NCBI RefSeq assembly: GCF_000151205.2
Contig: NC_016051.1
Coordinates: 1,860,001-1,924,000, forward strand
Source of the DNA: Thermococcus sp. AM4
GTDB lineage: Archaea > Methanobacteriota_B > Thermococci > Thermococcales > Thermococcaceae
Length of the DNA stretch: 64,000 bases
Direction: 5' to 3'
Part shown: in pieces, positions 1 through 64,000 of the stretch
Layout: every line of letters begins with the position of its first letter
Position numbering within the stretch: position 1 is the stretch's first letter
Made by a program: the position numbers and the translations under genes
The notes under the pieces: model-generated
Told to the model about the DNA's origin: nothing
What the model saw: only the letters and a program-made list of their open reading frames with translations
The model's database searches: none

Positions 1-3441
<3,441 letters not shown>

Positions 3442-3484
3442 TTATAGTTTCGGGTTATTGTACCTTTTGGTAAAAGCATCAGCG

Positions 3485-3516
3485 GAACCCTTTGGGGTTC
3501 ACACCTAAATATACCT
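3485..3516 (-). promoter_or_regulatory. Candidate promoter and dyad for the ribonucleotide reductase gene
   Basis: On the minus strand a TATA-like stretch (TATATTTAGG, about 3507-3516) precedes a perfect dyad GAACCC-N4-GGGTTC at 3485-3500, which would sit at the transcription start about 25 bases downstream. The reductase start codon is about 60 bases further on. The dyad could be an operator or the first hairpin of the leader. This is a sequence reading only. Confidence 0.4.
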
Positions 3517-3616
3517 TGCCCTGTTCAACGCTGGCGAAATGACAATAAACCCCGGCTCACTTTGCTCAGGGGGTGAAAGGGTAGAAAAGGGAAGTGTCGG
3601 ATAATTTGTCCATCGG

Positions 3617-4051
3617 CTAAAGGGCCTCGTAAATTATCTTGAGCCGGTAAACGTGTTTCAGCTCCTCCCCGGCCATCATCCGAAAGATCTGCGCGAGGGA
3701 GCCGTCGAGTATCTCCGAGAGTTTTGAGTACATTTCGTAGGCGTGCTGCTCCCGAATTAACGCTTCCACAACAAGCTCCTCCAGACTTTTGGGTTCGGCC
3801 CTCTCGTCCCTCAGAACGGGCTCAAGGGAGAGGACGTCGAGGTAGTCCACTACAACGCTTCCCTCAAGGCTGTTCTCCGAGATCATGGATTCCAGGGTTT
3901 TTCTATGCCTGAGCTCTTCCTCGGCCATAAGCCTAAACGTATCGGCGAACTCGCTTCTCTCAAAGGTTGCGAAGGTCTCCCCCAGCTTGTGGAGGTTGTA
4001 GAGTTCGTTCTCCTGCCGAACTAGGCTCTCAAGAAGGTCATTGATTTTCAT
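3617..4051 (-). CDS. Ferritin-like / rubrerythrin-type diiron domain protein
   Basis: A 144-residue all-helical protein with the paired diiron motifs of the rubrerythrin/ferritin superfamily: EEELRHRK near residue 45 and EELKHVYR near residue 130, with further glutamates (RQENELY, REQHAYEMY) about 30-40 residues before each. There is no C-terminal rubredoxin domain, so it is not a full rubrerythrin. A role in oxidative-stress defence or iron handling is inferred from the fold. The start at 4051 follows GGGGGATGCGG; the gene overlaps the end of the upstream phosphatase by 14 bases, so the two are cotranscribed. Confidence 0.75.
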   Translation of the reverse strand: MKINDLLESLVRQENELYNLHKLGETFATFERSEFADTFRLMAEEELRHRKTLESMISENSLEGSVVVDYLDVLSLEPVLRDERAEPKSLEELVVEALIREQHAYEMYSKLSEILDGSLAQIFRMMAGEELKHVYRLKIIYEAL

Positions 4052-4862
4052 CCGCATCCCCCAGAACGGTAGAGAGGTAGTCCTTGAGCTCCCTGATGCT
4101 CGGGAGCACGAGGTCCGGCCTTACGTCGCTCCTCTTAATGTCCTCTAGGTCGTTCACCCCGGTGAGAACCATTATCGCCTTCATTCCAAAGCGCTTGGCG
4201 AAGGCTATATCAGTGTCCAGCCTGTCTCCAACCATCCAGATCTCGTCCACCGGGCCGAGTTTCTCCCTGGCCACCTCATAGGCGGGTTCGTTGGGTTTCC
4301 CTATGATCAGGGGTTCCTCACCCGTTGAGGCCTTCAGCGCCGCTATGATCGCCCCTGCCCCGGGGTAGAGGCCCTCCTCGGCCGGATAAGTGGTGTCGGG
4401 GTTCGTTCCGATGAAGCCGGCACCGTTCCTTATCGCAAGCGTTCCGTACTTGAGCTTCTCGTAGGTTAACCCCGGATCGAGACCGACGACCACGTACTCG
4501 ATTTCTTTCCATCCGCCCGTTCTGCACTCTTCAAGGCTTACAACGCCCCATCCCAGCCTTTCCATCTCAATCTCAAGCCCTTCACCGCCGATTACAAATA
4601 TCCTTCCCGGATTGAAGTGTTTTTCCATGTAGATCCTGGCCGCGAGTCCCGAGGTAACGATCCTCTCGGCTGGAACGTCGATCCCAAGCGAGAGGAGTTT
4701 TTGCCTGTACATCTCCGGGGTTCGTGTGGAGTTGTTGGTCAGGAACACGAAGGGAATCCCCGCTTCCCTAACGAACTCTATAGTCTCTCTGGCGCCGTCG
4801 ATGGGGCTGTTCCCCCTGTAAACGACACCGTCCATGTCAAAGATTATGCCTATCATGTCCAT
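4038..4862 (-). CDS. HAD-superfamily phosphatase, NagD / 4-nitrophenylphosphatase type
   Basis: Cytoplasmic phosphatase of 274 residues of the HAD IIA subfamily. The nucleophile motif FDMDGVVYRG is at residues 8-17, the Thr/Ser motif FLTNNST near 39-45, the lysine in GKPNEPAYE near 190, and the acidic motif MVGDRLDTDI near 212-221. The large cap between motifs 2 and 3 fits the NagD type. The substrate cannot be read from sequence; archaeal relatives act on p-nitrophenylphosphate, phosphoglycolate or sugar phosphates. A TATA-like TTTTAAAG near 4887-4894 puts transcription start near the ATG, so the mRNA is probably almost leaderless. It leads a two-gene operon with the ferritin-like gene. Confidence 0.85.
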   Translation of the reverse strand: MDMIGIIFDMDGVVYRGNSPIDGARETIEFVREAGIPFVFLTNNSTRTPEMYRQKLLSLGIDVPAERIVTSGLAARIYMEKHFNPGRIFVIGGEGLEIEMERLGWGVVSLEECRTGGWKEIEYVVVGLDPGLTYEKLKYGTLAIRNGAGFIGTNPDTTYPAEEGLYPGAGAIIAALKASTGEEPLIIGKPNEPAYEVAREKLGPVDEIWMVGDRLDTDIAFAKRFGMKAIMVLTGVNDLEDIKRSDVRPDLVLPSIRELKDYLSTVLGDADENQ

Positions 4863-4913
4863 CCCGGAGTAGAAGGGGAGGAGGCCTTTAAAAGCAAATC
4901 GGAAAATAGGAGA

Positions 4914-5585
4914 TCAGAGCTCAAGGCTTTCGCCGGGCTTGAGAATAACGACCTCGGCCTTGTCTCCAACGAGCTTCTTAAACTCCTCGGGGTCAGCCGA
5001 AATCGGGGGCCAGGTGTTGTAGTGCATCGGGACGACTTTCTTGGGCTTGAGCAGCTCGACGGCCTTTGCCGCTTCCTTCGGGCCCATAGTGAAGTGCCCG
5101 CCTATCGGGAGCAAAGCTAAGTCAATCGGGCCGTAGAGCTCGCTGAACAGGCCCATGTCGAGGAACACGAATGTGTCGCCGGCGTGGTAAATCGTCTTTC
5201 CATCGAGCTTGACTATGTAGCCACAGGGGTTGCCGATGCCGTACTTGCCGTCGCTGCTTGAGTGCCAGGCCGGAACCTGGACGATTCCGACGCCGTCTAT
5301 CTCAGTCGGTCCGTAGTTCATGCCGATGACCTCAACGTTGCCCTGCTCGCTGATGTAGTTAGCTATGTCGTACATCGCGACTATCTTCGCGCCGGTCCTC
5401 TTGGCTATCTCGACCGCGTCTCCGATGTGGTCGCCGTGGGCGTGGGTTATGAGTATCAGGTCGGCCTCAACCTCCTCCGGCTTCACAGCCGCCTGCGGGT
5501 TGCCGCTGAGGAACGGGTCTATAAGGATTTTCTTGCTTCCCTCAATCAGAAAGGCCGCGTGCCCCAAAAAGCGCACCTTCACCAT
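4914..5585 (-). CDS. UPF0173 metal-dependent hydrolase (metallo-beta-lactamase fold)
   Basis: A 223-residue metallo-beta-lactamase-fold protein. The zinc motif THAHGDHIGD lies near residues 47-56, with further ligands at AWHSSSDGKYG, YHAGDT and MHYNT. The sequence matches the uncharacterised UPF0173 family, which is widespread in archaea and has no established substrate. The start is placed at ATG 5585 because GGAGGTGG ends just before it; an ATG 15 bases upstream lacks such a site. Promoter: BRE/TATA CGAAAGGTTTAAGTA on the minus strand near 5615-5629. Confidence 0.85.
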   Translation of the reverse strand: MVKVRFLGHAAFLIEGSKKILIDPFLSGNPQAAVKPEEVEADLILITHAHGDHIGDAVEIAKRTGAKIVAMYDIANYISEQGNVEVIGMNYGPTEIDGVGIVQVPAWHSSSDGKYGIGNPCGYIVKLDGKTIYHAGDTFVFLDMGLFSELYGPIDLALLPIGGHFTMGPKEAAKAVELLKPKKVVPMHYNTWPPISADPEEFKKLVGDKAEVVILKPGESLEL

Positions 5586-5703
5586 CGCCACCACCTCCAA
5601 GGATAAAATAACCAGAGCTTACTTAAACCTTTCGATGGCCTAAAAAGCCCACTGGTGAACGTAAAGAGCTCAGCGATGCCCTAAAATTCTCCGATGTCCT
5701 ATT

Positions 5704-5720
5704 TGGGAAAGCTTATATAC
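5704..5720 (+). promoter_or_regulatory. BRE/TATA promoter of the acdA-vapBC-ior operon
   Basis: GGGAAAGCTTATATAC is a strong archaeal BRE plus TATA box. Transcription would start near 5740, giving a very short leader before the acdA start at 5751. No equally good TATA box was seen before vapB, iorA or iorB, which supports one transcript. Confidence 0.6.
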
Positions 5721-5750
5721 GATTCGGCGGAGATTTAAACGGTGAGGCTC

Positions 5751-7127
5751 ATGAACTTGGACTACTTCTTCAGGCCGAAGGGCATAGCCGTCATCGGAGC
5801 ATCGAACGACCCGATGAAGCTCGGCTACGAAGTTTTCAAGAACCTCAAGAAGTACAAGGACGGCAAGGTTTACCCCGTCAACGTCAAGGACGAGGTCGTT
5901 CAGGGCGTTAAGGCCTACAAGAACGTCAAGGACATCCCCGACGAGGTTGACCTCGCGATAATCGTAGTCCCCAAGCGCTTCGTGAAGCAGTCGATAGTAG
6001 ACTGCGGTGAGAAGGGAGTTAAGGGAGCGGTCATCATAACGGCCGGCTTCGGCGAGACTGGTGAAGAGGGCAAGAAGGAGGAGCGCGAGCTCGTCGAGAT
6101 TGCCCACAGGTACGGAATGCGTCTGATAGGCCCGAACTGCGTCGGCGTCATGAACACCCACAACGACATGAACGCGACCTTCATAATGGACGCCAAGAAG
6201 GGGAGCATAGCCTTCGTGAGCCAGAGTGGAGCTTTGGGAGCGGGAATCGTCTACAAGACCGTCAAGGAGGGAATCGGCTTCTCCAAGTTCATCAGCGTCG
6301 GCAACATGGCCGACCTCGACTTCGCGGAGCTCATGGAGTACCTGGCCGACACCGAGGAGGACAAGGCAATCGCGCTTTACATCGAGGGAATCAAGGACGG
6401 AAGGAAGTTCATCGAGGTCGCCAAGAAGGCCACCAGGAAGAAGCCCGTCATAGCCCTCAAGGCCGGAAAGAGCGAGAGCGGGGCGAGGGCAGCATCAAGC
6501 CATACGGGTTCCCTTGCCGGAAGCTGGAAGATTTACGAAGCTGCGTTTAAGCAGAGCGGAGTTCTCATCGCCGAAACAATCGACGACATGCTCAGCATGG
6601 CGAGGGCCTTCACCCAGCCGTTGCCGAAAGGCAAGCGCGTCGCGATAATGACCAACGCCGGCGGGCCGGGCGTTTTGACGGCCGACCAGATTGACAAGAG
6701 GGGCCTTAAATTGGCAGACCTCGAGGAGAAGACGATAGAGGAGCTCCGCTCGTTCCTCCCGCCGATGGCCGCCGTAAAGAACCCCGTCGACATGATTGCA
6801 AGTGCGAGGGGCGAGGACTACTACAGGACCGCGAAGCTACTCCTCCAGGACCCGAACGTCGACATGCTCATAGCGATATGCGTCGTCCCGACCTTCGCGG
6901 GAATGACCCCAACGGAGCACGCCGAGGGCGTCATAAGGGCCGTCAAGGAGGTCAACAACGGCAAGCCCGTCTTAGGCCTCTTCATGGCCGGTTACGTCAG
7001 CGAAAAGGCGAAGGAGCTCCTCGAAGCCAACGGAATCCCGAGCTACGAGAGGCCCGAGGACGTTGCCGCCGGTGCCTACGCCCTCGTCCAGCAGGCGAGG
7101 AACGCTGGGGTTTTGGAGGATGAGTGA
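5751..7127 (+). CDS. acdA: Acyl-CoA synthetase (ADP-forming), alpha subunit
   Basis: Alpha subunit (458 residues) of the ADP-forming acyl-CoA synthetase, which turns acyl-CoA, ADP and phosphate into acid, CoA and ATP; this is the energy-yielding step of peptide fermentation in Thermococcales. A CoA-binding Rossmann domain (IAVIGASNDP, residues 13-22) is followed by succinyl-CoA-ligase-like domains. The phosphorylated histidine is in ASSHTGSLAGS near residue 250. The ATP-grasp beta subunit is not in this window. Its place upstream of the indolepyruvate oxidoreductase genes suggests the isoform that prefers aryl-CoAs such as indoleacetyl-CoA, as known for the Pyrococcus furiosus ACD II alpha gene. 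Start ATG 5751 follows GGTGAGG. Confidence 0.92.
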   Translation: MNLDYFFRPKGIAVIGASNDPMKLGYEVFKNLKKYKDGKVYPVNVKDEVVQGVKAYKNVKDIPDEVDLAIIVVPKRFVKQSIVDCGEKGVKGAVIITAGFGETGEEGKKEERELVEIAHRYGMRLIGPNCVGVMNTHNDMNATFIMDAKKGSIAFVSQSGALGAGIVYKTVKEGIGFSKFISVGNMADLDFAELMEYLADTEEDKAIALYIEGIKDGRKFIEVAKKATRKKPVIALKAGKSESGARAASSHTGSLAGSWKIYEAAFKQSGVLIAETIDDMLSMARAFTQPLPKGKRVAIMTNAGGPGVLTADQIDKRGLKLADLEEKTIEELRSFLPPMAAVKNPVDMIASARGEDYYRTAKLLLQDPNVDMLIAICVVPTFAGMTPTEHAEGVIRAVKEVNNGKPVLGLFMAGYVSEKAKELLEANGIPSYERPEDVAAGAYALVQQARNAGVLEDE

Positions 7128-7128
7128 G

Positions 7129-7278
7129 ATGGAGGCTATTGAGAAAGTTCAAAAGAGCGAGGTCAAAACGTCTCCTCCAAAGATAAAGGATGTGTACGCC
7201 AAGCTCAAGGAGATAATAGGGGAAGTTGAAGAAGACCCTCACAGGCTCATAAAGGAGATGAGAAATGCTCGTGGTTGA
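7129..7278 (+). CDS. VapB-type antitoxin, small
   Basis: A 49-residue charged protein directly upstream of and overlapping (14 bases) a PIN-domain gene; this is the usual antitoxin position. No known DNA-binding fold is evident; the C-terminus (KEIIGEVEEDPHRLIKEM) looks like the toxin-wrapping tail of VapB proteins. Start 7129 gives good spacing from GGAGG at 7116-7119; an alternative ATG at 7120 would add three residues and overlap the acdA stop. Function is inferred from context. Confidence 0.6.
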   Translation: MEAIEKVQKSEVKTSPPKIKDVYAKLKEIIGEVEEDPHRLIKEMRNARG

Positions 7279-7723
7279 TACCTCCGTCCTCATAGATGCT
7301 ATGATTCCAGTCAAAGGGCGAGAGGACAGAGCGGAAGCCGCCCAGAGTGTAATCTCTGTGGCAGAAGAGAAGGGGATACCCCTGTTAATGCCCCGACTGG
7401 GAATTGTGGAAACTATAAGCCTAGTGATGAGGCTCTCAGGAAAAGAAGAGGCGCTTGAGTTAGTGATTGAGTACCTGGACTCAAGGGTTCTCCAAGTTTC
7501 AGAGGATTGGATATTCGAGGACGCGAAGGAAATAGCCAAGAAAATTCACCCTCGCGCGGCGGATTCGTACTTTATTGCAACCGCGAAGAAGTTCAACGCA
7601 CTCCTTGTGTCCTCAGATAGGGACATGGTATCCCGCGCGAGGAAGCTAAACATCCCCGCCTTTTATGTTTTGGACGATTCGGATAGAACTCAGTTATTGG
7701 AAACCCTCGGAGGTGTTGTTTGA
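7265..7723 (+). CDS. vapC: VapC-type PIN-domain ribonuclease toxin
   Basis: A 152-residue PIN-domain protein. The acidic metal-binding residues are visible: VVDTSVLID (Asp5), IVETISLV (Glu near 51), AADSYFIATA (Asp near 101) and LLVSSDRDM (Asp near 119). Such toxins cut tRNA or rRNA when released from their antitoxin. Its stop codon overlaps the iorA start by one base (TGATG), so translation of iorA is probably coupled to it. The local sequence is more AT-rich than acdA and iorA, which hints at later arrival. Confidence 0.85.
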   Translation: MLVVDTSVLIDAMIPVKGREDRAEAAQSVISVAEEKGIPLLMPRLGIVETISLVMRLSGKEEALELVIEYLDSRVLQVSEDWIFEDAKEIAKKIHPRAADSYFIATAKKFNALLVSSDRDMVSRARKLNIPAFYVLDDSDRTQLLETLGGVV

Positions 7724-9669
7724 TGGCGAAGGTAACGGACATAGTGCTGTGGGATAAGCCCGGGGAGAGGGTTCTCCTCCTCGGAAACCAGGCCATAGCG
7801 CGCGGAGCTTTGGAGGCCAACATAGCGGTTTTCGCGGCTTATCCCGGAACCCCGAGTTCGGAACTGACCGATACGATGGCGATGGTGGCCAAGAAGGCAG
7901 GAGTTTACATGGAGTACTCCACCAACGAGAAGGTTGCCTTTGAAACCGCGCTTTCCGCTGCCTGGAGCGGTCTCAGGGCCATGACGGCCATGAAGCACGT
8001 AGGCCTCAATGTCGCGGCCGACACCTTCCTCAGCGCCGTTGGCATGGGCGTCGAGGGCGGTTTCATCATAATGGTTGCCGACGACCCGAGCATGTGGAGC
8101 AGTCAGAACGAGCAGGACACGAGGGTTTACGCAAAGTTCGCCAACGTGCCCGTTCTCGAGCCGATTTCACCCCACGAGGCCAAGGAGATGACGAAGTACG
8201 CCTTCGAGCTGAGCGAGAAGTTCAAACACTTCGTCATTCTGAGGACGACCACGAGGAGCTCCCACGCGAGGGGCGATGTCGTTCTCGGAGAGCTTCCGGA
8301 GGAGATAAAGACCGGCAAGAGGAAGTTCGGGAACTTCAAGAAGAACCCCGAGAGGTTCGTTGACATTCCTGCCCACGCAAGGAAGTTCCACCCGCAGATT
8401 CTCGAGAAGATTGAGAAGATTCGTGAGGAGCTCAACAACTGCCCCTTCAACTGGATTGAGGGCGACGAGAACGCGAAGGTCGGTATAATCGCTCCGGGCC
8501 TGAGCTACGCCTACGTCAAGGAGGCCCTGGCCTGGCTCGGCGTCGAGAACGTCAAGATACTCAAGCTCGGAACGCCCTTCCCGGTTCCATACGGCCTGCT
8601 TGAGAAGTTCCTCGACGGGCTTGAGAAGGTTCTCATCGTCGAGGAGCTTGAGCCGGTCGTCGAGGAGCAGGTCAAGACCTGGGCCTACGATAAGGGACTT
8701 AGAATTCCGATTCACGGCAAGGACCTCGTGCCAAGGGTTTACGAGATGACCACGAGGAGGGCGGTAACGGCCATAGCGAAGTTCCTCGGCCTCGAAACCC
8801 CGATTAACTTCGAGGAGCTCGACCAGAAGTACGAGAAGGTAAAGGGCATGGTCCCGCCGAGGCCCCCCTCGTTGTGCCCGGCCTGTCCGCACAGGAACAC
8901 CTTCTACGCGATTAGAAGGGCTGCAACTCCAAGGGCAATCTTCCCGAGCGACATAGGCTGTTACACCCTTGGTGTCCTCCCACCGCTCAAGACCGTTGAC
9001 ACAACCGTCGCGATGGGCGGTTCAATCGGCGTCGCCCACGGCCTCAGCGTGGCGCTCAACGGAAGCGTTGCCGAGGACGAGCACAAGACCGGCAAGGAGA
9101 AGAAGGTAATCGTTGCCACGATAGGCGACTCAACGTTCTTCCACACGGGACTTCCGGCTCTGGCAAACGCCATCTACAACCGCTCCAACGTCGTCATAGT
9201 CGTCCTCGACAACCTCGTTACAGCCATGACCGGCGACCAGCCCAACCCGGGAACCGGTGAGACCCCACACGGACCGGGCAAGCAGATTAAGATTGAAGAG
9301 GTCGCGAAGGCGATGGGAGCGGATTATGTAGCAGTCGTTGACCCCTACGACATAAAGGCCGTCGAGAGGACCATAAAGGAGGCCCTGGCCGTTGAGGGCG
9401 TCAGCGTCGTCGTCGCGAGGCGCGTCTGTGCGTTGTATCGTATCGGCCAGCTCAGGCGCGAGGGCAAGCAGTGGCCACTCTACCAGGTCAACGAGGACAA
9501 GTGTACCGGCTGTAAGATTTGTATCAACGCCTACGGCTGTCCGGCAATCTACTGGGACGCCGAGAAGAAGAAAGCTAAGATAGACCCGACGATGTGCTGG
9601 GGCTGTGGCGGCTGTGCCCAGGTCTGTCCGTTCGACGCCTTCGAGAAGGTGAGGGAGGGAGAGCTATGA
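7723..9669 (+). CDS. iorA: Indolepyruvate ferredoxin oxidoreductase, alpha subunit
   Basis: The alpha subunit (648 residues) oxidatively decarboxylates aryl pyruvates from Trp, Tyr and Phe to aryl-CoA, reducing ferredoxin. The N-terminal pyrimidine domain contains [12 protein letters not shown] and YPGTPSSE; the thiamine pyrophosphate domain contains [10 protein letters not shown] and the metal/diphosphate loop near residues 465-510. The C-terminus (about 600-640) is a ferredoxin domain with [14 protein letters not shown] and [12 protein letters not shown]. The start at ATG 7723 follows GGAGGTG and overlaps the vapC stop by one base; the end overlaps iorB by four bases (ATGA). Confidence 0.95.
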
Positions 9670-10283
9670 GCGAGATGAGGGAGTACAACATCGTTATCAC
9701 CGGAGTTGGCGGTCAGGGAATCCTCACCGCGGCGAACCTGCTCGGCTGGGCGGCGCTTAGAGCTGGCTACAAGGTGCGCGTTGGTGAGGTTCACGGCATG
9801 AGCCAGCGCTTTGGAAGCGTTATCGCCTACGTTCGCTTTGGGGAGGACGTCTACGGCGCGATGGTTCCCGAGGGCAAGGCCGACGTCATACTGAGCTTCG
9901 AGCCTGTCGAAGCCCTCCGCTACATCAACTACCTCAAGAAAGGGGGCCTTGTCTTCACCAACGCGAGGCCGATTCCGCCGGTTCAGGTCTCGATGGGCCT
10001 CGCCAAGTACCCGAGTCTCGAAGAGATTAGGAAGGTCGTCGAGGAGAACTTCGAGGCCAAGTTCATGGCCTTCGATGCGGAAAAGCTCGCGATGGAGGCA
10101 GGAAACATCATAACTACCAACGTCGTCCTCATCGGAGCGCTGACTCAGACGCCGGGTTTTCCGCTTTCAGCGGAGCACGTCAGGGAGGTCATAAAGGTCA
10201 GCGTGCCGAAGAAGGCTGTTGACGTCAACATGAAGGCCTTCGATTTGGGCGTCAAGGCCGCGAAGGAGATGCTGGGGCTTTAA
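9666..10283 (+). CDS. iorB: Indolepyruvate ferredoxin oxidoreductase, beta subunit
   Basis: Gamma-type catalytic domain (205 residues) that forms a complex with IorA. The N-terminus has the family motif [17 protein letters not shown] and the following [13 protein letters not shown] is typical of 2-oxoacid ferredoxin oxidoreductase gamma domains. ATG 9666 overlaps the iorA stop in ATGA, so the subunits are translationally coupled. A T-rich stretch right after the stop (about 10288-10300) could end the operon transcript. Confidence 0.95.
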
Positions 10284-10362
10284 GGCCCTTCTCTTCTTTT
10301 TGACACGTCTCAGTCTGCAGATATACCTCCCAACGCCACCCGGTAAAAGGGAAACCCTTATA

Positions 10363-10399
10363 ACTTACCCCGGGGTAAGTAACTTACGGTGGGGTAAGT
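10363..10399. repeat. Left pair of ACTTAC-N6-GTAAGT palindromes flanking an ATPase gene
   Basis: Two 18-base palindromes, ACTTAC-CCCGGG-GTAAGT (10363-10380) and ACTTAC-GGTGGG-GTAAGT (10382-10399), are separated by one base. They begin at the end of a TATA box (CTTATAA, 10357-10363) and end on the first base of the TTG start codon of the ATPase gene, so bound protein would cover the transcription start and the ribosome binding site. The same two-site layout returns at the 3' end of the gene (11489-11525). Confidence 0.85.
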
Positions 10400-11523
10400 T
10401 GCTGTTCGACCTCCGGCCAAAGAGGAAAAGAGAAGACCTCTACGATAGGGAGAAAGAGCTCAGGGAGTTTTTTGAAGCCGTTGAGCTCGGAGAAACGCTT
10501 GTTCTTCTGCTCGGCATCAGGAGGCTCGGTAAAAGCTCCCTCCTCAACGTTGCGCTCTCCGAATCAGAAAAGCCGTTCTCCAAAATTGACGTCCGCTCGC
10601 TCTACTTCACCCACGGCTCGATTCCTCAAGAGTTGCTCGCGAGAAAACTCCTCGAAGGTCTCCTCAAGTCGTTGAAGGGGACTAACAAAATAGGGATGGA
10701 ACTCGTGAAAGCCCTCTCACGGATTAAAGGGATTAACGTTTCGGGCCTCCAGATCGAGTTCGATGAAAAGCCCGACCTTGCAGAGCTCCTTGAGAAGCTC
10801 GACTCTTGGGCCGAGAAAACTGGGAGGAGGGTTATAATAGCCTTCGATGAGGCCCAGTACCTGAGGCTTTCGGGGATACGGTACGATGGGCTCATAGCGT
10901 ACGCCGTGGACAACCTGCCGAACCTGACGTTTGTGCTGACCGGCTCCGAGGTCGGAATGCTCCACGATTTTATCGGACTCGACAACCCCAAAAAGCCCCT
11001 CTTTGGCAGGTACGCGAGGGAAATAACGCTGAAGAGATTTTCGAGGGAGCAGAGCAGGGACTTCCTGAGAAGAGGATTCGACGAGCTTGGTGTGAAAGTT
11101 CAGGAGGAGGAAATTGAGAGGGTCGTTGAGAGGCTCGACGGAATTGTCGGATGGCTGACCCTATACGGCTACCTCAGGGGAGTTAGAAAGCTCTCCGAAA
11201 AAGAGGCACTCAACGAGCTCTTTGAGAGGGCCAAAGCGCTTGTCCTCGACGAAATTTCGACCCTCACAAGGTACAGCACGAGGTACTGGTACATTCTGAA
11301 GGCAGTCTCCTTGGGAAACGATTCATGGAGCTCTATAAAGGAGTACGTGGAGTTCAAGGCGGGAAAAATAAACGACGCGAAGTTTTCAGCCCTGCTAAGG
11401 AATCTCGTCAAGTACGGCTACCTTGAAAAGACAGAGGATGGCTACTCTATCCCCGACCCAGTCGTTAAGGAAGTCATAAAGAAGACCAACTTACCCCCGG
11501 GTAAGCCACTTACCCTCCCGTAA
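10399..11523 (+). CDS. Archaeal ATPase family protein (AAA-type P-loop plus winged helix)
   Basis: A 374-residue P-loop ATPase of the archaeal ATPase family (pfam01637 type). Walker A is GIRRLGKSSLLN near residues 36-47, Walker B is RVIIAFDEAQ near 145-154, and LTFVLTGSE near 178 resembles sensor 1. The C-terminal third (from about 280) is basic and helical and probably a winged-helix DNA-binding domain. The TTG start at 10399 is chosen because the family usually begins close to LFDLRPK and because the upstream TATA box puts transcription start near 10385. The last ten codons and the stop codon lie inside the right-hand palindromes. Function unknown; self-regulation or a mobile-unit role is inferred from the flanking sites. 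Confidence 0.75.
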   Translation: MLFDLRPKRKREDLYDREKELREFFEAVELGETLVLLLGIRRLGKSSLLNVALSESEKPFSKIDVRSLYFTHGSIPQELLARKLLEGLLKSLKGTNKIGMELVKALSRIKGINVSGLQIEFDEKPDLAELLEKLDSWAEKTGRRVIIAFDEAQYLRLSGIRYDGLIAYAVDNLPNLTFVLTGSEVGMLHDFIGLDNPKKPLFGRYAREITLKRFSREQSRDFLRRGFDELGVKVQEEEIERVVERLDGIVGWLTLYGYLRGVRKLSEKEALNELFERAKALVLDEISTLTRYSTRYWYILKAVSLGNDSWSSIKEYVEFKAGKINDAKFSALLRNLVKYGYLEKTEDGYSIPDPVVKEVIKKTNLPPGKPLTLP

Positions 11524-11525
11524 GT
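11489..11525. repeat. Right pair of ACTTAC-N6-GTAAGT palindromes
   Basis: ACTTAC-CCCCGG-GTAAGC (11489-11506) and ACTTAC-CCTCCC-GTAAGT (11508-11525), again with exactly one base between them, as in the left pair. The TAA stop codon of the ATPase gene is 11521-11523, inside the last arm, and the final base is the first base of the convergent neighbour's stop codon. Confidence 0.85.
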
Positions 11526-12529
11526 CAGAACTCCCACCACTCGGACTGCACCTCTTTGACCCTTGCCACCGTTCTCAAGGCTTCGTACGATGGACTGACC
11601 GGAACCTCGCGGATTTCCCCGCTGAGATAGCCCCTGATAAAGGCAGGGAGGCCTTTGTCAAGGCCGACTGAGTAACCACCCTCAAAAATCACCGCGAGAG
11701 GATAGCGCGAAAGCGTTGAGCCCGCGTAGGCGAAGAAAAGCTCGCTCAGCCGTAGGGTCGTCAGGTTCTCGCCGAGGAAGCCGTCGAAGCCAGCCGAGAC
11801 GACCACGAGCTTCGGCCTGAACTGGGCCAAGACCGGGAGAACAATCTCGTTCCAGGCGTAGATGAAGTCGTCATCTCCAGAGTAGTGGGGCATCGGCAGG
11901 TTGATTTTCGTCCCCTCTGCATTCTTCCCGCCGACGTCGTGCTCGTAGCCACTCCAGGGGTAGATGTCCCTCTCGTGAAGGTCTATATGCACCGCGTTGG
12001 GGTCGTTCCAGAGTATCTCCTGCGTCCCGTTGCCGTGATGGGCGTCAAAGTCTATGACCAGAACTTTTCCAGCGAGCTCCTCCGCGACCTTTGCCGCGTA
12101 GGCCGCGTTGTTGAAGATACAGAAGCCCAAAGTGGGAGCGTTGAAGGCCCTTCCGGCCTTTCCGGCGTGATGGCCTGGCGGTCTCACGAGGGCGAGGTGA
12201 AGGCCCTTCTTTTCCAGCGCCAGCTCGACGGCCAGCTTCGAAGCCCCAAACGCGGTCAGAGCCGCCTCCCACGTGCCGGGGGAGACGTAGGTGTCCGGGT
12301 CGAGGTACGAGAAGGTTCTGCTACTCTCGCGGACGAGCTCAATGTAGTCCCTTGAGTGGACCTTCAGGAGTTCCTCCTCCGGAACGGGAACCGGCTCGAT
12401 GGGCTTCCACAGGTTCAACCGCTGGAGGACCTTTACTGCCCTCAACAGCCGGTTGGGGTTTTCGGGATGGTAGTTCTCGGGTCTGTGCTCGAGAAAAACG
12501 GGAGAGTAGATAACGGAGAAGGCCTTCAA
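11525..12529 (-). CDS. Histone deacetylase / acetoin utilisation family amidohydrolase
   Basis: A zinc amidohydrolase of 334 residues in the arginase-deacetylase fold. Visible family motifs are RPPGHHAG (about residue 115), FCIFNNAAYAA, VIDFDAHHGNGTQEI with the zinc Asp/His, DLHERDIYPWSG and SAGFDGFLGE. The catalytic His pair and zinc ligands are all there. Archaeal substrates are mostly unproven; acetylated polyamines, acetyl-lysine or small amides are possible. Archaeal histones of this lineage lack tails, so the name should not be taken as histone deacetylation. Start is TTG at 12529, three bases after the stop of the antiporter gene, which places both in one operon. Confidence 0.85.
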   Translation of the reverse strand: MKAFSVIYSPVFLEHRPENYHPENPNRLLRAVKVLQRLNLWKPIEPVPVPEEELLKVHSRDYIELVRESSRTFSYLDPDTYVSPGTWEAALTAFGASKLAVELALEKKGLHLALVRPPGHHAGKAGRAFNAPTLGFCIFNNAAYAAKVAEELAGKVLVIDFDAHHGNGTQEILWNDPNAVHIDLHERDIYPWSGYEHDVGGKNAEGTKINLPMPHYSGDDDFIYAWNEIVLPVLAQFRPKLVVVSAGFDGFLGENLTTLRLSELFFAYAGSTLSRYPLAVIFEGGYSVGLDKGLPAFIRGYLSGEIREVPVSPSYEALRTVARVKEVQSEWWEF

Positions 12530-12532
12530 CCC

Positions 12533-13858
12533 TCATCCCCCGCCCCTCTTCCTGCTGTGGAACTTCTTCACGCGGTCCTCAACGGTCTCGGGCTCCAGGA
12601 GCACGTTTCTGAGCAAGGGCACCCATAGGGTTTCGGTTATCACGGAAGCGAGCACAGTTATAACTGTGACAGCCAGTATGACCTCACCCCAGTGAACGGT
12701 TAGGGTGTTTCCGCCGTACTTAATCGCGAGGCTGAGTGGGAGCGATGCAAGCGCCGAGGGCACTATTCCCCTGGGGCCCTCTAGGGCAATGAAGAGGTAC
12801 TTCTTCGCACCCCACCACTTGATGATTGGCAGCGCCGCTATAGGTCTAGCCACTAGCATTACGAAGTACGCCACAAGGAGTCCTTTGATGAGGTTTCCGG
12901 TGAAGATGTCGAGGTTCAGGCTGGCGCCGAGCAGGAAAAATATGAAGAGCGTCGCTATCGCCGAGAGGCTCTCGTTGAACTCGACCTCCAGCTTTATTGC
13001 CTTGAGCACGCGGTCCATGATATGAATGTTTCTGACCCGCCCGAGAACCTTGAAATTGCCCAGGACGAGCCCCGCCACCGTTGCCGCGAGGTACCCCGAG
13101 GCATCGAGCTCTTCTCCGACGAGGAACGTCAGAAACGCCAGACCGAGGGCGAATATCTCCACCTCCGGGAACTCCAGGATCTCGGCCTTCTTCATGAACC
13201 AGTACCCGAGAAGCCCCATGACTATTCCCACCGCAATCGAGGTTAGCAGCTCGTAGAGGAAGTAGAGAACGCTGGCACCGTACAGGCCCACGTGTCCGCT
13301 GAGGACGTAGAACACCTTGGAGACCGCTTCGGGGTAAAGCATCGCAACGGCCACCGTTGTCAGGACTATGCCGAGGGGATCGTTGAAAATCGACTCGGTG
13401 ACGATCGTTGTCTCTATGTCCTGTTCAACGCGGTACTGGCGGAAGAGGGGTATGAGAGTCGCCGGATCGGTTGCGCTTATTATCGCTCCGAAGAGAAAAC
13501 CGACGAGGAAGGGTGCACCGAAGAGCCAGGAGAAGAACCATCCCGCGAGCAAAGCGGTCAGAAAGACGCCGAGGGTGTCGAGGATCAGTATTGTTTTTGA
13601 GTTCCTCCTCAGGAGCCTCCAGCTCAGGTTGTGGCCTTCGGTGAACAGGATTATCACGAGACCGAAGACCCTGAGGTAGTCAAAGAGCTCGTGCGCCAGT
13701 TCCCGGGGCACCATGCTGGTTATGGGACCTATCGCGATCCCGAGGAGGATGAAGAGAGGCACGTAGGAGATGTTGAACCTCCTGCCTATTATCATCGCCA
13801 GAACGCCGAGCATGAGAACGGCGACGAGGAGCCTCGCAACGATGTCGATTGGAGCCAT
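12533..13858 (-). CDS. Sodium/proton antiporter, CPA1 (NhaP) type
   Basis: An integral membrane protein of 441 residues with about 12 hydrophobic segments. The segment ending GAIISATDPATLIPLF (about 126-141) is the ion-binding ATDP motif of CPA1 antiporters and FNDPLGIVLTTVA is the conserved ND motif. A basic tail (VKKFHSRKRGGG) follows the last helix. It would exchange Na+ for H+ across the membrane. The ATG at 13858 follows GGCGGTGG. Confidence 0.9.
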   Translation of the reverse strand: MAPIDIVARLLVAVLMLGVLAMIIGRRFNISYVPLFILLGIAIGPITSMVPRELAHELFDYLRVFGLVIILFTEGHNLSWRLLRRNSKTILILDTLGVFLTALLAGWFFSWLFGAPFLVGFLFGAIISATDPATLIPLFRQYRVEQDIETTIVTESIFNDPLGIVLTTVAVAMLYPEAVSKVFYVLSGHVGLYGASVLYFLYELLTSIAVGIVMGLLGYWFMKKAEILEFPEVEIFALGLAFLTFLVGEELDASGYLAATVAGLVLGNFKVLGRVRNIHIMDRVLKAIKLEVEFNESLSAIATLFIFFLLGASLNLDIFTGNLIKGLLVAYFVMLVARPIAALPIIKWWGAKKYLFIALEGPRGIVPSALASLPLSLAIKYGGNTLTVHWGEVILAVTVITVLASVITETLWVPLLRNVLLEPETVEDRVKKFHSRKRGGG

Positions 13859-13904
13859 GTTACCACCGCCGAAAATTCTTCAGTCCGCTTTTAAGCCTTC
13901 CCTC

Positions 13905-14507
13905 TCAGAAGTACCCCCTGTCGTCCTCCCCAGACATGGCCCGCTTTATCTCGTTCAGGAGGGCCTTAGCCTCTTCCTTCGTCATCCCGACCTTCTTTAC
14001 GAGGAAGTTCATGATCTCCGCCTCGCTCATGCCCCTCTGCAGCCTCTCGATGATCATCATGCTCAGCCGTTCGAAGATGGCCTCCTGGAACTCCTCCGTG
14101 AGCCCGAGCGAGTCCATCAGGACGTTCATCCCAACGAGAAGGGCAGTTAGTGCGTCGTTGAACTCCTCCTTTCCAAGGCTCTTCTCGTCGAGATCAACCC
14201 TCAGCGTTACCTCGTCGTTCATCCCGCTGAGCGTGAACTTCAGCATGTTCATGCGCTCGTTCAGAACGAGGAGCGTGTGATAAGTCCTGATCCTCTCTTC
14301 AAGCCTCATGGCTATCGTTTCTATCCCCGAGGGGACCGCCAGCCTTATGAAGCCATCGGCGAAGACAACGTTGAGGGTGAAGGGAATCTTCGGATGCTCT
14401 GCAACGTAGTGGTTCTCCCCAACCTTCTTGACCTCCCAGGGAAGGTCGACTATGTCCTCCGCATCGTCCCTACCGCTCCGGAGCCACTCCAGAACTGCCT
14501 CGACCAA
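13905..14507 (-). CDS. Conserved hypothetical protein, about 200 residues
   Basis: Not recognised with certainty. The first 120 residues alternate strands and helices (AEHPKIPFTLNVVFADGFIRLAV) in a way that recalls YbjN or type III secretion chaperone-like folds; the last 60 are helical and end in a UBA-like segment MSEAEIMNFLVKKVGMTKEE. The start is placed at TTG 14507 after GGTGGTGATT; the open frame extends much further upstream but only as antisense of the agmatinase gene. It is divergent from agmatinase with about 90 bases between the starts. Confidence 0.6.
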   Translation of the reverse strand: MVEAVLEWLRSGRDDAEDIVDLPWEVKKVGENHYVAEHPKIPFTLNVVFADGFIRLAVPSGIETIAMRLEERIRTYHTLLVLNERMNMLKFTLSGMNDEVTLRVDLDEKSLGKEEFNDALTALLVGMNVLMDSLGLTEEFQEAIFERLSMMIIERLQRGMSEAEIMNFLVKKVGMTKEEAKALLNEIKRAMSGEDDRGYF

Positions 14508-14600
14508 AATCACCACCGTAGAAACTACGCCCTTCGGGGTAAAATAGTTTGCCCATAAAGCTTTTTTGGCCTTCGCCAATCCATGCCCGGTGGTGTAGAG

Positions 14601-15458
14601 GTGGAGTTCCTGTACACGTACGAGGCCTTTAAGCTCGAGCTTCCCCTCGTTCCTCCTGAGCGAGCGGACTTCGTTATCCTCGGGGTGCCCTTCGACGGCA
14701 CAACCAGCTACAAGTCCGGAGCGCGCTTCGGGCCGACGCTGATAAGACAGGCCACGCTGAACCTGGAAACCTACGTTCTTGACTACGACGTGGACGTTTC
14801 GAGCGTGGGGGTGGCGGACATAGGCGACGTTGCGGTTGTGGCGGGGAATCCTCGCGAAACCGCGGACAGGGTTAGGGAAACCGTTGAGGAGCTGAAAAAA
14901 GCGAATCCCCGCGCGATACCGGTACTCCTCGGCGGCGAGCACTCCCAGACGCTTGGGGCCGTTGAGGCATTGAAGCCAAAAAGCTACGTGGTCTTCGATG
15001 CTCACCTCGACCTCAGGGACAGCTACGAGGACAACCCCTACAACCACGCCTGCGTCGCCAGGAGAATAGCCGAGCTGGGCGTTAGAGAGGCAATGTTCGG
15101 GATAAGGAGCGGGACGAGGGATGAAGTTGAATTCGCCGAGAAAAATGGAATTCGATGGGTTCACGCCAGGGACTACGGCTTCGATTCCTTCGTGGATCTC
15201 GTTGAGCCCCTTCCGGAGCCGGTTTACCTCTCGGTGGACATAGACGTCTTTGATGTTTCAATGGTTCCGGACACGGGAACGCCCGAAGCCGGAGGCCTGA
15301 GGTTCTGGGAGGTAATAGAGGCAATCGAATGGCTCACGGCCAACAAAAGGATAGCGGGCTTCGACATAATGGAGGTTGCGGGGGAGAGGCTGGGGAACCC
15401 AACCGCCCTGACGGCCGCGAAGCTGCTGTTTTACTTCCTGGCAATGATGAAAAGGTGA
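14601..15458 (+). CDS. speB: Agmatinase / ureohydrolase
   Basis: A 285-residue ureohydrolase that cleaves agmatine to putrescine and urea, or in Thermococcales an aminopropylated agmatine, in polyamine synthesis. Binuclear manganese ligands appear in GGEHSQTLG, FDAHLDLRDSYE and SVDIDVFDVSMVPDTGTPEAGG. GTG 14601 is preferred because GGTGGTG lies six bases before it; an ATG at 14583 has no ribosome binding site. TATA-like sequence is at about 14552-14560. The gene converges on the next one with only two bases between the ends. Confidence 0.88.
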   Translation: MEFLYTYEAFKLELPLVPPERADFVILGVPFDGTTSYKSGARFGPTLIRQATLNLETYVLDYDVDVSSVGVADIGDVAVVAGNPRETADRVRETVEELKKANPRAIPVLLGGEHSQTLGAVEALKPKSYVVFDAHLDLRDSYEDNPYNHACVARRIAELGVREAMFGIRSGTRDEVEFAEKNGIRWVHARDYGFDSFVDLVEPLPEPVYLSVDIDVFDVSMVPDTGTPEAGGLRFWEVIEAIEWLTANKRIAGFDIMEVAGERLGNPTALTAAKLLFYFLAMMKR

Positions 15459-15460
15459 GG

Positions 15461-15931
15461 TCAGCCGAAGAAGGCTCCCATCATGTCCATCTGCTCGTCG
15501 CTCATGGACTTCACTTTGAACTCGGGCATCTCTCCCTTGAGCCTCTCGTACTCTTCCCCCGTTATCTCCTTCGCCTCGCCGTTCTCGACGAGGTAGAATA
15601 TCCCGTAGTCAGGGTCGCGGTAGGCCACGAGGAACTTCCCGACCTCGATGTCGTCGAAGTTCACGAAGATAACGTTTCCTCCTGTGTAAGGTCTCTTGCA
15701 CTTGAAGGGGAAGCTGGAGGAGTTGAGCATCGCGTCGCCGAGTGCCTGGTTGGCCTTCTCGCCGTTTATCTCTGTCCAGAATGGCCTTCCCTCGAAGTCG
15801 CCCTCGACGACGATGAGGAACCTCTGGCCGTCGAGCTCGACTATCGGGGCTCCCTTCTCCTGCAGTATCTTGAAGAGCTCGCCGATGGTTTCCGCGTTTC
15901 TCAGGGAAGAGACGAATCCCTCAACCTTCAT
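15461..15931 (-). CDS. Conserved hypothetical protein, 156 residues
   Basis: Not recognised. A soluble mixed alpha/beta protein without signal peptide or membrane helix. It contains a single cysteine in FKCKRPYTGGN and acidic C-terminal helices ending MDMMGAFFG. The start ATG 15931 lies ten bases after GGTGA; a GTG at 15940 would add three residues. It faces the ClC gene across a short divergent promoter region with TATAAAAA at 15963-15970. Confidence 0.6.
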   Translation of the reverse strand: MKVEGFVSSLRNAETIGELFKILQEKGAPIVELDGQRFLIVVEGDFEGRPFWTEINGEKANQALGDAMLNSSSFPFKCKRPYTGGNVIFVNFDDIEVGKFLVAYRDPDYGIFYLVENGEAKEITGEEYERLKGEMPEFKVKSMSDEQMDMMGAFFG

Positions 15932-16014
15932 GCCTTTCACCGAGCCTACTTGCCGGTGGGGGTATAAAAACCTGCTGGCGGAACGCTTTTTACCTCAAGG
16001 CACTAACTTTTTTC

Positions 16015-17733
16015 ATGACGTGGGGCAGGGCGTACGTGAAGAAGTGGACCGTTGTCATAATATTCTCGATCACGGCCGGTGTAGTTGGCGGTCTCGGGGC
16101 CGTCATGTTCAGGCTCATGATACGTCTCAGCCATGAGTTCTTCTTTGGCCGGCTCTTTCCCCTTCTCAGTCATCCCATTGGAGGTTTGGATCTGGGCTAC
16201 GTTCTCCTGCCCGCAATCGGCGGGCTGTTCGTTGCCCTGCTCGTGGTTCGATTTCCCGATATCAAGGGGAACGGCATCCCCGAGGTCATAGAGGCTGTCA
16301 TCTTCAAGGGCGGCATGATAGGCGGCGTGTTCGCGGTGACGAAGATAGTGGCCACCTCCATAACCATCGGATCCGGAGGCAGCGTCGGCAGGGAGGGCCC
16401 CATCGGGTTCATCGGGGCAGCTTTAACCTCCGCCTTCGCGAGGTGGTTTGGACTGTCCAAGGAGATGCGCAAGCTCCTCGTAACCTGCGGACTCGCGGCT
16501 GGAATAGCGGGAACCTTCAACACGCCCCTGGCCGGGGCCATGTTCGCCCTTGAGGTCGTCTATATGGGTGCCTTCTCAATAAACCTCGTTCCGATATTCA
16601 TCGCCGCGGTTACTGGCAACGCCGTTACCCTCGCGATCCTTAAGAGGGCATTTGAGGTCGAGATACCCGGTGGAATAGGGCACACCCTTCCCGAGCTCCC
16701 CTTCTTCTTCGTCCTGGGGCTGTTCCTCGGAGCCCTGGCCGCTTTTTACGTTCGTTTCCTCTACCGGGTTGTCGATGGCTTCGAGAGACTTCCCGTTCCT
16801 GGGATTTTCAAACCGGTCATCGGAGGCTTGGGCGTGGGCTTTCTCGGGGCATTCTTTCCGAACTACGGCATCTTCGGCGTTGGTTACGAGGGCATGAGCA
16901 TGGCCTTCTACGGGAAACTTGCGGTATGGCTTCTCCTGACCCTGGGAATCCTGAAGATGCTGGCCACCGCCCTCACGATCGGCTCGGGCCACAGCGGTGG
17001 CGTCTTCGCTCCGAGCCTCTACATAGGCACGATGTTCGGTTCGGCCTTTGGCATGCTCCTGGCTAAGATCTTCCCGTCCCTCGGGGCCACGCCAACGGTC
17101 TACGCCCTGGCTGGAATGGCGGCTTTCTTCAGCGGAATGACCCAGGCCCCGATAACCCAGATCCTCATGGTGACGGAACTGACGAGGGGCTACGCCGTTC
17201 TACCCGCCGTCATGACGTCCGCGACCATGGGCTTCCTAACCGCGAGGTTCTTCCTGAGGGGCGACTCGATATACACGATAAAGCTCACCAGGAAGGGGTA
17301 CAGGATAAGAACCGGCAAGCCGGTTATCCTCGAGACCATACCGGTCGGCGAGATAATGAGCAGGGATCCGGTTTACGTCTACGAGGATCAGACCCTCCTC
17401 GACGTTGAGCACCTCGTTTCCGAAACCGGGCACGACTGCTTCCCCGTCGTTAACAGAAACCTTGAGGTCGTCGGGATAATCGGGATAAAGGACTTCATAA
17501 AGCGACCGACTGCTGTTAAAAGGCTCCGCGTTGGCAGGTTCCTGCGGAAGGATTACGCGGTAACGTACCCGACCGAAACGGCTGAAGTTGCCCTCGAGAA
17601 ACTGATGGCGTACGATCAGAACCTCCTCCCGGTTGTGAGGGGGCCGAACGACAGAAGGCTCATCGGTGTCGTGACCAAAAGGGACATATACACCGCCTAC
17701 TACCGCGGACTGGAGGGAATGTACATAGACTGA
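16015..17733 (+). CDS. ClC family chloride channel/transporter with C-terminal CBS pair
   Basis: A membrane protein of 572 residues with the anion-pathway motifs GNGIPEV, GSGGSVGREGPIG (gating Glu in GREGP) and GSGHSGGVFAPSLYIG. Two CBS domains occupy about 440-570 (IMSRDPVYVYEDQTLLDVEHLV and the final YPTETAEVALEKLM segment) and may sense adenine nucleotides. Where proton-coupled exchangers such as the E. coli protein carry the second internal glutamate, this protein reads FALEVVYMG, so proton coupling is uncertain. No ribosome binding site precedes ATG 16015; TATA-like sequence near 15985 would give a leaderless transcript. Confidence 0.88.
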   Translation: MTWGRAYVKKWTVVIIFSITAGVVGGLGAVMFRLMIRLSHEFFFGRLFPLLSHPIGGLDLGYVLLPAIGGLFVALLVVRFPDIKGNGIPEVIEAVIFKGGMIGGVFAVTKIVATSITIGSGGSVGREGPIGFIGAALTSAFARWFGLSKEMRKLLVTCGLAAGIAGTFNTPLAGAMFALEVVYMGAFSINLVPIFIAAVTGNAVTLAILKRAFEVEIPGGIGHTLPELPFFFVLGLFLGALAAFYVRFLYRVVDGFERLPVPGIFKPVIGGLGVGFLGAFFPNYGIFGVGYEGMSMAFYGKLAVWLLLTLGILKMLATALTIGSGHSGGVFAPSLYIGTMFGSAFGMLLAKIFPSLGATPTVYALAGMAAFFSGMTQAPITQILMVTELTRGYAVLPAVMTSATMGFLTARFFLRGDSIYTIKLTRKGYRIRTGKPVILETIPVGEIMSRDPVYVYEDQTLLDVEHLVSETGHDCFPVVNRNLEVVGIIGIKDFIKRPTAVKRLRVGRFLRKDYAVTYPTETAEVALEKLMAYDQNLLPVVRGPNDRRLIGVVTKRDIYTAYYRGLEGMYID

Positions 17734-17742
17734 GGTGGTCCC

Positions 17743-19008
17743 ATGCTCGTTGACGCCGACCTTCACCTTCACTCCCGCTACTCCAAGGCGGTCTCAAAGG
17801 CGATGACGATACCCAACTTGGCTCAAAACGCGCGCTTCAAAGGGCTTGGCATAGTTGGAACGGGCGACATACTCAACCCCCACTGGGAGGGGGAGCTCCT
17901 CAGATACGCCAAGAAAGTCGATGAAGGGACCTACGAGCTGAGGGGAGTTCGCTTCCTCCTCACAACGGAGGTTGAGGACAACAGAAGGGTTCATCACGTC
18001 CTGATTTTCCCGAGCATTGAGACGGTTCGCGAGATGAGGGGAATACTAAGAAAATACTCAAACGACATCGAGACCGAGGGCAGGCCCCACCTGAGCCTCT
18101 CAGCGGCTGGAATAGCGGATATAGCCAACGACTTCGGCGTTCTAATCGGCCCCGCCCACGCCTTCACCCCCTGGACGAGTCTCTACAAGGAGTACGACAG
18201 TTTGAAGGAGGCCTACGGAGGGGCTAAAATCCACTTCCTTGAGCTGGGTCTCTCGGCCGACAGCGAGATGGCCGATATGATAAAGGCCCACCACAGATTA
18301 ACCTACCTCAGCAACAGCGATGCCCATTCACCGATGCCTCACCGCCTTGGGCGGGAGTTCAACCGCTTCGAGGTGGAGGATGCTACCTTTGAGGAAATCC
18401 GGAAGGCGATTCTAAGGCGCGGCGGAAGGAGAATCGTCCTGAACGCTGGTTTGGACCCCCGTCTTGGGAAGTACCACCTGACGGCATGCTCCCGCTGTTA
18501 CGCTCACTACTCCCTCGGCGAGGCGAAGGCCTTCAAATGGAAGTGCCCCAAGTGCGGTGGTCGGATAAAGAAAGGCGTAAAGGACAGAATACTCGAGCTG
18601 GCCGATACGAAAGAAAGGCCGAAGGACAGGCCGCCTTACCTTCACTTAGCTCCCCTCGCCGAGATAATCTCAATGGTCATCGGTAAGGGGGTTGAAACCA
18701 AATCCGTCCGGCTGATATGGGAGCGCTTTTTGAGGGACTTCGGGAGCGAGATCAGGGTTCTCGTCGACGTTCCAGTCGGGGAGCTTGCCAACGTTCACGA
18801 GGAAGTTGCCAAGGCTATATGGGCCTACCGCAGCGGGAAGCTCATCGTTATCCCCGGCGGTGGCGGGAAGTACGGAGAGATAAAGCTCCCAGAGGAGATA
18901 AGGAACGCTAAGATTGAGGAGCTCGAGAGCGTTGAGGTGGAAGTTCCCGAGGAGACCGAGAGACCGAGGCAGAGGAGCATAACGGACTTCCTCAAGGTTG
19001 CCAGGTGA
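17743..19008 (+). CDS. endoQ: Endonuclease Q (PHP-domain DNA repair endonuclease)
   Basis: A 421-residue protein matching EndoQ of Thermococcales, which nicks DNA 5' of deaminated or abasic bases (uracil, hypoxanthine, AP sites). The N-terminal PHP metal site shows ADLHLHSRYS (residues 4-13), GTGDILNPHWEGE, and SNSDAHSPMPHR. A four-cysteine zinc finger follows (CSRCYAHYS and CPKCGGRI, about 248-272). The C-terminus QRSITDFLKVAR contains a PCNA-interacting box (Q-x-x-I-x-x-F-L), fitting known PCNA stimulation. Nine bases separate it from the ClC gene and GAGGTGG precedes the ATG. Confidence 0.88.
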   Translation: MLVDADLHLHSRYSKAVSKAMTIPNLAQNARFKGLGIVGTGDILNPHWEGELLRYAKKVDEGTYELRGVRFLLTTEVEDNRRVHHVLIFPSIETVREMRGILRKYSNDIETEGRPHLSLSAAGIADIANDFGVLIGPAHAFTPWTSLYKEYDSLKEAYGGAKIHFLELGLSADSEMADMIKAHHRLTYLSNSDAHSPMPHRLGREFNRFEVEDATFEEIRKAILRRGGRRIVLNAGLDPRLGKYHLTACSRCYAHYSLGEAKAFKWKCPKCGGRIKKGVKDRILELADTKERPKDRPPYLHLAPLAEIISMVIGKGVETKSVRLIWERFLRDFGSEIRVLVDVPVGELANVHEEVAKAIWAYRSGKLIVIPGGGGKYGEIKLPEEIRNAKIEELESVEVEVPEETERPRQRSITDFLKVAR

Positions 19009-19098
19009 GATTGGCAGGATTCGTGAAAAGTTGCTAAACGTGATTGGCAAGTTTGCACGAAAGGGTAATAAGTAAGAAAGTGGGAAATTCCTACGGTG

Positions 19099-19347
19099 AT
19101 GGGAGTGGAGGTGGTGAAAGTATCCACCAAGGGGCAGGTCGTCATACCCAAGGAAATCCGTGATGCCCTTGGGATACGGAACGGGGACTATCTCGTCGTG
19201 ATGGAGAAAAACGGCTACATCGTGATGAAGAAGCTGAGCGTTGAGGACGTTTTTAAAGAGGGTGAGGAACTCGCAAAGACCCTTGAAATCACGAGGGAAG
19301 ACGTAATCAGGGCCGTGAGGGAAGTGAGGTATGAGGATTCTACTTGA
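19099..19347 (+). CDS. AbrB/SpoVT-family antitoxin, orphaned
   Basis: An 82-residue protein whose first 45 residues form a swapped-hairpin AbrB domain (VKVSTKGQVVIPKEIRDALGIRNGDYLVV), the DNA-binding half of many VapB antitoxins. The C-terminal tail (VEDVFKEGEELAKTLEIT) would bind a PIN toxin. The toxin that should follow is reduced to 13 codons, so this antitoxin has lost its partner. A GTG at 19096 is an alternative start. Confidence 0.8.
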   Translation: MGVEVVKVSTKGQVVIPKEIRDALGIRNGDYLVVMEKNGYIVMKKLSVEDVFKEGEELAKTLEITREDVIRAVREVRYEDST

Positions 19348-19372
19348 CACAACCACTGCTTCAAAATCTTAA
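19331..19372 (+). pseudogene. Remnant of a VapC PIN-domain toxin (first 13 codons)
   Basis: ATG at 19331, overlapping the antitoxin end by 17 bases as in intact pairs, reads MRILLDTTTASKS and stops at 19370-19372. The start is a typical PIN N-terminus (RILLDTT with the first catalytic Asp), after which all homology is gone; thiL begins only 16 bases later. This is a deletion of almost the whole toxin. Confidence 0.6.
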
Positions 19373-19388
19373 AGCCGGGTGAGTTCGA

Positions 19389-20348
19389 ATGAGGGAATCC
19401 GAAATCATCGAGCTCTTCCTCAGGCACCTCAAACGACAGGGCGACCTGCCCCTCGGGGACGATGCAGGGGCTCTGAGACTCGGCGATAGATGGCTCGTCG
19501 CGACCAACGATATGCTCGTCAGGAAAACGGACGTGCCCGATATAATGACTCCCGAACAGGTCGGATTCAAGGCAGTAACGATGAACGTGAGCGATATAGC
19601 TTCGATGGGAGCGAGGCCAATAGGCTTTCTCTTCTCGCTCGGGATTCCGGGGGATTTGAGTTCGGACTACCTTGAGGGGATTGCTAGGGGGATTGGAGAA
19701 GCCCTCGACTTCTACGGTCTTCCCGTTCTGAGTGCAGACACCAACGAGGCAGACGACCTCATCATAGACGGTATAGCACTGGGGCTTGCGGAGCGTTTGC
19801 TAACCCGTTCTGGGGCCAAGCCGGGTGAGCTGGTCTGCGTTACCGGCGACCTGGGGAGGGCTTTGGCGGGATACCTCGTCTGGAAGAACGGACTCGAGGT
19901 GAGCGACGCAGTTAGAAAAGCCCTCTACGAGAAGTTTTTGGAACCAAAGGCGAGGGTCGAGGAGGGAATGGCCCTCTCGAAGGTGGCCAGCTCTGCCATA
20001 GACGTCAGCGATGGCCTCGCGAAGGAGCTTTACCTCCTCGCGGAGATGAGCGGAGTTGGAGTGGAGGTTAGGCCCGAGAGTATTCCGCTGGGTGAGGGCG
20101 TTGAAGAGGTCGCCGGACTTTTGGGCCTCAATCCGGTTGATGTTGCCCTTGCGAGCGGGGAGGAGTTCGAGCTGGTCTTCACGGTTCCGCCTGAGCTCGT
20201 TGATAGCCTGGACTTCAGTTTCTCCATCATAGGCCGCGTCACCGCCGGAAGGGGCGTTTACCTCGTCGATGACTCGGGCAAGAGAGTTATGCCCAGGCTC
20301 GGGTGGGAGCACTTAACCGGATTTCAGATGAAAATTTTATATAGCTGA
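19389..20348 (+). CDS. thiL: Thiamine-monophosphate kinase
   Basis: A 319-residue ATP-dependent kinase that makes thiamine diphosphate from thiamine monophosphate. Motifs of the PurM-like fold are visible: LPLGDDAGALRLGDRWLV near the start, NVSDIASMGARPIGFLFSLG, DTNEADDLIIDGIALG and SAIDVSDGLAKELYLLAEMSG. Length matches the family. ATG 19389 follows GGTGAG. The product supplies the cofactor used by IorA. Confidence 0.93.
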   Translation: MRESEIIELFLRHLKRQGDLPLGDDAGALRLGDRWLVATNDMLVRKTDVPDIMTPEQVGFKAVTMNVSDIASMGARPIGFLFSLGIPGDLSSDYLEGIARGIGEALDFYGLPVLSADTNEADDLIIDGIALGLAERLLTRSGAKPGELVCVTGDLGRALAGYLVWKNGLEVSDAVRKALYEKFLEPKARVEEGMALSKVASSAIDVSDGLAKELYLLAEMSGVGVEVRPESIPLGEGVEEVAGLLGLNPVDVALASGEEFELVFTVPPELVDSLDFSFSIIGRVTAGRGVYLVDDSGKRVMPRLGWEHLTGFQMKILYS

Positions 20349-20373
20349 AGGCGAGTTAGTATCGGTGGTCGGG

Positions 20374-20763
20374 ATGAAGGTTAAGGATCTGATAAACATG
20401 CTGTCGGACAGGCAGAGGAAGAGCGTTGAGAGCTGTGTTGAGCGGTGCGACCTCATCGATCCCGAGGAGGAGATACCCACCGAACTCCCGAGGGACGTGG
20501 TTGAGTTCTCCAAGATCATAGCTAACCCCATCAGGGCGTCGATCCTCAAAATGCTCAGCAACAGGTGGCTCTGTGTCTGCCTGATCTCAAAGGCCCTCGG
20601 CCAGGATCAGACCCTCATAAGCCATCACCTGAGAACGCTGAAGCGGTTCGGTCTTCTCCACGAGAGGAAGGAGGGCAAACTGCGCTTTTACAGGACGAAC
20701 AGGGAAGCACTCGAGCGTTACCTTGAGAAGCTGTCGGCCGAGCTGCTGGGTGGTGAAACTTGA
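20374..20763 (+). CDS. ArsR-family winged-helix transcription regulator
   Basis: A 129-residue regulator. Residues 45-120 form the ArsR winged helix (NPIRASILKMLSNRWLCVCLIS, then LISHHLRTLKRFGLLHERKEGKLRFYR). The CVC pair at the start of helix 3 is a thiolate metal-site position in ArsR/SmtB sensors, and CVERC near residue 22 could add ligands, so metal or redox sensing is possible but unproven. TATA (TTTTATATAG, 20335-20344) lies just upstream. It overlaps the MazG gene by four bases. Confidence 0.82.
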   Translation: MKVKDLINMLSDRQRKSVESCVERCDLIDPEEEIPTELPRDVVEFSKIIANPIRASILKMLSNRWLCVCLISKALGQDQTLISHHLRTLKRFGLLHERKEGKLRFYRTNREALERYLEKLSAELLGGET

Positions 20764-21041
20764 AGCTCCAGGGTGAAGTTGACGAGCTCATACGGGCTTT
20801 GGGAGGCTACTGGAAGCCCTTTGAGATGCTGGCGGCCCTACTTGAGGAAACGGGCGAGTTGGCGGAGGCCATGCTGGCCATTGAGGGGGTCAAGGGGAGG
20901 GGTTCGAGGGAAAACCTCGTTGAGGAGATAGGCGACGTTCTCTTCGCCCTCGCCTGCATAGCCAACCATTACGGTGTGGACCTTGAGGATGCCCTAAGCA
21001 TGACCATAGAGAAGTACCGGCTCCGTTTCGATGGGGATTGA
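20760..21041 (+). CDS. MazG-like nucleotide pyrophosphohydrolase
   Basis: A 93-residue all-helical protein with the metal motif of the MazG/dUTPase-like superfamily: LEETGELAEAM near residues 29-39 and EEIGDVLFALACI near 55-67, i.e. E-x-x-E...E-x-x-D. Such enzymes hydrolyse non-canonical NTPs to NMP and pyrophosphate. The TTG start overlaps the ArsR stop and follows GGTGGTGAAAC, so the pair is translationally coupled. Confidence 0.82.
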   Translation: MKLQGEVDELIRALGGYWKPFEMLAALLEETGELAEAMLAIEGVKGRGSRENLVEEIGDVLFALACIANHYGVDLEDALSMTIEKYRLRFDGD

Positions 21042-21109
21042 AAAAAGCTTTATAACGGCGACACCTTTTTACCTTTGCGAGGAGAAAAGAAGTTAACGGG
21101 GGAGCTTGG

Positions 21110-21994
21110 ATGGTGCTTGAAAACTTTGTCCAGAGCGGCGCGAAATACCTTGGGGTTCTCCGTCACGTCCCCCTCCACTACCTTCTCCTCGCGATAGGCA
21201 CCTACTACGTGAGCGTCTTCCTATACACCGTGAGGTGGAAGCTCATCCTCGACAGGATTGGAAAAAAGCTCCCCCTGCTCGACCTCTTCAAGATCTTCAT
21301 AGCCTCGATCTTCGTGAACAACGTCACGCCCACGAGCAGGAGCGGCGGTGAGGTTCTCCGCATAACGTGGGTCTCAAAGAAGGCCAACCTGCCCCTTGGA
21401 GTTTCTGTCGCAAGCGTCGTTTACGAGAGGCTCCTCGAGGCCATTCCCTTTCTCTTCCTCATGCTCCTCGCCGGGGTTTACGTGGTTCCCTCAAAGCTGC
21501 CCCTCCTTGTCCTGCTCCTCCTCGCGGCCGGGGCGATGTGGTTCAGGTGGGACCTCGTCGTTGGGCTGTTCCTCAGGATCACCAAGACCCAGATAGACGA
21601 CGCCGGAATGGCCGAGCTCTCAAAGCTGAGGAAGTCCGTTCTCGTGACGGGTGGCGGTGTGGCCCTGAGCACGGCCGTGTGGGTGCTCGATGTCATAAGG
21701 TTCAAGCTGATAACGATGGCCTTCGGGCTTTCCCTCCCCTGGGGCCTTCTCGTCGCCGTTTCCGTTGTGAACATGCTCCTTGGCCTGATGTCCTTTACAC
21801 CTGGTGGAGTCGGCATCATGGAGGGCGGTTTGATAGGTGCGATGATACACTTCGGAATTCCCCAGCTCTTCGCGGTTTCAATAACCCTGCTGGAGAGGTT
21901 CATATCGTACGTCCTGAGTACAGTGGTTGGAATGGGGGTCCTCCTCCTTTCCGGAGGGTCTGAGATATGGAGAGCCTTAAAATCGCGCTGGTGA
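21110..21994 (+). CDS. UPF0104 / YbhN-like integral membrane protein
   Basis: A membrane protein of 294 residues with about seven helices, of the lysylphosphatidylglycerol-synthase transmembrane family. Family hallmarks are IFVNNVTPTSRSGGEVLRI (residues 65-83) and FTPGGVGIMEGGLIGAM near 222-238. Members are thought to move lipid-linked molecules; here the following glycosyltransferase and deacetylase suggest a role with a glycolipid or cell-surface glycan. It overlaps the next gene by 28 bases. Confidence 0.8.
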   Translation: MVLENFVQSGAKYLGVLRHVPLHYLLLAIGTYYVSVFLYTVRWKLILDRIGKKLPLLDLFKIFIASIFVNNVTPTSRSGGEVLRITWVSKKANLPLGVSVASVVYERLLEAIPFLFLMLLAGVYVVPSKLPLLVLLLLAAGAMWFRWDLVVGLFLRITKTQIDDAGMAELSKLRKSVLVTGGGVALSTAVWVLDVIRFKLITMAFGLSLPWGLLVAVSVVNMLLGLMSFTPGGVGIMEGGLIGAMIHFGIPQLFAVSITLLERFISYVLSTVVGMGVLLLSGGSEIWRALKSRW

Positions 21995-23112
21995 GCGACT
22001 GGTACTTTCCCAAGCTCGGCGGCGTTGCCGTTCACATGCACGATCTCGCCCTCTACCTCCGCAAGAGGGGTCACGAGGTTGATATAATCACGAACGACCG
22101 CGTAACCGGTAAGGAGGCCGAGCTGAGGGACAACGGCATCGGGTTAGTTAAGGTTCCCGGTTACACCTTCGGGAGCGTTGGAATCAACATGACTGTCTTC
22201 TCCAGAAACGCCTCCCGCCTCATCCCTTACGTGCAGGACTACGACGTCGTTCACGGGCAGCACGCCTTTACTCCCCTGGCCCTCAAAGCCGTCTCCGCCG
22301 GCAGGAAGGCGGGCAAGGCTACGCTGCTGACAACGCACAGCATAAACTACGAGAACTCCTCCGCGATCAGGGCATTAGCGAGGATAACGTTCCCCTACTT
22401 TCGCTACTACCTCGGCAACCCCCACAGGATAATCGCCGTCAGCAGGGCCTCCAAGGACTTCATAAGGCGCTTCACCCGCGTCCCGATCGAGGTCATCCAG
22501 AACGGCGTCAACGTGGATTTTTTCGATATTCCCCTCTCCAAGGAGGAGGCCAAGGAAAGGCTGGGCCTCGGCGAGAGGGTAATCCTCTACGTCGGCAGAA
22601 TCGAGCCGAGAAAGGGGGTCAGCACTCTGATCAACGCAATGAGGCACGTTGACGGAACCCTTCTGATTGCCGGCCAGGGAAGCATGCTCCCCCTCCTCAA
22701 GGAACGCGCAAGGCTCCTCGGCATATCCAAAAAGGTACGCTTCCTCGGCAGGGTGGAGTACTCAGAGCTTCCCCTCTACTACCGCGCGAGCGACGTTTTC
22801 GTGCTCCCGAGCCTGAGCGAGGCCTTCGGGATAGTCCTGCTTGAGGCGATGGCCAGCGGGACGCCGGTCATAGGGACCAGTGTGGGGGGGATTCCCGAGA
22901 TAATCGATGGATGCGGCATCATAGTGCCCCCTGGAAACGCGAAGAAGCTTGCAGAGGCGATAAACCTCATCCTGGGCAACCAGAACATCGAGAAACGCTT
23001 CGGGCGCCTCGGAAAGAGACGGGTGGAGAAGGTCTACGACTGGAACGTTGTCGTCGGGAAGATCGAGGCCCTCTACCGCGACGTCCTCAACGAGGTGGCG
23101 GAGAATGGCTGA
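21967..23112 (+). CDS. GT4-family glycosyltransferase (GT-B fold)
   Basis: A 381-residue retaining glycosyltransferase. The N-terminal domain begins IALVSDWYFPKLGGVAVH (acceptor side) and the nucleotide-sugar domain has ILYVGRIEPRKGVSTLI and the E-x7-E motif SEAFGIVLLEAMASG near 286-300. Archaeal relatives act on lipids or glycans at the cytoplasmic side of the membrane; the acceptor here is unknown. Overlaps with both neighbours place it in one transcript with the UPF0104 protein and the deacetylase. Confidence 0.9.
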   Translation: MESLKIALVSDWYFPKLGGVAVHMHDLALYLRKRGHEVDIITNDRVTGKEAELRDNGIGLVKVPGYTFGSVGINMTVFSRNASRLIPYVQDYDVVHGQHAFTPLALKAVSAGRKAGKATLLTTHSINYENSSAIRALARITFPYFRYYLGNPHRIIAVSRASKDFIRRFTRVPIEVIQNGVNVDFFDIPLSKEEAKERLGLGERVILYVGRIEPRKGVSTLINAMRHVDGTLLIAGQGSMLPLLKERARLLGISKKVRFLGRVEYSELPLYYRASDVFVLPSLSEAFGIVLLEAMASGTPVIGTSVGGIPEIIDGCGIIVPPGNAKKLAEAINLILGNQNIEKRFGRLGKRRVEKVYDWNVVVGKIEALYRDVLNEVAENG

Positions 23113-23827
23113 ACTCGTAATGCTGACCTTCGACGTTGAGCAGGACTGTCCCCCCTTTGCGGAAACCAGGAGGGGCATGGAAGAAGGTTTGCCGAGGGTG
23201 ATGGATCTCCTCGAGGAGTTCAAGATCAGGGGGACTTTTCTCTTCACCGGCAGGATCGCGGAGGAGTTCCCGGAGCTGGCGGAGCGCGCTGGAAAAAAGC
23301 ATGAACTCGGCTGTCACGGTCTTGAGCACGAACGCTTTGACCGGCTTCCCTTTGAGGAAGCGAGGCGGAGATTAATGGAGGCGAGGCAGATTCTCTCCCG
23401 CTTTTCCGAGCCGGTCTCTTTTCGAGCTCCCAACTTCCAGTTTCCGAATAGCTACTACCGCATCCTGGCCGAGCTCGGCTTTAGGGTTGACTCGACCAAG
23501 GCCCGCCACAAGGGCTGGCGAGAGGGCGTAACCGAAATCAACGGCGTTCTCGAAGTTCCCGCCACGACGACCTCCATAGTCACGCGCCTCCCGTGGAGGA
23601 TGCAGGAGAGGTTTCACAGGAAGTTTGAGAGTCCGGTCGTCTACATCTTCCACCCCTGGGAGTTCGTGAGGATGCCCAAGCGCTTGAGGCCCGACTGCTG
23701 GTTTGGGACCGGGGAAGGTGCTCTTGAAAAGCTCAGGAAGCTGATTGAGTTCCACCTCGATAACGGTGCGAGGTTTTTAACGCTCCGGGAGTTCTATGAG
23801 GAATACCAAAAGCTTAAACGTGGGTGA
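23105..23827 (+). CDS. Polysaccharide deacetylase family protein
   Basis: A 240-residue NodB-homology carbohydrate esterase. The catalytic Asp and first motif are in LTFDVEQDCPPF (residues 7-18), the metal histidines in CHGLEHERFDRLP (about 66-78), then SFRAPNFQFPNSYY and IFHPWEF. No signal peptide is present, so it acts inside the cell, perhaps on a lipid-linked GlcNAc such as the substrate of the preceding glycosyltransferase. ATG 23105 overlaps that gene by eight bases. Confidence 0.85.
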   Translation: MAELVMLTFDVEQDCPPFAETRRGMEEGLPRVMDLLEEFKIRGTFLFTGRIAEEFPELAERAGKKHELGCHGLEHERFDRLPFEEARRRLMEARQILSRFSEPVSFRAPNFQFPNSYYRILAELGFRVDSTKARHKGWREGVTEINGVLEVPATTTSIVTRLPWRMQERFHRKFESPVVYIFHPWEFVRMPKRLRPDCWFGTGEGALEKLRKLIEFHLDNGARFLTLREFYEEYQKLKRG

Positions 23828-23851
23828 ACTGACTTCTTCTGGGTGAGAGCC

Positions 23852-24901
23852 ATGAAGGAGGCCCTTTACTGGGAGCCCTTAGAGGGGGGTAAGGTTCGCT
23901 GTAAGCTCTGTCCCCTTAACTGCATCATAAACGAGGGCAAGAGGGGTTCCTGTAAGATTAGGAAAAACATCGGTGGAAAACTTTACACGCTCAACTACGG
24001 CAAGGTTTCGGCGATAGGAGCCGATCCGGTGGAGAAGAAACCGCTCTTCCACTTCTGGCCCGGCTCGTGCGCGCTCTCGATAAGCACGGTCGGCTGCAAC
24101 ATGCACTGCAAGCACTGCCAGAACTGGGAGATAAGCCAAGCCGACGAGAGCTTCCCCTACCTCCACGACATGAGTCCAGAGATGGTCGTTGCCATAGCGA
24201 AGCGCTACGGCTGTGAGAGCATAGCCTACACCTACAACGAGCCGGTAATCTGGTACGAGTTCGTCCTTGACACTGCTAAACTTGCGAAGAAGGAAGGAAT
24301 TTACAACCTCCTCATAACCAACGGCTACATCAACGAGGAGCCTTTTAGAGAGCTCGCGCCCTACATCGACGCGATGAACATCGACATCAAAGCCTTCAGC
24401 GACGAGTTCTACATGAAGATAGCCGGAGTTCCGAGCGGTGAGCCGAGCAGGAGGACGGCGGTTATAGCGAAGAAAGACTTTGGAATCCACGTCGAGTTAA
24501 CGTATCTCATAATCCCGACGCTCAACGACAAGGAGGAGGAAATACGGGCCTTCGTCCGCTGGGTTGTCAGCGAGCTTGGCGACGACACGCCGGTGCACTT
24601 CTCGCGCTTCTTCCCGCACTACAAGCTCCTCCACCTTCCACCGACACCTCTCGAAACGATAGAGATGGCCTACCGCGTTGCCAAGGAAGAGGGCCTGAAG
24701 TTCGTCTACATCGGCAACGTGCCGGGACACCCGGGTGAGCACACCTACTGTCCGCGTTGTGGAAGGCCTTTAATCGTCCGCTACGGCTTCGAGATCACCG
24801 AGTACAATATCACCGAGGACGGAAGGTGTAAGTACTGCGGTGAGAGAATCCCGATAGTCGGCACCTACAGGAAGAGGCGCTATCCGGGGATGTGGTGGTG
24901 A
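23852..24901 (+). CDS. amrS: Radical SAM enzyme of the AmmeMemoRadiSam system
   Basis: A 349-residue radical SAM protein. The SAM cluster motif is CNMHCKHCQNW (about residue 82). An N-terminal CKLCPLNCIINEGKRGSC motif and a C-terminal pair CPRCGRP / CKYCGERI could bind further metal. The architecture matches AmrS, which with AMMECR1 and MEMO1 proteins forms an uncharacterised three-part system; neither partner is next to it here. The start at ATG 23852 follows GGGTGAG. Its TGA stop overlaps the next ATG by one base. Confidence 0.85.
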   Translation: MKEALYWEPLEGGKVRCKLCPLNCIINEGKRGSCKIRKNIGGKLYTLNYGKVSAIGADPVEKKPLFHFWPGSCALSISTVGCNMHCKHCQNWEISQADESFPYLHDMSPEMVVAIAKRYGCESIAYTYNEPVIWYEFVLDTAKLAKKEGIYNLLITNGYINEEPFRELAPYIDAMNIDIKAFSDEFYMKIAGVPSGEPSRRTAVIAKKDFGIHVELTYLIIPTLNDKEEEIRAFVRWVVSELGDDTPVHFSRFFPHYKLLHLPPTPLETIEMAYRVAKEEGLKFVYIGNVPGHPGEHTYCPRCGRPLIVRYGFEITEYNITEDGRCKYCGERIPIVGTYRKRRYPGMWW

Positions 24902-25692
24902 TGCTTGAGGCCATCCTCTACTTCGAGGCCCTCGGGCGAACGAGGCTCGCGGTTGAGGACAGAGTTAGAAGAACCTCCCGCGGACTTGAGGAGTCCGGGT
25001 TGAAGGTGAAGCGGCTCGATGCTGGAGAGGTCATCGAGGATCCCGAGCTGGATCCCCTCCGCTTCTCGGCCCTCCTTGAGGCGAGGGTCGAGGGTGAACT
25101 GGATGACCTGATCGGGGTGGTTGCGGAGTACGGCCCGACCCTCGTGGAGATCCTCCGGCCGGGCAGGCTTGAGCTCCAGGCTGATTACCTCTCCTCGCTT
25201 CTGCTCAGGCTCTCGAAGAAGGTTGGAGACCTCATCGGTGGAAACGCCTTTGTGCTCCCTCCACTGAACCTTAAGGAGATCCCCGTTCCCCCGGTGGGCT
25301 TTGACGAGGAAGAGCTCTGGGAGGCTGTCTACCAGGGAAGGGGAATACTCTACAGGCTTTCCCTTCGCCTGCCCGAGGAAATCGACCGGGATACGCTCTT
25401 GAGGCTTTTCCTCATCGAGGGTTGCGGCGTCAACGACATCGAAGTTCGGGGACTCGACGGTGAAAGTGAGTTCAGGCTTGAGGTGGTTTCCCCCTTCGAG
25501 TCGCTCTTCGCAGTTGCCTTCAGGTACAGGCTCTCCTCGCTGAGCATCGTCGAGCCGGAGCTCCTTGACGTTACCGCCCCCGAGCTCCAGAACGCCCTCA
25601 GCGACCTCGGCTCCTTCGTCAACTCGGTACTCATGGGAGAGGATCTTCAGAGGGCCTACGAGAGGGACACTTTTTCCTTCAAGCTTGTTTGA
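24901..25692 (+). CDS. Conserved hypothetical protein, 263 residues
   Basis: Not recognised. An acidic soluble protein without signal peptide, alternating beta strands and helices; the two halves both contain strand-helix units (KRLDAGEVIEDPELDPLRFS and DVTAPELQNALSDLGSFVNS), which may reflect an old duplication. It is coupled to amrS by a TGATG overlap after GGTGGTG, so it may serve the same pathway. The next gene, for the S-layer protein, has its own promoter. Confidence 0.65.
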   Translation: MLEAILYFEALGRTRLAVEDRVRRTSRGLEESGLKVKRLDAGEVIEDPELDPLRFSALLEARVEGELDDLIGVVAEYGPTLVEILRPGRLELQADYLSSLLLRLSKKVGDLIGGNAFVLPPLNLKEIPVPPVGFDEEELWEAVYQGRGILYRLSLRLPEEIDRDTLLRLFLIEGCGVNDIEVRGLDGESEFRLEVVSPFESLFAVAFRYRLSSLSIVEPELLDVTAPELQNALSDLGSFVNSVLMGEDLQRAYERDTFSFKLV

Positions 25693-25762
25693 GGGAGTCG
25701 AAAAGTATATGAGGTTGAAGGAGAAGGTAGGAGATGACGCAGGAGAATAAGGGGGTATGCTG

Positions 25763-27640
25763 ATGAAACTACTCCGAAAAAACGTCACCAAGGCCTTTGC
25801 CCTCCTCCTGGGGGTTATGTTCCTCCTCTCGATCGGCGGTGCGTCGGCCGGTTCCAACTACATCGTACCCACCGGCCTCAAGGACATCAGCAACGTCCCG
25901 AGGAGCTTCTTCGTTAAGCCCGACGGAACACCGAACGTGAAGATAGTCGTTGGGAGCTATTCCAAGGCGGAGGACGTTGCCAGCGCCGCCGACATAGCTG
26001 CAGCACTCGGGAGCATCCTCTACAAGGAGGAAGAGGCCAAGAACATAGCCGTCAAATTGAGGAAGGCCGGTGAAACCGACGTCGCCCTCGAGCAGGTTAT
26101 ATACCGCTACGATTACCAGACCATGACCGTCGATCACGGTCTGCCCTACAACAGCGGCCTCGTGAACTGGTCGAAGTCCTACGATGAGCTTCCCGCCGAC
26201 TACTGGTTCAACGGGGCCTCATACACCGCCAACTACTCAACCTGGGCAAGTTCCTTCTCGGCCCAGTTCAAGGTCAAGGACAGCGATGCGGTCAACGGTG
26301 ACTACCTCTACGGCTGGGATATAGAGATCAACGAGCTCTCACTCCTTCCCATCGACCCGGCCGACTGGAAGGGAATCGCCCCGCCAAAGCAGGCGGATAT
26401 CGAGATACCCTCGAGGAGGATAGTCGTTTCCGTCGATTACACCCTCTACAACTACACCGTGAAGAAAATCAAGGTTGTGAGGGAGGCCTACCCCGAGTGG
26501 GGAGTTCCTGAGAAGACAGTGGTGGTGAACGAGAGTAGAATAGGCAACTCAATCGACGTTGAGCTCGACAACGGAACGATCGTCGGTGTCATAAGCCCGG
26601 GCGTTGGGGCCGGGGACGAGTTCACCCTCCTCGGAACCAAGTACCACGTCTTCTCCATCGGAAGGGGCAGCTTCACCGCCGGTGAAGTGCTCGGCACCGG
26701 CTGGTTCGCCCAGAACGAGAGCAAACTCCTCGGAAACAGCAGGTGGGAGATCACGCTCATAGGTGCCGATCCGCTCCAGGAGAAGGCCATAGTGACCGTT
26801 AAGGACACCAAAACCGGCGAACTCTACGGACCCGTTGTTCTAAAGCTCGGCGAGCCCAAGAACGTGGTCGTCTCGGGCGACACCGTTGAGCTCCAGCTCA
26901 AGCTTGAGGCGCTCTCCGAGAACCTCATCCTCGGCAAGATCGCCCAGATAAGCGGCTACGGTAACATAAAGACGTACTCGAGCGGAACATACGTGGAGTA
27001 CAACGATCAGAGATGGATAATGAGCGTTGATTCCGACGGCAAGTACATCAAGAGGATCAGCATGACCAACGAGGACGAGCTCATAGGCAATCCCCTCGAC
27101 GTTCTGGGGATATACACGATCAAGTACTCCTTTGACATGAGGTCCCTGAACGAGAAGGATGTGGACTTCGACATCAACCGCGATGGCAAAATAACGGACA
27201 CCAGCTTCGTCGTCGCCAAGGCGACCATCACGATACTGGAGAACCATCCGAAGATCCACGAGCTGGTCCTCTCGGTCGGGGACAGGATCCCGGGCACGGA
27301 CTACGTTATCTCCGGCGTTGAGGGCGTCAAGAACATCGTCCTGAAGACCCCGACCCAGCCGATAACGATCCTCGATACCGAGGTTAACTTTGTGAACCCG
27401 ACCTCGAACTACATCCTCGTGGGATCCAACAGGGCCAACCTGCTCACCTCGATGATCTTCGGCCACTACCACCTGCCCGTCGACTTCAGGGTCTGGTTCG
27501 GCGAATACCCGGTCCTCGGATACATCCCGCACTGCGACCTCCTCAAGGGCAGGGGAGTTATAATAGTGGCCGGCTCGACACCAAAGGCCACGAGAAAAGC
27601 AGCGACGATACTCATGCAGTACATAGCGGGCCTTTCGTGA
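25763..27640 (+). CDS. slp: S-layer protein
   Basis: The main cell-envelope protein (625 residues) of Thermococcales. A signal peptide covers residues 1-29 (basic LLRKN start, then AFALLLGVMFLLSIGGASA), followed by the S-layer N-terminal domain (IVPTGLKDISNVPRSFFVKP) and a C-terminal domain with the cell-wall-type repeats DFRVWFGEYPVLGYIPHCD and VIIVAGSTPKATRKAA. Mature protein is acidic with several N-x-S/T sites. ATG 25763 is seven bases after GGGGGT; an ATG at 25757 is too close to it. TATA-like AAAAGTATATGA lies near 25701-25712. Confidence 0.88.
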   Translation: MKLLRKNVTKAFALLLGVMFLLSIGGASAGSNYIVPTGLKDISNVPRSFFVKPDGTPNVKIVVGSYSKAEDVASAADIAAALGSILYKEEEAKNIAVKLRKAGETDVALEQVIYRYDYQTMTVDHGLPYNSGLVNWSKSYDELPADYWFNGASYTANYSTWASSFSAQFKVKDSDAVNGDYLYGWDIEINELSLLPIDPADWKGIAPPKQADIEIPSRRIVVSVDYTLYNYTVKKIKVVREAYPEWGVPEKTVVVNESRIGNSIDVELDNGTIVGVISPGVGAGDEFTLLGTKYHVFSIGRGSFTAGEVLGTGWFAQNESKLLGNSRWEITLIGADPLQEKAIVTVKDTKTGELYGPVVLKLGEPKNVVVSGDTVELQLKLEALSENLILGKIAQISGYGNIKTYSSGTYVEYNDQRWIMSVDSDGKYIKRISMTNEDELIGNPLDVLGIYTIKYSFDMRSLNEKDVDFDINRDGKITDTSFVVAKATITILENHPKIHELVLSVGDRIPGTDYVISGVEGVKNIVLKTPTQPITILDTEVNFVNPTSNYILVGSNRANLLTSMIFGHYHLPVDFRVWFGEYPVLGYIPHCDLLKGRGVIIVAGSTPKATRKAATILMQYIAGLS

Positions 27641-27663
27641 CCCTTTCCTTTTTGGTGGTGGAG

Positions 27664-28317
27664 ATGGCCAGAAGATACCTCCTGGCGACTTTCTTTTTTG
27701 CAGTCATTCTCATCGGTGCACTCGTTCTCAACTCCTGGTATTCCTCCTATACGTCCCTTTTTCGCTCGGATTTTCCCTCAAAGGTCCTGATCGAGAACGA
27801 GGGGGTAAGCGTTGAGGCATATCTCCCCGGCGATCCCCTCGCCCTCGTTAACGCGACCCTTTACCATCACTACGATCGGGTCACGATAATCCTCGGCAGC
27901 GGGGACACGAAGGACTACTGCGACAGGACAGGGAGGTGTCAGTTCAGAACGCTCGCGGCGGTGGAGGTTTCGTGTCTGGCTGGCAAGCTCATGGGCTCTT
28001 ACTACTACGAAACGGCCAGGGAGATGGGCTACAACGACTCGGAGGCGAGGAGGTTTGCCCTTGAGCAGGTCTCCAGACGGGTTAGCTCGGGAAACTGGCT
28101 TACGTTTTCGCTCAAGCTGGCGATAGGCAGGGGAAAAATCGGAAACGAAAGGCACCTGCTGATAATCCTCAGGGGTCCCCTCGATGGGGCCGTTGGAAAC
28201 AGGATTTACGTCCCCAGAAAAGGGGTACTCGTTCTGGAGGCGCTGGACGATAAAACCCTCTACCGGGAGGCCCTTCTGATTGAGGGAATAACGGGAATAA
28301 GCTGCTCAAAAGGTTAG
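27664..28317 (+). CDS. Membrane-anchored hypothetical protein
   Basis: Not recognised. 217 residues with one N-terminal hydrophobic helix (LLATFFFAVILIGALVLNSW, residues 6-25) after two arginines, the rest predicted outside the cell. Three cysteines (DYCDRTGRC and EVSCLAG) could form a disulphide. It follows the S-layer gene by 23 bases after GGTGGTGGAG, so it is likely cotranscribed and may be an envelope partner of the S-layer; that is inference. Confidence 0.65.
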   Translation: MARRYLLATFFFAVILIGALVLNSWYSSYTSLFRSDFPSKVLIENEGVSVEAYLPGDPLALVNATLYHHYDRVTIILGSGDTKDYCDRTGRCQFRTLAAVEVSCLAGKLMGSYYYETAREMGYNDSEARRFALEQVSRRVSSGNWLTFSLKLAIGRGKIGNERHLLIILRGPLDGAVGNRIYVPRKGVLVLEALDDKTLYREALLIEGITGISCSKG

Positions 28318-28322
28318 AGGAG

Positions 28323-28901
28323 TTACCACTCCTCCTCTTCCTCCCCGATAAGGCCGTACTTTTCGAGCTCACGGAGGAGCTTCTTGACCGCTTCCCAGGC
28401 GTCTTTCTCGCTCTTTGCGCCCGAGCAGACGATCTTACCTGAGGAGAAGAGCAGTATAACAGCCTTCGGGTCTTTGGCACGGTATATGACACCGGGGAAC
28501 TGCTCTGGCTCGTACTCACAGTTTGGCAGGCTTAAAGCTACCGCGTCGAGGTTGAACTCCATGCCGATGTCGCCGCTGAAGACCATGTTCTGGATGTCTA
28601 TCTGGGGCGGTCTAGTGAACTTCGTTCCCACCTTGGTCTTCAGCATCTCGGTGAGCTTTTTAACGGCCCTCTCGATGTCCTCAACGCTTTTAGCACCGGT
28701 GACAACGAGCTTCCCGGAGCTGAATATCAGCAGTGCAACCTTGGGATCCTCGAAGCGGCAGATTATGCCGGGGAACTCCTCCGGGTTGTACTTCGAGTTG
28801 GGGCATATCTCAATAACCTTCTCGAGGTTCAGCTCCGCGAAGAGATCAACAGAAGCGACTATGTTCTCAATTCTGAGCTTTACGTTACTTATATCGACCA
28901 A
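28323..28901 (-). CDS. tbp: TATA-box-binding protein
   Basis: The general transcription factor TBP (192 residues). Two imperfect repeats form the saddle: [15 protein letters not shown]... with [22 protein letters not shown], and [19 protein letters not shown]... with [22 protein letters not shown]. The acidic tail GEEEEEW is typical of Thermococcales. TTG 28901 is chosen as start: GGAGGTG lies six bases before it and the protein then begins MVDIS, as in relatives. Confidence 0.95.
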
Positions 28902-29003
28902 GGCCAGCACCTCCAGCCGGTGGGTTTAAAAACCCCTTTATAAATGGAGGCGGTCGCTTTTTAAAGCTTTATGCTCAAAAGGGAACATCGAAGAAGAAAA
29001 AGT

Positions 29004-30707
29004 TCAAAGGTAGGCCTCAACGAGGACCTTTCCTGCCTCCGTCAGGCTCTTGCTTCCGAGGAAGCCGAGCTGGCGGAGCATCGTTAGGGCCTTCTTTATT
29101 TCGTCGTCGCTGAGGCTGAGGTGCTTCCTGATGACGTCCACTTCCTCCATCTTGTAGCCCTTGATCTCGCTCTTCTCCTTCCAGATTCTGTTGAAGGTCT
29201 CAAGGTTCTCGTAGATTACCCTGAGCACGTTGTAGAGGGTCGGCGTGACGCTGAACTTGACCTTGACTATCTCCTGGAGCTTGGCGTTCTCGAGGGCGGT
29301 CTTAACTTTATCTCCGAGTTCGGTCAGTTTGACCATACCGTTCTGGAGCTCGACGACGAAGCCCTTCGCTTCCGCCTCGCCGATTGCCCTGATGATTTCC
29401 TTCTCGTCTCCGCCAACGTAGTCCTTGACCAGCTCAACCAGCTCATCCCTGTGGATGTACTTCTTCCTCGGGGTCTTGGCGAGTATCGCCGCGTCGTATC
29501 TGGTGAGGAACGGCTTCCTCTTAATCGAGCGACTGAGCTTGAGGTAGAACCTGCCCTTGTCGGTGACGCCGACCTTGACGACTCCCTCCTCCTGGGCCTT
29601 GATGACCCACTCGGCTATGGGCACGTCGCCGCTCTCGGCATAGGTTACCGCCTTCATGGCATCGGGACTGACGGTTCCGAAGTTTATGGCCTCTTTACCC
29701 CACTCGGTGAGCCAGTAGGTGTCCTTGTTCTTGACGAGCTTCCTCTCGACCAGCTCCTTGCTCTCAAGGAGGTGCAAGATAGCTCCAAGGTCCTCGACCT
29801 CAACGCGCCTGGCAATTTCCTTCTCCGTTGGCAAGATGTCGGGGTTGGTCTCGTACTTCTTCTCAATCTCCCTGATGGCCTTGAGGACCGCAAGTCCGTC
29901 GTCGAGCAGGTAAATCGGGAGAACCTTCTCCTCAACCCTGCCCATCGCCTCGTAGGTCTCCATCACGGCCTTTCCGAACTCAGTTGTGCCCTTCTCGTCG
30001 GTGAGTCCCATGCTCTCAAGCTCGGCGTTGCTCCTTCCGGCCTTCAGGGCCTCGAAGTCCTCCTTCCTGAGGACTATCGCCCTCGCAAATACCGGAATCA
30101 TGCTGACGGCTTTGAGGGCGAGCTTCGCCGCGGGAGTGGTTGCGAAGGCCCTTCCCTTCTCGGTCGGCGGTGAAATCAGGAGCAGGCGCATCGCCTGGAG
30201 GGCGTTCACGATGTTGTCGCCGTAGAGCTTTGAGTTCTTGTAGGTTACAAGTTCATCGAGGGTTCCGATTTTCGGCATTCCCCTGAGGAACGAAACTATC
30301 TCCGGGGTCAGGTAAACGACGGGGTGGGTCTCGCGGTAGAGCTCGAGGAGCGCCTTTCCGAACTCGGTGAGGCCGTTCTCATCGGCGAGCTTTCTCTCCT
30401 TCAGCTTCTCGAGCCAGCTCTCGGGGACCTTTCCGGTCTCATCGAGGAGCTCATGCATCTTCATTATCTCGGTATCGGCTATGACCTCCGGAAGCTCGTC
30501 GAGGTTCAGGGAGTCGCTTATCTCGAGGAGCTTCCTTCCGGCATCGGTGAGCTTAATCTTTCCGCCCTCAAGCTCGGCAAACCCGAGAATGTAAAGCTCG
30601 ATTGCCCTTATCTGGAACTCCTCCGGCAGTTTGGCCTCAATCTCGGCCTGGCTCTCGGTCTTCTTCATTTCCCTGAGTATCTCAAGGTGCCTCTTCTTCA
30701 GATACAT
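29004..30707 (-). CDS. DUF505 family protein made of repeated winged-helix-like units
   Basis: A 567-residue protein of the DUF505 family, known mostly from Thermococcales and methanogens, function unknown. I see at least six copies of a wing-type motif L-T-x-x-G-x-x-x-L: KLTDAGRKLLE, GLTEFGKALLE, TTEFGKAVME, WLTEWGKEAI, GVTDKGRFYL, KLTELGDKVK and SLTEAGKVLV, each preceded by a helical segment and a Gly-Phe or Leu-Val turn. That pattern suggests a string of winged-helix domains. No enzyme motif, signal peptide or membrane helix. ATG 30707 follows GGGGTGATGAC. Confidence 0.75.
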   Translation of the reverse strand: MYLKKRHLEILREMKKTESQAEIEAKLPEEFQIRAIELYILGFAELEGGKIKLTDAGRKLLEISDSLNLDELPEVIADTEIMKMHELLDETGKVPESWLEKLKERKLADENGLTEFGKALLELYRETHPVVYLTPEIVSFLRGMPKIGTLDELVTYKNSKLYGDNIVNALQAMRLLLISPPTEKGRAFATTPAAKLALKAVSMIPVFARAIVLRKEDFEALKAGRSNAELESMGLTDEKGTTEFGKAVMETYEAMGRVEEKVLPIYLLDDGLAVLKAIREIEKKYETNPDILPTEKEIARRVEVEDLGAILHLLESKELVERKLVKNKDTYWLTEWGKEAINFGTVSPDAMKAVTYAESGDVPIAEWVIKAQEEGVVKVGVTDKGRFYLKLSRSIKRKPFLTRYDAAILAKTPRKKYIHRDELVELVKDYVGGDEKEIIRAIGEAEAKGFVVELQNGMVKLTELGDKVKTALENAKLQEIVKVKFSVTPTLYNVLRVIYENLETFNRIWKEKSEIKGYKMEEVDVIRKHLSLSDDEIKKALTMLRQLGFLGSKSLTEAGKVLVEAYL

Positions 30708-30809
30708 GTCATCACCCCTCCTTTCTCATTTCGGTCTTTTAAAAAGGCTCCGGGATTTTTAAAAACACGAAGTTTTTAAAACTTTCGGTAACTAAAAAAG
30801 GTAAGGGGT

Positions 30810-31652
30810 TCATTTGACCCCTTCCTGCTTTACGGGATAGGGCATGAACTCCACAGTGCCCCTCTGCCTTACCGGTTGCTTGTAAAGCTCCATCAGCGCG
30901 TAGATCTCCTCTGGAACGTCCGTCTCGACATGAAGTCCCAGTTCCTTGGCGTGATCGACCGTAATCGGGTAATCGTGGGTCCACCTTCCCTCCGTGAGTA
31001 TCTGGGCCAGCTGCCTGGCTTTCTCCTCGCCGTATCTGTCCTTCAGCAGGTAGAACACGAAGTCCTGAACCTGCTTTATCGCCTTCTTGGCCACGTCTGC
31101 CAGAATCAGTGTCTGGTCGTCCACTTTCTCGGCTCCCTTCTGTTCCACTGCCTTTACGATGCTCGGGGCCGGGTACTGACCAAGCTGCGGATCAACTGGT
31201 CCGAGAACTGCGTTGGGATCCATTATTATCCTGTCGGCCGCGAGGGCTATAAGCGTCCCCCCGCTCATGGCGTAGTGAGGCACTATCACCCTCGTCTCCG
31301 CCGGGTGCTCCTTGAGGGCCCGTGCGATCTGAGTTGCCGCTAAAACCAACCCTCCTGGGGTGTGGATGATGAGGTCTATCGGTTTATCCTTCGGCGCCGC
31401 CCGTATGGCCCTGAGTATTTCCTCGCTGTCCTCAACGCTTATGAACTTGTACACGGGGATTCCAAAGAATCCGATGCTCTCCTGCCTGTGGATCATCGTT
31501 ATTACCGTTGAGTTCCTCTTCTTCGCTATCTTGGCCAGCAGTTTGGCCCTCATTATCTGGAGCTGCCTGTACTGGAGCTGGGGCCACATCAGGATGTACA
31601 GGAAGAACAGCCACCAGAGAAGTGAACCTAAGAAACCACTGAGTGGGTCCAT
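30810..31652 (-). CDS. Membrane-anchored serine protease of the SDH/ClpP-fold family
   Basis: 280 residues: an N-terminal membrane helix (LLWWLFFLYILMWPQLQY), then a ClpP/SppA-like domain of the serine dehydrogenase proteinase family (pfam01972). The oxyanion/strand motif LIIHTPGGLVLAATQIA is at about 93-109, the nucleophile Ser in PHYAMSGGTLIALAADRIIMDPNAVLGPVDPQLG, and the downstream helix carries the base. Likely degrades membrane or partly folded proteins near the inner face of the membrane. Paralogues of archaeal stomatin-cleaving proteases share this fold but not the same sequence. Confidence 0.82.
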   Translation of the reverse strand: MDPLSGFLGSLLWWLFFLYILMWPQLQYRQLQIMRAKLLAKIAKKRNSTVITMIHRQESIGFFGIPVYKFISVEDSEEILRAIRAAPKDKPIDLIIHTPGGLVLAATQIARALKEHPAETRVIVPHYAMSGGTLIALAADRIIMDPNAVLGPVDPQLGQYPAPSIVKAVEQKGAEKVDDQTLILADVAKKAIKQVQDFVFYLLKDRYGEEKARQLAQILTEGRWTHDYPITVDHAKELGLHVETDVPEEIYALMELYKQPVRQRGTVEFMPYPVKQEGVK

Positions 31653-31761
31653 GGGTTTCCCCCCTTAACGTTTTGACGGAATGTTTACGCTTTCCGCTAC
31701 TTAAAGCTTTGCTTTCGATCAGGTTTATAAGCATCCGAACCGCCCATTCTCTGGTGAGAAC

Positions 31762-32190
31762 ATGCGAAACACGATTGTCTTGGTTAGAACCGACAACTTT
31801 CAGAAGGCGAGCGTGGCTTTGGCCGACCTCGTGAGATACGGGGGCATGAGGATTCGCGGTGACCCGAGGATAATCCCGCCGGCCCTCTCGGACTGGGCCT
31901 TCGAAAAGATAAGTGGCGAAAAACCAAGAAAGCGCTTTAAAGCCCACGTCGTGGCTCAGATTGACCTTCCGCCGAGGAAGGCCATAGGAAGGCTGATGGA
32001 CATTCACCCACCGGCCCACGTGCTCGTGATTCCACCGGACACTGAGGTATGGGAGGAGTTAATGCGCCTCTGGGGAAGCTTTGAGAAGCTCCGCGGCTTC
32101 CACCCCCCGAAGAGGACGAAGGCCGAAGAAGCCCGGCGGAAGGCCGAGAAGAGGAGAGAGAAGGAAGAGTGGGAGTTCGAGGAGGTTTAG
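31762..32190 (+). CDS. Conserved Thermococcales hypothetical protein
   Basis: Not recognised. 142 residues; the first 110 look like a compact alpha/beta domain (VLVRTDNFQKASVALADLVRYGGMRIRGDP) and the end is a long basic-acidic helix (AEEARRKAEKRREKEEWEF). Such tails often bind nucleic acid or protein partners. It starts at ATG 31762 after GGTGAG, with TATA-like GGTTTATAAG at about 31722-31731. It converges with the vapC pseudogene, overlapping it by four bases. Confidence 0.7.
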   Translation: MRNTIVLVRTDNFQKASVALADLVRYGGMRIRGDPRIIPPALSDWAFEKISGEKPRKRFKAHVVAQIDLPPRKAIGRLMDIHPPAHVLVIPPDTEVWEELMRLWGSFEKLRGFHPPKRTKAEEARRKAEKRREKEEWEFEEV

Positions 32191-32641
32191 GGAAGGGCGT
32201 TTAGTCCTTCTTTCTCCCCAGCCTGTTTAAGGTCGCTGTCCAGCGTTCCAAGGTTTCTCACTTCAAAGACAAGACAAGTGGCGAGGATTATTGCGTCATT
32301 CGGGAGCAGGTTGTGCTTTCTCATGAGCCCATAAGATACCTCAAGAACCTCATCGTCTGTAGGAAGAACGTGAAACTGGTCAAGGAAGTCCTTTGGTTCC
32401 TCGGTGAGGATTACGTTTCCTATCTCGCCCCGCTTTTTGATGGTAAACGGGGAAACTCCAGTTTTGAGGGCGATGTAGTGGAAAATGAACTCACTGAAAA
32501 CTATGTCGTTGATTACTGGGACCAAATTGGAGTTGAGAATCTCTTCAAAGAGCGAAACGGCGGAGGATTACCTTTTAGTCCCTCGATTAAAACGGAGGAG
32601 TCCAAAAAGATAAGCTCACTGGAGGTACCAGTCTTCTTCAT
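32187..32641 (-). pseudogene. Frameshifted VapC PIN-domain toxin
   Basis: Reading from ATG 32641 gives a normal PIN start (ELIFLDSSVLIEGLKGNP), then the frame breaks at about 32556-32568 and stops 18 codons on. Shifting frame by one base restores the rest: VSLFEEILNSNLVPVINDIVFSEF, LLPNDAIILATC with the central Asp, and GTLDSDLKQA at the end. All catalytic acids are present, so a single small indel separates this from a complete toxin. The antitoxin gene upstream (32616-32786) is intact. Confidence 0.75.
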
Positions 32642-32786
32642 TGACATCCCCCTTGAACTTGCCAAGGTACTTGAAAAGAACAGCTCTGCTCAGCCCTTTC
32701 CCCATCTCCCGCTCAAGTATAATTTTTATCTTCCGTTCAATGAGGCGCTCCATTCCAGAGGGTACCTTCACAACTATCTCGCCCAC
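32616..32786 (-). CDS. VapB-type antitoxin next to a frameshifted toxin
   Basis: A 56-residue basic protein (VVKVPSGMERLIERKIKIILE) with the strand-helix-helix look of small antitoxins, overlapping the start of the broken vapC by 26 bases. GTG 32786 follows GGTGGT at good spacing; a TTG at 32798 would add four residues. A similar domain is seen in many Thermococcales VapB proteins. Function is inferred from position. Confidence 0.6.
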   Translation of the reverse strand: MGEIVVKVPSGMERLIERKIKIILEREMGKGLSRAVLFKYLGKFKGDVNEEDWYLQ

Positions 32787-32826
32787 TGAAACCACCAAAG
32801 TAAATAGAACTAAAGGAATTTAAACT

Positions 32827-33360
32827 TCACTTCTTCCTCTTCCGTATCCTGATGTTGGCGATGTCGCCGAGGGTCGGCTCGTAGTCCTTCGGAATCGTCT
32901 TCTTTTCCTTGAACTCCTCCTCGACGCGCTCGATGAGCGTAATCTTGAAGTAGCGTTCAAGCTTTTTGGCTTCCTTGATGGTGGGTTCGCGGTAACCGTG
33001 CGCTATGGCTCTCAAATCGTTCACCGAAAGCCCAATCTCGTGGGACAGCTCCTCGTAGCTTTTACCGCTTCTCTGTATAGCTTTGTAAACCCTCTCGGCG
33101 AAGTCCTCGACGATTTCTTCGGTGTAGAGCGGTCTCTCGCGGTAGGGCTTCGGCTCCCTCTTCGGCCTCGGAGCTGAGACGGGCCTTCTCCTCGGCTCTC
33201 TTCCGGTGGGCATTATGCTGAAGCCGGACTTCTTTCGGCCGTACTTCTCGTAACAGCGGTCGCAGACGAGGACCTCGGCACCTTCGAGCCTTATCCTGTG
33301 CCCCGGGCCTCTAATGGGCGCACCACAAATCTCGCAGTAGCGCGGCTTGGCCTTGCTCAT
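32827..33360 (-). CDS. MBF1-type (multiprotein bridging factor) zinc-ribbon / HTH protein
   Basis: 177 residues. The N-terminus is a zinc ribbon (YCEICGAPIRGPG...VLVCDRCYEKYG), the middle is a basic linker rich in Pro and Arg, and residues 95-160 form a cro-type helix-turn-helix (SYEELSHEIGLSVNDLRAIAHGYREPTIKEAKKLERYF). This is the archaeal form of the MBF1 coactivator, which may act at ribosomes or with TBP. ATG 33360 follows GGTGGTAGC. It is divergent from the GNAT gene. Confidence 0.88.
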   Translation of the reverse strand: MSKAKPRYCEICGAPIRGPGHRIRLEGAEVLVCDRCYEKYGRKKSGFSIMPTGREPRRRPVSAPRPKREPKPYRERPLYTEEIVEDFAERVYKAIQRSGKSYEELSHEIGLSVNDLRAIAHGYREPTIKEAKKLERYFKITLIERVEEEFKEKKTIPKDYEPTLGDIANIRIRKRKK

Positions 33361-33430
33361 AGCTACCACCTTCTCTACCGCTCAAAGCTCGGAGTCAGGC
33401 TTTTTAAACCCGACGATGAGGGTATGGATG

Positions 33431-33925
33431 ATGACGGAAGTGAAGATAGAGAAACTCCAAAAGCTCGACCAGGAAACGCTGGAGAGGCTGATAGAGATTT
33501 ACATGAACGCCTACGAGGGAATGCGCGAGTACGGCGGGGAGGGCGAGAGCTACGCGAAGCGTTATCTTAGGTGGTGCTGGAGCAAAGCTAAAGACGGCTT
33601 TTTCGTTGCCAAAATCGGCGACGAGATAGTCGGCTTCATCGTCTGCGACGACGACTGGTACAGCAAGTACGAGGGGAAAACGGTTGGGGCCATACATGAG
33701 TTCGCCGTGGACAGGAAGTATCAGGGGCACGGAATCGGGCGGAAGCTCATGGAGAAGTGCCTCGAGTACCTGAAGGGAAAGAAAATCGAGCTCTGGGTCG
33801 GCGAGAAGAACGAGCGGGCAAAGAGGTTTTACGAGGAGTACGGTTTCAGGGAAGTTGGAAAGCATGGCATCTGGGTTAGGATGGTTAAGCCTGCCGAAAA
33901 GGTGATAAGCGCGGACGAGAAGTAG
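33431..33925 (+). CDS. GNAT-family N-acetyltransferase
   Basis: 164 residues with the acetyl-CoA fold: IVGFIVCDDDWYS, then AIHEFAVDRKYQGHGIGRKLMEKCLEYL, where QGHGIGRKL is the R/Q-x-x-G-x-G/A pyrophosphate loop, and the closing FYEEYGFREVGKHGIW. Substrate unknown. The TATA box (TTTTTAAA, 33401-33408) puts the transcript start at about 33428, so translation may begin at 33428 or 33431 on a nearly leaderless message. Confidence 0.85.
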   Translation: MTEVKIEKLQKLDQETLERLIEIYMNAYEGMREYGGEGESYAKRYLRWCWSKAKDGFFVAKIGDEIVGFIVCDDDWYSKYEGKTVGAIHEFAVDRKYQGHGIGRKLMEKCLEYLKGKKIELWVGEKNERAKRFYEEYGFREVGKHGIWVRMVKPAEKVISADEK

Positions 33926-33942
33926 TTTTATTGGTGGTTGCA

Positions 33943-34233
33943 ATGCCGTGCATTCAGCCGGCGAACCCTGATAGGGTGAAGGAAATGAAAGAGGAGAGCT
34001 TCATAAGGGAAGGAAAGGGAAAGCTCAAGGTCACGATAGAGGGGAGCGAGACCCTCGAGACGACGATGAGCGGAAGGCTGAAGAGCGTCGAGGAAGTGGC
34101 CGAGATGCTCGGCGTCGAAGCGAAGGACGGAAAGATAGAGGCCGTGGTTGACGGAGTGAAGGTCAGGATGGAGAAAGGGAAGCTCGAGCTTGAGTTCGAG
34201 AGCGGGGACAGGATGAGGATTGAGAGGGCTTAG
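33943..34233 (+). CDS. Small conserved hypothetical protein
   Basis: Not recognised. 96 residues, strongly charged; the sequence from residue 20 on is rich in short beta strands (GKLKVTIEGSETLET, IEAVVDGVKVRMEKGKLELEF) around one helix (VEEVAEMLG). It starts 18 bases after the GNAT gene behind GGTGGT, so is cotranscribed with it. It has no membrane segment. It converges on vapC with a four-base overlap. Confidence 0.65.
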   Translation: MPCIQPANPDRVKEMKEESFIREGKGKLKVTIEGSETLETTMSGRLKSVEEVAEMLGVEAKDGKIEAVVDGVKVRMEKGKLELEFESGDRMRIERA

Positions 34234-34619
34234 CTTTCAATTATTATTGCATCTCCCAAGAGCCGAAAATGGTGGTCGGTTGTAACCACAAGCGCCCCGT
34301 ATCTCTTGGCGGTTTCTGCAATAATGCAGTCTGCAAGTGAAACGTGCTTGTTTTTGTTCCTCCTGCGGATTTTTGCGTGCAGTTTTCCCGCCTTTATAGC
34401 GACTTCTCTATCCAACGGAACTACCAGACCCATATCCGCTATCATCCCCACTACACTTAAATCAACCCCGTTTCTCTCCAAGAAACTACTAAGCTCCGCC
34501 AAAACGAGCGTTGGGATAATCACCAGCTCTGATTCGTTGAGAATCTTGAGAACAGCTTTTCCCTTCTCGGTGCCCCTAATAAGTTCCACGAGGGCAGAAG
34601 TGTCGGGGATAACTATCAT
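34230..34619 (-). CDS. vapC: VapC-type PIN-domain ribonuclease toxin
   Basis: A complete 129-residue PIN toxin. The acidic quartet appears in VIPDTSALVELI (Asp6), LVLAELSSFL (Glu near 42), VSLADCIIAETA (Asp near 96) and VVTTDHHFRLL (Asp near 114). The start overlaps the antitoxin stop in ATGA, as expected for coupled expression. This is one of two intact pairs in the window. Confidence 0.88.
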   Translation of the reverse strand: MIVIPDTSALVELIRGTEKGKAVLKILNESELVIIPTLVLAELSSFLERNGVDLSVVGMIADMGLVVPLDREVAIKAGKLHAKIRRRNKNKHVSLADCIIAETAKRYGALVVTTDHHFRLLGDAIIIES

Positions 34620-34768
34620 ATCCTCACGTCCACCCGGTCTTCTTCCTTAAACTCCGGAAGCCCTTTGGCTATCCCGAAGAGTTTATCCCAGTTCTTTTTC
34701 TTCTCCCTTCCCTCAAGGAGTCTCCTCAGTTCCTCCCCGTTAATCGGGACTTTAACCTCTATGGCCAT
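34616..34768 (-). CDS. vapB: VapB-type antitoxin
   Basis: A 50-residue protein starting at ATG 34768 behind GGGTGATGAC and reading MAIEVKVPI, then LRRLLEGREKKKNWDKLFGIAK. The strand plus helix start and the KLFG...LPEF tail are usual in antitoxins of PIN toxins. It overlaps vapC by four bases. TATA-like sequence (TTTTTATCTA on the minus strand) is near 34798-34807. Confidence 0.75.
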   Translation of the reverse strand: MAIEVKVPINGEELRRLLEGREKKKNWDKLFGIAKGLPEFKEEDRVDVRI

Positions 34769-34816
34769 GTCATCACCCAAACGAGAATTGGAAAGAAAAA
34801 TAGATAAAAATTTCCA

Positions 34817-35221
34817 TCACTTCAAAACGGGCCTGAACTTGTAGGCGTAGAGAATTATGCCGTCCTCCTCAAACTCCCTGACCTTTCTGGTCACGACCTC
34901 AACTTCCATGCCCTCGTGGATTTCCTCCGGGTCAACGTCCGTCAGCTGGGCCAGAACGACGGGCCCTTCCTCGAGCTGAACCAGGGCCAAGGGATAGGGC
35001 TTGTAATACTCGAACCCGCTCGGCGGGTTCCTCACTATCGTCCAGGTGAGCACCTTGCCCCTTCCGCTGAACTCGTACTCCTCGACGTTCTTCGAACCGC
35101 AGACGGGGCAAACTCCCCTGTGGGGGAAGAAGACGTGGCCGTTCTCGCATTTGCCCCCTATGAGCCTGTACTTCTCGCGGAAGTGCCTCCAGTAGCGGGA
35201 AACCTGCATCGGACGGGCCAT
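34817..35221 (-). CDS. Zinc-ribbon/OB-fold DUF35 protein of the HMG-CoA synthesis complex
   Basis: 134 residues: a zinc ribbon (GGKCENGHVFFPHRGVCPVCGS, residues 22-43, Cys/Cys/Cys with the first ligand Cys-x2-Gly-His) followed by an OB fold (GRGKVLTWTIVRNPP...VVLAQLTDVD). In a methanogen structure this DUF35 subunit bridges thiolase and HMG-CoA synthase and channels acetoacetyl-CoA; the same three genes stand together here, so the same complex is expected. The start at 35221 overlaps nothing of the thiolase but lies within three bases of its stop. Confidence 0.88.
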   Translation of the reverse strand: MARPMQVSRYWRHFREKYRLIGGKCENGHVFFPHRGVCPVCGSKNVEEYEFSGRGKVLTWTIVRNPPSGFEYYKPYPLALVQLEEGPVVLAQLTDVDPEEIHEGMEVEVVTRKVREFEEDGIILYAYKFRPVLK

Positions 35222-35223
35222 CT

Positions 35224-36384
35224 TCACACCCTCCTGAAGATGCTAACGGTTATGTTCGAACCAGTTCCACCGATGTTCTGGGTCAGGCCGACCTCGGCGT
35301 CGGGAACCTGGTTCGGCGCCTCACCGCGGAGCTGGAGAACCGCCTCGAGAGTCTGGTAGACGCCGGTAGCTCCAACGGGATGACCGCGAGCTTTGAGTCC
35401 TCCCATCGTCTGTATCGGATAATCCGCGTCAATCGCTATCTGGCCCTCTCTGGCGAGCTTCGCTCCCTCACCCTTCTTCGCGACGCCGAGAGCCTCAAGA
35501 CTCAGCGCGGCCATGACCGTGAAGGCGTCGTGAACCTCGAAGAAGTCGATGTCCTTAGGCTCAACTCCCGCCATCTTGTAGGCTTTCTCTGCTGCTATCT
35601 TCGCCGCCTTGAGGGTGAGCAAATCTTCCCTGTTGGCGAGGTTTATTGTGTCTATGGCGCGCGCCATTCCAGCAACTTCAACCCACTTCTCCTTCGGAAC
35701 GCCGAGCTCCTCGGCCTTCTCGGGGGTGGTTATTATCACTGCCGCTGCTCCGTCGCAGACCGGCGAGGCGTCGAAGAGCTTGAGCGGGTCGGCTATGTAG
35801 GGGCTCTTTAAAACAGTCTCGACCTTGATGGGCCTCTTGAACATCGCGTAGGGGTTCTTGGCGCCGTTGGCGTGGGCGTTGACGGCGAAGAGGGCCAAAT
35901 CCTCCTCGGTGTAGCCGTAGGTCTTCATGTAGTGCCTCATGATGAGTGCATTGAGCGCCACGAAGCTGGCCCCGTGGAAGAGCTCCCACTCGGCGTCTGC
36001 CGCGTAAGCCAAGTAGCGCGTCGCGTCGCTCGGCCATGCATCTGTCATCTTCTCGACGCCGACGACGGCGACAACATCCTCCAATCCGCTGAGAACGGCC
36101 TTAACGCCCTCCTGAACGGCGGCACCTCCGGAGGCGCACGCTGCCTCAATTTTAACCGCGGGAATGTTCCCGAGACCGGCCCAGTCAGCTATGAGCGCGC
36201 CGAGGTTCTCCTGCTCGACGAAGGGACCCGAAACCATGTTGCCGACGTAGAGGGAGTCAACCTTATCGACGCCGGCATCTTCCATCGCCTTGAGGAGGGC
36301 CTCAACGGCCAAATCCCTAAGTGAGAGCTTCCAGTGCTCGCCAACGGGCGTCATGCCCGCTCCGATTATGACTGCCTTCCTCAT
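35224..36384 (-). CDS. Acetyl-CoA acetyltransferase (thiolase)
   Basis: 386 residues. Condenses two acetyl-CoA to acetoacetyl-CoA, the first step of the mevalonate route to archaeal lipids. The reactive Cys is in KIEAACASGGAAVQEG (about 85-100), the CoA/His loop FEVHDAFTVMAAL near 288, and GGLKARGHPVGATG near 334-347 carries the catalytic His. The C-terminal Cys is replaced in this archaeal class by the loop GGTGSNITVSIFRRV. ATG 36384 follows GGTGGTGGAG. Middle gene of a three-gene operon. Confidence 0.92.
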   Translation of the reverse strand: MRKAVIIGAGMTPVGEHWKLSLRDLAVEALLKAMEDAGVDKVDSLYVGNMVSGPFVEQENLGALIADWAGLGNIPAVKIEAACASGGAAVQEGVKAVLSGLEDVVAVVGVEKMTDAWPSDATRYLAYAADAEWELFHGASFVALNALIMRHYMKTYGYTEEDLALFAVNAHANGAKNPYAMFKRPIKVETVLKSPYIADPLKLFDASPVCDGAAAVIITTPEKAEELGVPKEKWVEVAGMARAIDTINLANREDLLTLKAAKIAAEKAYKMAGVEPKDIDFFEVHDAFTVMAALSLEALGVAKKGEGAKLAREGQIAIDADYPIQTMGGLKARGHPVGATGVYQTLEAVLQLRGEAPNQVPDAEVGLTQNIGGTGSNITVSIFRRV

Positions 36385-36394
36385 CTCCACCACC

Positions 36395-37447
36395 TCACAG
36401 TATGAACTTCCTCCTGGCTTTGGCGTAGAGGGCGTAGTCTATGTACTTCTTCCTCTCGACGTAGTCCCTAACCTTCGGCGCGAGGTCCCTCTTCTCCTCT
36501 ATGGCGTCCTGAACGACGATGCTGAAGGCGTCGCTTCCGGCTCCGGAACCAAAGGAGACCCACAGAATCCTGTCGCCGGGCTTGGCTATGTCGAGAACCG
36601 CTGAAACGCCGACCATCGTCGCACCGCTGTAGGTGTTTCCAATCTTGCCGGTCAGCAGGCCGGGAAGAACCTTCTCCTTCGGGATTCCAAGGATTTTGGC
36701 AGCGGTGAGCGGGAACTTGACGTTGGGCTGGTGGAAGACCGCGTAGTCGAAGTCGTTGACTGTAAGGCCAAGCTCCTCCATCAGCGTTTTTGCCGCGTTG
36801 ATTATGTGGTGGAAGTAGGCCGGCTCACCGGTAAAGCGGTTTCCGTGCCTCGGGTAGTGCTCGTGCTGGCGCCTCCAGAAGTCCGGAGTATCGGTAACGT
36901 AGGAGTAGCTTCCCTCGAAGTAGGCAACCGTTTCGGAGCTCTTCGGCCCAACTATGAAGGCAGCTCCGCCCGCTCCGGCAGTGAACTCGAGGTGGTCGCC
37001 GGGCCTTCCCTGGGCAGTGTCCGCTCCGATTGCCATCGCGTAGTCGGCCATCTCGGAGCCAACGAAGCCGATAGCTGTTTGCAAAGCTTCGGTTCCGGCC
37101 TTACAGGCGAACTCGAAGTCGGCGGTGCTGACGTCAGGCGTTGCTCCGATTGCCTCGGCTATGACCGTTCCTGTGGGCTTAACCGCGTAGGGCTTGCTCT
37201 CACTGCCAAACCAGACCGCCCTTATGAGCTTGGGGTCAATTCCGGCCCTCTTGAGCGCGTTTCTCGCTGCCTCAAGTCCTATGGTGAGCGCGTCCTCGTC
37301 GAGACCTGGAACGGCCTTTTCCTCTATTGGAAAGCTCGAAACGCCCCAGACCCTTCCTATCTCCTCGGCCTTGATTCTATACATCGGAACGTAGGCACCG
37401 TAGCCGACGATGCCCACTTCCCTCTTCGGCTTCAGAAGTTTCCTCAT
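36395..37447 (-). CDS. Hydroxymethylglutaryl-CoA synthase, archaeal type
   Basis: 350 residues. Adds acetyl-CoA to acetoacetyl-CoA to give HMG-CoA. The nucleophile Cys lies in [19 protein letters not shown] (about 105-123), His in [11 protein letters not shown] (about 230) and the base Glu is in the [11 protein letters not shown]-type region of archaeal enzymes. [15 protein letters not shown] is another family mark. ATG 37447 follows GGGTGATGCCC. First gene of the operon; TATA-like CTTTTATAAGG (minus strand) is near 37500-37510. Confidence 0.93.
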
Positions 37448-37556
37448 GGGCATCACCCACAAACGCTTGAACGTAACTTCGCCTAAGATTAAAGGGGGCC
37501 TTATAAAAGCCTTTCGGTAAAAGTGAAAAAGAGTTTAGGCAATCGACGAGGAAAGC

Positions 37557-38237
37557 TCAGGGCTTCCTGACCACGAACAGCGCGTGGTCCTTCTCGTAGG
37601 GCTCCAAACTAAGCCTCTCGACGACCTCGAAGTACTCGGAAAGCTCCCTCTCAACCTCCTTGAAGACCTCCTCAGGCTCCTTGGTGACGTCGATGCTCCT
37701 GCTCTTGACCGAAATCATGCCGTAGCCGCCGCTCTTGAGGAAGACCTTTGCGTTGTCGATGAGGATTTTCGCCTGCGTCGGCTGGGCGACGTCCTCGAAG
37801 ATGACGTCAACCTTCGGAACCAGCGCGCGGTAGCCTTCGGGCTTCGTTGCATCGCCGAGTATAGGAACGATGTTCCTCCTCTCCTCGACTATCGGAACGA
37901 GCTCCCTCAGAACCCTCGGCGAGAACTCGACGCCGAATATCTTGCCCTCCCAGCCGACGATGTCGCTGACGTGGGAAGCGGTTGTTCCGCTCGCTATTCC
38001 GAGGTAGAGCACCGTTGAGCCGGGCTTAATCGGGAAGTTCTTGAGGCCGTTGAGGATAGCTGCACCCAACTTTGAACGGCTCGGGTTCCAAATCCTGTAC
38101 TCCTCGCCCTCGAACTTGATGACTCTCTCCCCGTAAACCCTCTGGCCGGGAACGAGGTTCTTGGTTGCAATCTTCTCGCTCCCGTCGTCATCGATGACGA
38201 TGTAAACGCCCGGGAACCTGTGCTTCTTAACCTTCAT
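37557..38237 (-). CDS. flpA: Fibrillarin, 2'-O-methyltransferase of C/D RNPs
   Basis: The catalytic protein (226 residues) of box C/D RNPs, which methylate ribose in rRNA and tRNA at sites chosen by guide RNAs. A small N-terminal domain precedes a SAM-binding Rossmann domain with [20 protein letters not shown] (about 78-97), [10 protein letters not shown], and [11 protein letters not shown]; the tail VRKP is typical. Five bases separate it from the nop5 stop, so they are coexpressed. A C/D guide RNA lies nearby at 40691-40748. Confidence 0.95.
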
Positions 38238-38242
38238 CTACC

Positions 38243-39511
38243 TCACCTCTTGCCCTTCTTTTTCTTCTTACCCCTCTTATCGGGCTTGCCCTTACCCTTC
38301 TTCTCCTTCCTGCCCTTCTCGTGCTTCTTGCCCTTCTTGTCCTTGCCCTTGAACTTCTTCTTTTTCTTCTTCTCGGGCTTGGCCTTCCTCTTGGGCGGGT
38401 TCGGGTACTTCTCCTTGATTTCCTTGATTCTCTGCTCGAGCTCCTTCTTGAGCTCCTCGCCGATGTATTCGCCTGAGAAGTAGTCAACCCTCGCCGCTAT
38501 GGCCAGCTTTCCGGCCAAAGCCCTCGCAATCTTACCCCTCTGCCACCAGGGCGAGCGGTTTATTGCAGGGTACTGGAAGATTACGCCGTGCTTGGGTGGC
38601 TTGGCACCGGTTCTTAAGTGCCTGAAGAGGGCCTTTTCAGCGCCAAGAACCTGTATCGTCGATGCCGGCATCATGGCAAGCTCCTTAAGACCTCCAGCGA
38701 GGCTCATCAGGCGAGCGGCGAGCTTCGCACCGACGAGGGCCTTCAGGTTCGGAGCAACTTCGCCAACAGCGGTCTCAAGGTAGTCCTCAATCTGCTCCCT
38801 CAGCTTGTAGAGGTCGGAAATCTCGCTGGCGAGCTTCCTTATGATTTCGCTGTCGAACTTGCCGAGCGGTGCTCCCATGGACTTCTCGGCCGCCTTGAGA
38901 ATCTTCTCAACCTTGCCCTCGGAGAAGCCGAGCTTTTCAAGCTTCTCCCTGCTCACGTTCTCCCTCGGGCCGATTTCCTTGACAAATGCTACATACTGAG
39001 GGTGCTTGGGCAGAATTTCGTCCAGCTCGGGGAAGTGAAGGCCGTACCACTCCCTAAGGCGTGAAACGAGCAGGTTAATGACCTTGTCGATGTCGTCCAG
39101 AGCTTCGATTGCCTGTATAATCATCTTGTCGCGCGCACCGCTCTGCTCCTGTATGCGGAGCCTCGTCAGAGCGACGCCGACGGTGTAGTACTCGTCGAAC
39201 CAGTTCTCGCCGAGGAACTCCTCCGGGCTTGAGCGGAGCTTTTCTCCTGCCAAGTTAGGGAACTCGGCGGTGGCGTTGTAGCCGAGCTCCTTGAGCTTCC
39301 TGCTCAGCTCGGTGTCCTCAACGATGAACTCTTCGTAGCCCTCTCCGCCCAGCTCGTCGAGGAGAACTAAAAGCTCGTCGCTCGGTTCGCCCTTCAAAAG
39401 CCTGTCGAGGCTTACCTCCGGCTTCCCGCTGAAGGGTTTGCTCGCGATGAGCTTCCCGCTCTCGTCGAAGGCGTAAATGCCCCTGACGTTCTCGGCAATG
39501 TAAACCTTCAC
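38243..39511 (-). CDS. nop5: Nop5 (Nop56/58) C/D RNP core protein
   Basis: 422 residues. Scaffold of archaeal C/D RNPs: an N-terminal domain that holds fibrillarin, a coiled coil, and the NOP domain that grips L7Ae and RNA (GASIV-like stretch MSLAGGLKELAMMPASTIQVLGAEKA and FRHLRTGAKPPKHGVIFQYP). The last 50 residues are almost only Lys, Gly and Arg. GTG 39511 follows GGAGGTGGTTGGG; the ORF opens three codons earlier at a weaker site. Confidence 0.93.
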   Translation of the reverse strand: MKVYIAENVRGIYAFDESGKLIASKPFSGKPEVSLDRLLKGEPSDELLVLLDELGGEGYEEFIVEDTELSRKLKELGYNATAEFPNLAGEKLRSSPEEFLGENWFDEYYTVGVALTRLRIQEQSGARDKMIIQAIEALDDIDKVINLLVSRLREWYGLHFPELDEILPKHPQYVAFVKEIGPRENVSREKLEKLGFSEGKVEKILKAAEKSMGAPLGKFDSEIIRKLASEISDLYKLREQIEDYLETAVGEVAPNLKALVGAKLAARLMSLAGGLKELAMMPASTIQVLGAEKALFRHLRTGAKPPKHGVIFQYPAINRSPWWQRGKIARALAGKLAIAARVDYFSGEYIGEELKKELEQRIKEIKEKYPNPPKRKAKPEKKKKKKFKGKDKKGKKHEKGRKEKKGKGKPDKRGKKKKKGKR

Positions 39512-39610
39512 CCCAACCACCTCCGGATCATATTGGGTTCCCTCTATAAAAAGATTTCATGCCTCCAAAGGTCTATAAACCCAGCGATAGAGCGATGATT
39601 GGTGTTAGGA

Positions 39611-40675
39611 ATGAGTGCCGGTAGGAAGTTCATAGTCAAAACGCAGAGGGGCATGGAGAGTGTGGCCGCCAACTACATCTCCGAGTTGCTGCCCGGGGCA
39701 AACGTCTGGGCATCGCCGATGGGCTATTCAGGCCTCGTGATAGTGGAGAGCTCCGATGAAGGCGCAATGGAGAAAATACTCCAGATTCCAGAGGTGGAGA
39801 GGGTGATTCCGGTCATAGTCGAGACGGAGGCAGAGCTTGAGAGAATAGCTGAGAGTGCGGAAAAGCTGGCGGGTTTCATAGGTGAGAACGAAACCTACGC
39901 CGTGAAGACCAAAAGGCGTGGAAAACACGACTTTTCAAGTATGGACGTCAACAGGGTTCTGGGTGCTAAAATCAAGGAGCTCACCAACGCCGACGTCAAT
40001 CTGAGCTGGCCGGATAAGGTCGTTCAGGTGGAGATAATCGGGGATAAGGCGTACATCTCCGTGATTCCTGGGGAGGAGTTCAGGAAGTACACCCCAGACA
40101 AGATAGACGCGAGAAAGCTCTTCTCCAAGGTTACACTTGTCCAGATGCCCTACTGGGGTGATTACAAGGCCTGCAGGCTGTTCGGCGAGAAGATAGGAAG
40201 GGCCGCCCAGGCCTTCGAGGTCAAAGAGCTGATCATCGCACCGAAGGAAAAGATGGACGCCTATGAGCTCATGGAGTTCATCAGGGGAGTGAAGGTCGGA
40301 CAGGAGAGCCGCTATCAGATTCAGAGGGATGCCTACCCCTGGAAGGTCGAGAAGGTTCCAGTTACGGTGTGGGATCTCTACCAGGTTGTCAGGGATAAGA
40401 GGCGCAAGAAGAGGCTGTTGATTATAACGGACCCCAAGGGGCCGACGCTCGCCGAGGTCAAGGAGAAGCTCGCAAAGGACATTCACTACGCCAAGGAGGT
40501 CGTCGTGTTTATAGGCTCAAGGGAGGGCATTCCGAAGGGACTCTTCCGCTTCGCCGACTACGTCGTCGATCTCGCCCCGTACATGACCTTTGCCACGGAG
40601 CACGGTATTCCAGCGGCGCTGGTGTCTCTCTGGGAGATCTACGAAGAGTTCCTTAGGGGGGAGAAGAAGGAGTGA
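39611..40675 (+). CDS. THUMP- and SPOUT-domain RNA-binding protein / predicted methylase
   Basis: 354 residues. The first half contains a THUMP-like RNA-binding domain (YAVKTKRRGKHDFSSMDVNRVLGAKI and VNLSWPDKVVQVEIIGDKAYIS), and the second half a SPOUT-like fold in which the last part (VVVFIGSREGIPKGLFRFADYVVDLAPYMTFATEHGIPAALVSLWEIYEEFL) has the knot-type glycine loops. Probably modifies or binds tRNA or rRNA; the target is unknown. ATG 39611 follows GGTGTTAGG. The gene is convergent with the DUF92 gene and the guide RNA. Confidence 0.8.
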   Translation: MSAGRKFIVKTQRGMESVAANYISELLPGANVWASPMGYSGLVIVESSDEGAMEKILQIPEVERVIPVIVETEAELERIAESAEKLAGFIGENETYAVKTKRRGKHDFSSMDVNRVLGAKIKELTNADVNLSWPDKVVQVEIIGDKAYISVIPGEEFRKYTPDKIDARKLFSKVTLVQMPYWGDYKACRLFGEKIGRAAQAFEVKELIIAPKEKMDAYELMEFIRGVKVGQESRYQIQRDAYPWKVEKVPVTVWDLYQVVRDKRRKKRLLIITDPKGPTLAEVKEKLAKDIHYAKEVVVFIGSREGIPKGLFRFADYVVDLAPYMTFATEHGIPAALVSLWEIYEEFLRGEKKE

Positions 40676-40690
40676 TTCTTTTCTTTTTTT
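40676..40690 (+). terminator. T-rich transcription terminator
   Basis: Directly after the TGA of the SPOUT gene the plus strand reads T-rich runs (TTCTTTTCTTTTTTT), the normal terminator signal for archaeal RNA polymerase. It lies at the very end of the convergent C/D RNA. Confidence 0.6.
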
Positions 40691-40748
40691 GGCGTCAGAC
40701 CCTAAGGTCCTCCTCACAGCTCGGGAATCCGCCGTAGTCATCATCCGC
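40691..40748 (-). ncRNA. Box C/D guide RNA overlapping a stop codon
   Basis: On the minus strand: closing stem GGCG / CGCC, box C ATGATGA (40744-40738), a 13-base spacer, D' CCGA, a 3-base gap, C' GTGAGGA, a 12-base guide (GGACCTTAGGGT) and box D CTGA (40698-40695). Order, spacing and the 12-base guide next to box D are those of archaeal C/D RNAs; D' and C' each differ from consensus by one base. The box C contains the stop codon of the DUF92 gene, so the RNA is probably processed from, or overlaps, that transcript. Guide targets were not searched. By the D+5 rule the D guide would methylate the U in ACCCUAAGGUCC. Confidence 0.75.
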
Positions 40749-41466
40749 CCATTACATAGAAGACGAGCGCCCCCACCAAACCACCGATCAGAGAGGCCAG
40801 GAAATTGGTGCCGTTGTTGTTGACAAAACCCCTGTTCTCGAGGGTGGCCCCGATGAAGCTGTCAGCGTTTATTCCAATGAAGCCCCCACTCAGAATAGCG
40901 AGGGTCATGGTGAGGTCGTGTCTCGTGAGGGGCAGCGCGAAGGGAATGATAACCAGAACGCCGAGAAGTGCGAAGAGTTCGCCCGCCAGGGAAACGCCCC
41001 CGTTCGTGCCGGGCTTCACGGGCTTCAGGTTCGTTATAAGCCTCGGCCTCTTTCCGTAGATCTTTCCGAGTTCGCTGGCGAGGGTGTCACCGTTGACCGT
41101 TGCTATGGCCGAGAACGTCGCGGCCCAGAAAACATCCTGCTTTGTGATCGCCTCTATGATCAGGAACACCACAACGGCCAGCCCGTTTCCGAGGACGTTT
41201 CCAACGCTCCGCGTTTTCTCCTCTATGGAGGAGAAGCCCTTTCTAACTTTCTCGCCAAAGCGATACTTAGTCGCCGCGATCCCGGAGACCAGAAACACGA
41301 GAAGGGCCAGAAGGGTGTAGACGTTGCCCAGGAGGATCACGATAAGGCCTATTACAACCGAGGCCAGCGTTCCGCTGAGATCGAGTGCCTTGGTCCTGTA
41401 CGAGATCAAGCCTAGGAATAGCACGGTGAGGCCCATGACGCCGGTTGTGAAGGATGGATCGTGCAT
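40741..41466 (-). CDS. DUF92 / TIGR00297 integral membrane protein
   Basis: 241 residues with six or seven hydrophobic helices. Family marks are NVLGNGLAVVVFL, ATVNGDTLASELGKIYGKRPRLITN and KPVKPGTNGGVSLAGE. Plant members phosphorylate phytyl or isoprenyl phosphates; a similar role with isoprenoid lipids is plausible in archaea but not shown. The TGA stop at 40743-40741 is inside box C of the guide RNA. Confidence 0.8.
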   Translation of the reverse strand: MHDPSFTTGVMGLTVLFLGLISYRTKALDLSGTLASVVIGLIVILLGNVYTLLALLVFLVSGIAATKYRFGEKVRKGFSSIEEKTRSVGNVLGNGLAVVVFLIIEAITKQDVFWAATFSAIATVNGDTLASELGKIYGKRPRLITNLKPVKPGTNGGVSLAGELFALLGVLVIIPFALPLTRHDLTMTLAILSGGFIGINADSFIGATLENRGFVNNNGTNFLASLIGGLVGALVFYVMGG

Positions 41467-41569
41467 GTCTCTGGCCCCCTGATTTTACGTTGTTTTCTGT
41501 GTCATATCGTGGGGGCTCATTTATTACTCTTTCCCTCGACTATTGGCGAGAATTAAAAAAGAATCGGAG

Positions 41570-42025
41570 TTAGAAAGTCTGAAACTTGCAGGTCTCGGTT
41601 ATGAAGGTTATGTCCACGTGATCGATGTCCTCTATGTCGCTCGTGATGGACTCTATAATCGACTGGATCTCCCTCATGTCCTTGGGGGCTATCACGTGGA
41701 CGACGAGGTTGTGGGTGCCGAGGGCCTTCTGGATTATCTTAACGTACTCCTTCTCTTTGAGGCTCTGGACTATGGCGTCTGTTTTTGCTCCGGGTTTGAG
41801 GGTTATCCCGAGGATTATGTAGGAGTACCCGAGGGTTTCATAATCCGGCAGTATGGTGTACTTGCGTATTATCCCCGCCCTCTCGAGTTTGTCCATTCTC
41901 CTGGAAATCCTCTGCCGTGTTGTCCCGATTGCCTCGGCAAGCTCTTTGTAGGTCATCCTTGCGTTTTCGGAGAGAAGATGAACGATCTTAAGGTCAATGG
42001 AGTCTATTTTAACTTTCCTTGGCAT
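41570..42025 (-). CDS. Lrp/AsnC-family transcription regulator
   Basis: 151 residues: an N-terminal helix-turn-helix (IDLKIVHLLSENARMTYKELAEAIGTTRQRISRRMDKLERAGII, residues 9-52) and a C-terminal RAM ligand domain (ILGITLKPGAKTDAIVQSL ... THNLVVHVIAPKDMREIQSII). Members sense amino acids and form octamers. ATG 42025 follows GGAGGTGTTAGG. Upstream are TATA CTTATAAC (minus strand, near 42067-42074) and a palindrome CCCCTTAGGGG suited to self-repression. Confidence 0.9.
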   Translation of the reverse strand: MPRKVKIDSIDLKIVHLLSENARMTYKELAEAIGTTRQRISRRMDKLERAGIIRKYTILPDYETLGYSYIILGITLKPGAKTDAIVQSLKEKEYVKIIQKALGTHNLVVHVIAPKDMREIQSIIESITSDIEDIDHVDITFITETCKFQTF

Positions 42026-42057
42026 CCTAACACCTCCGGTGTGTACGGTTTCCATAT

Positions 42058-42068
42058 CCCCTTAGGGG
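42058..42068 (-). promoter_or_regulatory. Palindrome at the Lrp gene transcription start
   Basis: CCCC-TTA-GGGG lies between the TATA box (about 42067-42074 on the minus strand) and the ATG at 42025, where RNA polymerase would start. It is a plausible autoregulatory operator, but the sequence alone does not prove binding. Confidence 0.4.
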
Positions 42069-42225
42069 TTATAAGATTTTCGGAAAATTTTCAACATTTT
42101 GTGACGAGGCTATCGGTTATGGTTCCTAATGGAATGTTCGTAATTCGAATGTCCGCCTAAATTGGGGTTCGGATGTCACACAATGTTACAAAATTACCAT
42201 GTTATTATTTCAATGCAATGGTGTT

Positions 42226-42249
42226 TTATGGTGATATTACTCACCAAAA
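42226..42249. promoter_or_regulatory. Dyad TTATGGTGA-N6-TCACCAAAA in the lrp-lon intergenic region
   Basis: Nine-base arms with one mismatch and a six-base spacer, in an AT-rich stretch 36 bases downstream of the lonB stop and 200 bases upstream of the Lrp start. The size suits an Lrp-type operator. It could also be a hairpin at the end of the lonB message. Confidence 0.35.
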
Positions 42250-42284
42250 TGTAAATACCGAAGACGCCAATAAAAAAGAAACGC

Positions 42285-45200
42285 TCAGGTTTTGCGGAGG
42301 GGCAGCGTGTCCCTTATCCTGCTCAGCAGTTCTTTCTTTTTCTCCGAGTCTTCCAGTGCTATCTCAAGTACCTCGTCAATGGTCTCAACGGGGATTATCC
42401 GTATCTTGGAAGCTTTATCCGGACTGAGGAACACGTCCTTCTCGTTGGCCTTTGGTATGATGACCGTCTTAATTCCCGCCTCGATCGCCGCCTCTATCTT
42501 GGGGGTTGCGCCGCCTATCGGCAGAACCTCGCCGCGGACGCTAAGCGAGCCGGTCATGGCAACATCCTGCCTGATGGGGATCTCCTCGAGGGCCGAGATT
42601 ACGGCTGTTGCAACGCTTATGCTCGCCGAGTCCCCCTCGACACCCTCGTACGTCTGAAGGAACTGGACGTGAATATCATAGCGGCTGATGTCTTCTCCCT
42701 TGTAGCGCTTGATTATGGCCGAGACGTTCTGGACTGCCTCCTTCGCTATCTCGCCGAGCTTTCCTGTGACGATTATCTTTCCTTCCTCCTTGCTCGCGGC
42801 GGGGGCAACGACGGCCTCAATCGGCAGGACAATACCGCTCTGTTCCCCGATGACGGCCAGACCGTTTACCCTTCCTATCTCGCCGCCTTCCGTTTTTATG
42901 ACCTGGTACTCCTTCTTGTTCTCTATGTACCAGTCCGCGAGCTGCTTCTCGAGGGGCTTTGCCATCTTCATGGCCTCAAGGACGTCTTCCCTCTCCACGT
43001 ACTTCTTGCCCTTCTTGACCGCTATGTCTCCAGCGGCCCTTACGATACCACCCAGATCACGAAGGCGAAGCGTCAGGTGGCCCTTTCTGCCCCCTCTCCT
43101 CTGGGCCTCGCGAACGATCTCCTCAACGGCATCGCGCGTGAAGTGCGGAATCTTGCCGTCGCGCTTGACTTCTTGAGCAACGAACTGGACGAGCTTCCTC
43201 CTGTTCTCTATCGTGTCGGGCATCGTGGTTCTCATGTAAACCTCGTAACCGTAGCCCCTAATCCTCGAGCGGAGTGCGGGGTGCATTTTCTCTATCGTGT
43301 CGAGGTTTCCGGCCGCAACGAGAATGAAGTCACAGGGAACCGGTTCGGTTCTGACCATCGCGCCGCTCGAGAGCTCGCTCTGGCCAGTAATCGGGAACTT
43401 CTTCTCCTGCATCGCTGTGAGAAGGCTCTGCTGCATCTTGAGGGAGAGCGTGGCTATCTCGTCGATGAAGAGAACCCCCTTGTGGGCGCGGTGTATCATT
43501 CCCGGCTCAACGCGCTCGTGGGCTGGAGTTCCGAGGCCTCCGGAGTTCTTGACGAAGAGGCCGTTGGCTACTAAGTTGCCCCTCTCCGTCGTCAGGTTGT
43601 AGGTTACCTCCACTTCCTCCCACGTCTCGACGAAGGTCCTCTTCTCGCTCTTCTTCACGCGCTCGAACCATTTCCTGAGCTCGTCGAGCCTGTCGGCGTG
43701 TCTCGAATCGCCCGCTTCGTTCAGGTACTTTTCAACTTCGGCGATGAACTTCTCCCTCTTCGCGGGGGAGAGGCTTATCGGGACGAGTTCAAGGAACGTC
43801 AGAACGTTGTCTATGGACTGCGACAGGATGAGCCTGACCTTGTGTTTGCCCCTTGCTTCATCAACCCTGACCTTGGCGTCTATTCCAAAGAGGCCGAGGT
43901 GCCACGCGAGCTCCTCAAAGAACGGCAGCTTGTCCTCGAGCTCCTCCGCGAGCTGAGCAACTTCAAGCGTTCCGTTGAACTTTATGCCCTCCTTGTAGCG
44001 GGCAAACCTCGGAACGCTGCCGTCGCCGCTGTAGAAGCCGTCGAAGAAGGCCAAGAACAGCGATGGCTTGAGCTTGACCCACCACGGGAGTTCAAGCCTG
44101 ACCCTTGTTTTGTTGCCGACCGGAGCACCGAGGGCCACGAAGAACCTTATAACCCTTCTGTCCCAAGTCCTGAAGAGAACGCTCCTGCCCTTTGCCTCCC
44201 GGTTCTCCTTGATTTCGTAGTCGAATTCGCCAAAGAGCTCCCTAAGGGTATCAACGAACCTTTCAACGGCTTCCTTTTCGCTTGAGATGAAGCTCAACGT
44301 GTTGAGGTTTCTGTCGATGTTACCGTCGCTGAAGAGTGCTCCCACAAGGAGGGCAACCTTCTCAAGCCTTTCGTCGTCGCTTCTTAGGGGCAGAAGGTCA
44401 AGTCCTTTGAGCTTCTCCGCCATCTTGAGGGATTTTGGCTTTGCCCCTTTCTCCCACCAGCGGAGGGTGCTCGCCTTTATTCCGAGCTCCTTCGAGGCCC
44501 TCTTGTAGCCGTGGCCTGTCCTCTCGCGGTGCTCCATCCAGCGGAAGTAGTCCCTCAGCTTGTCCTCCTCGCCGTAGGTTCCGGCTATCCCGAACTCGTC
44601 GAGCACCACAACAGGAACGCTGATGAGCTCGTCCCTTTCTGTGAGCTCCCCGACTTCTTTGAGTCCGCTGGGGGTGTAGACCCTGTGGTCTGGAGTTAGG
44701 GCAAGCCAGTAGTCCTTCTCAAGGTTGACTATCCTCCTCAGCCTCTGCTTTCCAACCCTCTTGTTGGCGTAGAGGAGCTTTGTGAAGCCTTCTCTGGTGA
44801 GGACTTCAACGTTCTCATTCCTGAAGTCGTGGTAGACTACCCTGACGTCCCCATCCGTCCCCTCGCCTGACGGGTTCTTCAGAGCATTCTCAACGAAATT
44901 CTTGAGCTTTACAGCCTTTATCTTGCCGTTTTCTCTGATAACAACGCTCTCGTTTCCGCTAAAGCACTGGAACGGGTCGTGTCTCACGTCGCCGAGCAGT
45001 GCACCCGCATGAGCTCCTGTCGCGTCTATGAACGGGGCCTTTGTCCTTCCGCAGTTGTCGACGAGGAGCTTGGGCACGAGGACACTCGTTCTCATCCTCA
45101 TGTTTGAGAGAACCATTATGGTGAGAATGATGACGAAGAGCCCCATGAGGAAGTTCTGGGTCGAGTACTGCATCATAACGGCCATCATGACCATGAAGAC

Positions 45201-45593
45201 TATCGCGAGCAGGAGGTAGGACTTTATGTTCTCCTGGCTCTTGGCCTTTTCGCGGTACTTCTGCACTATCCGCCTTCCCTGGCATGCCGGGACGGTCTTG
45301 ATCTTGGGCATGTTCTCGTCCTCTGGGTTTGGAAAGACGAGTATGTCCTCGAGGTTCTCTGTTGGGAGTAGCTCGGCCATCGCCTGGCCCAGCATGGACT
45401 TTCCAGTTCCGGGTTCACCTATCAGGAGGACGTGCCTCCTCTGCCCGGCTGCCGTTTTGATAACCTCGACGGCGTGATCCTGACCTATGACCTGATCTAT
45501 GAGTCTCTCGGGGACCTTGACCTCTTCGGTCGTCTCGAACTCGATTCCGAGGTCAAGGGTCTCGCCGGTTTGAAGGGCTCTCTCCTCTCCCAT
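42285..45593 (-). CDS. lonB: Archaeal LonB membrane protease with intein
   Basis: ATP-dependent membrane-bound protease (1102 residues; 628 after splicing). Walker A is [12 protein letters not shown] (about 53-64); two membrane helices ([16 protein letters not shown] and [16 protein letters not shown], about 118-158) lie inside the AAA+ domain, as in LonB. Walker B is VLFIDEI after the intein. The protease dyad is Ser in [10 protein letters not shown] and Lys in [14 protein letters not shown]. It controls quality of membrane and soluble proteins. ATG 45593 is preferred because GAAGGGG precedes it; a TTG at 45620 adds nine residues. Its intein splits DPFQ from [10 protein letters not shown]. 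Confidence 0.94.
43545..44966 (-). other. Intein in LonB (474 residues, LAGLIDADG endonuclease)
   Basis: Starts at Cys (codon 44966-44964, [10 protein letters not shown]) and ends GLFVKN (Asn codon 43547-43545), followed by Ser +1. The usual penultimate His is Lys here (VKN). LAGLIDADG blocks are [14 protein letters not shown] and [17 protein letters not shown] helix-turn-helix-like stretch ([23 protein letters not shown]) lies between the splice domain and the endonuclease. It interrupts the AAA+ domain just after the membrane helices. Confidence 0.92.
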
Positions 45594-45703
45594 GAGCATC
45601 CCCTTCTCTGCCTCTGGCAATGCTACCCCGCGAGACTTGTAACTTTATCCTTGAGGGCAAAGATAAAATACCCCCTCGGGCTATTAGCTTCTGGGGATGA
45701 AAG

Positions 45704-46495
45704 ATGCCTCGGGCTGTTGAAGACCACGTCATGTTCACGGCAAAGCACGGAAACTGGAAGGTTGCGGACAGGCTGATGGATATGGAGGACGAAGGGGTCG
45801 CCCGTTTCCTGGCGAGGGTTGCCAACACGGTTAACTCCAAAATTCCAGAGTACCTGACGGATGTTATGAACGTTGCTGGGATAATGAGCCTCGCCGAGGG
45901 GTTTGACGGCGATCTTACGAAGGTTATAGTTTCCCTCAAGTCTCCGGGCACCTCGAGGAAACTCGGGGCACTCGTCTTCGAGGAGGATAAGAAGCTCAAG
46001 AAACTCCTGGTTGATGCCGCAAAGGCGCTGCTGGTCAGGCTTACCCTCTCGAGGTTCGTCCCCGTGGACTATCCCGACGGTCTGCTCGAAGAGGTCCGCG
46101 TGATGTTTCCTTTCCCCGAAGACCACGTTAACTTCACGGCCAAGCACGGCAGGTGGATAGTCGTCAAGAGGCTCATAATAGACGACTCAACCCAGAAGGT
46201 GGACGTTGCCAGGCTGCTCGCGAGCATAAACGAAACGGTGACCCTTAAGCTCCCGGCTTACGCGGGCATAGATGTGAAGGGCATTGAGGAGTGGTTCGGG
46301 CCCAGGAAGAAGGTGAAGAAATCGGAGATCCCGTCCGTCGTTGAGAGGTACCTCAACTTCCAGCCCTCAGAGTTCGCCCCCGGCTTCGAGGAGCACGCGA
46401 GGGTTTACGCCCTCAGAAAGGCCCTCGAGCTCATCGGTCTTTCACTGGACGTGCCGGCCAAGAGCCTGGAGAAGTATCTTGAAAAGAAGCCATGA
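45704..46495 (+). CDS. DUF2666 family protein, internal duplication
   Basis: 263 residues built of two copies of about 130: each begins EDHV-FTAKHG-W-V--RL (EDHVMFTAKHGNWKVADRLM at residue 6; EDHVNFTAKHGRWIVVKRLI at about 138) and continues with a VARxLA helix. The family is found in Thermococcales and methanogens and has no known function. ATG 45704 follows GGGGATGAAAG. It is divergent from lonB. Confidence 0.75.
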   Translation: MPRAVEDHVMFTAKHGNWKVADRLMDMEDEGVARFLARVANTVNSKIPEYLTDVMNVAGIMSLAEGFDGDLTKVIVSLKSPGTSRKLGALVFEEDKKLKKLLVDAAKALLVRLTLSRFVPVDYPDGLLEEVRVMFPFPEDHVNFTAKHGRWIVVKRLIIDDSTQKVDVARLLASINETVTLKLPAYAGIDVKGIEEWFGPRKKVKKSEIPSVVERYLNFQPSEFAPGFEEHARVYALRKALELIGLSLDVPAKSLEKYLEKKP

Positions 46496-46554
46496 TGAGG
46501 CCGAGGACACCCGACGAAAGGATGAGGAATCTTCGCTTCGCTGAGGTGATCGAG

Positions 46555-46935
46555 ATGGAGAAGGAGTTCGTGTTTCCCGAGGGGATTTCCCCCATCGGGC
46601 CGTACAGCCCGGGCGTCGTCGCCTCGGGCAGGCTGCTCTTTGTTTCGGGCCAGATCCCCCTGGATCCCGAGACCGGTGAGCTGGTTAAGGGGACGTTCAA
46701 GGAAATGGCCAGGAGGGCCATTGAAAACCTCCTCTCCGTTGTTGAAGCCGCTGGAGGAAGCGTTGAGAACGTGGTTAAGGTAACGGTCTATCTGAGGGAC
46801 ATTGGCAAATACGGGGAGTTCAACGAGGTTTACTCTGAGTTCTTCAGCGGAGCAAAGCCTGCAAGAGCGGTTGTTGAGGTTTCCAACCTGCCCAAGGGGG
46901 TTGAGGTTGAGATTGAGGCGATAGCCGTGCTCTGA
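46555..46935 (+). CDS. ridA: RidA-family 2-iminobutanoate/2-iminopropanoate deaminase
   Basis: 126 residues. RidA removes reactive enamine/imine intermediates of amino-acid metabolism and works as a trimer. Family residues seen: GPYSPGVVASGRLLFVSGQIPLDPETGEL (with the conserved Gly and Tyr) and the Arg in KPARAVVEV, the carboxylate-binding residue. ATG 46555 follows GAGGTGATCGAG; the open frame before it is not typical of the family. Confidence 0.92.
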   Translation: MEKEFVFPEGISPIGPYSPGVVASGRLLFVSGQIPLDPETGELVKGTFKEMARRAIENLLSVVEAAGGSVENVVKVTVYLRDIGKYGEFNEVYSEFFSGAKPARAVVEVSNLPKGVEVEIEAIAVL

Positions 46936-46960
46936 TTTTTCAATTTTTGGAGGGCTGAAG

Positions 46961-47335
46961 TTGGTCGAGAAGGTTAGGATACGTGAGGAACTCCTCGAGT
47001 ACCTCTTAGAACTCGCGAGGAGCTTTTATCCAAACGAGTTCGCGGGATTTCTCCGGGAGAAGGATGGGATCTTCGAGGAGGTTCTCATAGCCCCGGCGGG
47101 TCACTTTGGTAGAACCTCGGCGTTTTTCAACACGTGGATGCTTCCGCTGGACGACGATGTTAAGGGAACGGTCCATTCTCACCCGGACCACGTATGCTGG
47201 CCCTCCCGGCAGGATCTCTGGTTTTTCTCAAAGTTCGGGGGCGTTCACCTGATCATCTGCTATCCATTCACCCCTTCGGACGTTAGGGCGTTTCTTAGCT
47301 CGGGAGAGCCGGTAGAGATCGAGGTGGTCCCCTGA
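46961..47335 (+). CDS. JAMM/MPN+ metalloprotease (desampylase-like)
   Basis: 124 residues with a complete JAMM site: Glu in NEFAGFL (residue about 26) and HSHPDHVCWPSRQD (His-x-His-x10-Asp with the Ser). Archaeal single-domain members remove SAMP ubiquitin-like proteins from targets. The TTG start at 46961 follows GGAGGG by six bases. It is close behind ridA but separated by two T runs. Confidence 0.85.
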   Translation: MVEKVRIREELLEYLLELARSFYPNEFAGFLREKDGIFEEVLIAPAGHFGRTSAFFNTWMLPLDDDVKGTVHSHPDHVCWPSRQDLWFFSKFGGVHLIICYPFTPSDVRAFLSSGEPVEIEVVP

Positions 47336-47356
47336 TCCCGAAAACTACTTAAACAT

Positions 47357-47372
47357 TTTTGGTTATCCTAAC
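47357..47372 (+). promoter_or_regulatory. Candidate DtxR-type operator before the metal regulator gene
   Basis: TTTTGGTTATCCTAAC resembles the DtxR/SirR-class inverted repeat TTTAGGTTAACCTAAA. It lies 9-14 bases after the TATA-like CTTAAACA (47348-47355) and before the start codon, so it would block polymerase. Consistent with metal-dependent autorepression. Confidence 0.5.
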
Positions 47373-47385
47373 TCAGGTGAGGCCG

Positions 47386-47811
47386 TTGGAGGTTAGCAAG
47401 CGAGAGGAAGAGTACCTCGAGACCATGTACCTCCTCTACAAGAGCAAGGGTATAATCCGGGTTAAAGACATCGCCAAGAGAATGAACGTCAAGCCTCCAA
47501 GCGTCATCGATGCCCTCAAAAAGCTGAGCAGCAAGGGTCTGGTGGAGTACGAGAAGTACGACAGGATTCTCCTCACGGAGGAGGGCAAGAGAATAGCCGA
47601 AAAAACCTACGCCAAGCACAGGTTTCTAACCGAGTTCTTCGTGGAGATACTTGGAATTCCGCCCGAGATAGCCGAGGAAGACGCCTGCCAGTTCGAGCAC
47701 TACGTGCACGAGGAAACCGTCAGGAGGATGAAGGAGTTCGCCCAGTTCATACGCGAACAGTGCCCGTACGCGATAAAGCAGTTCGTTAAGGAGAAGCTGG
47801 GAGAAGGCTGA
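47386..47811 (+). CDS. DtxR/MntR-family metal-dependent transcription regulator
   Basis: 141 residues. A winged helix (IRVKDIAKRMNVKPPSVIDALKKLSSKGLVEYEKY, about 20-54) is followed by the dimer domain with metal-ligand positions CQFEHYVHEETVRRM (Glu, Cys and His pattern of the DtxR/MntR families). No SH3-like third domain. Regulates iron or manganese genes in relatives; targets here unknown. TTG 47386 follows AGGTGAGG, but a leaderless GTG at 47377 fits the TATA spacing equally well. Confidence 0.85.
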   Translation: MEVSKREEEYLETMYLLYKSKGIIRVKDIAKRMNVKPPSVIDALKKLSSKGLVEYEKYDRILLTEEGKRIAEKTYAKHRFLTEFFVEILGIPPEIAEEDACQFEHYVHEETVRRMKEFAQFIREQCPYAIKQFVKEKLGEG

Positions 47812-47860
47812 TTTTTCGTCCGCGATTCTCTTCTTCCGAATTCCGAAATTAAAAAAAGAG

Positions 47861-49189
47861 TCAGAAGACTCCGCCCAGGTAGGCGAAGTAGAGCAGGAAA
47901 ACAACCGCCAGAACGTACATGAGCGGGTGAACTTCTCTCCAGCGGCCGCTGAAGACCTTCAGCAGTGTGTAGCTTATGAAGCCCATTCCAATGCCGTCCG
48001 CTATGGAGTAGGTATACGGGATCGTTATGAGGACGAGGAAGGCCGGAATGGCCTCGGTGTGGTCCGAGAAGTCAACCTCCCTTATGGCGCTGAGCATGTA
48101 GTAGCCCACTATCACCAGAGCTGGAGCCGTTGCAAATGTCGGTATCGCCCCCGCGAGTGGGGCTATAAAGAGGCCTATCGCCAGGAAGAGAAGCCCCGTC
48201 ACCACCGCCGTCATTCCGGTCCTTCCGCCTTCCTCTATACCCGCGGCGCTCTCTATGTAAGTTGTCACCGTCGAGGTTCCGAGAACGGCTCCGAGGGTGG
48301 TTCCTATCGCGTCTGTGAGGAGAACCTTCTCTGCATCGGGCACTTTGCCGTCCTTCGTGAGGAAGCCCGCTTTGGCGCTCAGTCCCGTTACGGTTCCAAG
48401 GGTGTCGAAGAAGTCCACCATGAAGAACGCGAAGACGACTCCAAGGGCTCCCACGTTGATCAGGCCGTGCAGGTCCATCTTCATGAAGGTGTAGCTTATG
48501 TCGGGAGTTGAGAAGAGCTTCGTCGGCCAGCTGGCCGCTCCGGTAATCCAGCCCAATACGCTGGTCGTTAGTATCGAGATAAGCAGGGCCCCCTTAACGC
48601 GGAGGGCTATGAGTATTCCCGCCAGGAAGAGGCCGAAGAAGAACAGCAGTCCGGCCTTGGTTGCAAGGGCAGAGGCGTTAAGGCCAGTGAAGAGCAGAAC
48701 TCCCTTGTTGGTGGCGGCCGTTAGGAGTCCCATGTCGTTGAGGCCTATGAACGTGAGGAACAGGCCGATTCCAGCTCCAACCGCGTACTTCTGGCTGAGG
48801 GGTATCGCGTGTATTATCGCGCTCCTGACCTTCGTTATGCTGAGGATGATGAAGATTATGCCCTCGACGAAGACCGCCGCGAGGGCGACCTTCCAGCCGT
48901 ATTTTGGCGCAACGGTGTAGGCGAAGTAGGCGTTGAGTCCCATGCCCGGGGCCAGGGCGAAGGGCTTTTTGGCGTAGAGGCCCATTATGAGGGTCGTAAT
49001 ACCTGCAGCGAGGGCAGTTACCGCCACGAGGGAGTCAAACGCTTTAGCCCCCATCGCCGCACTGAGGATCTTGGGGTTAACGAAGAGTATGTACGCCATC
49101 GTCATGAACGTTGTGATCCCCGCGAGCACTTCCGTCTTCATGTTCGTTCCGTACCGATCGAACTCAAAATACCTCTCAAGGGCTTTCAT
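47861..49189 (-). CDS. Purine (hypoxanthine/guanine) permease, AzgA type
   Basis: A 442-residue NCS2-superfamily membrane carrier with about 12-14 helices. Family hallmarks are VLAGITTFMTMAYILFVNP (residues 21-39), FALAPGMGLNAYFAYTV (about 82-98) and the DFFDTLGTVTG / AGIEEGGRTGMTAV motifs. Imports purine bases with protons in AzgA members; exact substrate unproven. ATG 49189 follows GGTGGTG; the frame upstream of it is mostly leader. Transcription is probably from GGTTTAAAAAAG (minus strand, near 49229-49240). Confidence 0.88.
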   Translation of the reverse strand: MKALERYFEFDRYGTNMKTEVLAGITTFMTMAYILFVNPKILSAAMGAKAFDSLVAVTALAAGITTLIMGLYAKKPFALAPGMGLNAYFAYTVAPKYGWKVALAAVFVEGIIFIILSITKVRSAIIHAIPLSQKYAVGAGIGLFLTFIGLNDMGLLTAATNKGVLLFTGLNASALATKAGLLFFFGLFLAGILIALRVKGALLISILTTSVLGWITGAASWPTKLFSTPDISYTFMKMDLHGLINVGALGVVFAFFMVDFFDTLGTVTGLSAKAGFLTKDGKVPDAEKVLLTDAIGTTLGAVLGTSTVTTYIESAAGIEEGGRTGMTAVVTGLLFLAIGLFIAPLAGAIPTFATAPALVIVGYYMLSAIREVDFSDHTEAIPAFLVLITIPYTYSIADGIGMGFISYTLLKVFSGRWREVHPLMYVLAVVFLLYFAYLGGVF

Positions 49190-49409
49190 TTCACCACCCC
49201 CCATTGACTGATTACTGCTAAAAAAGTGCTTTTTTAAACCTTTTCTTAACAAATTTTTGTCCAAGAAGCGAGAGGGGTGGACACTCAAAAAGGGGCTCAA
49301 ATTTAACTTCTAGATCACTCCCAAATAAAAGCCTTTCGGAAATTACCGAAAAGCTTATAAATGAATTGAGCGAAAAGTTTAAAAGGAGATGGCCTTTTGG
49401 GGTGGGGCT

Positions 49410-49709
49410 ATGAAGCGACTCGGGAGGGTTTCTCACTACGCGAAGCAGGGGTTTCTGATAATCAGGACGAACTGGGTGCCCAGTTTGAACGATCGTGTCG
49501 TTGACAAGGATCTCACCTTTGTTGGTGTTATCAAGGATGTTTTTGGTCCCGTGAAGGCACCTTTCGTTGCAGTGAAACCCAGGGTAAAGAAGCCCGAAAG
49601 CTACGTGGGCTCTGTTCTGTACGTTGATAATAGAACCAGGAAAAAGGGGAAGGAGACCCGGCCCAAGAAGAGGCGTCCCAGACGCCCCACCCCCAAGAGA
49701 AGGGGGTGA
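49410..49709 (+). CDS. gar1: Gar1, H/ACA RNP protein
   Basis: 99 residues of the H/ACA pseudouridylation RNP. A six-stranded barrel (LGRVSHYAKQGFLIIRTNW ... FVGVIKDVFGPVKAPFVAVKPRV) is followed by a very basic tail (KKGKETRPKKRRPRRP). The start at ATG 49410 follows GGGGTGGGG. Two BRE/TATA boxes lie upstream (CCGAAAAGCTTATAAATG near 49346-49363; AAAAGTTTAAAAGG near 49373-49386). Six bases separate it from tfb. Confidence 0.92.
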   Translation: MKRLGRVSHYAKQGFLIIRTNWVPSLNDRVVDKDLTFVGVIKDVFGPVKAPFVAVKPRVKKPESYVGSVLYVDNRTRKKGKETRPKKRRPRRPTPKRRG

Positions 49710-49715
49710 GAACCT

Positions 49716-50627
49716 TTGGCCGATAAGAGGGTGTGTCCGGTTTGTGGTTCAACGGAGTTTTTCTTCGACAGGACGAGGGGAGAGCTCGTCTGCAGGGTTT
49801 GCGGCTACGTGCTTGAGGAGAACGTAATCGATGAGGGGCCGGAGTGGAGGGCCTTCGATCCGGATCAGAGGGCCAGGCGCGCGAGAACAGGTGCGCCGAT
49901 GACGCTGATGATACACGACAAGGGCCTCTCGACCGACATAGACTGGCGCGACAAGGACATACACGGCAATCAGATAACCGGCATGTACCGGAGCAAGCTC
50001 AGAAGGCTCCGCATGTGGCAGAGGAGGATGAGGATAAACGACGCCGCGGAAAGAAACCTCGCCTTTGCCCTGAGCGAACTCGACAGAATGGCGGCGCAGA
50101 TGAGGCTCCCTAGACGCGTGAAGGAAGCCGCAGCCGCACTCTACCGCAAGGCCGTCATGAAGAAGCTAATCCGCGGGCGGTCGATCGAGGGCATGGTTTC
50201 CGCCGCCCTCTACGCGGCATGCAGAATGGAGGGCATTCCAAGGACCCTTGACGAGATAGCGAGGGTTTCAAAGGTCACGAAGAAGGAAATCGGGAGGAGC
50301 TACCGCTTTATGGCCCGGGGGCTGGGCCTCAACCTCCGCCCAACGAGCCCGATCGATTACGTCGATCGATTCGGCGACGCCCTTGGCGTGAGCTCCAAGA
50401 CCAAGCAGCGCGCCAAGGAGATCCTCCAGGAGGCCATAAAGAGGGGCATCACAAGCGGTAAGGGTCCGACGGGGCTCGCGGCTGCGGCCCTGTACGTTGC
50501 CTCGCTCCTCGAGGGGGAAAAGAAGACCCAGCGCGAAGTGGCTGAGGTCGCCCACGTCACAGAGGTCACGGTCAGGAACCGCTATAAGGAGCTCGTCGAG
50601 AAGCTCAACATCAAGGTTCCGATGTGA
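49716..50627 (+). CDS. tfb: Transcription initiation factor TFB
   Basis: The archaeal TFIIB (303 residues). An N-terminal zinc ribbon ([10 protein letters not shown]...LVCRVCG, residues 7-29), the B-finger/reader region ([20 protein letters not shown]) and two cyclin folds, ending [20 protein letters not shown]. It recruits RNA polymerase with TBP. TTG 49716 is used because GGTGAG precedes it and the zinc ribbon begins four codons later. It shares a transcript with gar1. Confidence 0.95.
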
Positions 50628-50638
50628 GGTGTTTCTTT

Positions 50639-51130
50639 TTGAGGATCGCGGTTCTCAGCGATACCCACGTTGGGGACAAGGCGAGGGCCCTTCCCCCCGT
50701 TCTTATTGAGAAAATGCGAAACGTCGCTCCGGAGCTCATCCTTCACGCTGGAGATATAACGGATCCGTCCGTTCTGGAGACGCTCGAGGAAATTGCCCCC
50801 GTCATTGCAGTCAGGGGAAACGTCGATTACCTGCACCTTCCCGAGGAGGAGACGGTCGAGGCAGATCGGCTCAGGATAGGCATGATTCACGGCCATCAGC
50901 TCTTGAGCCTTAACGCGCAGTTTTTGAGCCTTAAGGCCCTCGACATGGAAGTTGATATTCTCGTCTTCGGCCATACGCACCGCTTCTACTTCGACTCCTT
51001 CAGCCTTTACGGAAGAAAAGTTTACCTGCTCAATCCGGGCTCCCCGACGTTTCCAAGGTGGGACGATGCAGGCTTTGCCGTTCTAAGAACGGGTGAAGAG
51101 CCCTCGGTGAAAAGGGTAAAACTCTGGTAA
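50639..51130 (+). CDS. MJ0936-type metallophosphodiesterase
   Basis: 163 residues of the YfcE/MJ0936 family. Two-metal motifs: LSDTHVG (residues 6-12), HAGDITD (about 39-45), RGNVD (about 61-65), IHGHQL and FGHTHRFY. The family hydrolyses bis-pNPP and phosphodiesters; physiological substrate unknown. TTG 50639 follows GAGGTG at good spacing. It is separated by 11 bases from tfb. Confidence 0.85.
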   Translation: MRIAVLSDTHVGDKARALPPVLIEKMRNVAPELILHAGDITDPSVLETLEEIAPVIAVRGNVDYLHLPEEETVEADRLRIGMIHGHQLLSLNAQFLSLKALDMEVDILVFGHTHRFYFDSFSLYGRKVYLLNPGSPTFPRWDDAGFAVLRTGEEPSVKRVKLW

Positions 51131-51147
51131 AAGAGAGGGAAAGGGCA

Positions 51148-51351
51148 TCAGCTCCTGATGGCGAGCTTGATGTCCTCGGCCTTGACGGTCTTCCTGCCGG
51201 CGTGGTGGGCAAGCTCAACGGCCTTCTTGGCGATCTCGATGGCCTTCTCCTCGAGGTGCTCGGTGAGGACCTTGGCGGCCTCCTCGCTGACGCGGGCGGC
51301 ACCGGCCTTCCTTATAAGCCTGTCAACCGGGGCAATTGGCAACTCAGCCAT
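51148..51351 (-). CDS. Archaeal histone
   Basis: A tailless histone-fold protein of 67 residues ([29 protein letters not shown]...[17 protein letters not shown]). It wraps DNA and shapes transcription in Thermococcales. Start ATG 51351 follows GGAGGTGTATGAA. A strong promoter precedes it (CCGAAAACTTTATATAGG, minus strand, 51412-51429), as expected for an abundant protein. Confidence 0.95.
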
Positions 51352-51410
51352 TTCATACACCTCCATCCAGTTGTTTAGGAGTCTTTTGCACTTTATTTTA
51401 GGTCTAACGC

Positions 51411-51429
51411 CCTATATAAAGTTTTCGGG
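51411..51429 (-). promoter_or_regulatory. BRE/TATA promoter of the histone gene
   Basis: CCGAAAACTTTATATAGG on the minus strand: BRE (CCGAAAA) and TATA (TTTATATA) in perfect archaeal arrangement. Transcription would start near 51390, giving a leader of about 40 bases. Confidence 0.7.
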
Positions 51430-51543
51430 ATCGGACGCGTAAGAACCCTTGAATCACCGGATAGATCGCTACATGTCATCGAGGTTGATATAGAGAAAAC
51501 CCCGTGCTTGAATTGTGGGAATGGGAAAACATCAACTTTCGGT

Positions 51544-51726
51544 TCAACCGCCGCTCACGTTACTCCACTCTTTCCTCAGGTACTCTGAGAGGGTCTTTGA
51601 AGACTCGTTGATTGTTTTACCAGCCTGCTCTGCCGCCTGTCTGACGTACCTGATAACTATTGCGACCATCATGAGCGCCACCGCGATCATCATGAGGTAC
51701 TCAATGGCGGCCTGGGCCCTCCTCAT
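51544..51726 (-). CDS. Class III signal peptide, pilin-like small protein
   Basis: 60 residues. The N-terminus MRRAQAAIEYLMMIAVALMMVAIVIRY is a class III (type IV pilin/archaellin) signal: cut after RRA and before QAAIEYL with the conserved Glu at +5. The tail EQAGKTINESSKTLSEYLRKEWSNVSGG is short and helical. It may be a minor pilin or a membrane fragment of a pilus system; no pilus genes are next to it. Its own promoter is near 51750-51765 on the minus strand. Confidence 0.75.
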   Translation of the reverse strand: MRRAQAAIEYLMMIAVALMMVAIVIRYVRQAAEQAGKTINESSKTLSEYLRKEWSNVSGG

Positions 51727-51835
51727 GTTCTCACCCGTAAGCGGTTTGTCAAAAACCTACTATAAACCTTTGGTAACAGTCATGCCCTCCACAACTGTTT
51801 TTAACGTTGGACATCAACCTTTATCGGGGTAGACC

Positions 51836-52435
51836 ATGAGGTTCGTTCTCGACACGAGCATTTTCGTCAATCCCGACATCAGGTCGGCCTTTGGCAGAAA
51901 CCCGACCGAGGCAGTTAAGTCCTTTCTCGAGTACGCCAAGGCCCTCTTCGGTAAGGTGGAGTTCTACATGCCGCCCGGGATATACAGGGAGGTCATGAAC
52001 TTCGTGGATGAGGAGGATGTATCGCCCGAACTCGAGCTGTACATAATAAAGAAGCCCCCAAACGTTCACGACATAAAGATCCCGGCCTTCGTGGTGTACG
52101 AGCTTATAGACGACATCAGGAGGAGGATAGACAAGGGGCTCAGGGTTGCTGAGAAGGCCGTGAGAGAGAGCGTGATCGAGACGGATAACGTTGATAAGAT
52201 CATCCAGAAGCTTAGAAGGAACTACCGCAAGGCCCTCCGGGAGGGGATAGTTGACAGCAAGGAGGACTTTGAGCTTATCCTCCTGGCCAAGGAACTCGAC
52301 GCGATCATAGTTTCTGCAGACGTTGGGATATTGACCTGGGCTCAGAAAATGGGCATCAAATGGATAGACGCGGCCAAGTTCAAGGACGTCCTTGAGGAGC
52401 TCGTCGAGAAAGTCCGGGAAGAGAAAAATTTATAA
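51836..52435 (+). CDS. HARP-type RNA-free RNase P (RNA ligase partner, PIN domain)
   Basis: 199 residues of the UPF0278 / RNA ligase partner family. PIN acids are at FVLDTSIFVNPD, PPGIYREVMNFVD, DSKEDFELILLAKELDAII and SADVGIL. Family members (HARPs) remove 5' leaders of tRNA precursors. ATG 51836 follows GGGGTAGACC. Two tRNA genes begin 27 bases after its stop, and the tRNA-Thr TATA box overlaps the end of the gene. Confidence 0.8.
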   Translation: MRFVLDTSIFVNPDIRSAFGRNPTEAVKSFLEYAKALFGKVEFYMPPGIYREVMNFVDEEDVSPELELYIIKKPPNVHDIKIPAFVVYELIDDIRRRIDKGLRVAEKAVRESVIETDNVDKIIQKLRRNYRKALREGIVDSKEDFELILLAKELDAIIVSADVGILTWAQKMGIKWIDAAKFKDVLEELVEKVREEKNL

Positions 52436-52461
52436 ATGCTCGGCTTCATCGTATCATCGAC

Positions 52462-52538
52462 GCCCCGGTGGCTCAGCCTGGTGGAGCGGCCGCTTGGTAA
52501 GCGGCAGGTCGCGGGTTCAAACCCCGCCCGGGGCTCCA
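52462..52538 (+). tRNA. tRNA-Thr (GGT), CCA encoded
   Basis: A full cloverleaf: acceptor GCCCCGG / CCGGGGC, anticodon stem GCCGC / GCGGC with loop TTGGTAA (anticodon GGT), T loop TTCAAAC, discriminator T and encoded CCA (52536-52538). No intron. TATA (AAATTTATAAATG) lies about 25 bases upstream. Confidence 0.95.
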
Positions 52539-52547
52539 GTTTCTCGG

Positions 52548-52625
<78 letters not shown>

Positions 52626-52643
52626 TTCCCAACCGTTGCCTTC

Positions 52644-52708
52644 TTGGACGATATATCCAAAACCTTAATATATGCCTTCGCCCTTTTCTTGCTGGACAAT
52701 TAATCCAG
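52644..52708 (+). promoter_or_regulatory. Promoter bracketed by two TGGA-N7-TCCA dyads
   Basis: Dyads TTGGA-CGATATA-TCCAA (52644-52660) and CTGGA-CAATTAA-TCCAG (52692-52708) flank the TATA box CCTTAATATATG (52663-52674). Centres are 48 bases apart; the first overlaps the BRE side and the second the expected transcription start. They are probable operators for the binding-protein gene that follows. The regulator is not identified. Confidence 0.6.
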
Positions 52709-52717
52709 GTGGTGAAG

Positions 52718-54607
52718 ATGAAAAAGGCGACGGTTTTGTTTCTCCTCCTGATCATGGTGGGCTCGGTTGTAGCCCTAGGCTGCATAAGCGGTTCAGGAAC
52801 CTCAAGCCCCAGCCCTTCCAGCACCTCGAGCGTTGAGCAGAGCCCTACCACCACGACCTCTGCCTCCACCTCTGAATCAACAACTACTCCTTCCACGACC
52901 CCAACTACAACTACCCCCAAGCAAACCCAGACCGAAAAGCCATACTACCCATTAACTATAACGGATTTCGCAAACAGGACCGTTACGATCGAGAAGGAAC
53001 CAAAGAGGGTTGTCACCCTTGCCCCTTCCATAACCGAGGATCTCTACTACCTCGGCCTCTTTGACCGGATCGTGGGGGTTACTAGGTTTGACGACTTCCC
53101 CCCGGAGGTCGCCAACGTAACACGGATCGGCGGTTATGGTAAGTACGCCAACCTTGAGCTCATAGCCAACCTCAGTCCGGATCTGATACTCGCGGACAGT
53201 TACTCCCTATCGATCCTCGATCAGCTCGAGAAGATTGCCCCCGTCGTTATTGTGGACCCCCACAGTGTAGGCGATATTCCCAAGGCTCTCAAGCTCCTTG
53301 GAAAGATCTTCAATGTCGAGCCCAAGGCCGATGAAGTCTCCGCACGGTTCGTTGTCCAGCTTAAGGAGCTCGGCTCCGCGGTATCTGGCTTCAAGAAGGT
53401 TAAGGTGTTCTACGTTGTCTGGGGCGATCCACTGACCACTGCCGGCGGCGATACCTTCATCAGCGACATCATAAACATCGCCGGCGGAAGGAACATCTTC
53501 AACGACACAAGCGGATGGCCGACCGTTAGCATGGAGCAGGTTATAGCCAGGGATCCGGAGGTTATCATCCTCACCCCCCACTGCGGCATGAAGCTGGACG
53601 ATGCCTTCCAGAAGTTCGCCGGAACGTCTGCCGCGAGGAGCGGAAGGATCTACATGATAGAGAACGAGAACGATATTCTCCACCCGAGTCCGAGGCTGAT
53701 CAGGGGCCTTGAGACGCTGGCGAAGCTCCTCCATCCGGAGGCGTTCCAGGAGAAGTACCCGATGACGATAACGGACTTCATGAACAGGACTGTTACCATA
53801 CCGAAGGAGCCCCAGAGGATAGTTTCCCTCGCACCGAGCATAACCGAGACGCTGTTCTACATCGGGGCCGGCGATAAGCTCGTGGGCGTTACAAAGTGGG
53901 CCGACTGGCCCCCGGCTGTGAAGAACATATCAAAGATTGGAGGTTACGGTAAGTACGCCAACCTTGAGCTCATAGCCAACCTCAGCCCGGATCTCATAAT
54001 AGCCGACGACTACGCCGTTCCGATCCTTGACCAGCTCGAAAAGATAGCCCCCGTCGTCATAGTCGCTCCAAAGGACATCAACGGGATTTACAGGCAGATC
54101 GAGCTCCTCGGAAAGATCACAGACAGAGAGGAGCAGGCAAAGCTTGTGATCGGCGAGATGAAGGGAGAGATAGCCTACGTTGAATCCAGGGTCAGAGACC
54201 TTCCGCGCCCCAAGGTCTTCTTCATACTTAGCTATTCCCAGGGCTACTGGACTGCAGGCAGGGGAACCTTCATGGACAGCGTGATAAACATCGCCGGCGG
54301 AAGGAACATCTTCAACGACACGGGCGGATGGGTTAAGGTCAGCGAGGAGCAGGTTATAGCCAGGGATCCGGACGTTATAGTGATCCTCCCGACGGCGGGA
54401 ATAAACGCCACCGAACTCTGCAACGGTCCGCTCTCGGCAACGACCGCCGTCAAGGAGGGGAGGGCCTACACGGCAACCGATTCCAACATCTACCAGAGGC
54501 CCAGTCCAAGGATAGTGATCGCCATAGAGGAGATGGCCGAATTCCTGCATCCGAAGGCCTTTGGAATAACCTTCAACTCGACAGTCTGTGCGGTCTCTAC
54601 CTCCTGA
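52718..54607 (+). CDS. ABC-transporter substrate-binding lipoprotein with two tandem BtuF/FecB-type domains
   Basis: 629 residues. A lipoprotein signal (FLLLIMVGSVVALGC) is followed by a Ser/Thr/Pro linker (about residues 25-65) and two complete helical-backbone binding domains of about 270 residues each. Both begin with ITDFANRTVTIEKEPKRVV or ITDFMNRTVTIPKEPQRIV and share NLELIANLSPDL, INIAGGRNIFND and EQVIARDP. Family members bind cobalamin, heme or iron chelates outside the cell. Start ATG 52718 follows GGTGGTGAAG. No permease or ATPase gene is adjacent. Confidence 0.88.
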   Translation: MKKATVLFLLLIMVGSVVALGCISGSGTSSPSPSSTSSVEQSPTTTTSASTSESTTTPSTTPTTTTPKQTQTEKPYYPLTITDFANRTVTIEKEPKRVVTLAPSITEDLYYLGLFDRIVGVTRFDDFPPEVANVTRIGGYGKYANLELIANLSPDLILADSYSLSILDQLEKIAPVVIVDPHSVGDIPKALKLLGKIFNVEPKADEVSARFVVQLKELGSAVSGFKKVKVFYVVWGDPLTTAGGDTFISDIINIAGGRNIFNDTSGWPTVSMEQVIARDPEVIILTPHCGMKLDDAFQKFAGTSAARSGRIYMIENENDILHPSPRLIRGLETLAKLLHPEAFQEKYPMTITDFMNRTVTIPKEPQRIVSLAPSITETLFYIGAGDKLVGVTKWADWPPAVKNISKIGGYGKYANLELIANLSPDLIIADDYAVPILDQLEKIAPVVIVAPKDINGIYRQIELLGKITDREEQAKLVIGEMKGEIAYVESRVRDLPRPKVFFILSYSQGYWTAGRGTFMDSVINIAGGRNIFNDTGGWVKVSEEQVIARDPDVIVILPTAGINATELCNGPLSATTAVKEGRAYTATDSNIYQRPSPRIVIAIEEMAEFLHPKAFGITFNSTVCAVSTS

Positions 54608-54666
54608 CCTCTTCTTTTTTCCGCAATATATTTAACCCCCCAACTCTATAGCTTCCGGGATGCAGT

Positions 54667-55581
54667 ATGGAGTTCAGGAAGATACAGTTTACGGGCAGAA
54701 GTTCATACATAGTGTCCCTCCCCAAGAAGTGGGTTGTGGAGAACAACCTCAGGCAGGGCGATACAGTTCCCATGGTGATAAACCCCGATGGCAGTATCAC
54801 TATATTCCCCCGGGAACCCAAGGACGTCGGCGAGAAAAAGAGGCTCGAGATATCCAAGGACTACTCGCCCGACATGGCGGTAAGGCTCGTTATATCCGCC
54901 TACATTCAGGGGTACGACACTTTCGAGATAGTCTTCCCGGAGGAGATGCCCTTCTACAAGGTGAAGATCAGGAAGATACTCCAGGGATTGCCCGGGGTTG
55001 AGATAATCCTCGACGAGCCGACGAGGATAATAGCGAAGAGCCTCCTTGATGAGAGGGAGGTGAACCTCTCGGAGATACTGATGAGGATCCGCTCGATCGT
55101 GATCTCGATGCTCGGCGACCTGGAACTCCTCGCGGTTAAGCCCGGGGAAAGGGAAATCCTCAGGGACCTCCACGACCTCGAAAACGAGCTTGACAGGTTT
55201 TACTTCCTGACAATACGGACGGTTAACAGGCTTCTCTCACAGCGCACGGTGGTGGAGGAGAGCGGGATCATCAGGAGGCACTTCGACCTGATCGGCATAC
55301 TCTTCATAGTCCGCAACATCGAACGAATAGGGGACCACATAATCCGCATCTCAGAGGCTCCAGAGCCCCTGGACTTCGCCACCCTAAAGGCCCTCTTTAC
55401 TGAGGTCCTTGACAGGATCTCGGACAGGGATCTCGGTAAGATAGACAAGCTCATGCTCCGCCTCAAGGACGAGATAAAGGCCATCGACTCCAAGGAATCG
55501 ACCGCCAAGGAGAGCTACCGCAGAATCCTTGAGTACCTCGAGAACATCGGGGAGACGATAATAAACATGGCCCTCAGCTGA
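54667..55581 (+). CDS. Phosphate-uptake-regulator-like protein: AbrB domain fused to PhoU domain
   Basis: 304 residues. Residues 1-45 form an AbrB-type hairpin (YIVSLPKKWVVENNLRQGDTVPM); the rest is helical, with a PhoU-like three-helix bundle (IRRHFDLIGILFIVRNIERIGDHI). Archaeal members of this fusion are thought to regulate phosphate transport. No phosphate transporter is adjacent. The ATG at 54667 follows a TATA-like ATATATTTAA near 54626-54635. Confidence 0.82.
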   Translation: MEFRKIQFTGRSSYIVSLPKKWVVENNLRQGDTVPMVINPDGSITIFPREPKDVGEKKRLEISKDYSPDMAVRLVISAYIQGYDTFEIVFPEEMPFYKVKIRKILQGLPGVEIILDEPTRIIAKSLLDEREVNLSEILMRIRSIVISMLGDLELLAVKPGEREILRDLHDLENELDRFYFLTIRTVNRLLSQRTVVEESGIIRRHFDLIGILFIVRNIERIGDHIIRISEAPEPLDFATLKALFTEVLDRISDRDLGKIDKLMLRLKDEIKAIDSKESTAKESYRRILEYLENIGETIINMALS

Positions 55582-55629
55582 CCCCTATAACGTTATAAGC
55601 CCACCCATCACCTAACAGTGGGGATTGGA

Positions 55630-56451
55630 ATGAAGGTCGTTATGTCCACAAAGGTGGATCCAGCATCGATGAACATCAGAGGAAAGCTGGTTGAGAACTT
55701 CGGGTTCAGCGAAACGGACTGGCTCTTTGACGGGAACCCCGTTTTCAGGTGGGGGGATGTTCTCCTTCTGACGACCAACGAGGAGATGATCTACTACGAC
55801 AACTTGGACTCTGCGATCGAGGAGCAGCTCGGGATCAAGCCCGAACTCATAGTCTTTGCCTCCAGGCACGCGAGCAAGGCCAAAATGCCCGCCCTGACAA
55901 CCCACGTGACCGGAAACTGGGGTAAGGCCATGTACGGGGGCAAGGACTTCTCCCTCGCAATCGCTCATCCAGTTGCAATGAAGCTCGCCCTCCTCAAGCT
56001 CAGCGAGCTCAACGATCTCGGCTGGACGGTCTGCTACGAGGCAACCCACCACGGGCCGAGCGAGCTCAACGTGCCGAGCCTTTTCATCGAGATCGGCTCG
56101 AGCGAGGAGGAGTGGGTTAACGAGAGAGCGGGCGAGATTTTGGCCGAGACCATAGTTCACGTCCTTGAGAACGTCGGGAAAAAGCACGAATTCAAGCCGG
56201 CCCTTGGAATAGGGGGCGGCCACTACGCGCCCAAGCAGACCAAGCGCGCCCTTGAGGGCGACCTGGCTTTCGGTCACATACTCCCAAAGTACGCACAGCC
56301 TGTGGACGAGGCCATGCTAACGAAGGCCATCGAGAGAACCCTTGGAGGAGTTGAGGCCATATACGTGGACTGGAAGGGGAGCAAGGGGGAGATGAGGCAG
56401 AAGGCCCGGGATCTGGCCGAGAAACTCGGCCTTGAATTCATCCGGGACTGA
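55630..56451 (+). CDS. dtdA: D-aminoacyl-tRNA deacylase, archaeal/plant type
   Basis: 273 residues of the DTD2/GEK1 family, which clears D-amino acids from tRNA. Family marks: [23 protein letters not shown] (about 76-98), [22 protein letters not shown] (about 137-158) and [10 protein letters not shown]; the His and Lys of these motifs are the likely catalytic or zinc residues. ATG 55630 follows GGGGATTGG. Confidence 0.9.
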
Positions 56452-56533
56452 AAAAATGACGAAAGGTTTAAAGACTTCAAGATCAACATAACCCAGCGTT
56501 GGCCATCTATGTAGCTAAGTTTATATACTTGCA

Positions 56534-56553
56534 GCCTGCATTTACGTGCAGGC
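56534..56553 (+). promoter_or_regulatory. Perfect dyad at the ftsZ transcription start
   Basis: GCCTGCA-TTTACG-TGCAGGC lies 5 to 25 bases after the TATA box (TTTATATACTT, 56520-56530) and covers the expected start site. Further TGCA tetramers lie at 56529-56532 and in TTGCACC at 56559-56565. It looks like an operator for cell-division control. Confidence 0.55.
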
Positions 56554-56580
56554 GTCAAATTGCACCCGGAGGGTCGGAAG

Positions 56581-57702
56581 ATGTTGAAACTGATTGAGGA
56601 TGCCATTGATAAAACTGCCGCTCCCGTCCAGTCAAAGACTGAGCCTCAGGTTGAGGTTCAGAGCGACATTGATGAGGAGCTCAGGAGGCTTCTCGAGCAG
56701 ATTCAGGCAAAGATATACGTCGTTGGTGTCGGCGGTGCCGGCTGCAACACTATCAACAGGATGATGCAGGTCGGCATTCAGGGGGCCAAGATAATAGCCG
56801 TCAATACCGACGCCCAGGATCTTCTCAAGATAAGGGCTCACAAGAAGATACTCATAGGAAAGGAACTCACCCGCGGACTCGGCGCAGGCAACAACCCCAA
56901 GGTTGGTGAGGAGGCCGCAAAGGAGAGCGAGAGGGAAATCAGGGAGGCACTTGAAGGGGCCGATATGGTCTTTGTCACCTGCGGTCTCGGCGGTGGAACC
57001 GGTACCGGTGCGGCTCCCGTCATAGCGGAGATGGCGAAGAAGATGGGCGCCCTAACCGTGTCCGTCGTGACGCTGCCCTTCACCGTCGAGGGCATAAGGC
57101 GCATCAAGAACGCTGAATATGGCCTTGAGAGGCTTAGAAAGGCCAGTGACACAGTCATCGTCATCCCGAACGACAAGCTCATGGAGGTTGCTCCGAACCT
57201 GCCGATCCACATGGCCTTTAAAGTTGCGGACGAGATACTCGTTCAAGCCGTCAAGGGTATCACAGAGCTCATCACCAAGCCCGGACTGGTTAACCTCGAC
57301 TTCAACGACGTAAGGGCCGTCATGAAGGACGGCGGTGTTGCGATGATAGGCATCGGCGAGAGCGACAGTGAGAAGAGGGCTTTGGAGGCGGCCCAGCAGG
57401 CCCTTAACAGCCCGCTCCTCGACGTCGATATCAGCGGTGCAAAGGGCGCTCTCATAAGCATCAGCGGCAGCGACGTCAAGCTCGAGGAGGCCCAGCAGAT
57501 CATCGAACTCGTCACCAGCAAGCTCGATCCGGAGGCGCAGGTCATCTGGGGTATCCAGCTCGATGAAGAGCTCGGCAAGATGATCAGGATTCTCCTCGTT
57601 GTCACCGGCGTCAGCTCGCCGTACGCGGTCACCGAGGAGGAGAGCTCCCCCTACGGGGACGAGGAGAGAAGGGTAGTAAGGCTCGATCTTGAGGAGTTCT
57701 GA
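56581..57702 (+). CDS. ftsZ: Cell division protein FtsZ
   Basis: 373 residues. Tubulin-like GTPase that forms the division ring. GTP-binding motifs: [12 protein letters not shown], the signature [14 protein letters not shown], and NTDAQDL. A flexible acidic N-terminal 40 residues precedes the fold and an acidic linker ends it. ATG 56581 follows GGAGGGTCGG. It heads a region with secE, spt5 and ribosomal proteins on the same strand. Confidence 0.95.
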
Positions 57703-57764
57703 AACCGTTACCTTTTTATTTGCTTTTAATCTCGCCTTAAGCAAGCGGAGTAGGGGTGTTCATC

Positions 57765-57959
57765 ATGAGCGGGAACTACGTTGAGAAGATCAAGAACTTC
57801 CTTTCAGAGTCCAGGAGGGTCCTCCTCGTAACCAGAAAGCCGAGCTGGAAGGAGTACAAGCTTGCGGCCAAGATAACCGGGCTTGGCATGATCATAATTG
57901 GAACAATCGGCTTGCTCATAACTGTGATCGGTTACCTGATCATGGGTACCGGGCTCTGA
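57765..57959 (+). CDS. secE: Preprotein translocase SecE (Sec61 gamma)
   Basis: 64 residues: an amphipathic helix ([27 protein letters not shown]) and one membrane helix ([20 protein letters not shown]), the pattern of Sec61 gamma. It clamps SecY. ATG 57765 follows GGGGTGTTCATC. Its stop is 11 bases before spt5, and secE-spt5-rpl11 is the usual archaeal order. Confidence 0.92.
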
Positions 57960-57970
57960 TGGTGGTTTCC

Positions 57971-58429
57971 ATGAGCGAGGGCAAGATATTCACAGTGAGG
58001 GTCACGGTTGGCCAGGAGGAGACCACCGCGAAGCTGATCTACAGCAAGGTCAAAACCTACAACCTGCCTGTTTACGCAATCCTTGCCCCGAGCAAGGTTA
58101 AGGGCTACATCTTCGTCGAGGCCCCCAGCAAGAGCGCCGTGGACGAGGCGATAAAGGGCATCAGGCACGCCAGGGGAACCCTGCCCGGCGAGGTCAGGTT
58201 CGAGGAGATAGAGCACTTCCTTGAGGAGAAGCCCGCTGTCAGCGGCTTCGAGCCCGGTGATATAGTTGAGCTCATCTCCGGCCCGTTCAAGGGCGAGAAG
58301 GCCAAGGTCGTTAGGGTCGATGAGAGCAAGGACGAGATCGTCGTTGAGCTCATCGGCGCCATAGTCCCGATCCCCGTTACGGTGAGGGGAGAATACGTTA
58401 GACTTATAAGCAAGCACCAAAAGGAGTGA
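57971..58429 (+). CDS. spt5: Transcription elongation factor Spt5
   Basis: 152 residues: an NGN domain ([22 protein letters not shown]...[20 protein letters not shown]) and a KOW domain ([22 protein letters not shown]). It binds the RNA polymerase clamp with Spt4 and promotes elongation. ATG 57971 follows GGTGGTTTCC. Also called archaeal NusG. Confidence 0.94.
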
Positions 58430-58457
58430 ACGGTTTACAGGTTGAGAGGTGAGAAAG

Positions 58458-58955
58458 ATGCCACAGGTCGTTGAAGTCCTCGTTGAGGGAGGAAAGGCCT
58501 CACCCGGACCCCCACTCGGTCCGGCAATCGGTCCACTCGGATTAAACGTCAAGCAGGTCGTCGATGAGATAAACAAGGCCACCAAAGAGTTCGAGGGAAT
58601 GCAGGTTCCCGTTAAGATCATCGTTGAGGATCCCAAGAAGAAGACCTTCAGGATCGAAGTTGGTATCCCGCCGACGAGCCAGCTCATCAAGAAGGAACTC
58701 GGCATTCCCAAGGGTTCGAGCGAGCCCGTCCACAGCCCCGTCGGAAACCTGACCATGGAGCAGGTCATAAAGATAGCCAAGATGAAGATCGACCAGATGC
58801 TCTCGCCGACGCTCAAGGCCGCCTCCAAAGAGGTCATAGGAACGGCCCTGAGCATGGGCGTCACAGTTGAGGGCAAGGACCCGAGGGAAGTCCAGAGGGA
58901 GATCGACGAGGGTCTTTACGACGAACTCTTTGCAAAGGCGGAAGAGGCCGAATGA
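58458..58955 (+). CDS. rpl11: Ribosomal protein L11 (uL11)
   Basis: 165 residues. The stalk-base protein: [23 protein letters not shown] is the conserved N-terminal motif, and [13 protein letters not shown]... is in the RNA-binding domain. ATG 58458 follows GGTGAGAAAG. A 7-bp hairpin follows the stop (58956-58982). Confidence 0.95.
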
Positions 58956-58982
58956 GGCCTCTTCTCTCCGAATTTAGAGGCC
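58956..58982 (+). terminator. Hairpin between rpl11 and rpl1
   Basis: GGCCTCT-N13-AGAGGCC, a perfect seven-base stem that begins right after the rpl11 stop. A new TATA box for rpl1 (AAAAGTTTAAAAAC near 58986-58999) follows at once. It may terminate or stabilise the upstream mRNA; archaea usually use T runs instead. Confidence 0.4.
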
Positions 58983-59067
58983 ATGGAAAAGTTTAAAAAC
59001 TCCTCCCTTTACGCATCTTTGGTTCTTCGTCCTTGCTAAAATCAAAAAAGGAAGGGAGGGCTGTAAA

Positions 59068-59718
59068 GTGGCCTTCGACAGGCAGAAACTCGTGGAAGCG
59101 GTGAAGGAGGCGAAGGCCCGGGCTAAGCCGCGCAACTTCACACAGACCGTCGAGATGGCAGTCAACCTCAAGGATATAGACCTCCGCAAGCCGGAGAACA
59201 GGTTCAAGCTTGAGGTTGTGCTGCCCCACGGTCGTGGGAAGGAACCAAAGATCGCGGTCATCGCTGATGGTGCCGTGGCCGAGGCGGCTAAAAAGCTCGG
59301 GCTGGATGTGATTAGTGGAGAGCAGCTTGAAGAGCTTGCAAAGAGCCCGAGAGAAGCGAGAAAGCTCGCCAAGCGCTACGACTTCTTCATTGCCGCGGCT
59401 CCGCTGATGCCTAAGATAGGTAAGTACCTCGGTAGGTACCTCGGTCCAAGGAACAAGATGCCTCAGGTCGTTCCGCCGACCATGACCAACCTCGAGCCGA
59501 TAGTCAACAGGCTCAAGAAGACGGTCAGGATACAGCTCAAGAACAACCCGGTCGTTCATGCCCCCATCGGGACCGAGGACATGGACGACGAGAAGCTCGC
59601 TGAGAACGCCGAGGCGGTTCTCAACGCCATCATCAACAAGCTCGAGCGCGGAGAGAACCAGGTGAAGTCAGTGTACATCAAGACCACGATGGGACCGGCC
59701 GTTAAGGTTGAGAGGTGA
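59068..59718 (+). CDS. rpl1: Ribosomal protein L1 (uL1)
   Basis: 216 residues. Binds 23S rRNA at the mobile L1 stalk and in archaea can repress its own message. Motifs: [23 protein letters not shown] at the N-terminus and [16 protein letters not shown] in the inserted domain. GTG 59068 follows GGAGGG. It overlaps the rplP0 open frame but not the assigned start. Confidence 0.95.
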
Positions 59719-59723
59719 GGGAG

Positions 59724-60743
59724 ATGGCCCACGTAGCCGAGTGGAAGAAGAAGGAAGTGGAAGAGCTCACCAAGATCATCAAGAGCCACCCAGTGATTGC
59801 CCTTGTCGACGTGGCCGGCGTCCCAGCTTATCCGCTCAGCAAGATGCGCGACAAGCTTCGCGGGAAGGCCCTTCTCAGGGTCAGCAGAAATACACTCATC
59901 GAGCTGGCAATAAAGAGGGCCGCCCAGGAGCTCAACAAGCCTGACCTTGAGAAGCTCGTCGATTACATCGAGGGAGGGGCGGCGATACTCGCCACTGAGA
60001 TGAACCCCTTCAAGCTCTACAAGCTCCTCGAGGAGAGCAAAACACCGGCCCCGGCCAAGCCCGGAGCGGTCGTTCCAAGGGACGTCGTCATCCCTGCCGG
60101 ACCGACTTCCCTCGCGCCGGGCCCGCTCGTTGGTGAGATGCAGGCCCTTGGAATCCCTGCGAGGATTGAGAAGGGTAAGGTCAGCATCCAGAAGGACTAC
60201 ACCGTCCTCAAGGCGGGTGAGGTCATAACCGAGCAGCTCGCGAGGATCCTCAACGCCCTCGGTATCGAGCCGCTCGAAGTCGGTCTCAACTTACTGGCAG
60301 CTTACGAGGACGGCATCGTGTACACCCCTGAAGTTCTCGCCATAGACGAGCAGGAGTACATCAACATGCTCCAGAAAGCTTACATGCACGCATTCAACCT
60401 GTCGGTCAACACCGCCTATCCGACCAAGCAGACCATCGAGGCCATCATCCAGAAGGCCTTCCTCGGAGCCAAGAACGTTGCAGTCGAGGCCGGTTACGTT
60501 ACTCCTGAGACCGTCGAGGACATACTCGGCAGGGCTATACGCGCTCTCCTGCTCATAGCACGGAACCTGCCCGAGGAGCTGCTCGACGAGAAGACCAAAG
60601 AGCTTTTAAACGCTCAGGCCCAAGTGGCCGTTGCGACCCCTCAGCCAACAGAGGAGAAGGTTGAGGAGGCTGAGGAGGAAGAGGAAGAAGAGGAGGCATC
60701 CGAGGAGGACGCGCTCGCCGGACTGGGCGCGCTCTTCGGCTGA
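59724..60743 (+). CDS. rplP0: Ribosomal stalk protein P0 (uL10)
   Basis: 339 residues. Anchor of the ribosomal stalk, carrying three L12 dimers at its C-terminal helices. The end has the acidic P-domain ([22 protein letters not shown]) shared with L12. ATG 59724 follows GGTGAGGGAG. The upstream rpl1 stop is five bases away. Confidence 0.95.
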
Positions 60744-60820
60744 ACTTTCAATTTCCCTCGTACCCTGATGGATTCCACGTGAAATGAATGAAAAAATGAA
60801 GATGATTGGAGGTGCGAAAA

Positions 60821-61138
60821 ATGGAGTACGTGTATGCCGCTCTGCTGCTCCACGCCACTGGTAAGGAGATAAACGAGGAGAACCTCAAGAAGGTGCTCGA
60901 GGCCGCCGGAGTTAGCCCGGACGAGGCCAGGATAAAGGCCCTCGTCGCTGCCCTCGAGGGCGTCAACATCGACGAGGTCATCGAGAAGGCCGCCATGCCG
61001 GTTGCCGCCCCGGTTGCGGTTGCCGCCGCCCCGGCTGCCGAGGCTCCGGCCGAGGCCGCCGAGGAGGAAGAGGAGGAAGAAGAGGAAGAGGTCAGCGAGG
61101 AGGAGGCCCTCGCTGGACTCGGTGCCCTCTTCGGCTGA
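60821..61138 (+). CDS. rpl12: Ribosomal protein L12 (P1-like)
   Basis: 105 residues: an N-terminal dimer helix domain ([31 protein letters not shown]), an Ala-rich hinge and the acidic end [12 protein letters not shown] that calls translation factors. It matches the P0 tail. ATG 60821 follows GGAGGTGCGAAAA. Last gene of the ribosomal group. Confidence 0.95.
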
Positions 61139-61153
61139 ACTCCTCCATTTTCT

Positions 61154-61627
61154 TTACTTCTTGGATTTCCTCTTTGAGAGCGCTATTCTCCTGCTCCCCT
61201 GATAGTTTCCGCGGTAGGGATTTCTTGCGGGCCCCTCGAGCCTTATGAACGCTATTTGAACGAACCTTTCCCCGTATTCGAGAACTACCGGCTCGTCGGA
61301 CGCGTTGAAGACCATGAGCGTAAGGTTGCCGTCCCATCCTGGATCGACCCACGCGAACGAGCCGAGCAATCCTTCCCTCGCCAGACTGCTCCTTATCTTC
61401 ATGTCACCCATTACATCGTCCGGCAGCTTGACCCTCTCAAGGGTCAGTATAAGGGCGTGCTTTCCCGGTGGAACGATAACTTTGCCTTCCTTTTCAACGT
61501 CGATGAGCTTTCCCCCAACGTACGCCTCTTTTCCGACCCTCAGGTCGTAGCCCGCAGGTTGAAGTGATTCCTTCGAGAACGGTTGGATGAGGATTTCCCT
61601 TTCGATCTTCCAGTCGGGGAGCATCAT
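61154..61627 (-). CDS. dcd: dCTP deaminase / dUTPase family protein
   Basis: 157 residues of the trimeric dCTP deaminase/dUTPase fold. Seen: SLQPAGYDLRVG, MKIRSSLAREGLLGSFAWVDPGWDGNLTL and GERFVQIAFIRLEG. Ser/Arg of the first active-site motif are there, but where deaminases carry the catalytic Glu (LEF-type), this reads LTLMVFN. Function may be limited to nucleotide binding or dUTP hydrolysis. ATG 61627 follows GGTGAAGACT. It is convergent with rpl12, 15 bases apart. Confidence 0.82.
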   Translation of the reverse strand: MMLPDWKIEREILIQPFSKESLQPAGYDLRVGKEAYVGGKLIDVEKEGKVIVPPGKHALILTLERVKLPDDVMGDMKIRSSLAREGLLGSFAWVDPGWDGNLTLMVFNASDEPVVLEYGERFVQIAFIRLEGPARNPYRGNYQGSRRIALSKRKSKK

Positions 61628-61674
61628 AGTCTTCACCGCAAGCTTTATTTTGGGTCACCTTAAAACGGTTCCGA

Positions 61675-61752
61675 GGGCCGGTGGCCTAGCCTGGATGGGG
61701 CGTCGGCCTTCGGAGCCGAAGGTCGCGGGTTCAAATCCCGCCCGGCCCGCCA
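61675..61752 (+). tRNA. tRNA-Arg (TCG), CCA encoded
   Basis: Acceptor GGGCCGG / CCGGCCC, anticodon stem TCGGC / GCCGA with loop CTTCGGA (anticodon TCG), T loop TTCAAAT, discriminator G and CCA at 61750-61752. No intron. TATA-like GCTTTATTTT lies about 25 bases upstream at 61642-61651. Confidence 0.95.
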
Positions 61753-61754
61753 TC

Positions 61755-61779
61755 GAAACTTTTGCCAAGCAAAAGTTTC
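61755..61779. repeat. Perfect 11-bp inverted repeat after tRNA-Arg
   Basis: GAAACTTTTGC, a three-base loop, GCAAAAGTTTC: a perfect stem two bases beyond the tRNA 3' end. AT-rich sequence follows. It may be a termination or processing hairpin or the scar of an integration at the tRNA gene. A shorter hairpin (CAAGCT/AGCTTG) lies at about 61864-61890. The rest up to the next tRNA holds no gene that I can support. Confidence 0.6.
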
Positions 61780-61935
61780 ATCAAAATTTGTGATTCCTTT
61801 TGAATTGCAGTTCTTGTGGGGATTTCTTTTTGAGTTGCTCTTTGGTGAGGGGGGCATTTTTTGTCAAGCTCTGCGCGGGCAAAGCTTGTGGAGGGTAAAA
61901 TTTATAAATCCATCCCGGAACCTATCAACGGGCAC

Positions 61936-62011
61936 AGCCCCGTGGTGTAGCGGCCAAGCATGCGGGACTCTGGATCCCGCGACCGGGGTTCGAATCCCCG
62001 CGGGGCTACCA
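61936..62011 (+). tRNA. tRNA-Gln (CTG), CCA encoded
   Basis: Acceptor AGCCCCG / CGGGGCT, anticodon stem CGGGA / TCCCG with loop CTCTGGA (anticodon CTG), T loop TTCGAAT, discriminator A, CCA at 62009-62011. A TATA box (AAATTTATAAATCC, 61899-61912) lies 25 bases upstream. Confidence 0.94.
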
Positions 62012-62014
62012 TTT

Positions 62015-62047
62015 ACATGGGCTCCAGACGAAATTCGAACCCCATGT
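62015..62047 (+). terminator. Hairpin plus T run after tRNA-Gln
   Basis: ACATGGG ... CCCATGT (seven perfect pairs) directly after the tRNA, followed by TTTTAC. It resembles an intrinsic terminator, and a T run alone would already stop archaeal polymerase. Confidence 0.5.
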
Positions 62048-62419
62048 TTTACTCCCATTCCTAATTTTAACATCTGGACATTCAACCGCATTTTCTCTGT
62101 ATCATTCTCGTGGAATTAACATGTCTTCAAAATATGGGTTATTTTCCAATCCTTTTCCCGAGCGGGATTCTTTCAACGTTGTCCGCTGGCATCGTCTATT
62201 CTGATTTCCCCACGAGATACCGTGTTTTAGATCGTTGGTTTTTATCCATCCATTTCTGGCCAATTTGAGAAATTTCAATGTCGAAAATTCAAATTCAAAC
62301 TCTCTCGGAAGCTTTTTAAGGAGAGGAACGCAGAATAGGTGAGTGGGAAGTTATTCAAGGGGCTGGTAACATGTCCAATAAAGATTGCTCTAATCTGAGA
62401 GGTACCGGGAGGTTTGGTA
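62048..62419. other. AT-rich stretch with no recognised gene
   Basis: About 370 bases between tRNA-Gln and the next gene. I see no coding potential on either strand, no C/D RNA and no tandem repeat; base composition is clearly more AT-rich than the flanks. It holds the promoter of the next operon: TATA-like GCTTTTTAAGG at about 62313-62323, then a leader of about 70 bases with the ribosome site GGGAGG near 62408-62413. Confidence 0.5.
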
Positions 62420-62641
62420 ATGAACGAAAATCTGAATTTGGAGTGCGAGATCAGGAACCTCCTGCGATTGAAGGGACCGTTGAGCGTCGCTTTTATCACC
62501 AGGTTCTTGAACGAGAGGGGGCTTGAATGCACCCGGCAGAAGGTTGAGAGGGTTCTCAGGGACCTCGTCTCGAGGGGAATCGTTGAGGCGTCCCTCCATC
62601 ACAACAGGCGGAAGCAGTACCGGCTGAGGTGGCGGGAGTGA
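62420..62641 (+). CDS. Small winged-helix DNA-binding protein
   Basis: 73 residues forming a single winged helix (CEIRNLLRLKGPLSVAFITRFLNERGLECTRQKVERVLRDLVSRGIVEASLHHNRRKQYRL). Likely a transcription regulator. It is coupled to the next gene by a TGATG overlap. ATG 62420 follows GGGAGGTTTGGTA. Confidence 0.7.
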   Translation: MNENLNLECEIRNLLRLKGPLSVAFITRFLNERGLECTRQKVERVLRDLVSRGIVEASLHHNRRKQYRLRWRE

Positions 62642-63132
62642 TGGTTTCATCAACGTCCTCGAGCGTTATCCTCGGCAACAAGAGACGCATGCTCATGATA
62701 GAGTTCCTCCAGATGAAGAACGGAAGGGCCGAGCTCAGGGATATAGTCGAGTACATCGCGGAAAAGGAGGGCAACACGGACAGGAGGCACAGAAAGAGCG
62801 TTTACGTCAGTTTGATGCAGACCCACATTCCGAAGCTTGAGAGGGAAGGCGTGGTTGCCTTTGAGCGGGGAGTAATAACCCTTCTCCAGGTGCCCGATAA
62901 CGTTACCCTCTACATGGAGGTCGTCCAGAGGAACGATATAAGCTGGAGTACTTTTTACGCCGGCCTGTCGGTGATATTCCTCGTTACCGCGCTGTGGTTT
63001 GGAAACCTGCTCCTGGTTTTCGCCTCAGTCACGTATCTCATCGTGGCTATCCTCCAGCATATGAAGATGTACCGGGTTCTTCAGCCGAGGGACTCAAAGA
63101 AGGAAGATAATTCCCGTAGAAATGAGCGGTAA
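62641..63132 (+). CDS. Winged-helix regulator with C-terminal membrane helices (DUF7344-like)
   Basis: 163 residues. An N-terminal HTH unit (NKRRMLMIEFLQMKNGRAELRDIVEYIAEKEG...RRHRKSVYVSLMQTHIPKLEREGVV) and two membrane helices (FYAGLSVIFLVTALWFGNLLLVFASVTYLIVAILQ, about 107-141) with a basic tail. A membrane-bound regulator is suggested. Its stop codon lies inside an inverted repeat that precedes the DUF1102 gene promoter. Confidence 0.72.
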   Translation: MVSSTSSSVILGNKRRMLMIEFLQMKNGRAELRDIVEYIAEKEGNTDRRHRKSVYVSLMQTHIPKLEREGVVAFERGVITLLQVPDNVTLYMEVVQRNDISWSTFYAGLSVIFLVTALWFGNLLLVFASVTYLIVAILQHMKMYRVLQPRDSKKEDNSRRNER

Positions 63133-63172
63133 TGTCCCGTTACCGCCCGGTAATTTCCAACTTCATATATAT
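63126..63172 (+). promoter_or_regulatory. Promoter with GCGGTAA-N7-TTACCGC operator for the DUF1102 operon
   Basis: Perfect seven-base arms (63126-63132, 63140-63146) followed by another CGGTAAT (63148-63154) and a TATA box (TTCATATATATC, 63162-63172). The operator sits just upstream of the TATA box. Transcription would start near 63195, leaving a leader of about 145 bases (63195-63339) without a clear ORF but with a GGATCC-rich palindromic stretch near 63275-63290. Confidence 0.55.
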
Positions 63173-63339
63173 CGAAACGGGCAACTGTTCTTGGGTGCGA
63201 CCGTATGGTTGCCCTGATCTGGGGCATCCGTGGTGGCAGTTGATTTCAGTGTTGAGTGGTGTGGAAGGGCCGCGGATCCGCATGGATCCCGCACTCACAG
63301 TACGGCCTGTTCCACGGTGCCTCGTATGGAGGCGAAAAA

Positions 63340-63936
63340 ATGAGAAAGAATCTTGCCTTGGGAATTTTTGGCCTGATAGTGGCCTTTGGTCTTGTTCTGG
63401 GAGCAGGGGCTAACTTCAGGGACTACAGTGCGTCAAGAAGTGTCCATTGGGACATCGTTACCGACGACAACGAGTTAATAGACCTGACCCCTCTCCAGCC
63501 CTACGCGTACATTGACAACGAGACTGGGGTTCTAGTTGTGGACATAAGCCCGGACAACCCGAACTATCCGGGTTACGGTATGGGCCTCAGCCCGAACTCG
63601 GAGTACAACTTCGACGAGGTCTTTGAGGTAAGCAACGACCTTTGGGAGGAGAACATGACCATAGTCGTCATGATAACCAGCGACAACGATGAAATACAGC
63701 TTTACGGTGCGGATGGAGACATCCACGATGCCACCAACGGCGACGTAGTTAGGTACTCGGACACCGCCGTTAACTCAGTCTGCTTCGTCGTTGAGTCTGG
63801 AGATGCCGTTAAGGTGGGTATGGACTTTGACGCTGGGAACCACGCGCCCGGCACCAGCCAGAACGCCACGCTCCACATAGAGGCCTGGAGACTCGGAACC
63901 GAGCCCAGCAGCCTTGTTGGGAAGTGCGGTCAGTGA
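63340..63936 (+). CDS. Secreted DUF1102-domain protein
   Basis: 198 residues with a signal peptide (MRKNLALGIFGLIVAFGLVLGAGA), then a mature beta-rich region beginning NFRDYSASRSVHWDIVTDDN and ending near WRLGTEPSSLVGKCGQ. Two cysteines (VCFVV and KCGQ) could pair. The fold class, the size and the two regulators upstream recall secreted donor-strand fibre subunits of archaea, but I cannot prove that here. ATG 63340 follows GGAGGCGAAAAA. Confidence 0.7.
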   Translation: MRKNLALGIFGLIVAFGLVLGAGANFRDYSASRSVHWDIVTDDNELIDLTPLQPYAYIDNETGVLVVDISPDNPNYPGYGMGLSPNSEYNFDEVFEVSNDLWEENMTIVVMITSDNDEIQLYGADGDIHDATNGDVVRYSDTAVNSVCFVVESGDAVKVGMDFDAGNHAPGTSQNATLHIEAWRLGTEPSSLVGKCGQ

Positions 63937-63949
63937 GGGGGAATGAGAG

Positions 63950-64000
63950 ATGAACAAACTATTCGGATTGGCATTGCTTATGATTGGAATGGTTCTGGCC
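63950..64000 (+). CDS. Start of a secreted protein, cut by the window end
   Basis: Only 17 codons are inside the window: MNKLFGLALLMIGMVLA, a typical signal peptide start. ATG 63950 follows GGGGGAATGAGAG. It continues the DUF1102 operon and is probably another secreted member; its identity cannot be read from so little. Confidence 0.6.
   Translation, partial: MNKLFGLALLMIGMVLA

Follow-up and report, generated by a model that had tools for sequence, protein, structure and literature searches.

A probable double-guide box C/D sRNA gene, conserved in the Thermococcaceae, at the end of a DUF92 membrane-protein gene of Thermococcus sp. AM4

The minus strand at 40691-40749 of the window (the whole 64,000-nucleotide stretch of Thermococcus sp. 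AM4 DNA that was analysed) very probably encodes a conventional archaeal double-guide box C/D sRNA. A box C/D guide RNA had already been proposed here by a reading of the letters alone, referred to below as the sequence-only reading, and that central claim is borne out: both guides match the organism's own 23S rRNA, the boxes and guide cores are invariant among relatives and the family is conserved in place. The stop codon that the RNA shares with the DUF92 gene is a different matter. It is real, but is most likely incidental.

Architecture and rRNA targets

Read from 40749 to 40691 on the minus strand, the 59 nt RNA has a double-guide box C/D layout with the following parts.

40691..40749, minus strand: box C/D guide RNA gene, the whole unit with its closing stem (from the sequence; unit conserved in relatives)
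40746..40749, minus strand: closing stem, 5′ half, GGCG, pairing with 40691-40694
40738..40744, minus strand: box C, ATGATGA (TGA.GA invariant in 13 sequences from four genera)
40741..40743, minus strand: stop codon TGA of the DUF92 gene (ORF 40741-41466), within box C
40725..40737, minus strand: D′ guide, CTACGGCGGATTC / CUACGGCGGAUUC, 13 nt (13/13 to own 23S; core GGCGGAUU invariant)
40721..40724, minus strand: box D′, CCGA (C.GA invariant)
40718..40720, minus strand: D′-C′ gap, GCT, 3 nt (from the sequence)
40711..40717, minus strand: box C′, GTGAGGA (TGA.G invariant)
40699..40710, minus strand: D guide, GGACCTTAGGGT / GGACCUUAGGGU, 12 nt (last 11 bases pair with own 23S; GACCTTAGGG invariant)
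40695..40698, minus strand: box D, CTGA (C.GA invariant)
40691..40694, minus strand: closing stem, 3′ half, CGCC (pairing kept in relatives)

The four boxes and the three-base D′-C′ gap are thus all present on the minus strand, as the sequence-only reading had them. Its GGCG/CGCC closing stem is present too, but the stem needs base 40749, one beyond the end it gave, so that 58 bases become 59. It had the guide lengths of 13 and 12 right, though the D guide pairs over 11 bases and not 12, and the target it named for this guide, ACCCUAAGGUCC, has to be replaced by GCCCUAAGGUCG. Boxes C and D lie near the ends of the RNA, with cores that are invariant across genera. The internal boxes on either side of the 3 nt spacer are each one base off consensus (CCGA and GTGAGGA for CUGA and RUGAUGA), yet they are conserved; box D′ is CTGA in most Pyrococcus and some Thermococcus. 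The ends are joined in a terminal stem at C/D, and in most relatives its four pairs show compensatory changes. When the four boxes and their spacing were scanned for as a descriptor, the window gave two matches and 100 first-order Markov sequences gave none; the second match is sR45, a C/D RNA recognised by Rfam.

Both guides were scanned against the single 23S and single 16S genes of the genome, with 60 shuffled guides as control. The D′ guide is a 13/13 Watson-Crick complement of 23S nt 2404-2416, GAAUCCGCCGUAG. The D guide forms 11/11 pairs, one of them G-U, with 23S nt 2377-2387, GCCCUAAGGUC. The two targets are 16 nt apart, and none of the 60 shuffled guides equalled the rRNA score of either guide. 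The search of rRNA that the sequence-only reading had proposed therefore came out in its favour. Both guides have the features by which such guides are known: a length of about 10-13 nt, a position abutting box D or D′ and complementarity to rRNA or tRNA, here rRNA.

In C/D RNAs the methylated base is the one opposite the fifth base of the guide, counted upstream from box D or D′. By this rule the D′ guide is predicted to direct methylation at C2408 (Cm2408; E. coli about 2313) and the D guide at U2381 (Um2381; E. coli about 2286), the E. coli equivalents being taken from pairwise alignment. At both positions the fifth guide base makes a Watson-Crick pair, A-U at 2381 and G-C at 2408, and these pairs are invariant in relatives. 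C2408 opens the 3′ strand of a hairpin visible in the 23S sequence, GGCGG-GUCAGGAAU-CCGCC, which we take to be helix 84 of the central protuberance. The two guides thus have the classic double-guide arrangement, with targets within 100 nt of each other in rRNA; of 489 archaeal C/D RNAs in a catalogue, about half are predicted to act in this way (PMC4644070).

Conservation in the Thermococcaceae

A 111-base query found matches in 32 of 61 relatives, most of them extending no further than the RNA (about positions 32-90 of the query). Family-wide, BLAST found matches in 61 of 94 genomes, and a family sequence profile, at E 0.01 or better, in 83 of the 94, a few of them weakly. Strong profile matches occur in all six Thermococcaceae genera searched. 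The window is matched at E 1.9e-18, though it is itself among the source sequences of the profile. Six near-complete genomes (G018, G021, G029, G030, G088 and G102) gave no strong match in the profile search. One of these, the Thermococcus genome G029 (C3:51500-55600), has a natural truncation that spares the coding end: what is left is the end of DUF92 together with box C and the greater part of the D′ guide, and nothing of the RNA beyond.

Among 13 divergent members the invariant columns are TGA.GA, GGCGGATT, C.GA, TGA.G, GACCTTAGGG and C.GA, which are the boxes and the cores of the guides. The sequence-only reading had staked itself on conservation of both guides in relatives, and both are conserved. 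So are their targets: across 22 rRNA copies the D target does not vary, and the one change in the D′ target is a single far-end base in one species. Among 60 distinct members, every pair of the four-pair closing stem is preserved in 53-59, in C-G, A-U and G-C forms that reflect compensatory change. With the partner slid by one base the pair count falls sharply at three positions; that it does not at the fourth is due to the CC repeat in CGCC. Departures are seen in genus g12, which we take to be Pyrococcus. There a G adjoins D′ and the 5′ part of the D′ guide no longer pairs with the rRNA, itself unchanged, so that about 8-9 pairs are left; in several members the closing stem is absent or weak.

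Matches from a contig pattern scan in Jordarchaeia, Bathyarchaeota and several Thermococcus proved to be 23S genes read in antisense and not the RNA. Since the guides stand in the same order, and at nearly the same spacing, as in antisense rRNA, the RNA was also considered as a degenerate antisense 23S copy. This was rejected, as the similarity of its linker was no better than that of random linkers with the same boxes (P 0.13-0.79).

The chance that the whole is a look-alike, assembled by accident from the DUF92 3′ end and the spacer downstream, may be weighed here. C/D boxes are short, and TGA stops account for part of their sequence. On the other side stand the empty result in 100 simulated windows, the perfect rRNA complementarity and, above all, conservation across six genera, which refutes it; an accidental origin is exceedingly improbable.

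Gene neighbourhood and the stop codon in box C

The genes that matter to the interpretation are these.

37557-38237: fibrillarin gene
38243-39520: Nop5 gene, starting about 1.2 kb from the RNA
39599..40675, plus strand: convergent THUMP-SPOUT RNA methylase gene, the downstream neighbour and not part of the RNA (Pfam PF14419, PF02926)
40741..41466, minus strand: DUF92 integral membrane protein gene (Pfam PF01940, E 1.5e-54)
46488-46546, plus strand: sR45 box C/D RNA (Rfam RF01274, 67.2 bits)

The order DUF92, RNA, convergent SPOUT gene is kept in nearly all Thermococcus and in several other members. In Pyrococcus DUF92 is still upstream of the RNA; the SPOUT methylase gene was not found within the flank fetched. 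A T-rich run at 40676-40690 (plus strand), right after the THUMP-SPOUT gene, abuts the 3′ end of the guide RNA on the other strand and could be the terminator of the SPOUT transcript. The fibrillarin and Nop5 genes, to which attention had been drawn as encoding C/D proteins nearby, are where they were said to be. Their proximity carries little weight, however, because within the flank fetched Nop5 lies next to the SPOUT gene in only some relatives. Further along the window, an ORF for a Lon-type ATP-dependent protease (42285-45620, minus strand, 1111 aa) appears by eye to have an intein-like insert in its ATPase part.

That box C contains the TGA stop of DUF92 is correct (40743-40741), and a second in-frame TGA follows it. 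The stop is in box C in 18 of 57 relatives, where it is always the first TGA of the box and in the same register. In the other 39 it is about 9-40 nt upstream of box C. On a tree of DUF92 at least about six changes of state are needed, three of them forced by strongly supported branches. As just 18 of the 57 have it, the overlap is not needed for function, and its repeated gain or loss shows it to be old or recurrent, yet dispensable. The second C/D RNA of the window, sR45, is of the same class as the RNA at 40691-40749, though its guides and its family differ. Its box C holds the TGA stop of ORF 45704-46495 and overlaps the ATG of the downstream ORF 46492-46935. With a stop codon in box C of sR45 as well, the DUF92 overlap is unsurprising. 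In a review, overlap with a 3′ end is put at 25% of archaeal C/D genes, and in nearly half of these cases the stop falls within box C (PMC7994747). The special standing that the sequence-only reading had accorded the overlap is accordingly not upheld, and the sharing of bases between stop and box is most likely incidental and neutral. It is very improbable that the stop in box C, with its shared register in two separate lineages (Pyrococcus and a Thermococcus subgroup), is kept by selection, with termination on DUF92 tuning release of the guide RNA.

The shared bases also bear on the idea that there is no free guide RNA here, and that what is seen is a kink-turn in the 3′ end of DUF92 mRNA, bound by L7Ae for control of that mRNA. 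It has been suggested that L7Ae binds k-turns in archaeal mRNAs (PMC5539422). A k-turn needs neither guide, though, while both guides here are conserved and match rRNA, and the stop is 9-40 nt upstream of box C in 39 of 57 relatives; such a role is very improbable. Another reading is a function mainly as a chaperone of rRNA folding, with the guides bridging neighbouring 23S segments during assembly and methylation weak or absent at one or both sites. Roles of this sort have been proposed for double guides (PMC4644070), and since the closely spaced targets include one strand of a hairpin, pairing must precede folding. However, at both predicted methyl sites the opposing guide base is invariant and forms a Watson-Crick pair, as methylation requires, and chaperoning and methylation are not mutually exclusive. 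An RNA serving mainly as a chaperone is unlikely.

Biogenesis and relation to catalogued RNAs

A conventional methylation guide being the preferred reading, we infer transcription, processing, RNP assembly and methylation along the following lines. The DUF92 transcript would be the host transcript: to the eye, the GC-rich region immediately preceding the RNA shows no obvious TATA element, so the RNA is most likely made as the tail of that transcript and then trimmed out. L7Ae, Nop5 and fibrillarin would assemble on the C/D and C′/D′ motifs into the methylating particle, as is established for the C/D class. Both guides would then pair with their 23S segments in the domain V region, and fibrillarin would add a 2′-O-methyl at C2408 (D′) and at U2381 (D).

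The RNA shares with archaeal double-guide C/D sRNAs its box order and spacing, its size, its closing stem, two rRNA targets within 100 nt and a 3′ overlap with the stop in box C, and nothing essential differs. No Rfam family reached its gathering cut-off at 40691-40749 or at the orthologue loci in 13 relatives (Pyrococcus and Thermococcus). The sub-threshold matches at 40691-40749 are mostly to C/D families and are aligned end to end. One is RF00095 (snoPyro_CD), whose boxes align with the guide RNA from end to end but with a score of 25.6 bits against a gathering score of 45, so that by the Rfam cut-off the RNA is not a member.

The genome G010 is presumably that of T. kodakarensis, with which published sRNA and rRNA coordinates agree. 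Its orthologue is at KOD1 1100954-1101011 (minus strand), and there the DUF92 stop is TAA, 14 nt upstream of box C. In the published numbering this position falls between Tko-sR33 (1053770) and Tko-sR35 (1103625). The published coordinates fit the genome: the Rfam sR45 match, at about 1103571-1103625, falls on Tko-sR35/sR34 at 1103565-1103626. To judge from its place between the two numbered neighbours, the orthologue is probably Tko-sR34, already seen by sequencing. Open papers held nothing direct on Tko-sR34 or on P. abyssi coordinates; for P. abyssi, the ncRNA paper puts the number of known C/D RNAs at 59. The guide RNA is thus ordinary in kind, and perhaps catalogued already.

It adds one well-supported double guide to the Thermococcaceae set, with two specific predicted 2′-O-methyl sites in the domain V region of 23S rRNA. 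Rfam has no model for this RNA family, and the alignment is available for building one. The locus also provides a clean comparative case of a stop codon that enters and leaves box C with the RNA kept whole throughout, and so supports the view that such overlaps are neutral.

Follow-up and report, generated by a model that had tools for sequence, protein, structure and literature searches.

Paired TGGA-N7-TCCA dyads at a btuF-type promoter of Thermococcus sp. AM4 as probable operators of a cobalamin regulon in Thermococcaceae

Bacteria often sense vitamin B12 (cobalamin) with riboswitches, and both cobalamin riboswitches and the CarH-type B12 sensors of bacteria place B12 genes under the control of B12. 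Regulator sites that lie over the BRE/TATA elements or the transcription start of archaeal promoters usually repress. SurR of Pyrococcus furiosus, which acts in hydrogen and sulphur metabolism, is both an activator and a repressor; its site is GTTN3AAC, unlike the dyad described below. The predicted regulons of P. furiosus include one for the regulation of cobalamin biosynthesis, listed as 'CblrR (unknown)' in RegPrecise (as cited in PMC10746257); the main text of PMC3840689 mentions neither CblR nor cobalamin nor any word in Thermococc-. The regulator Tar (TK0271) of Thermococcus kodakarensis has the site TGGACA-N8-TGTCCA at aromatic amino acid operons, and sites upstream of BRE/TATA go with activators, as for Tar (PMC6737238).

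We analyzed a window of 64,000 nucleotides (positions 1,860,001-1,924,000) of the Thermococcus sp. AM4 genome, which is a single contig of 2,086,428 bases. As an earlier note made from the sequence had claimed, two TGGA-N7-TCCA dyads, both exact matches with centres 48 bases apart, flank the TATA box of a substrate-binding protein gene (Table 1), and both spacers start with C and are AT-rich (CGATATA, with 5 of 7 positions A/T, and CAATTAA, with 6 of 7). Judging from the usual distance between TATA and start, dyad 2 would cover the transcription start. The product of the gene, of the BtuF type, has two Peripla_BP_2 domains in tandem (PF01497, E 3.3e-68 in Pfam with the query taken from codon 2, position 52721), the binding domain having been duplicated in tandem. 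The best matches from several genera span one domain only. The families PF01497 and FecCD, the latter matched in Pfam by a BtuC relative from another genome, also serve iron compounds. The assignment of btuF and btuC to B12 is by context, and the shared operators together with the cobT/cobQ neighbours found in relatives suggest B12 as the substrate of the btuF-type protein.

The genes for tRNA-Thr and tRNA-Pro lie 5' of the btuF dyads, the second ending at 52625, and these two tRNAs are the only covariance-model matches above the gathering score in the interval 52400-52900. A cobalamin riboswitch was rejected for the same interval, where none of the 18 covariance-model matches up to E 10 belongs to a cobalamin family. 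In contrast to the bacterial riboswitches, the present locus has a DNA dyad and no riboswitch match. In contrast to CarH, no HTH fused to PF02310 was found at E 0.001 in the genome of the window: of its two PF02310 matches, one is the small subunit of the mutase and the other is a radical-SAM protein. Tar resembles the dyads in its half-site TGGACA, in its sites upstream of BRE/TATA at activated genes and in its occurrence in Thermococcales. However, its spacer is N8 as against N3 between the 6-nt half-sites here (15 bp, TGGAYA-N3-TRTCCA), and its targets, the aro, trp and tyr-phe operons, were found at none of the 16 good sites of this genome, as far as their contexts were read; Tar was rejected as the binding protein because both spacer and targets differ.

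Table 1. Features of the btuF and nrdJ promoters in the window, and dyad sites in the genome of Thermococcus sp. AM4
Feature	Genome site	Window positions	Strand	Sequence	Remark
Dyad 1, first of two btuF sites		52645..52659, centre 52652		TGGACGATATATCCA	Exact TGGA-N7-TCCA; ends 5 nt 5' of TATA, on the BRE side
TATA box of btuF-type gene		52665..52672	+	TTAATATA	From sequence; place conserved in relatives
Dyad 2, second of two btuF sites		52693..52707, centre 52700		TGGACAATTAATCCA	Exact TGGA-N7-TCCA; adjoins Shine-Dalgarno
Shine-Dalgarno of btuF-type gene		52708..52715	+	GGTGGTGA	From sequence
BtuF-type substrate-binding protein gene		52718..54607	+		Target gene of both dyads
nrdJ, class II ribonucleotide reductase with intein		1..3426	-		Start 3426; cut by the left end of the window
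nrdJ dyad	1863598	3598..3612	-	TGGACAAATTATCCG
Mutase large subunit	956257
Mutase small subunit	1223023
meaB	1223553
mmdA	1318898				NCBIfam match below cut-off; name partly from family and context
btuC	1354111				NCBIfam match below cut-off; name partly from family and context
cobA	1492287
nrdD	1568508
Acyl-CoA synthetase alpha	1607211				NCBIfam match below cut-off; name partly from family and context
cobT/cobQ	1951205				Divergent genes
UDG-family gene, then cbiB (cbiB operon)	1959319
Intergenic site beside radical-SAM gene	23035

By itself, the number of dyads in the window is at chance and has no significance: TGGA-N7-TCCA occurs twice, while 100 dinucleotide shuffles averaged 1.01 matches and 28 of them contained at least 2. 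Genome-wide, there are 48 positions of the palindrome versus 31 for the reversed control, and matches to this loose pattern are probably mostly due to chance; the btuF pair is the sole pair less than 50 bp apart among the 48. Constraints on the core promoter and the Shine-Dalgarno, or chance, could in principle have produced the dyads with no regulator involved, and besides the window count, the position of dyad 2 next to GGTG and of dyad 1 next to the BRE would fit such an explanation. What makes the btuF dyads significant is their conservation, together with the repeated occurrence of the AT-rich form at promoters that are related in function.

A relative of the btuF-type protein is present in all 94 Thermococcaceae genomes. 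We examined 70 btuF promoters, one each from 70 genomes including that of the window (30 plus 40 loci), with an automatic filter for which a Shine-Dalgarno, a TATA-like string and a dyad spacing of 38-60 were mandatory. Both dyads were assigned in 59 of the 70 promoters and only the downstream one in 7, with no assignment in the remaining 4; among the latter, three (L043, L047 and L101) have both dyads by eye, neither dyad showing more than one mismatch in its TGG/CCA ends, and L048, the fourth, has the upstream dyad at least. The earlier note had named as a refutation of its claim the disappearance of the two dyads from close relatives in which the gene persists; the 70 promoters show no such case. 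Six of the seven downstream-only genomes (G018, G022, G025, G043, G057 and G062) have the downstream form CGGACAAAACGTCCA, which in the 5 genomes examined in full is part of two abutting, half-overlapping dyads, TGGACATTTAATCCGGACAAAACGTCCA, located 3' of TATA and directly 5' of the Shine-Dalgarno. The frequent forms elsewhere are TGGCAAAAATATCCA beside the BRE and TGGACAAATAATCCA, the commonest form of dyad 2, before GGTG. Six loci (L068, L102, L104, L105, L107 and L108) showed no upstream btuF dyad of the usual kind, and the abutting dyads in the five examined in full represent an operator rearrangement.

Across the 70 promoters, the two dyads are spaced by 46-49 bp in most genomes, by 43-45 in five g3 genomes and by 53-55 in seven g5 genomes and one g1 genome (G063), and they abut in six genomes. 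They are positioned relative to the TATA box and the start-codon region rather than to one another, and they persist while the gene upstream of btuF changes between genomes. Because the pair spacing varies, a fixed helical phase is not kept, and the cooperative action of the paired sites that had been suggested is not supported in a strict form; we read the btuF dyads as two independent blocks rather than as one phased complex. A protein on dyad 1 would block the access of TFB/TBP to BRE/TATA, the same protein bound at dyad 2 would obstruct the start, and two such single blocks would yield tight repression of btuF with no need for an exact spacing.

The pattern TGGAYAAWWNRTCCA, allowing at most one mismatch, occurs at 16 places in the genome of the window, 13 of which are at promoters of B12, methylmalonyl-CoA or ribonucleotide-reductase genes, with target identities from NCBIfam and Pfam; since this pattern was drafted after some of the sites had been seen, the 13 of 16 are partly circular, and the cross-genome counts provide the independent test. 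Besides the intergenic site listed in Table 1, the remaining two places are intragenic. CRISPR-array-like repeated translated strings such as SILLESYCN were noted at L018:379-2042 and L025:3144-4157 (around 1,220,700 and 464,600 in the same genome).

Among 115 genomes of the phylum, TGGAYAAWWWRTCCA occurs at least once in 94 of 94 Thermococcaceae and in 6 of 21 others, and its reversed control has no match in any of the 115. We then considered the 220 nt upstream of target genes in thirty chosen genomes of six genera. The dyad precedes the gene for the mutase large subunit in 30 of 30 genomes and nrdD in 20 of 20 genomes having the gene, whereas for cobQ it was found within 220 nt in 13 of 24; in 5 of the 11 misses (G002, G018, G024, G077 and G087), cobQ stands behind another co-directional gene. 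Altogether, a dyad is present in 88 of 104 upstream stretches of target genes. Control windows taken from these loci have one in 48 of 1644 cases, and some of the controls include real sites of neighbouring targets. A further pattern, TGGANWWWWWNTCCA, has 60 sites in seven genomes versus 11 for its control. In the 23 stretches read, btuC, cobA, the mutase small subunit, meaB, acyl-CoA synthetase alpha and cobT appeared again and some stretches were intragenic or unrelated (for example, L219, L226, L228 and L236), although these contexts were chosen by the pattern itself and are not independent of it. The motif from 39 distinct sites is TGGA-Y-A-W-W-W-T-R-TCCA, with a middle that is nearly all A/T and outer positions of 1.2-2.0 bits, values inflated by the preselection of sites for 7 of 8 outer matches.

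The conservation of the dyads, the empty reversed control and the excess of sites upstream of target genes all speak against a by-product of promoter constraints, as does the distance between dyad and TATA at other targets, where the dyad stands 31-32 nt or about 85 nt further upstream, and we consider that explanation highly improbable. Sequence comparison instead gives us good reason to think that a single dimeric DNA-binding protein has the dyads as its operators and controls a cobalamin regulon across Thermococcaceae. The core promoter of btuF would accordingly be bracketed, as first proposed, by two operators of, most likely, one regulator, and the suggested cofactor theme holds in that the regulon is centred on cobalamin; the other suggestion, a metal sensor, is disfavored, there being no metal gene among the good sites. 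The predicted cobalamin regulon of P. furiosus is similar in archaeal order, in its cobalamin genes and in a protein factor marked as unknown. Sites at cobalamin uptake and synthesis genes in Thermococcales were found here at btuF, btuC, cobA, cobT/cobQ and the cbiB operon, and the present sites likely belong to that predicted regulon, the two having been compared by description rather than by motif or gene list.

The regulator of these same operators might respond to another signal, such as propionate or methylmalonyl-CoA flux or cobalt, or bind only when B12 is scarce; the gene set would then be linked to B12 although the active form is not the protein with B12 bound. Indeed, the methylmalonyl-CoA genes (mutase, mmdA and acyl-CoA synthetase alpha) are covered as well as the B12 genes. 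However, nrdD, cobT/cobQ, cobA, btuC and nrdJ have the cobalamin link in common and no known role in propionate metabolism, and corrinoid methyltransferase genes bear the dyad in another family (see below), so that a different signal appears unlikely and B12 itself would be the signal.

The position of the dyad relative to the promoter falls into two classes. In class 1, which includes btuF (dyads 1 and 2), nrdD, btuC, cobA, cobT/cobQ and meaB, the dyad lies over the core promoter; the proximal dyad of nrdD is directly 5' of the Shine-Dalgarno, like dyad 2 of btuF, often with a second dyad further upstream. In class 2, the distance from the end of the dyad to TATA is 31, 32 and 32 nt at the mutase small subunit, mmdA and the mutase large subunit, respectively, which in the genome of the window are three unrelated promoters, and there is an additional CCTTNAG-like box, conserved by eye. 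The dyad of the mutase large subunit is at -87 or -88 from the ATG in 23 of 30 genomes. The activator-like geometry is not uniform: the nrdJ dyad is about 85 nt from the likely TATA, and that of acyl-CoA synthetase alpha is 12 nt from TATA here and about 30 nt in relatives such as L089 (by eye). Furthermore, the simple split into classes does not hold for meaB, whose dyad is placed like that of a repressor although the gene serves the mutase.

Because class 1 positions are repressor-like and class 2 positions are activator-like, the sites can be read as a dual switch. When B12 (probably adenosylcobalamin) is plentiful, the protein acting at btuF would repress this gene, the other B12 acquisition genes and the B12-independent nrdD. 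Bound at the sites 31-32 nt upstream of TATA, it would switch on mmdA and the genes of the B12-dependent methylmalonyl-CoA mutase. Repression, as originally proposed, remains our reading of the dyads over the core promoter, but given the activator-like position at other targets the protein is probably not only a repressor. Alternatively, two paralogous regulators with similar dyads might share the sites, one repressing B12 acquisition and nrdD and the other activating the mutase genes, as the two geometric classes and the extra CCTTNAG-like box of the second could suggest; yet both classes fit one consensus in a pooled matrix, and a single protein that both represses and activates has a precedent in Thermococcales in SurR, which makes two regulators improbable. 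As a tentative proposal, with somewhat less than an even chance of being right as a whole, a putative B12-sensing factor would, with B12, shut off uptake, salvage and nrdD and turn on the mutase pathway and nrdJ, and would do so probably in a second family as well. One protein would then act at all the sites, with the sign of control set by their position.

The class II reductase gene nrdJ is a likely member of the regulon. Its dyad is at -185 to -197 from the ATG in 25 of 30 genomes, that of the window included, and is lacking in 5 of the 30. The encoded protein has the Pfam domains PF03477, PF00317, PF02867 and PF14890. In the nrdJ leader (window positions of about 3427-3500, minus strand), a CTGATGCTTYTACTAA-like stretch is followed by CAGGGGTGTTTATATG, both conserved by eye in many of the 30 genomes compared (L272-L301), and an RNA or translational element in this leader is possible.

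Outside Thermococcaceae, three f4 genomes of the same class (G109, G110 and G112) have a dyad of the looser form TGGA-N-W5-N-TCCA directly 5' of a TATA-like string, preceding genes for URO-D/B12-binding methyltransferases, and in G110 and G112 such a dyad is found also upstream of corrinoid-protein genes. The search of five f4 genomes (G108-G112) gave 13 pattern sites, of which 5 are these corrinoid-related ones; contexts were examined for 8 of the 13, all but one site in G108 and four in G112, so that the share among those examined is 5 of 8. In a set of ten contexts outside Thermococcaceae, two are at corrinoid genes (C10 and C15 of G110), and the other eight are intragenic or without a corrinoid gene (G097, two in G102, two in G104, G105, C7 of G110 and C6 of G112). 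At the f4 loci L303, L304, L306, L307 and L308, the dyad precedes corrinoid methyltransferase or corrinoid-protein genes, and in L308 a gene of the RACo reactivation type comes next. From these sequence contexts, an extension of the B12 regulon to a second family appears likely.

In 31 of 70 loci, 8 of which are cut by the locus end, a gene for a protein with an XRE-type HTH and a CBS pair stands upstream of btuF at no more than about 1.5 kb; in G087 it is 2.2 kb from btuF. Besides btuF and the known targets, it is the commonest neighbour of btuF (23 of 70 by clustering and 31 of 70 with cut-off copies included). An HTH of the lambda type would fit a short dyad whose middle is AT-rich, and adenosyl compounds are ligands of CBS pairs. 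The TGGA dyad was absent from all 16 XRE-HTH + CBS promoters examined for it, and the palindrome ATAACYGGTGGTTAT or a near form is present in 23 of 24 such promoters, where it is probably the own, autoregulatory operator of this protein. ATAACYGGTGGTTAT is conserved over the Shine-Dalgarno of the gene (L049:3405-3983 and 30 other btuF loci; L241:3978-4547). We regard the XRE-HTH + CBS protein as the leading candidate for the regulator, albeit a doubtful one.

Matches to ArsR1 (L032:1014-1589, minus strand) occur in 89 of 94 genomes and in 74 of the 74 good ones, and ArsR1 adjoins the acyl-CoA synthetase alpha target in many loci, which made ArsR1/ArsR2 a second candidate. We disfavor it: the promoter of ArsR1 has other repeats, of the AACGTT type (by eye), and in two g3 genomes (L221 and L223) the dyad is found in the interval from ArsR2 to the synthetase gene and so goes with the latter. 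In L221, ArsR1, a small gene and ArsR2 stand together. AACGTT-type repeats and a TTTACATATATAAA-like element, unlike the dyad, were seen upstream of ArsR1 in L072, L075, L077, L083, L089 and others. An HTH-ACT protein near 23035 (L016) was set aside, since the dyad is nearer to the TATA of the divergent radical-SAM gene; no matching site for this locus was among the TGGANWWWWWNTCCA stretches read. Among the sites examined in this genome and seven others, a check that covered all but about ten of the 60 TGGANWWWWWNTCCA sites, no regulator gene has the dyad in its own promoter. In the literature covered, in which subscription papers were mostly not included, we found no description of the regulator or of a dual mode of this kind.

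The dyad sites and how they are conserved, the set of genes and the site geometry are direct observations, from which a single protein for all sites, B12 as its signal and the sign of control are inferred. As far as we can tell, the paired btuF operators, the two geometries, the inclusion of both ribonucleotide reductase classes and the likely second family are new. With a 15-bp operator, about a dozen targets and 94 genomes, the regulator should be findable by pull-down in genetically tractable Thermococcus, and the two classes of sites make activation versus repression by site position testable. If the proposal is true, one protein would choose between B12-dependent and B12-independent synthesis of DNA precursors.
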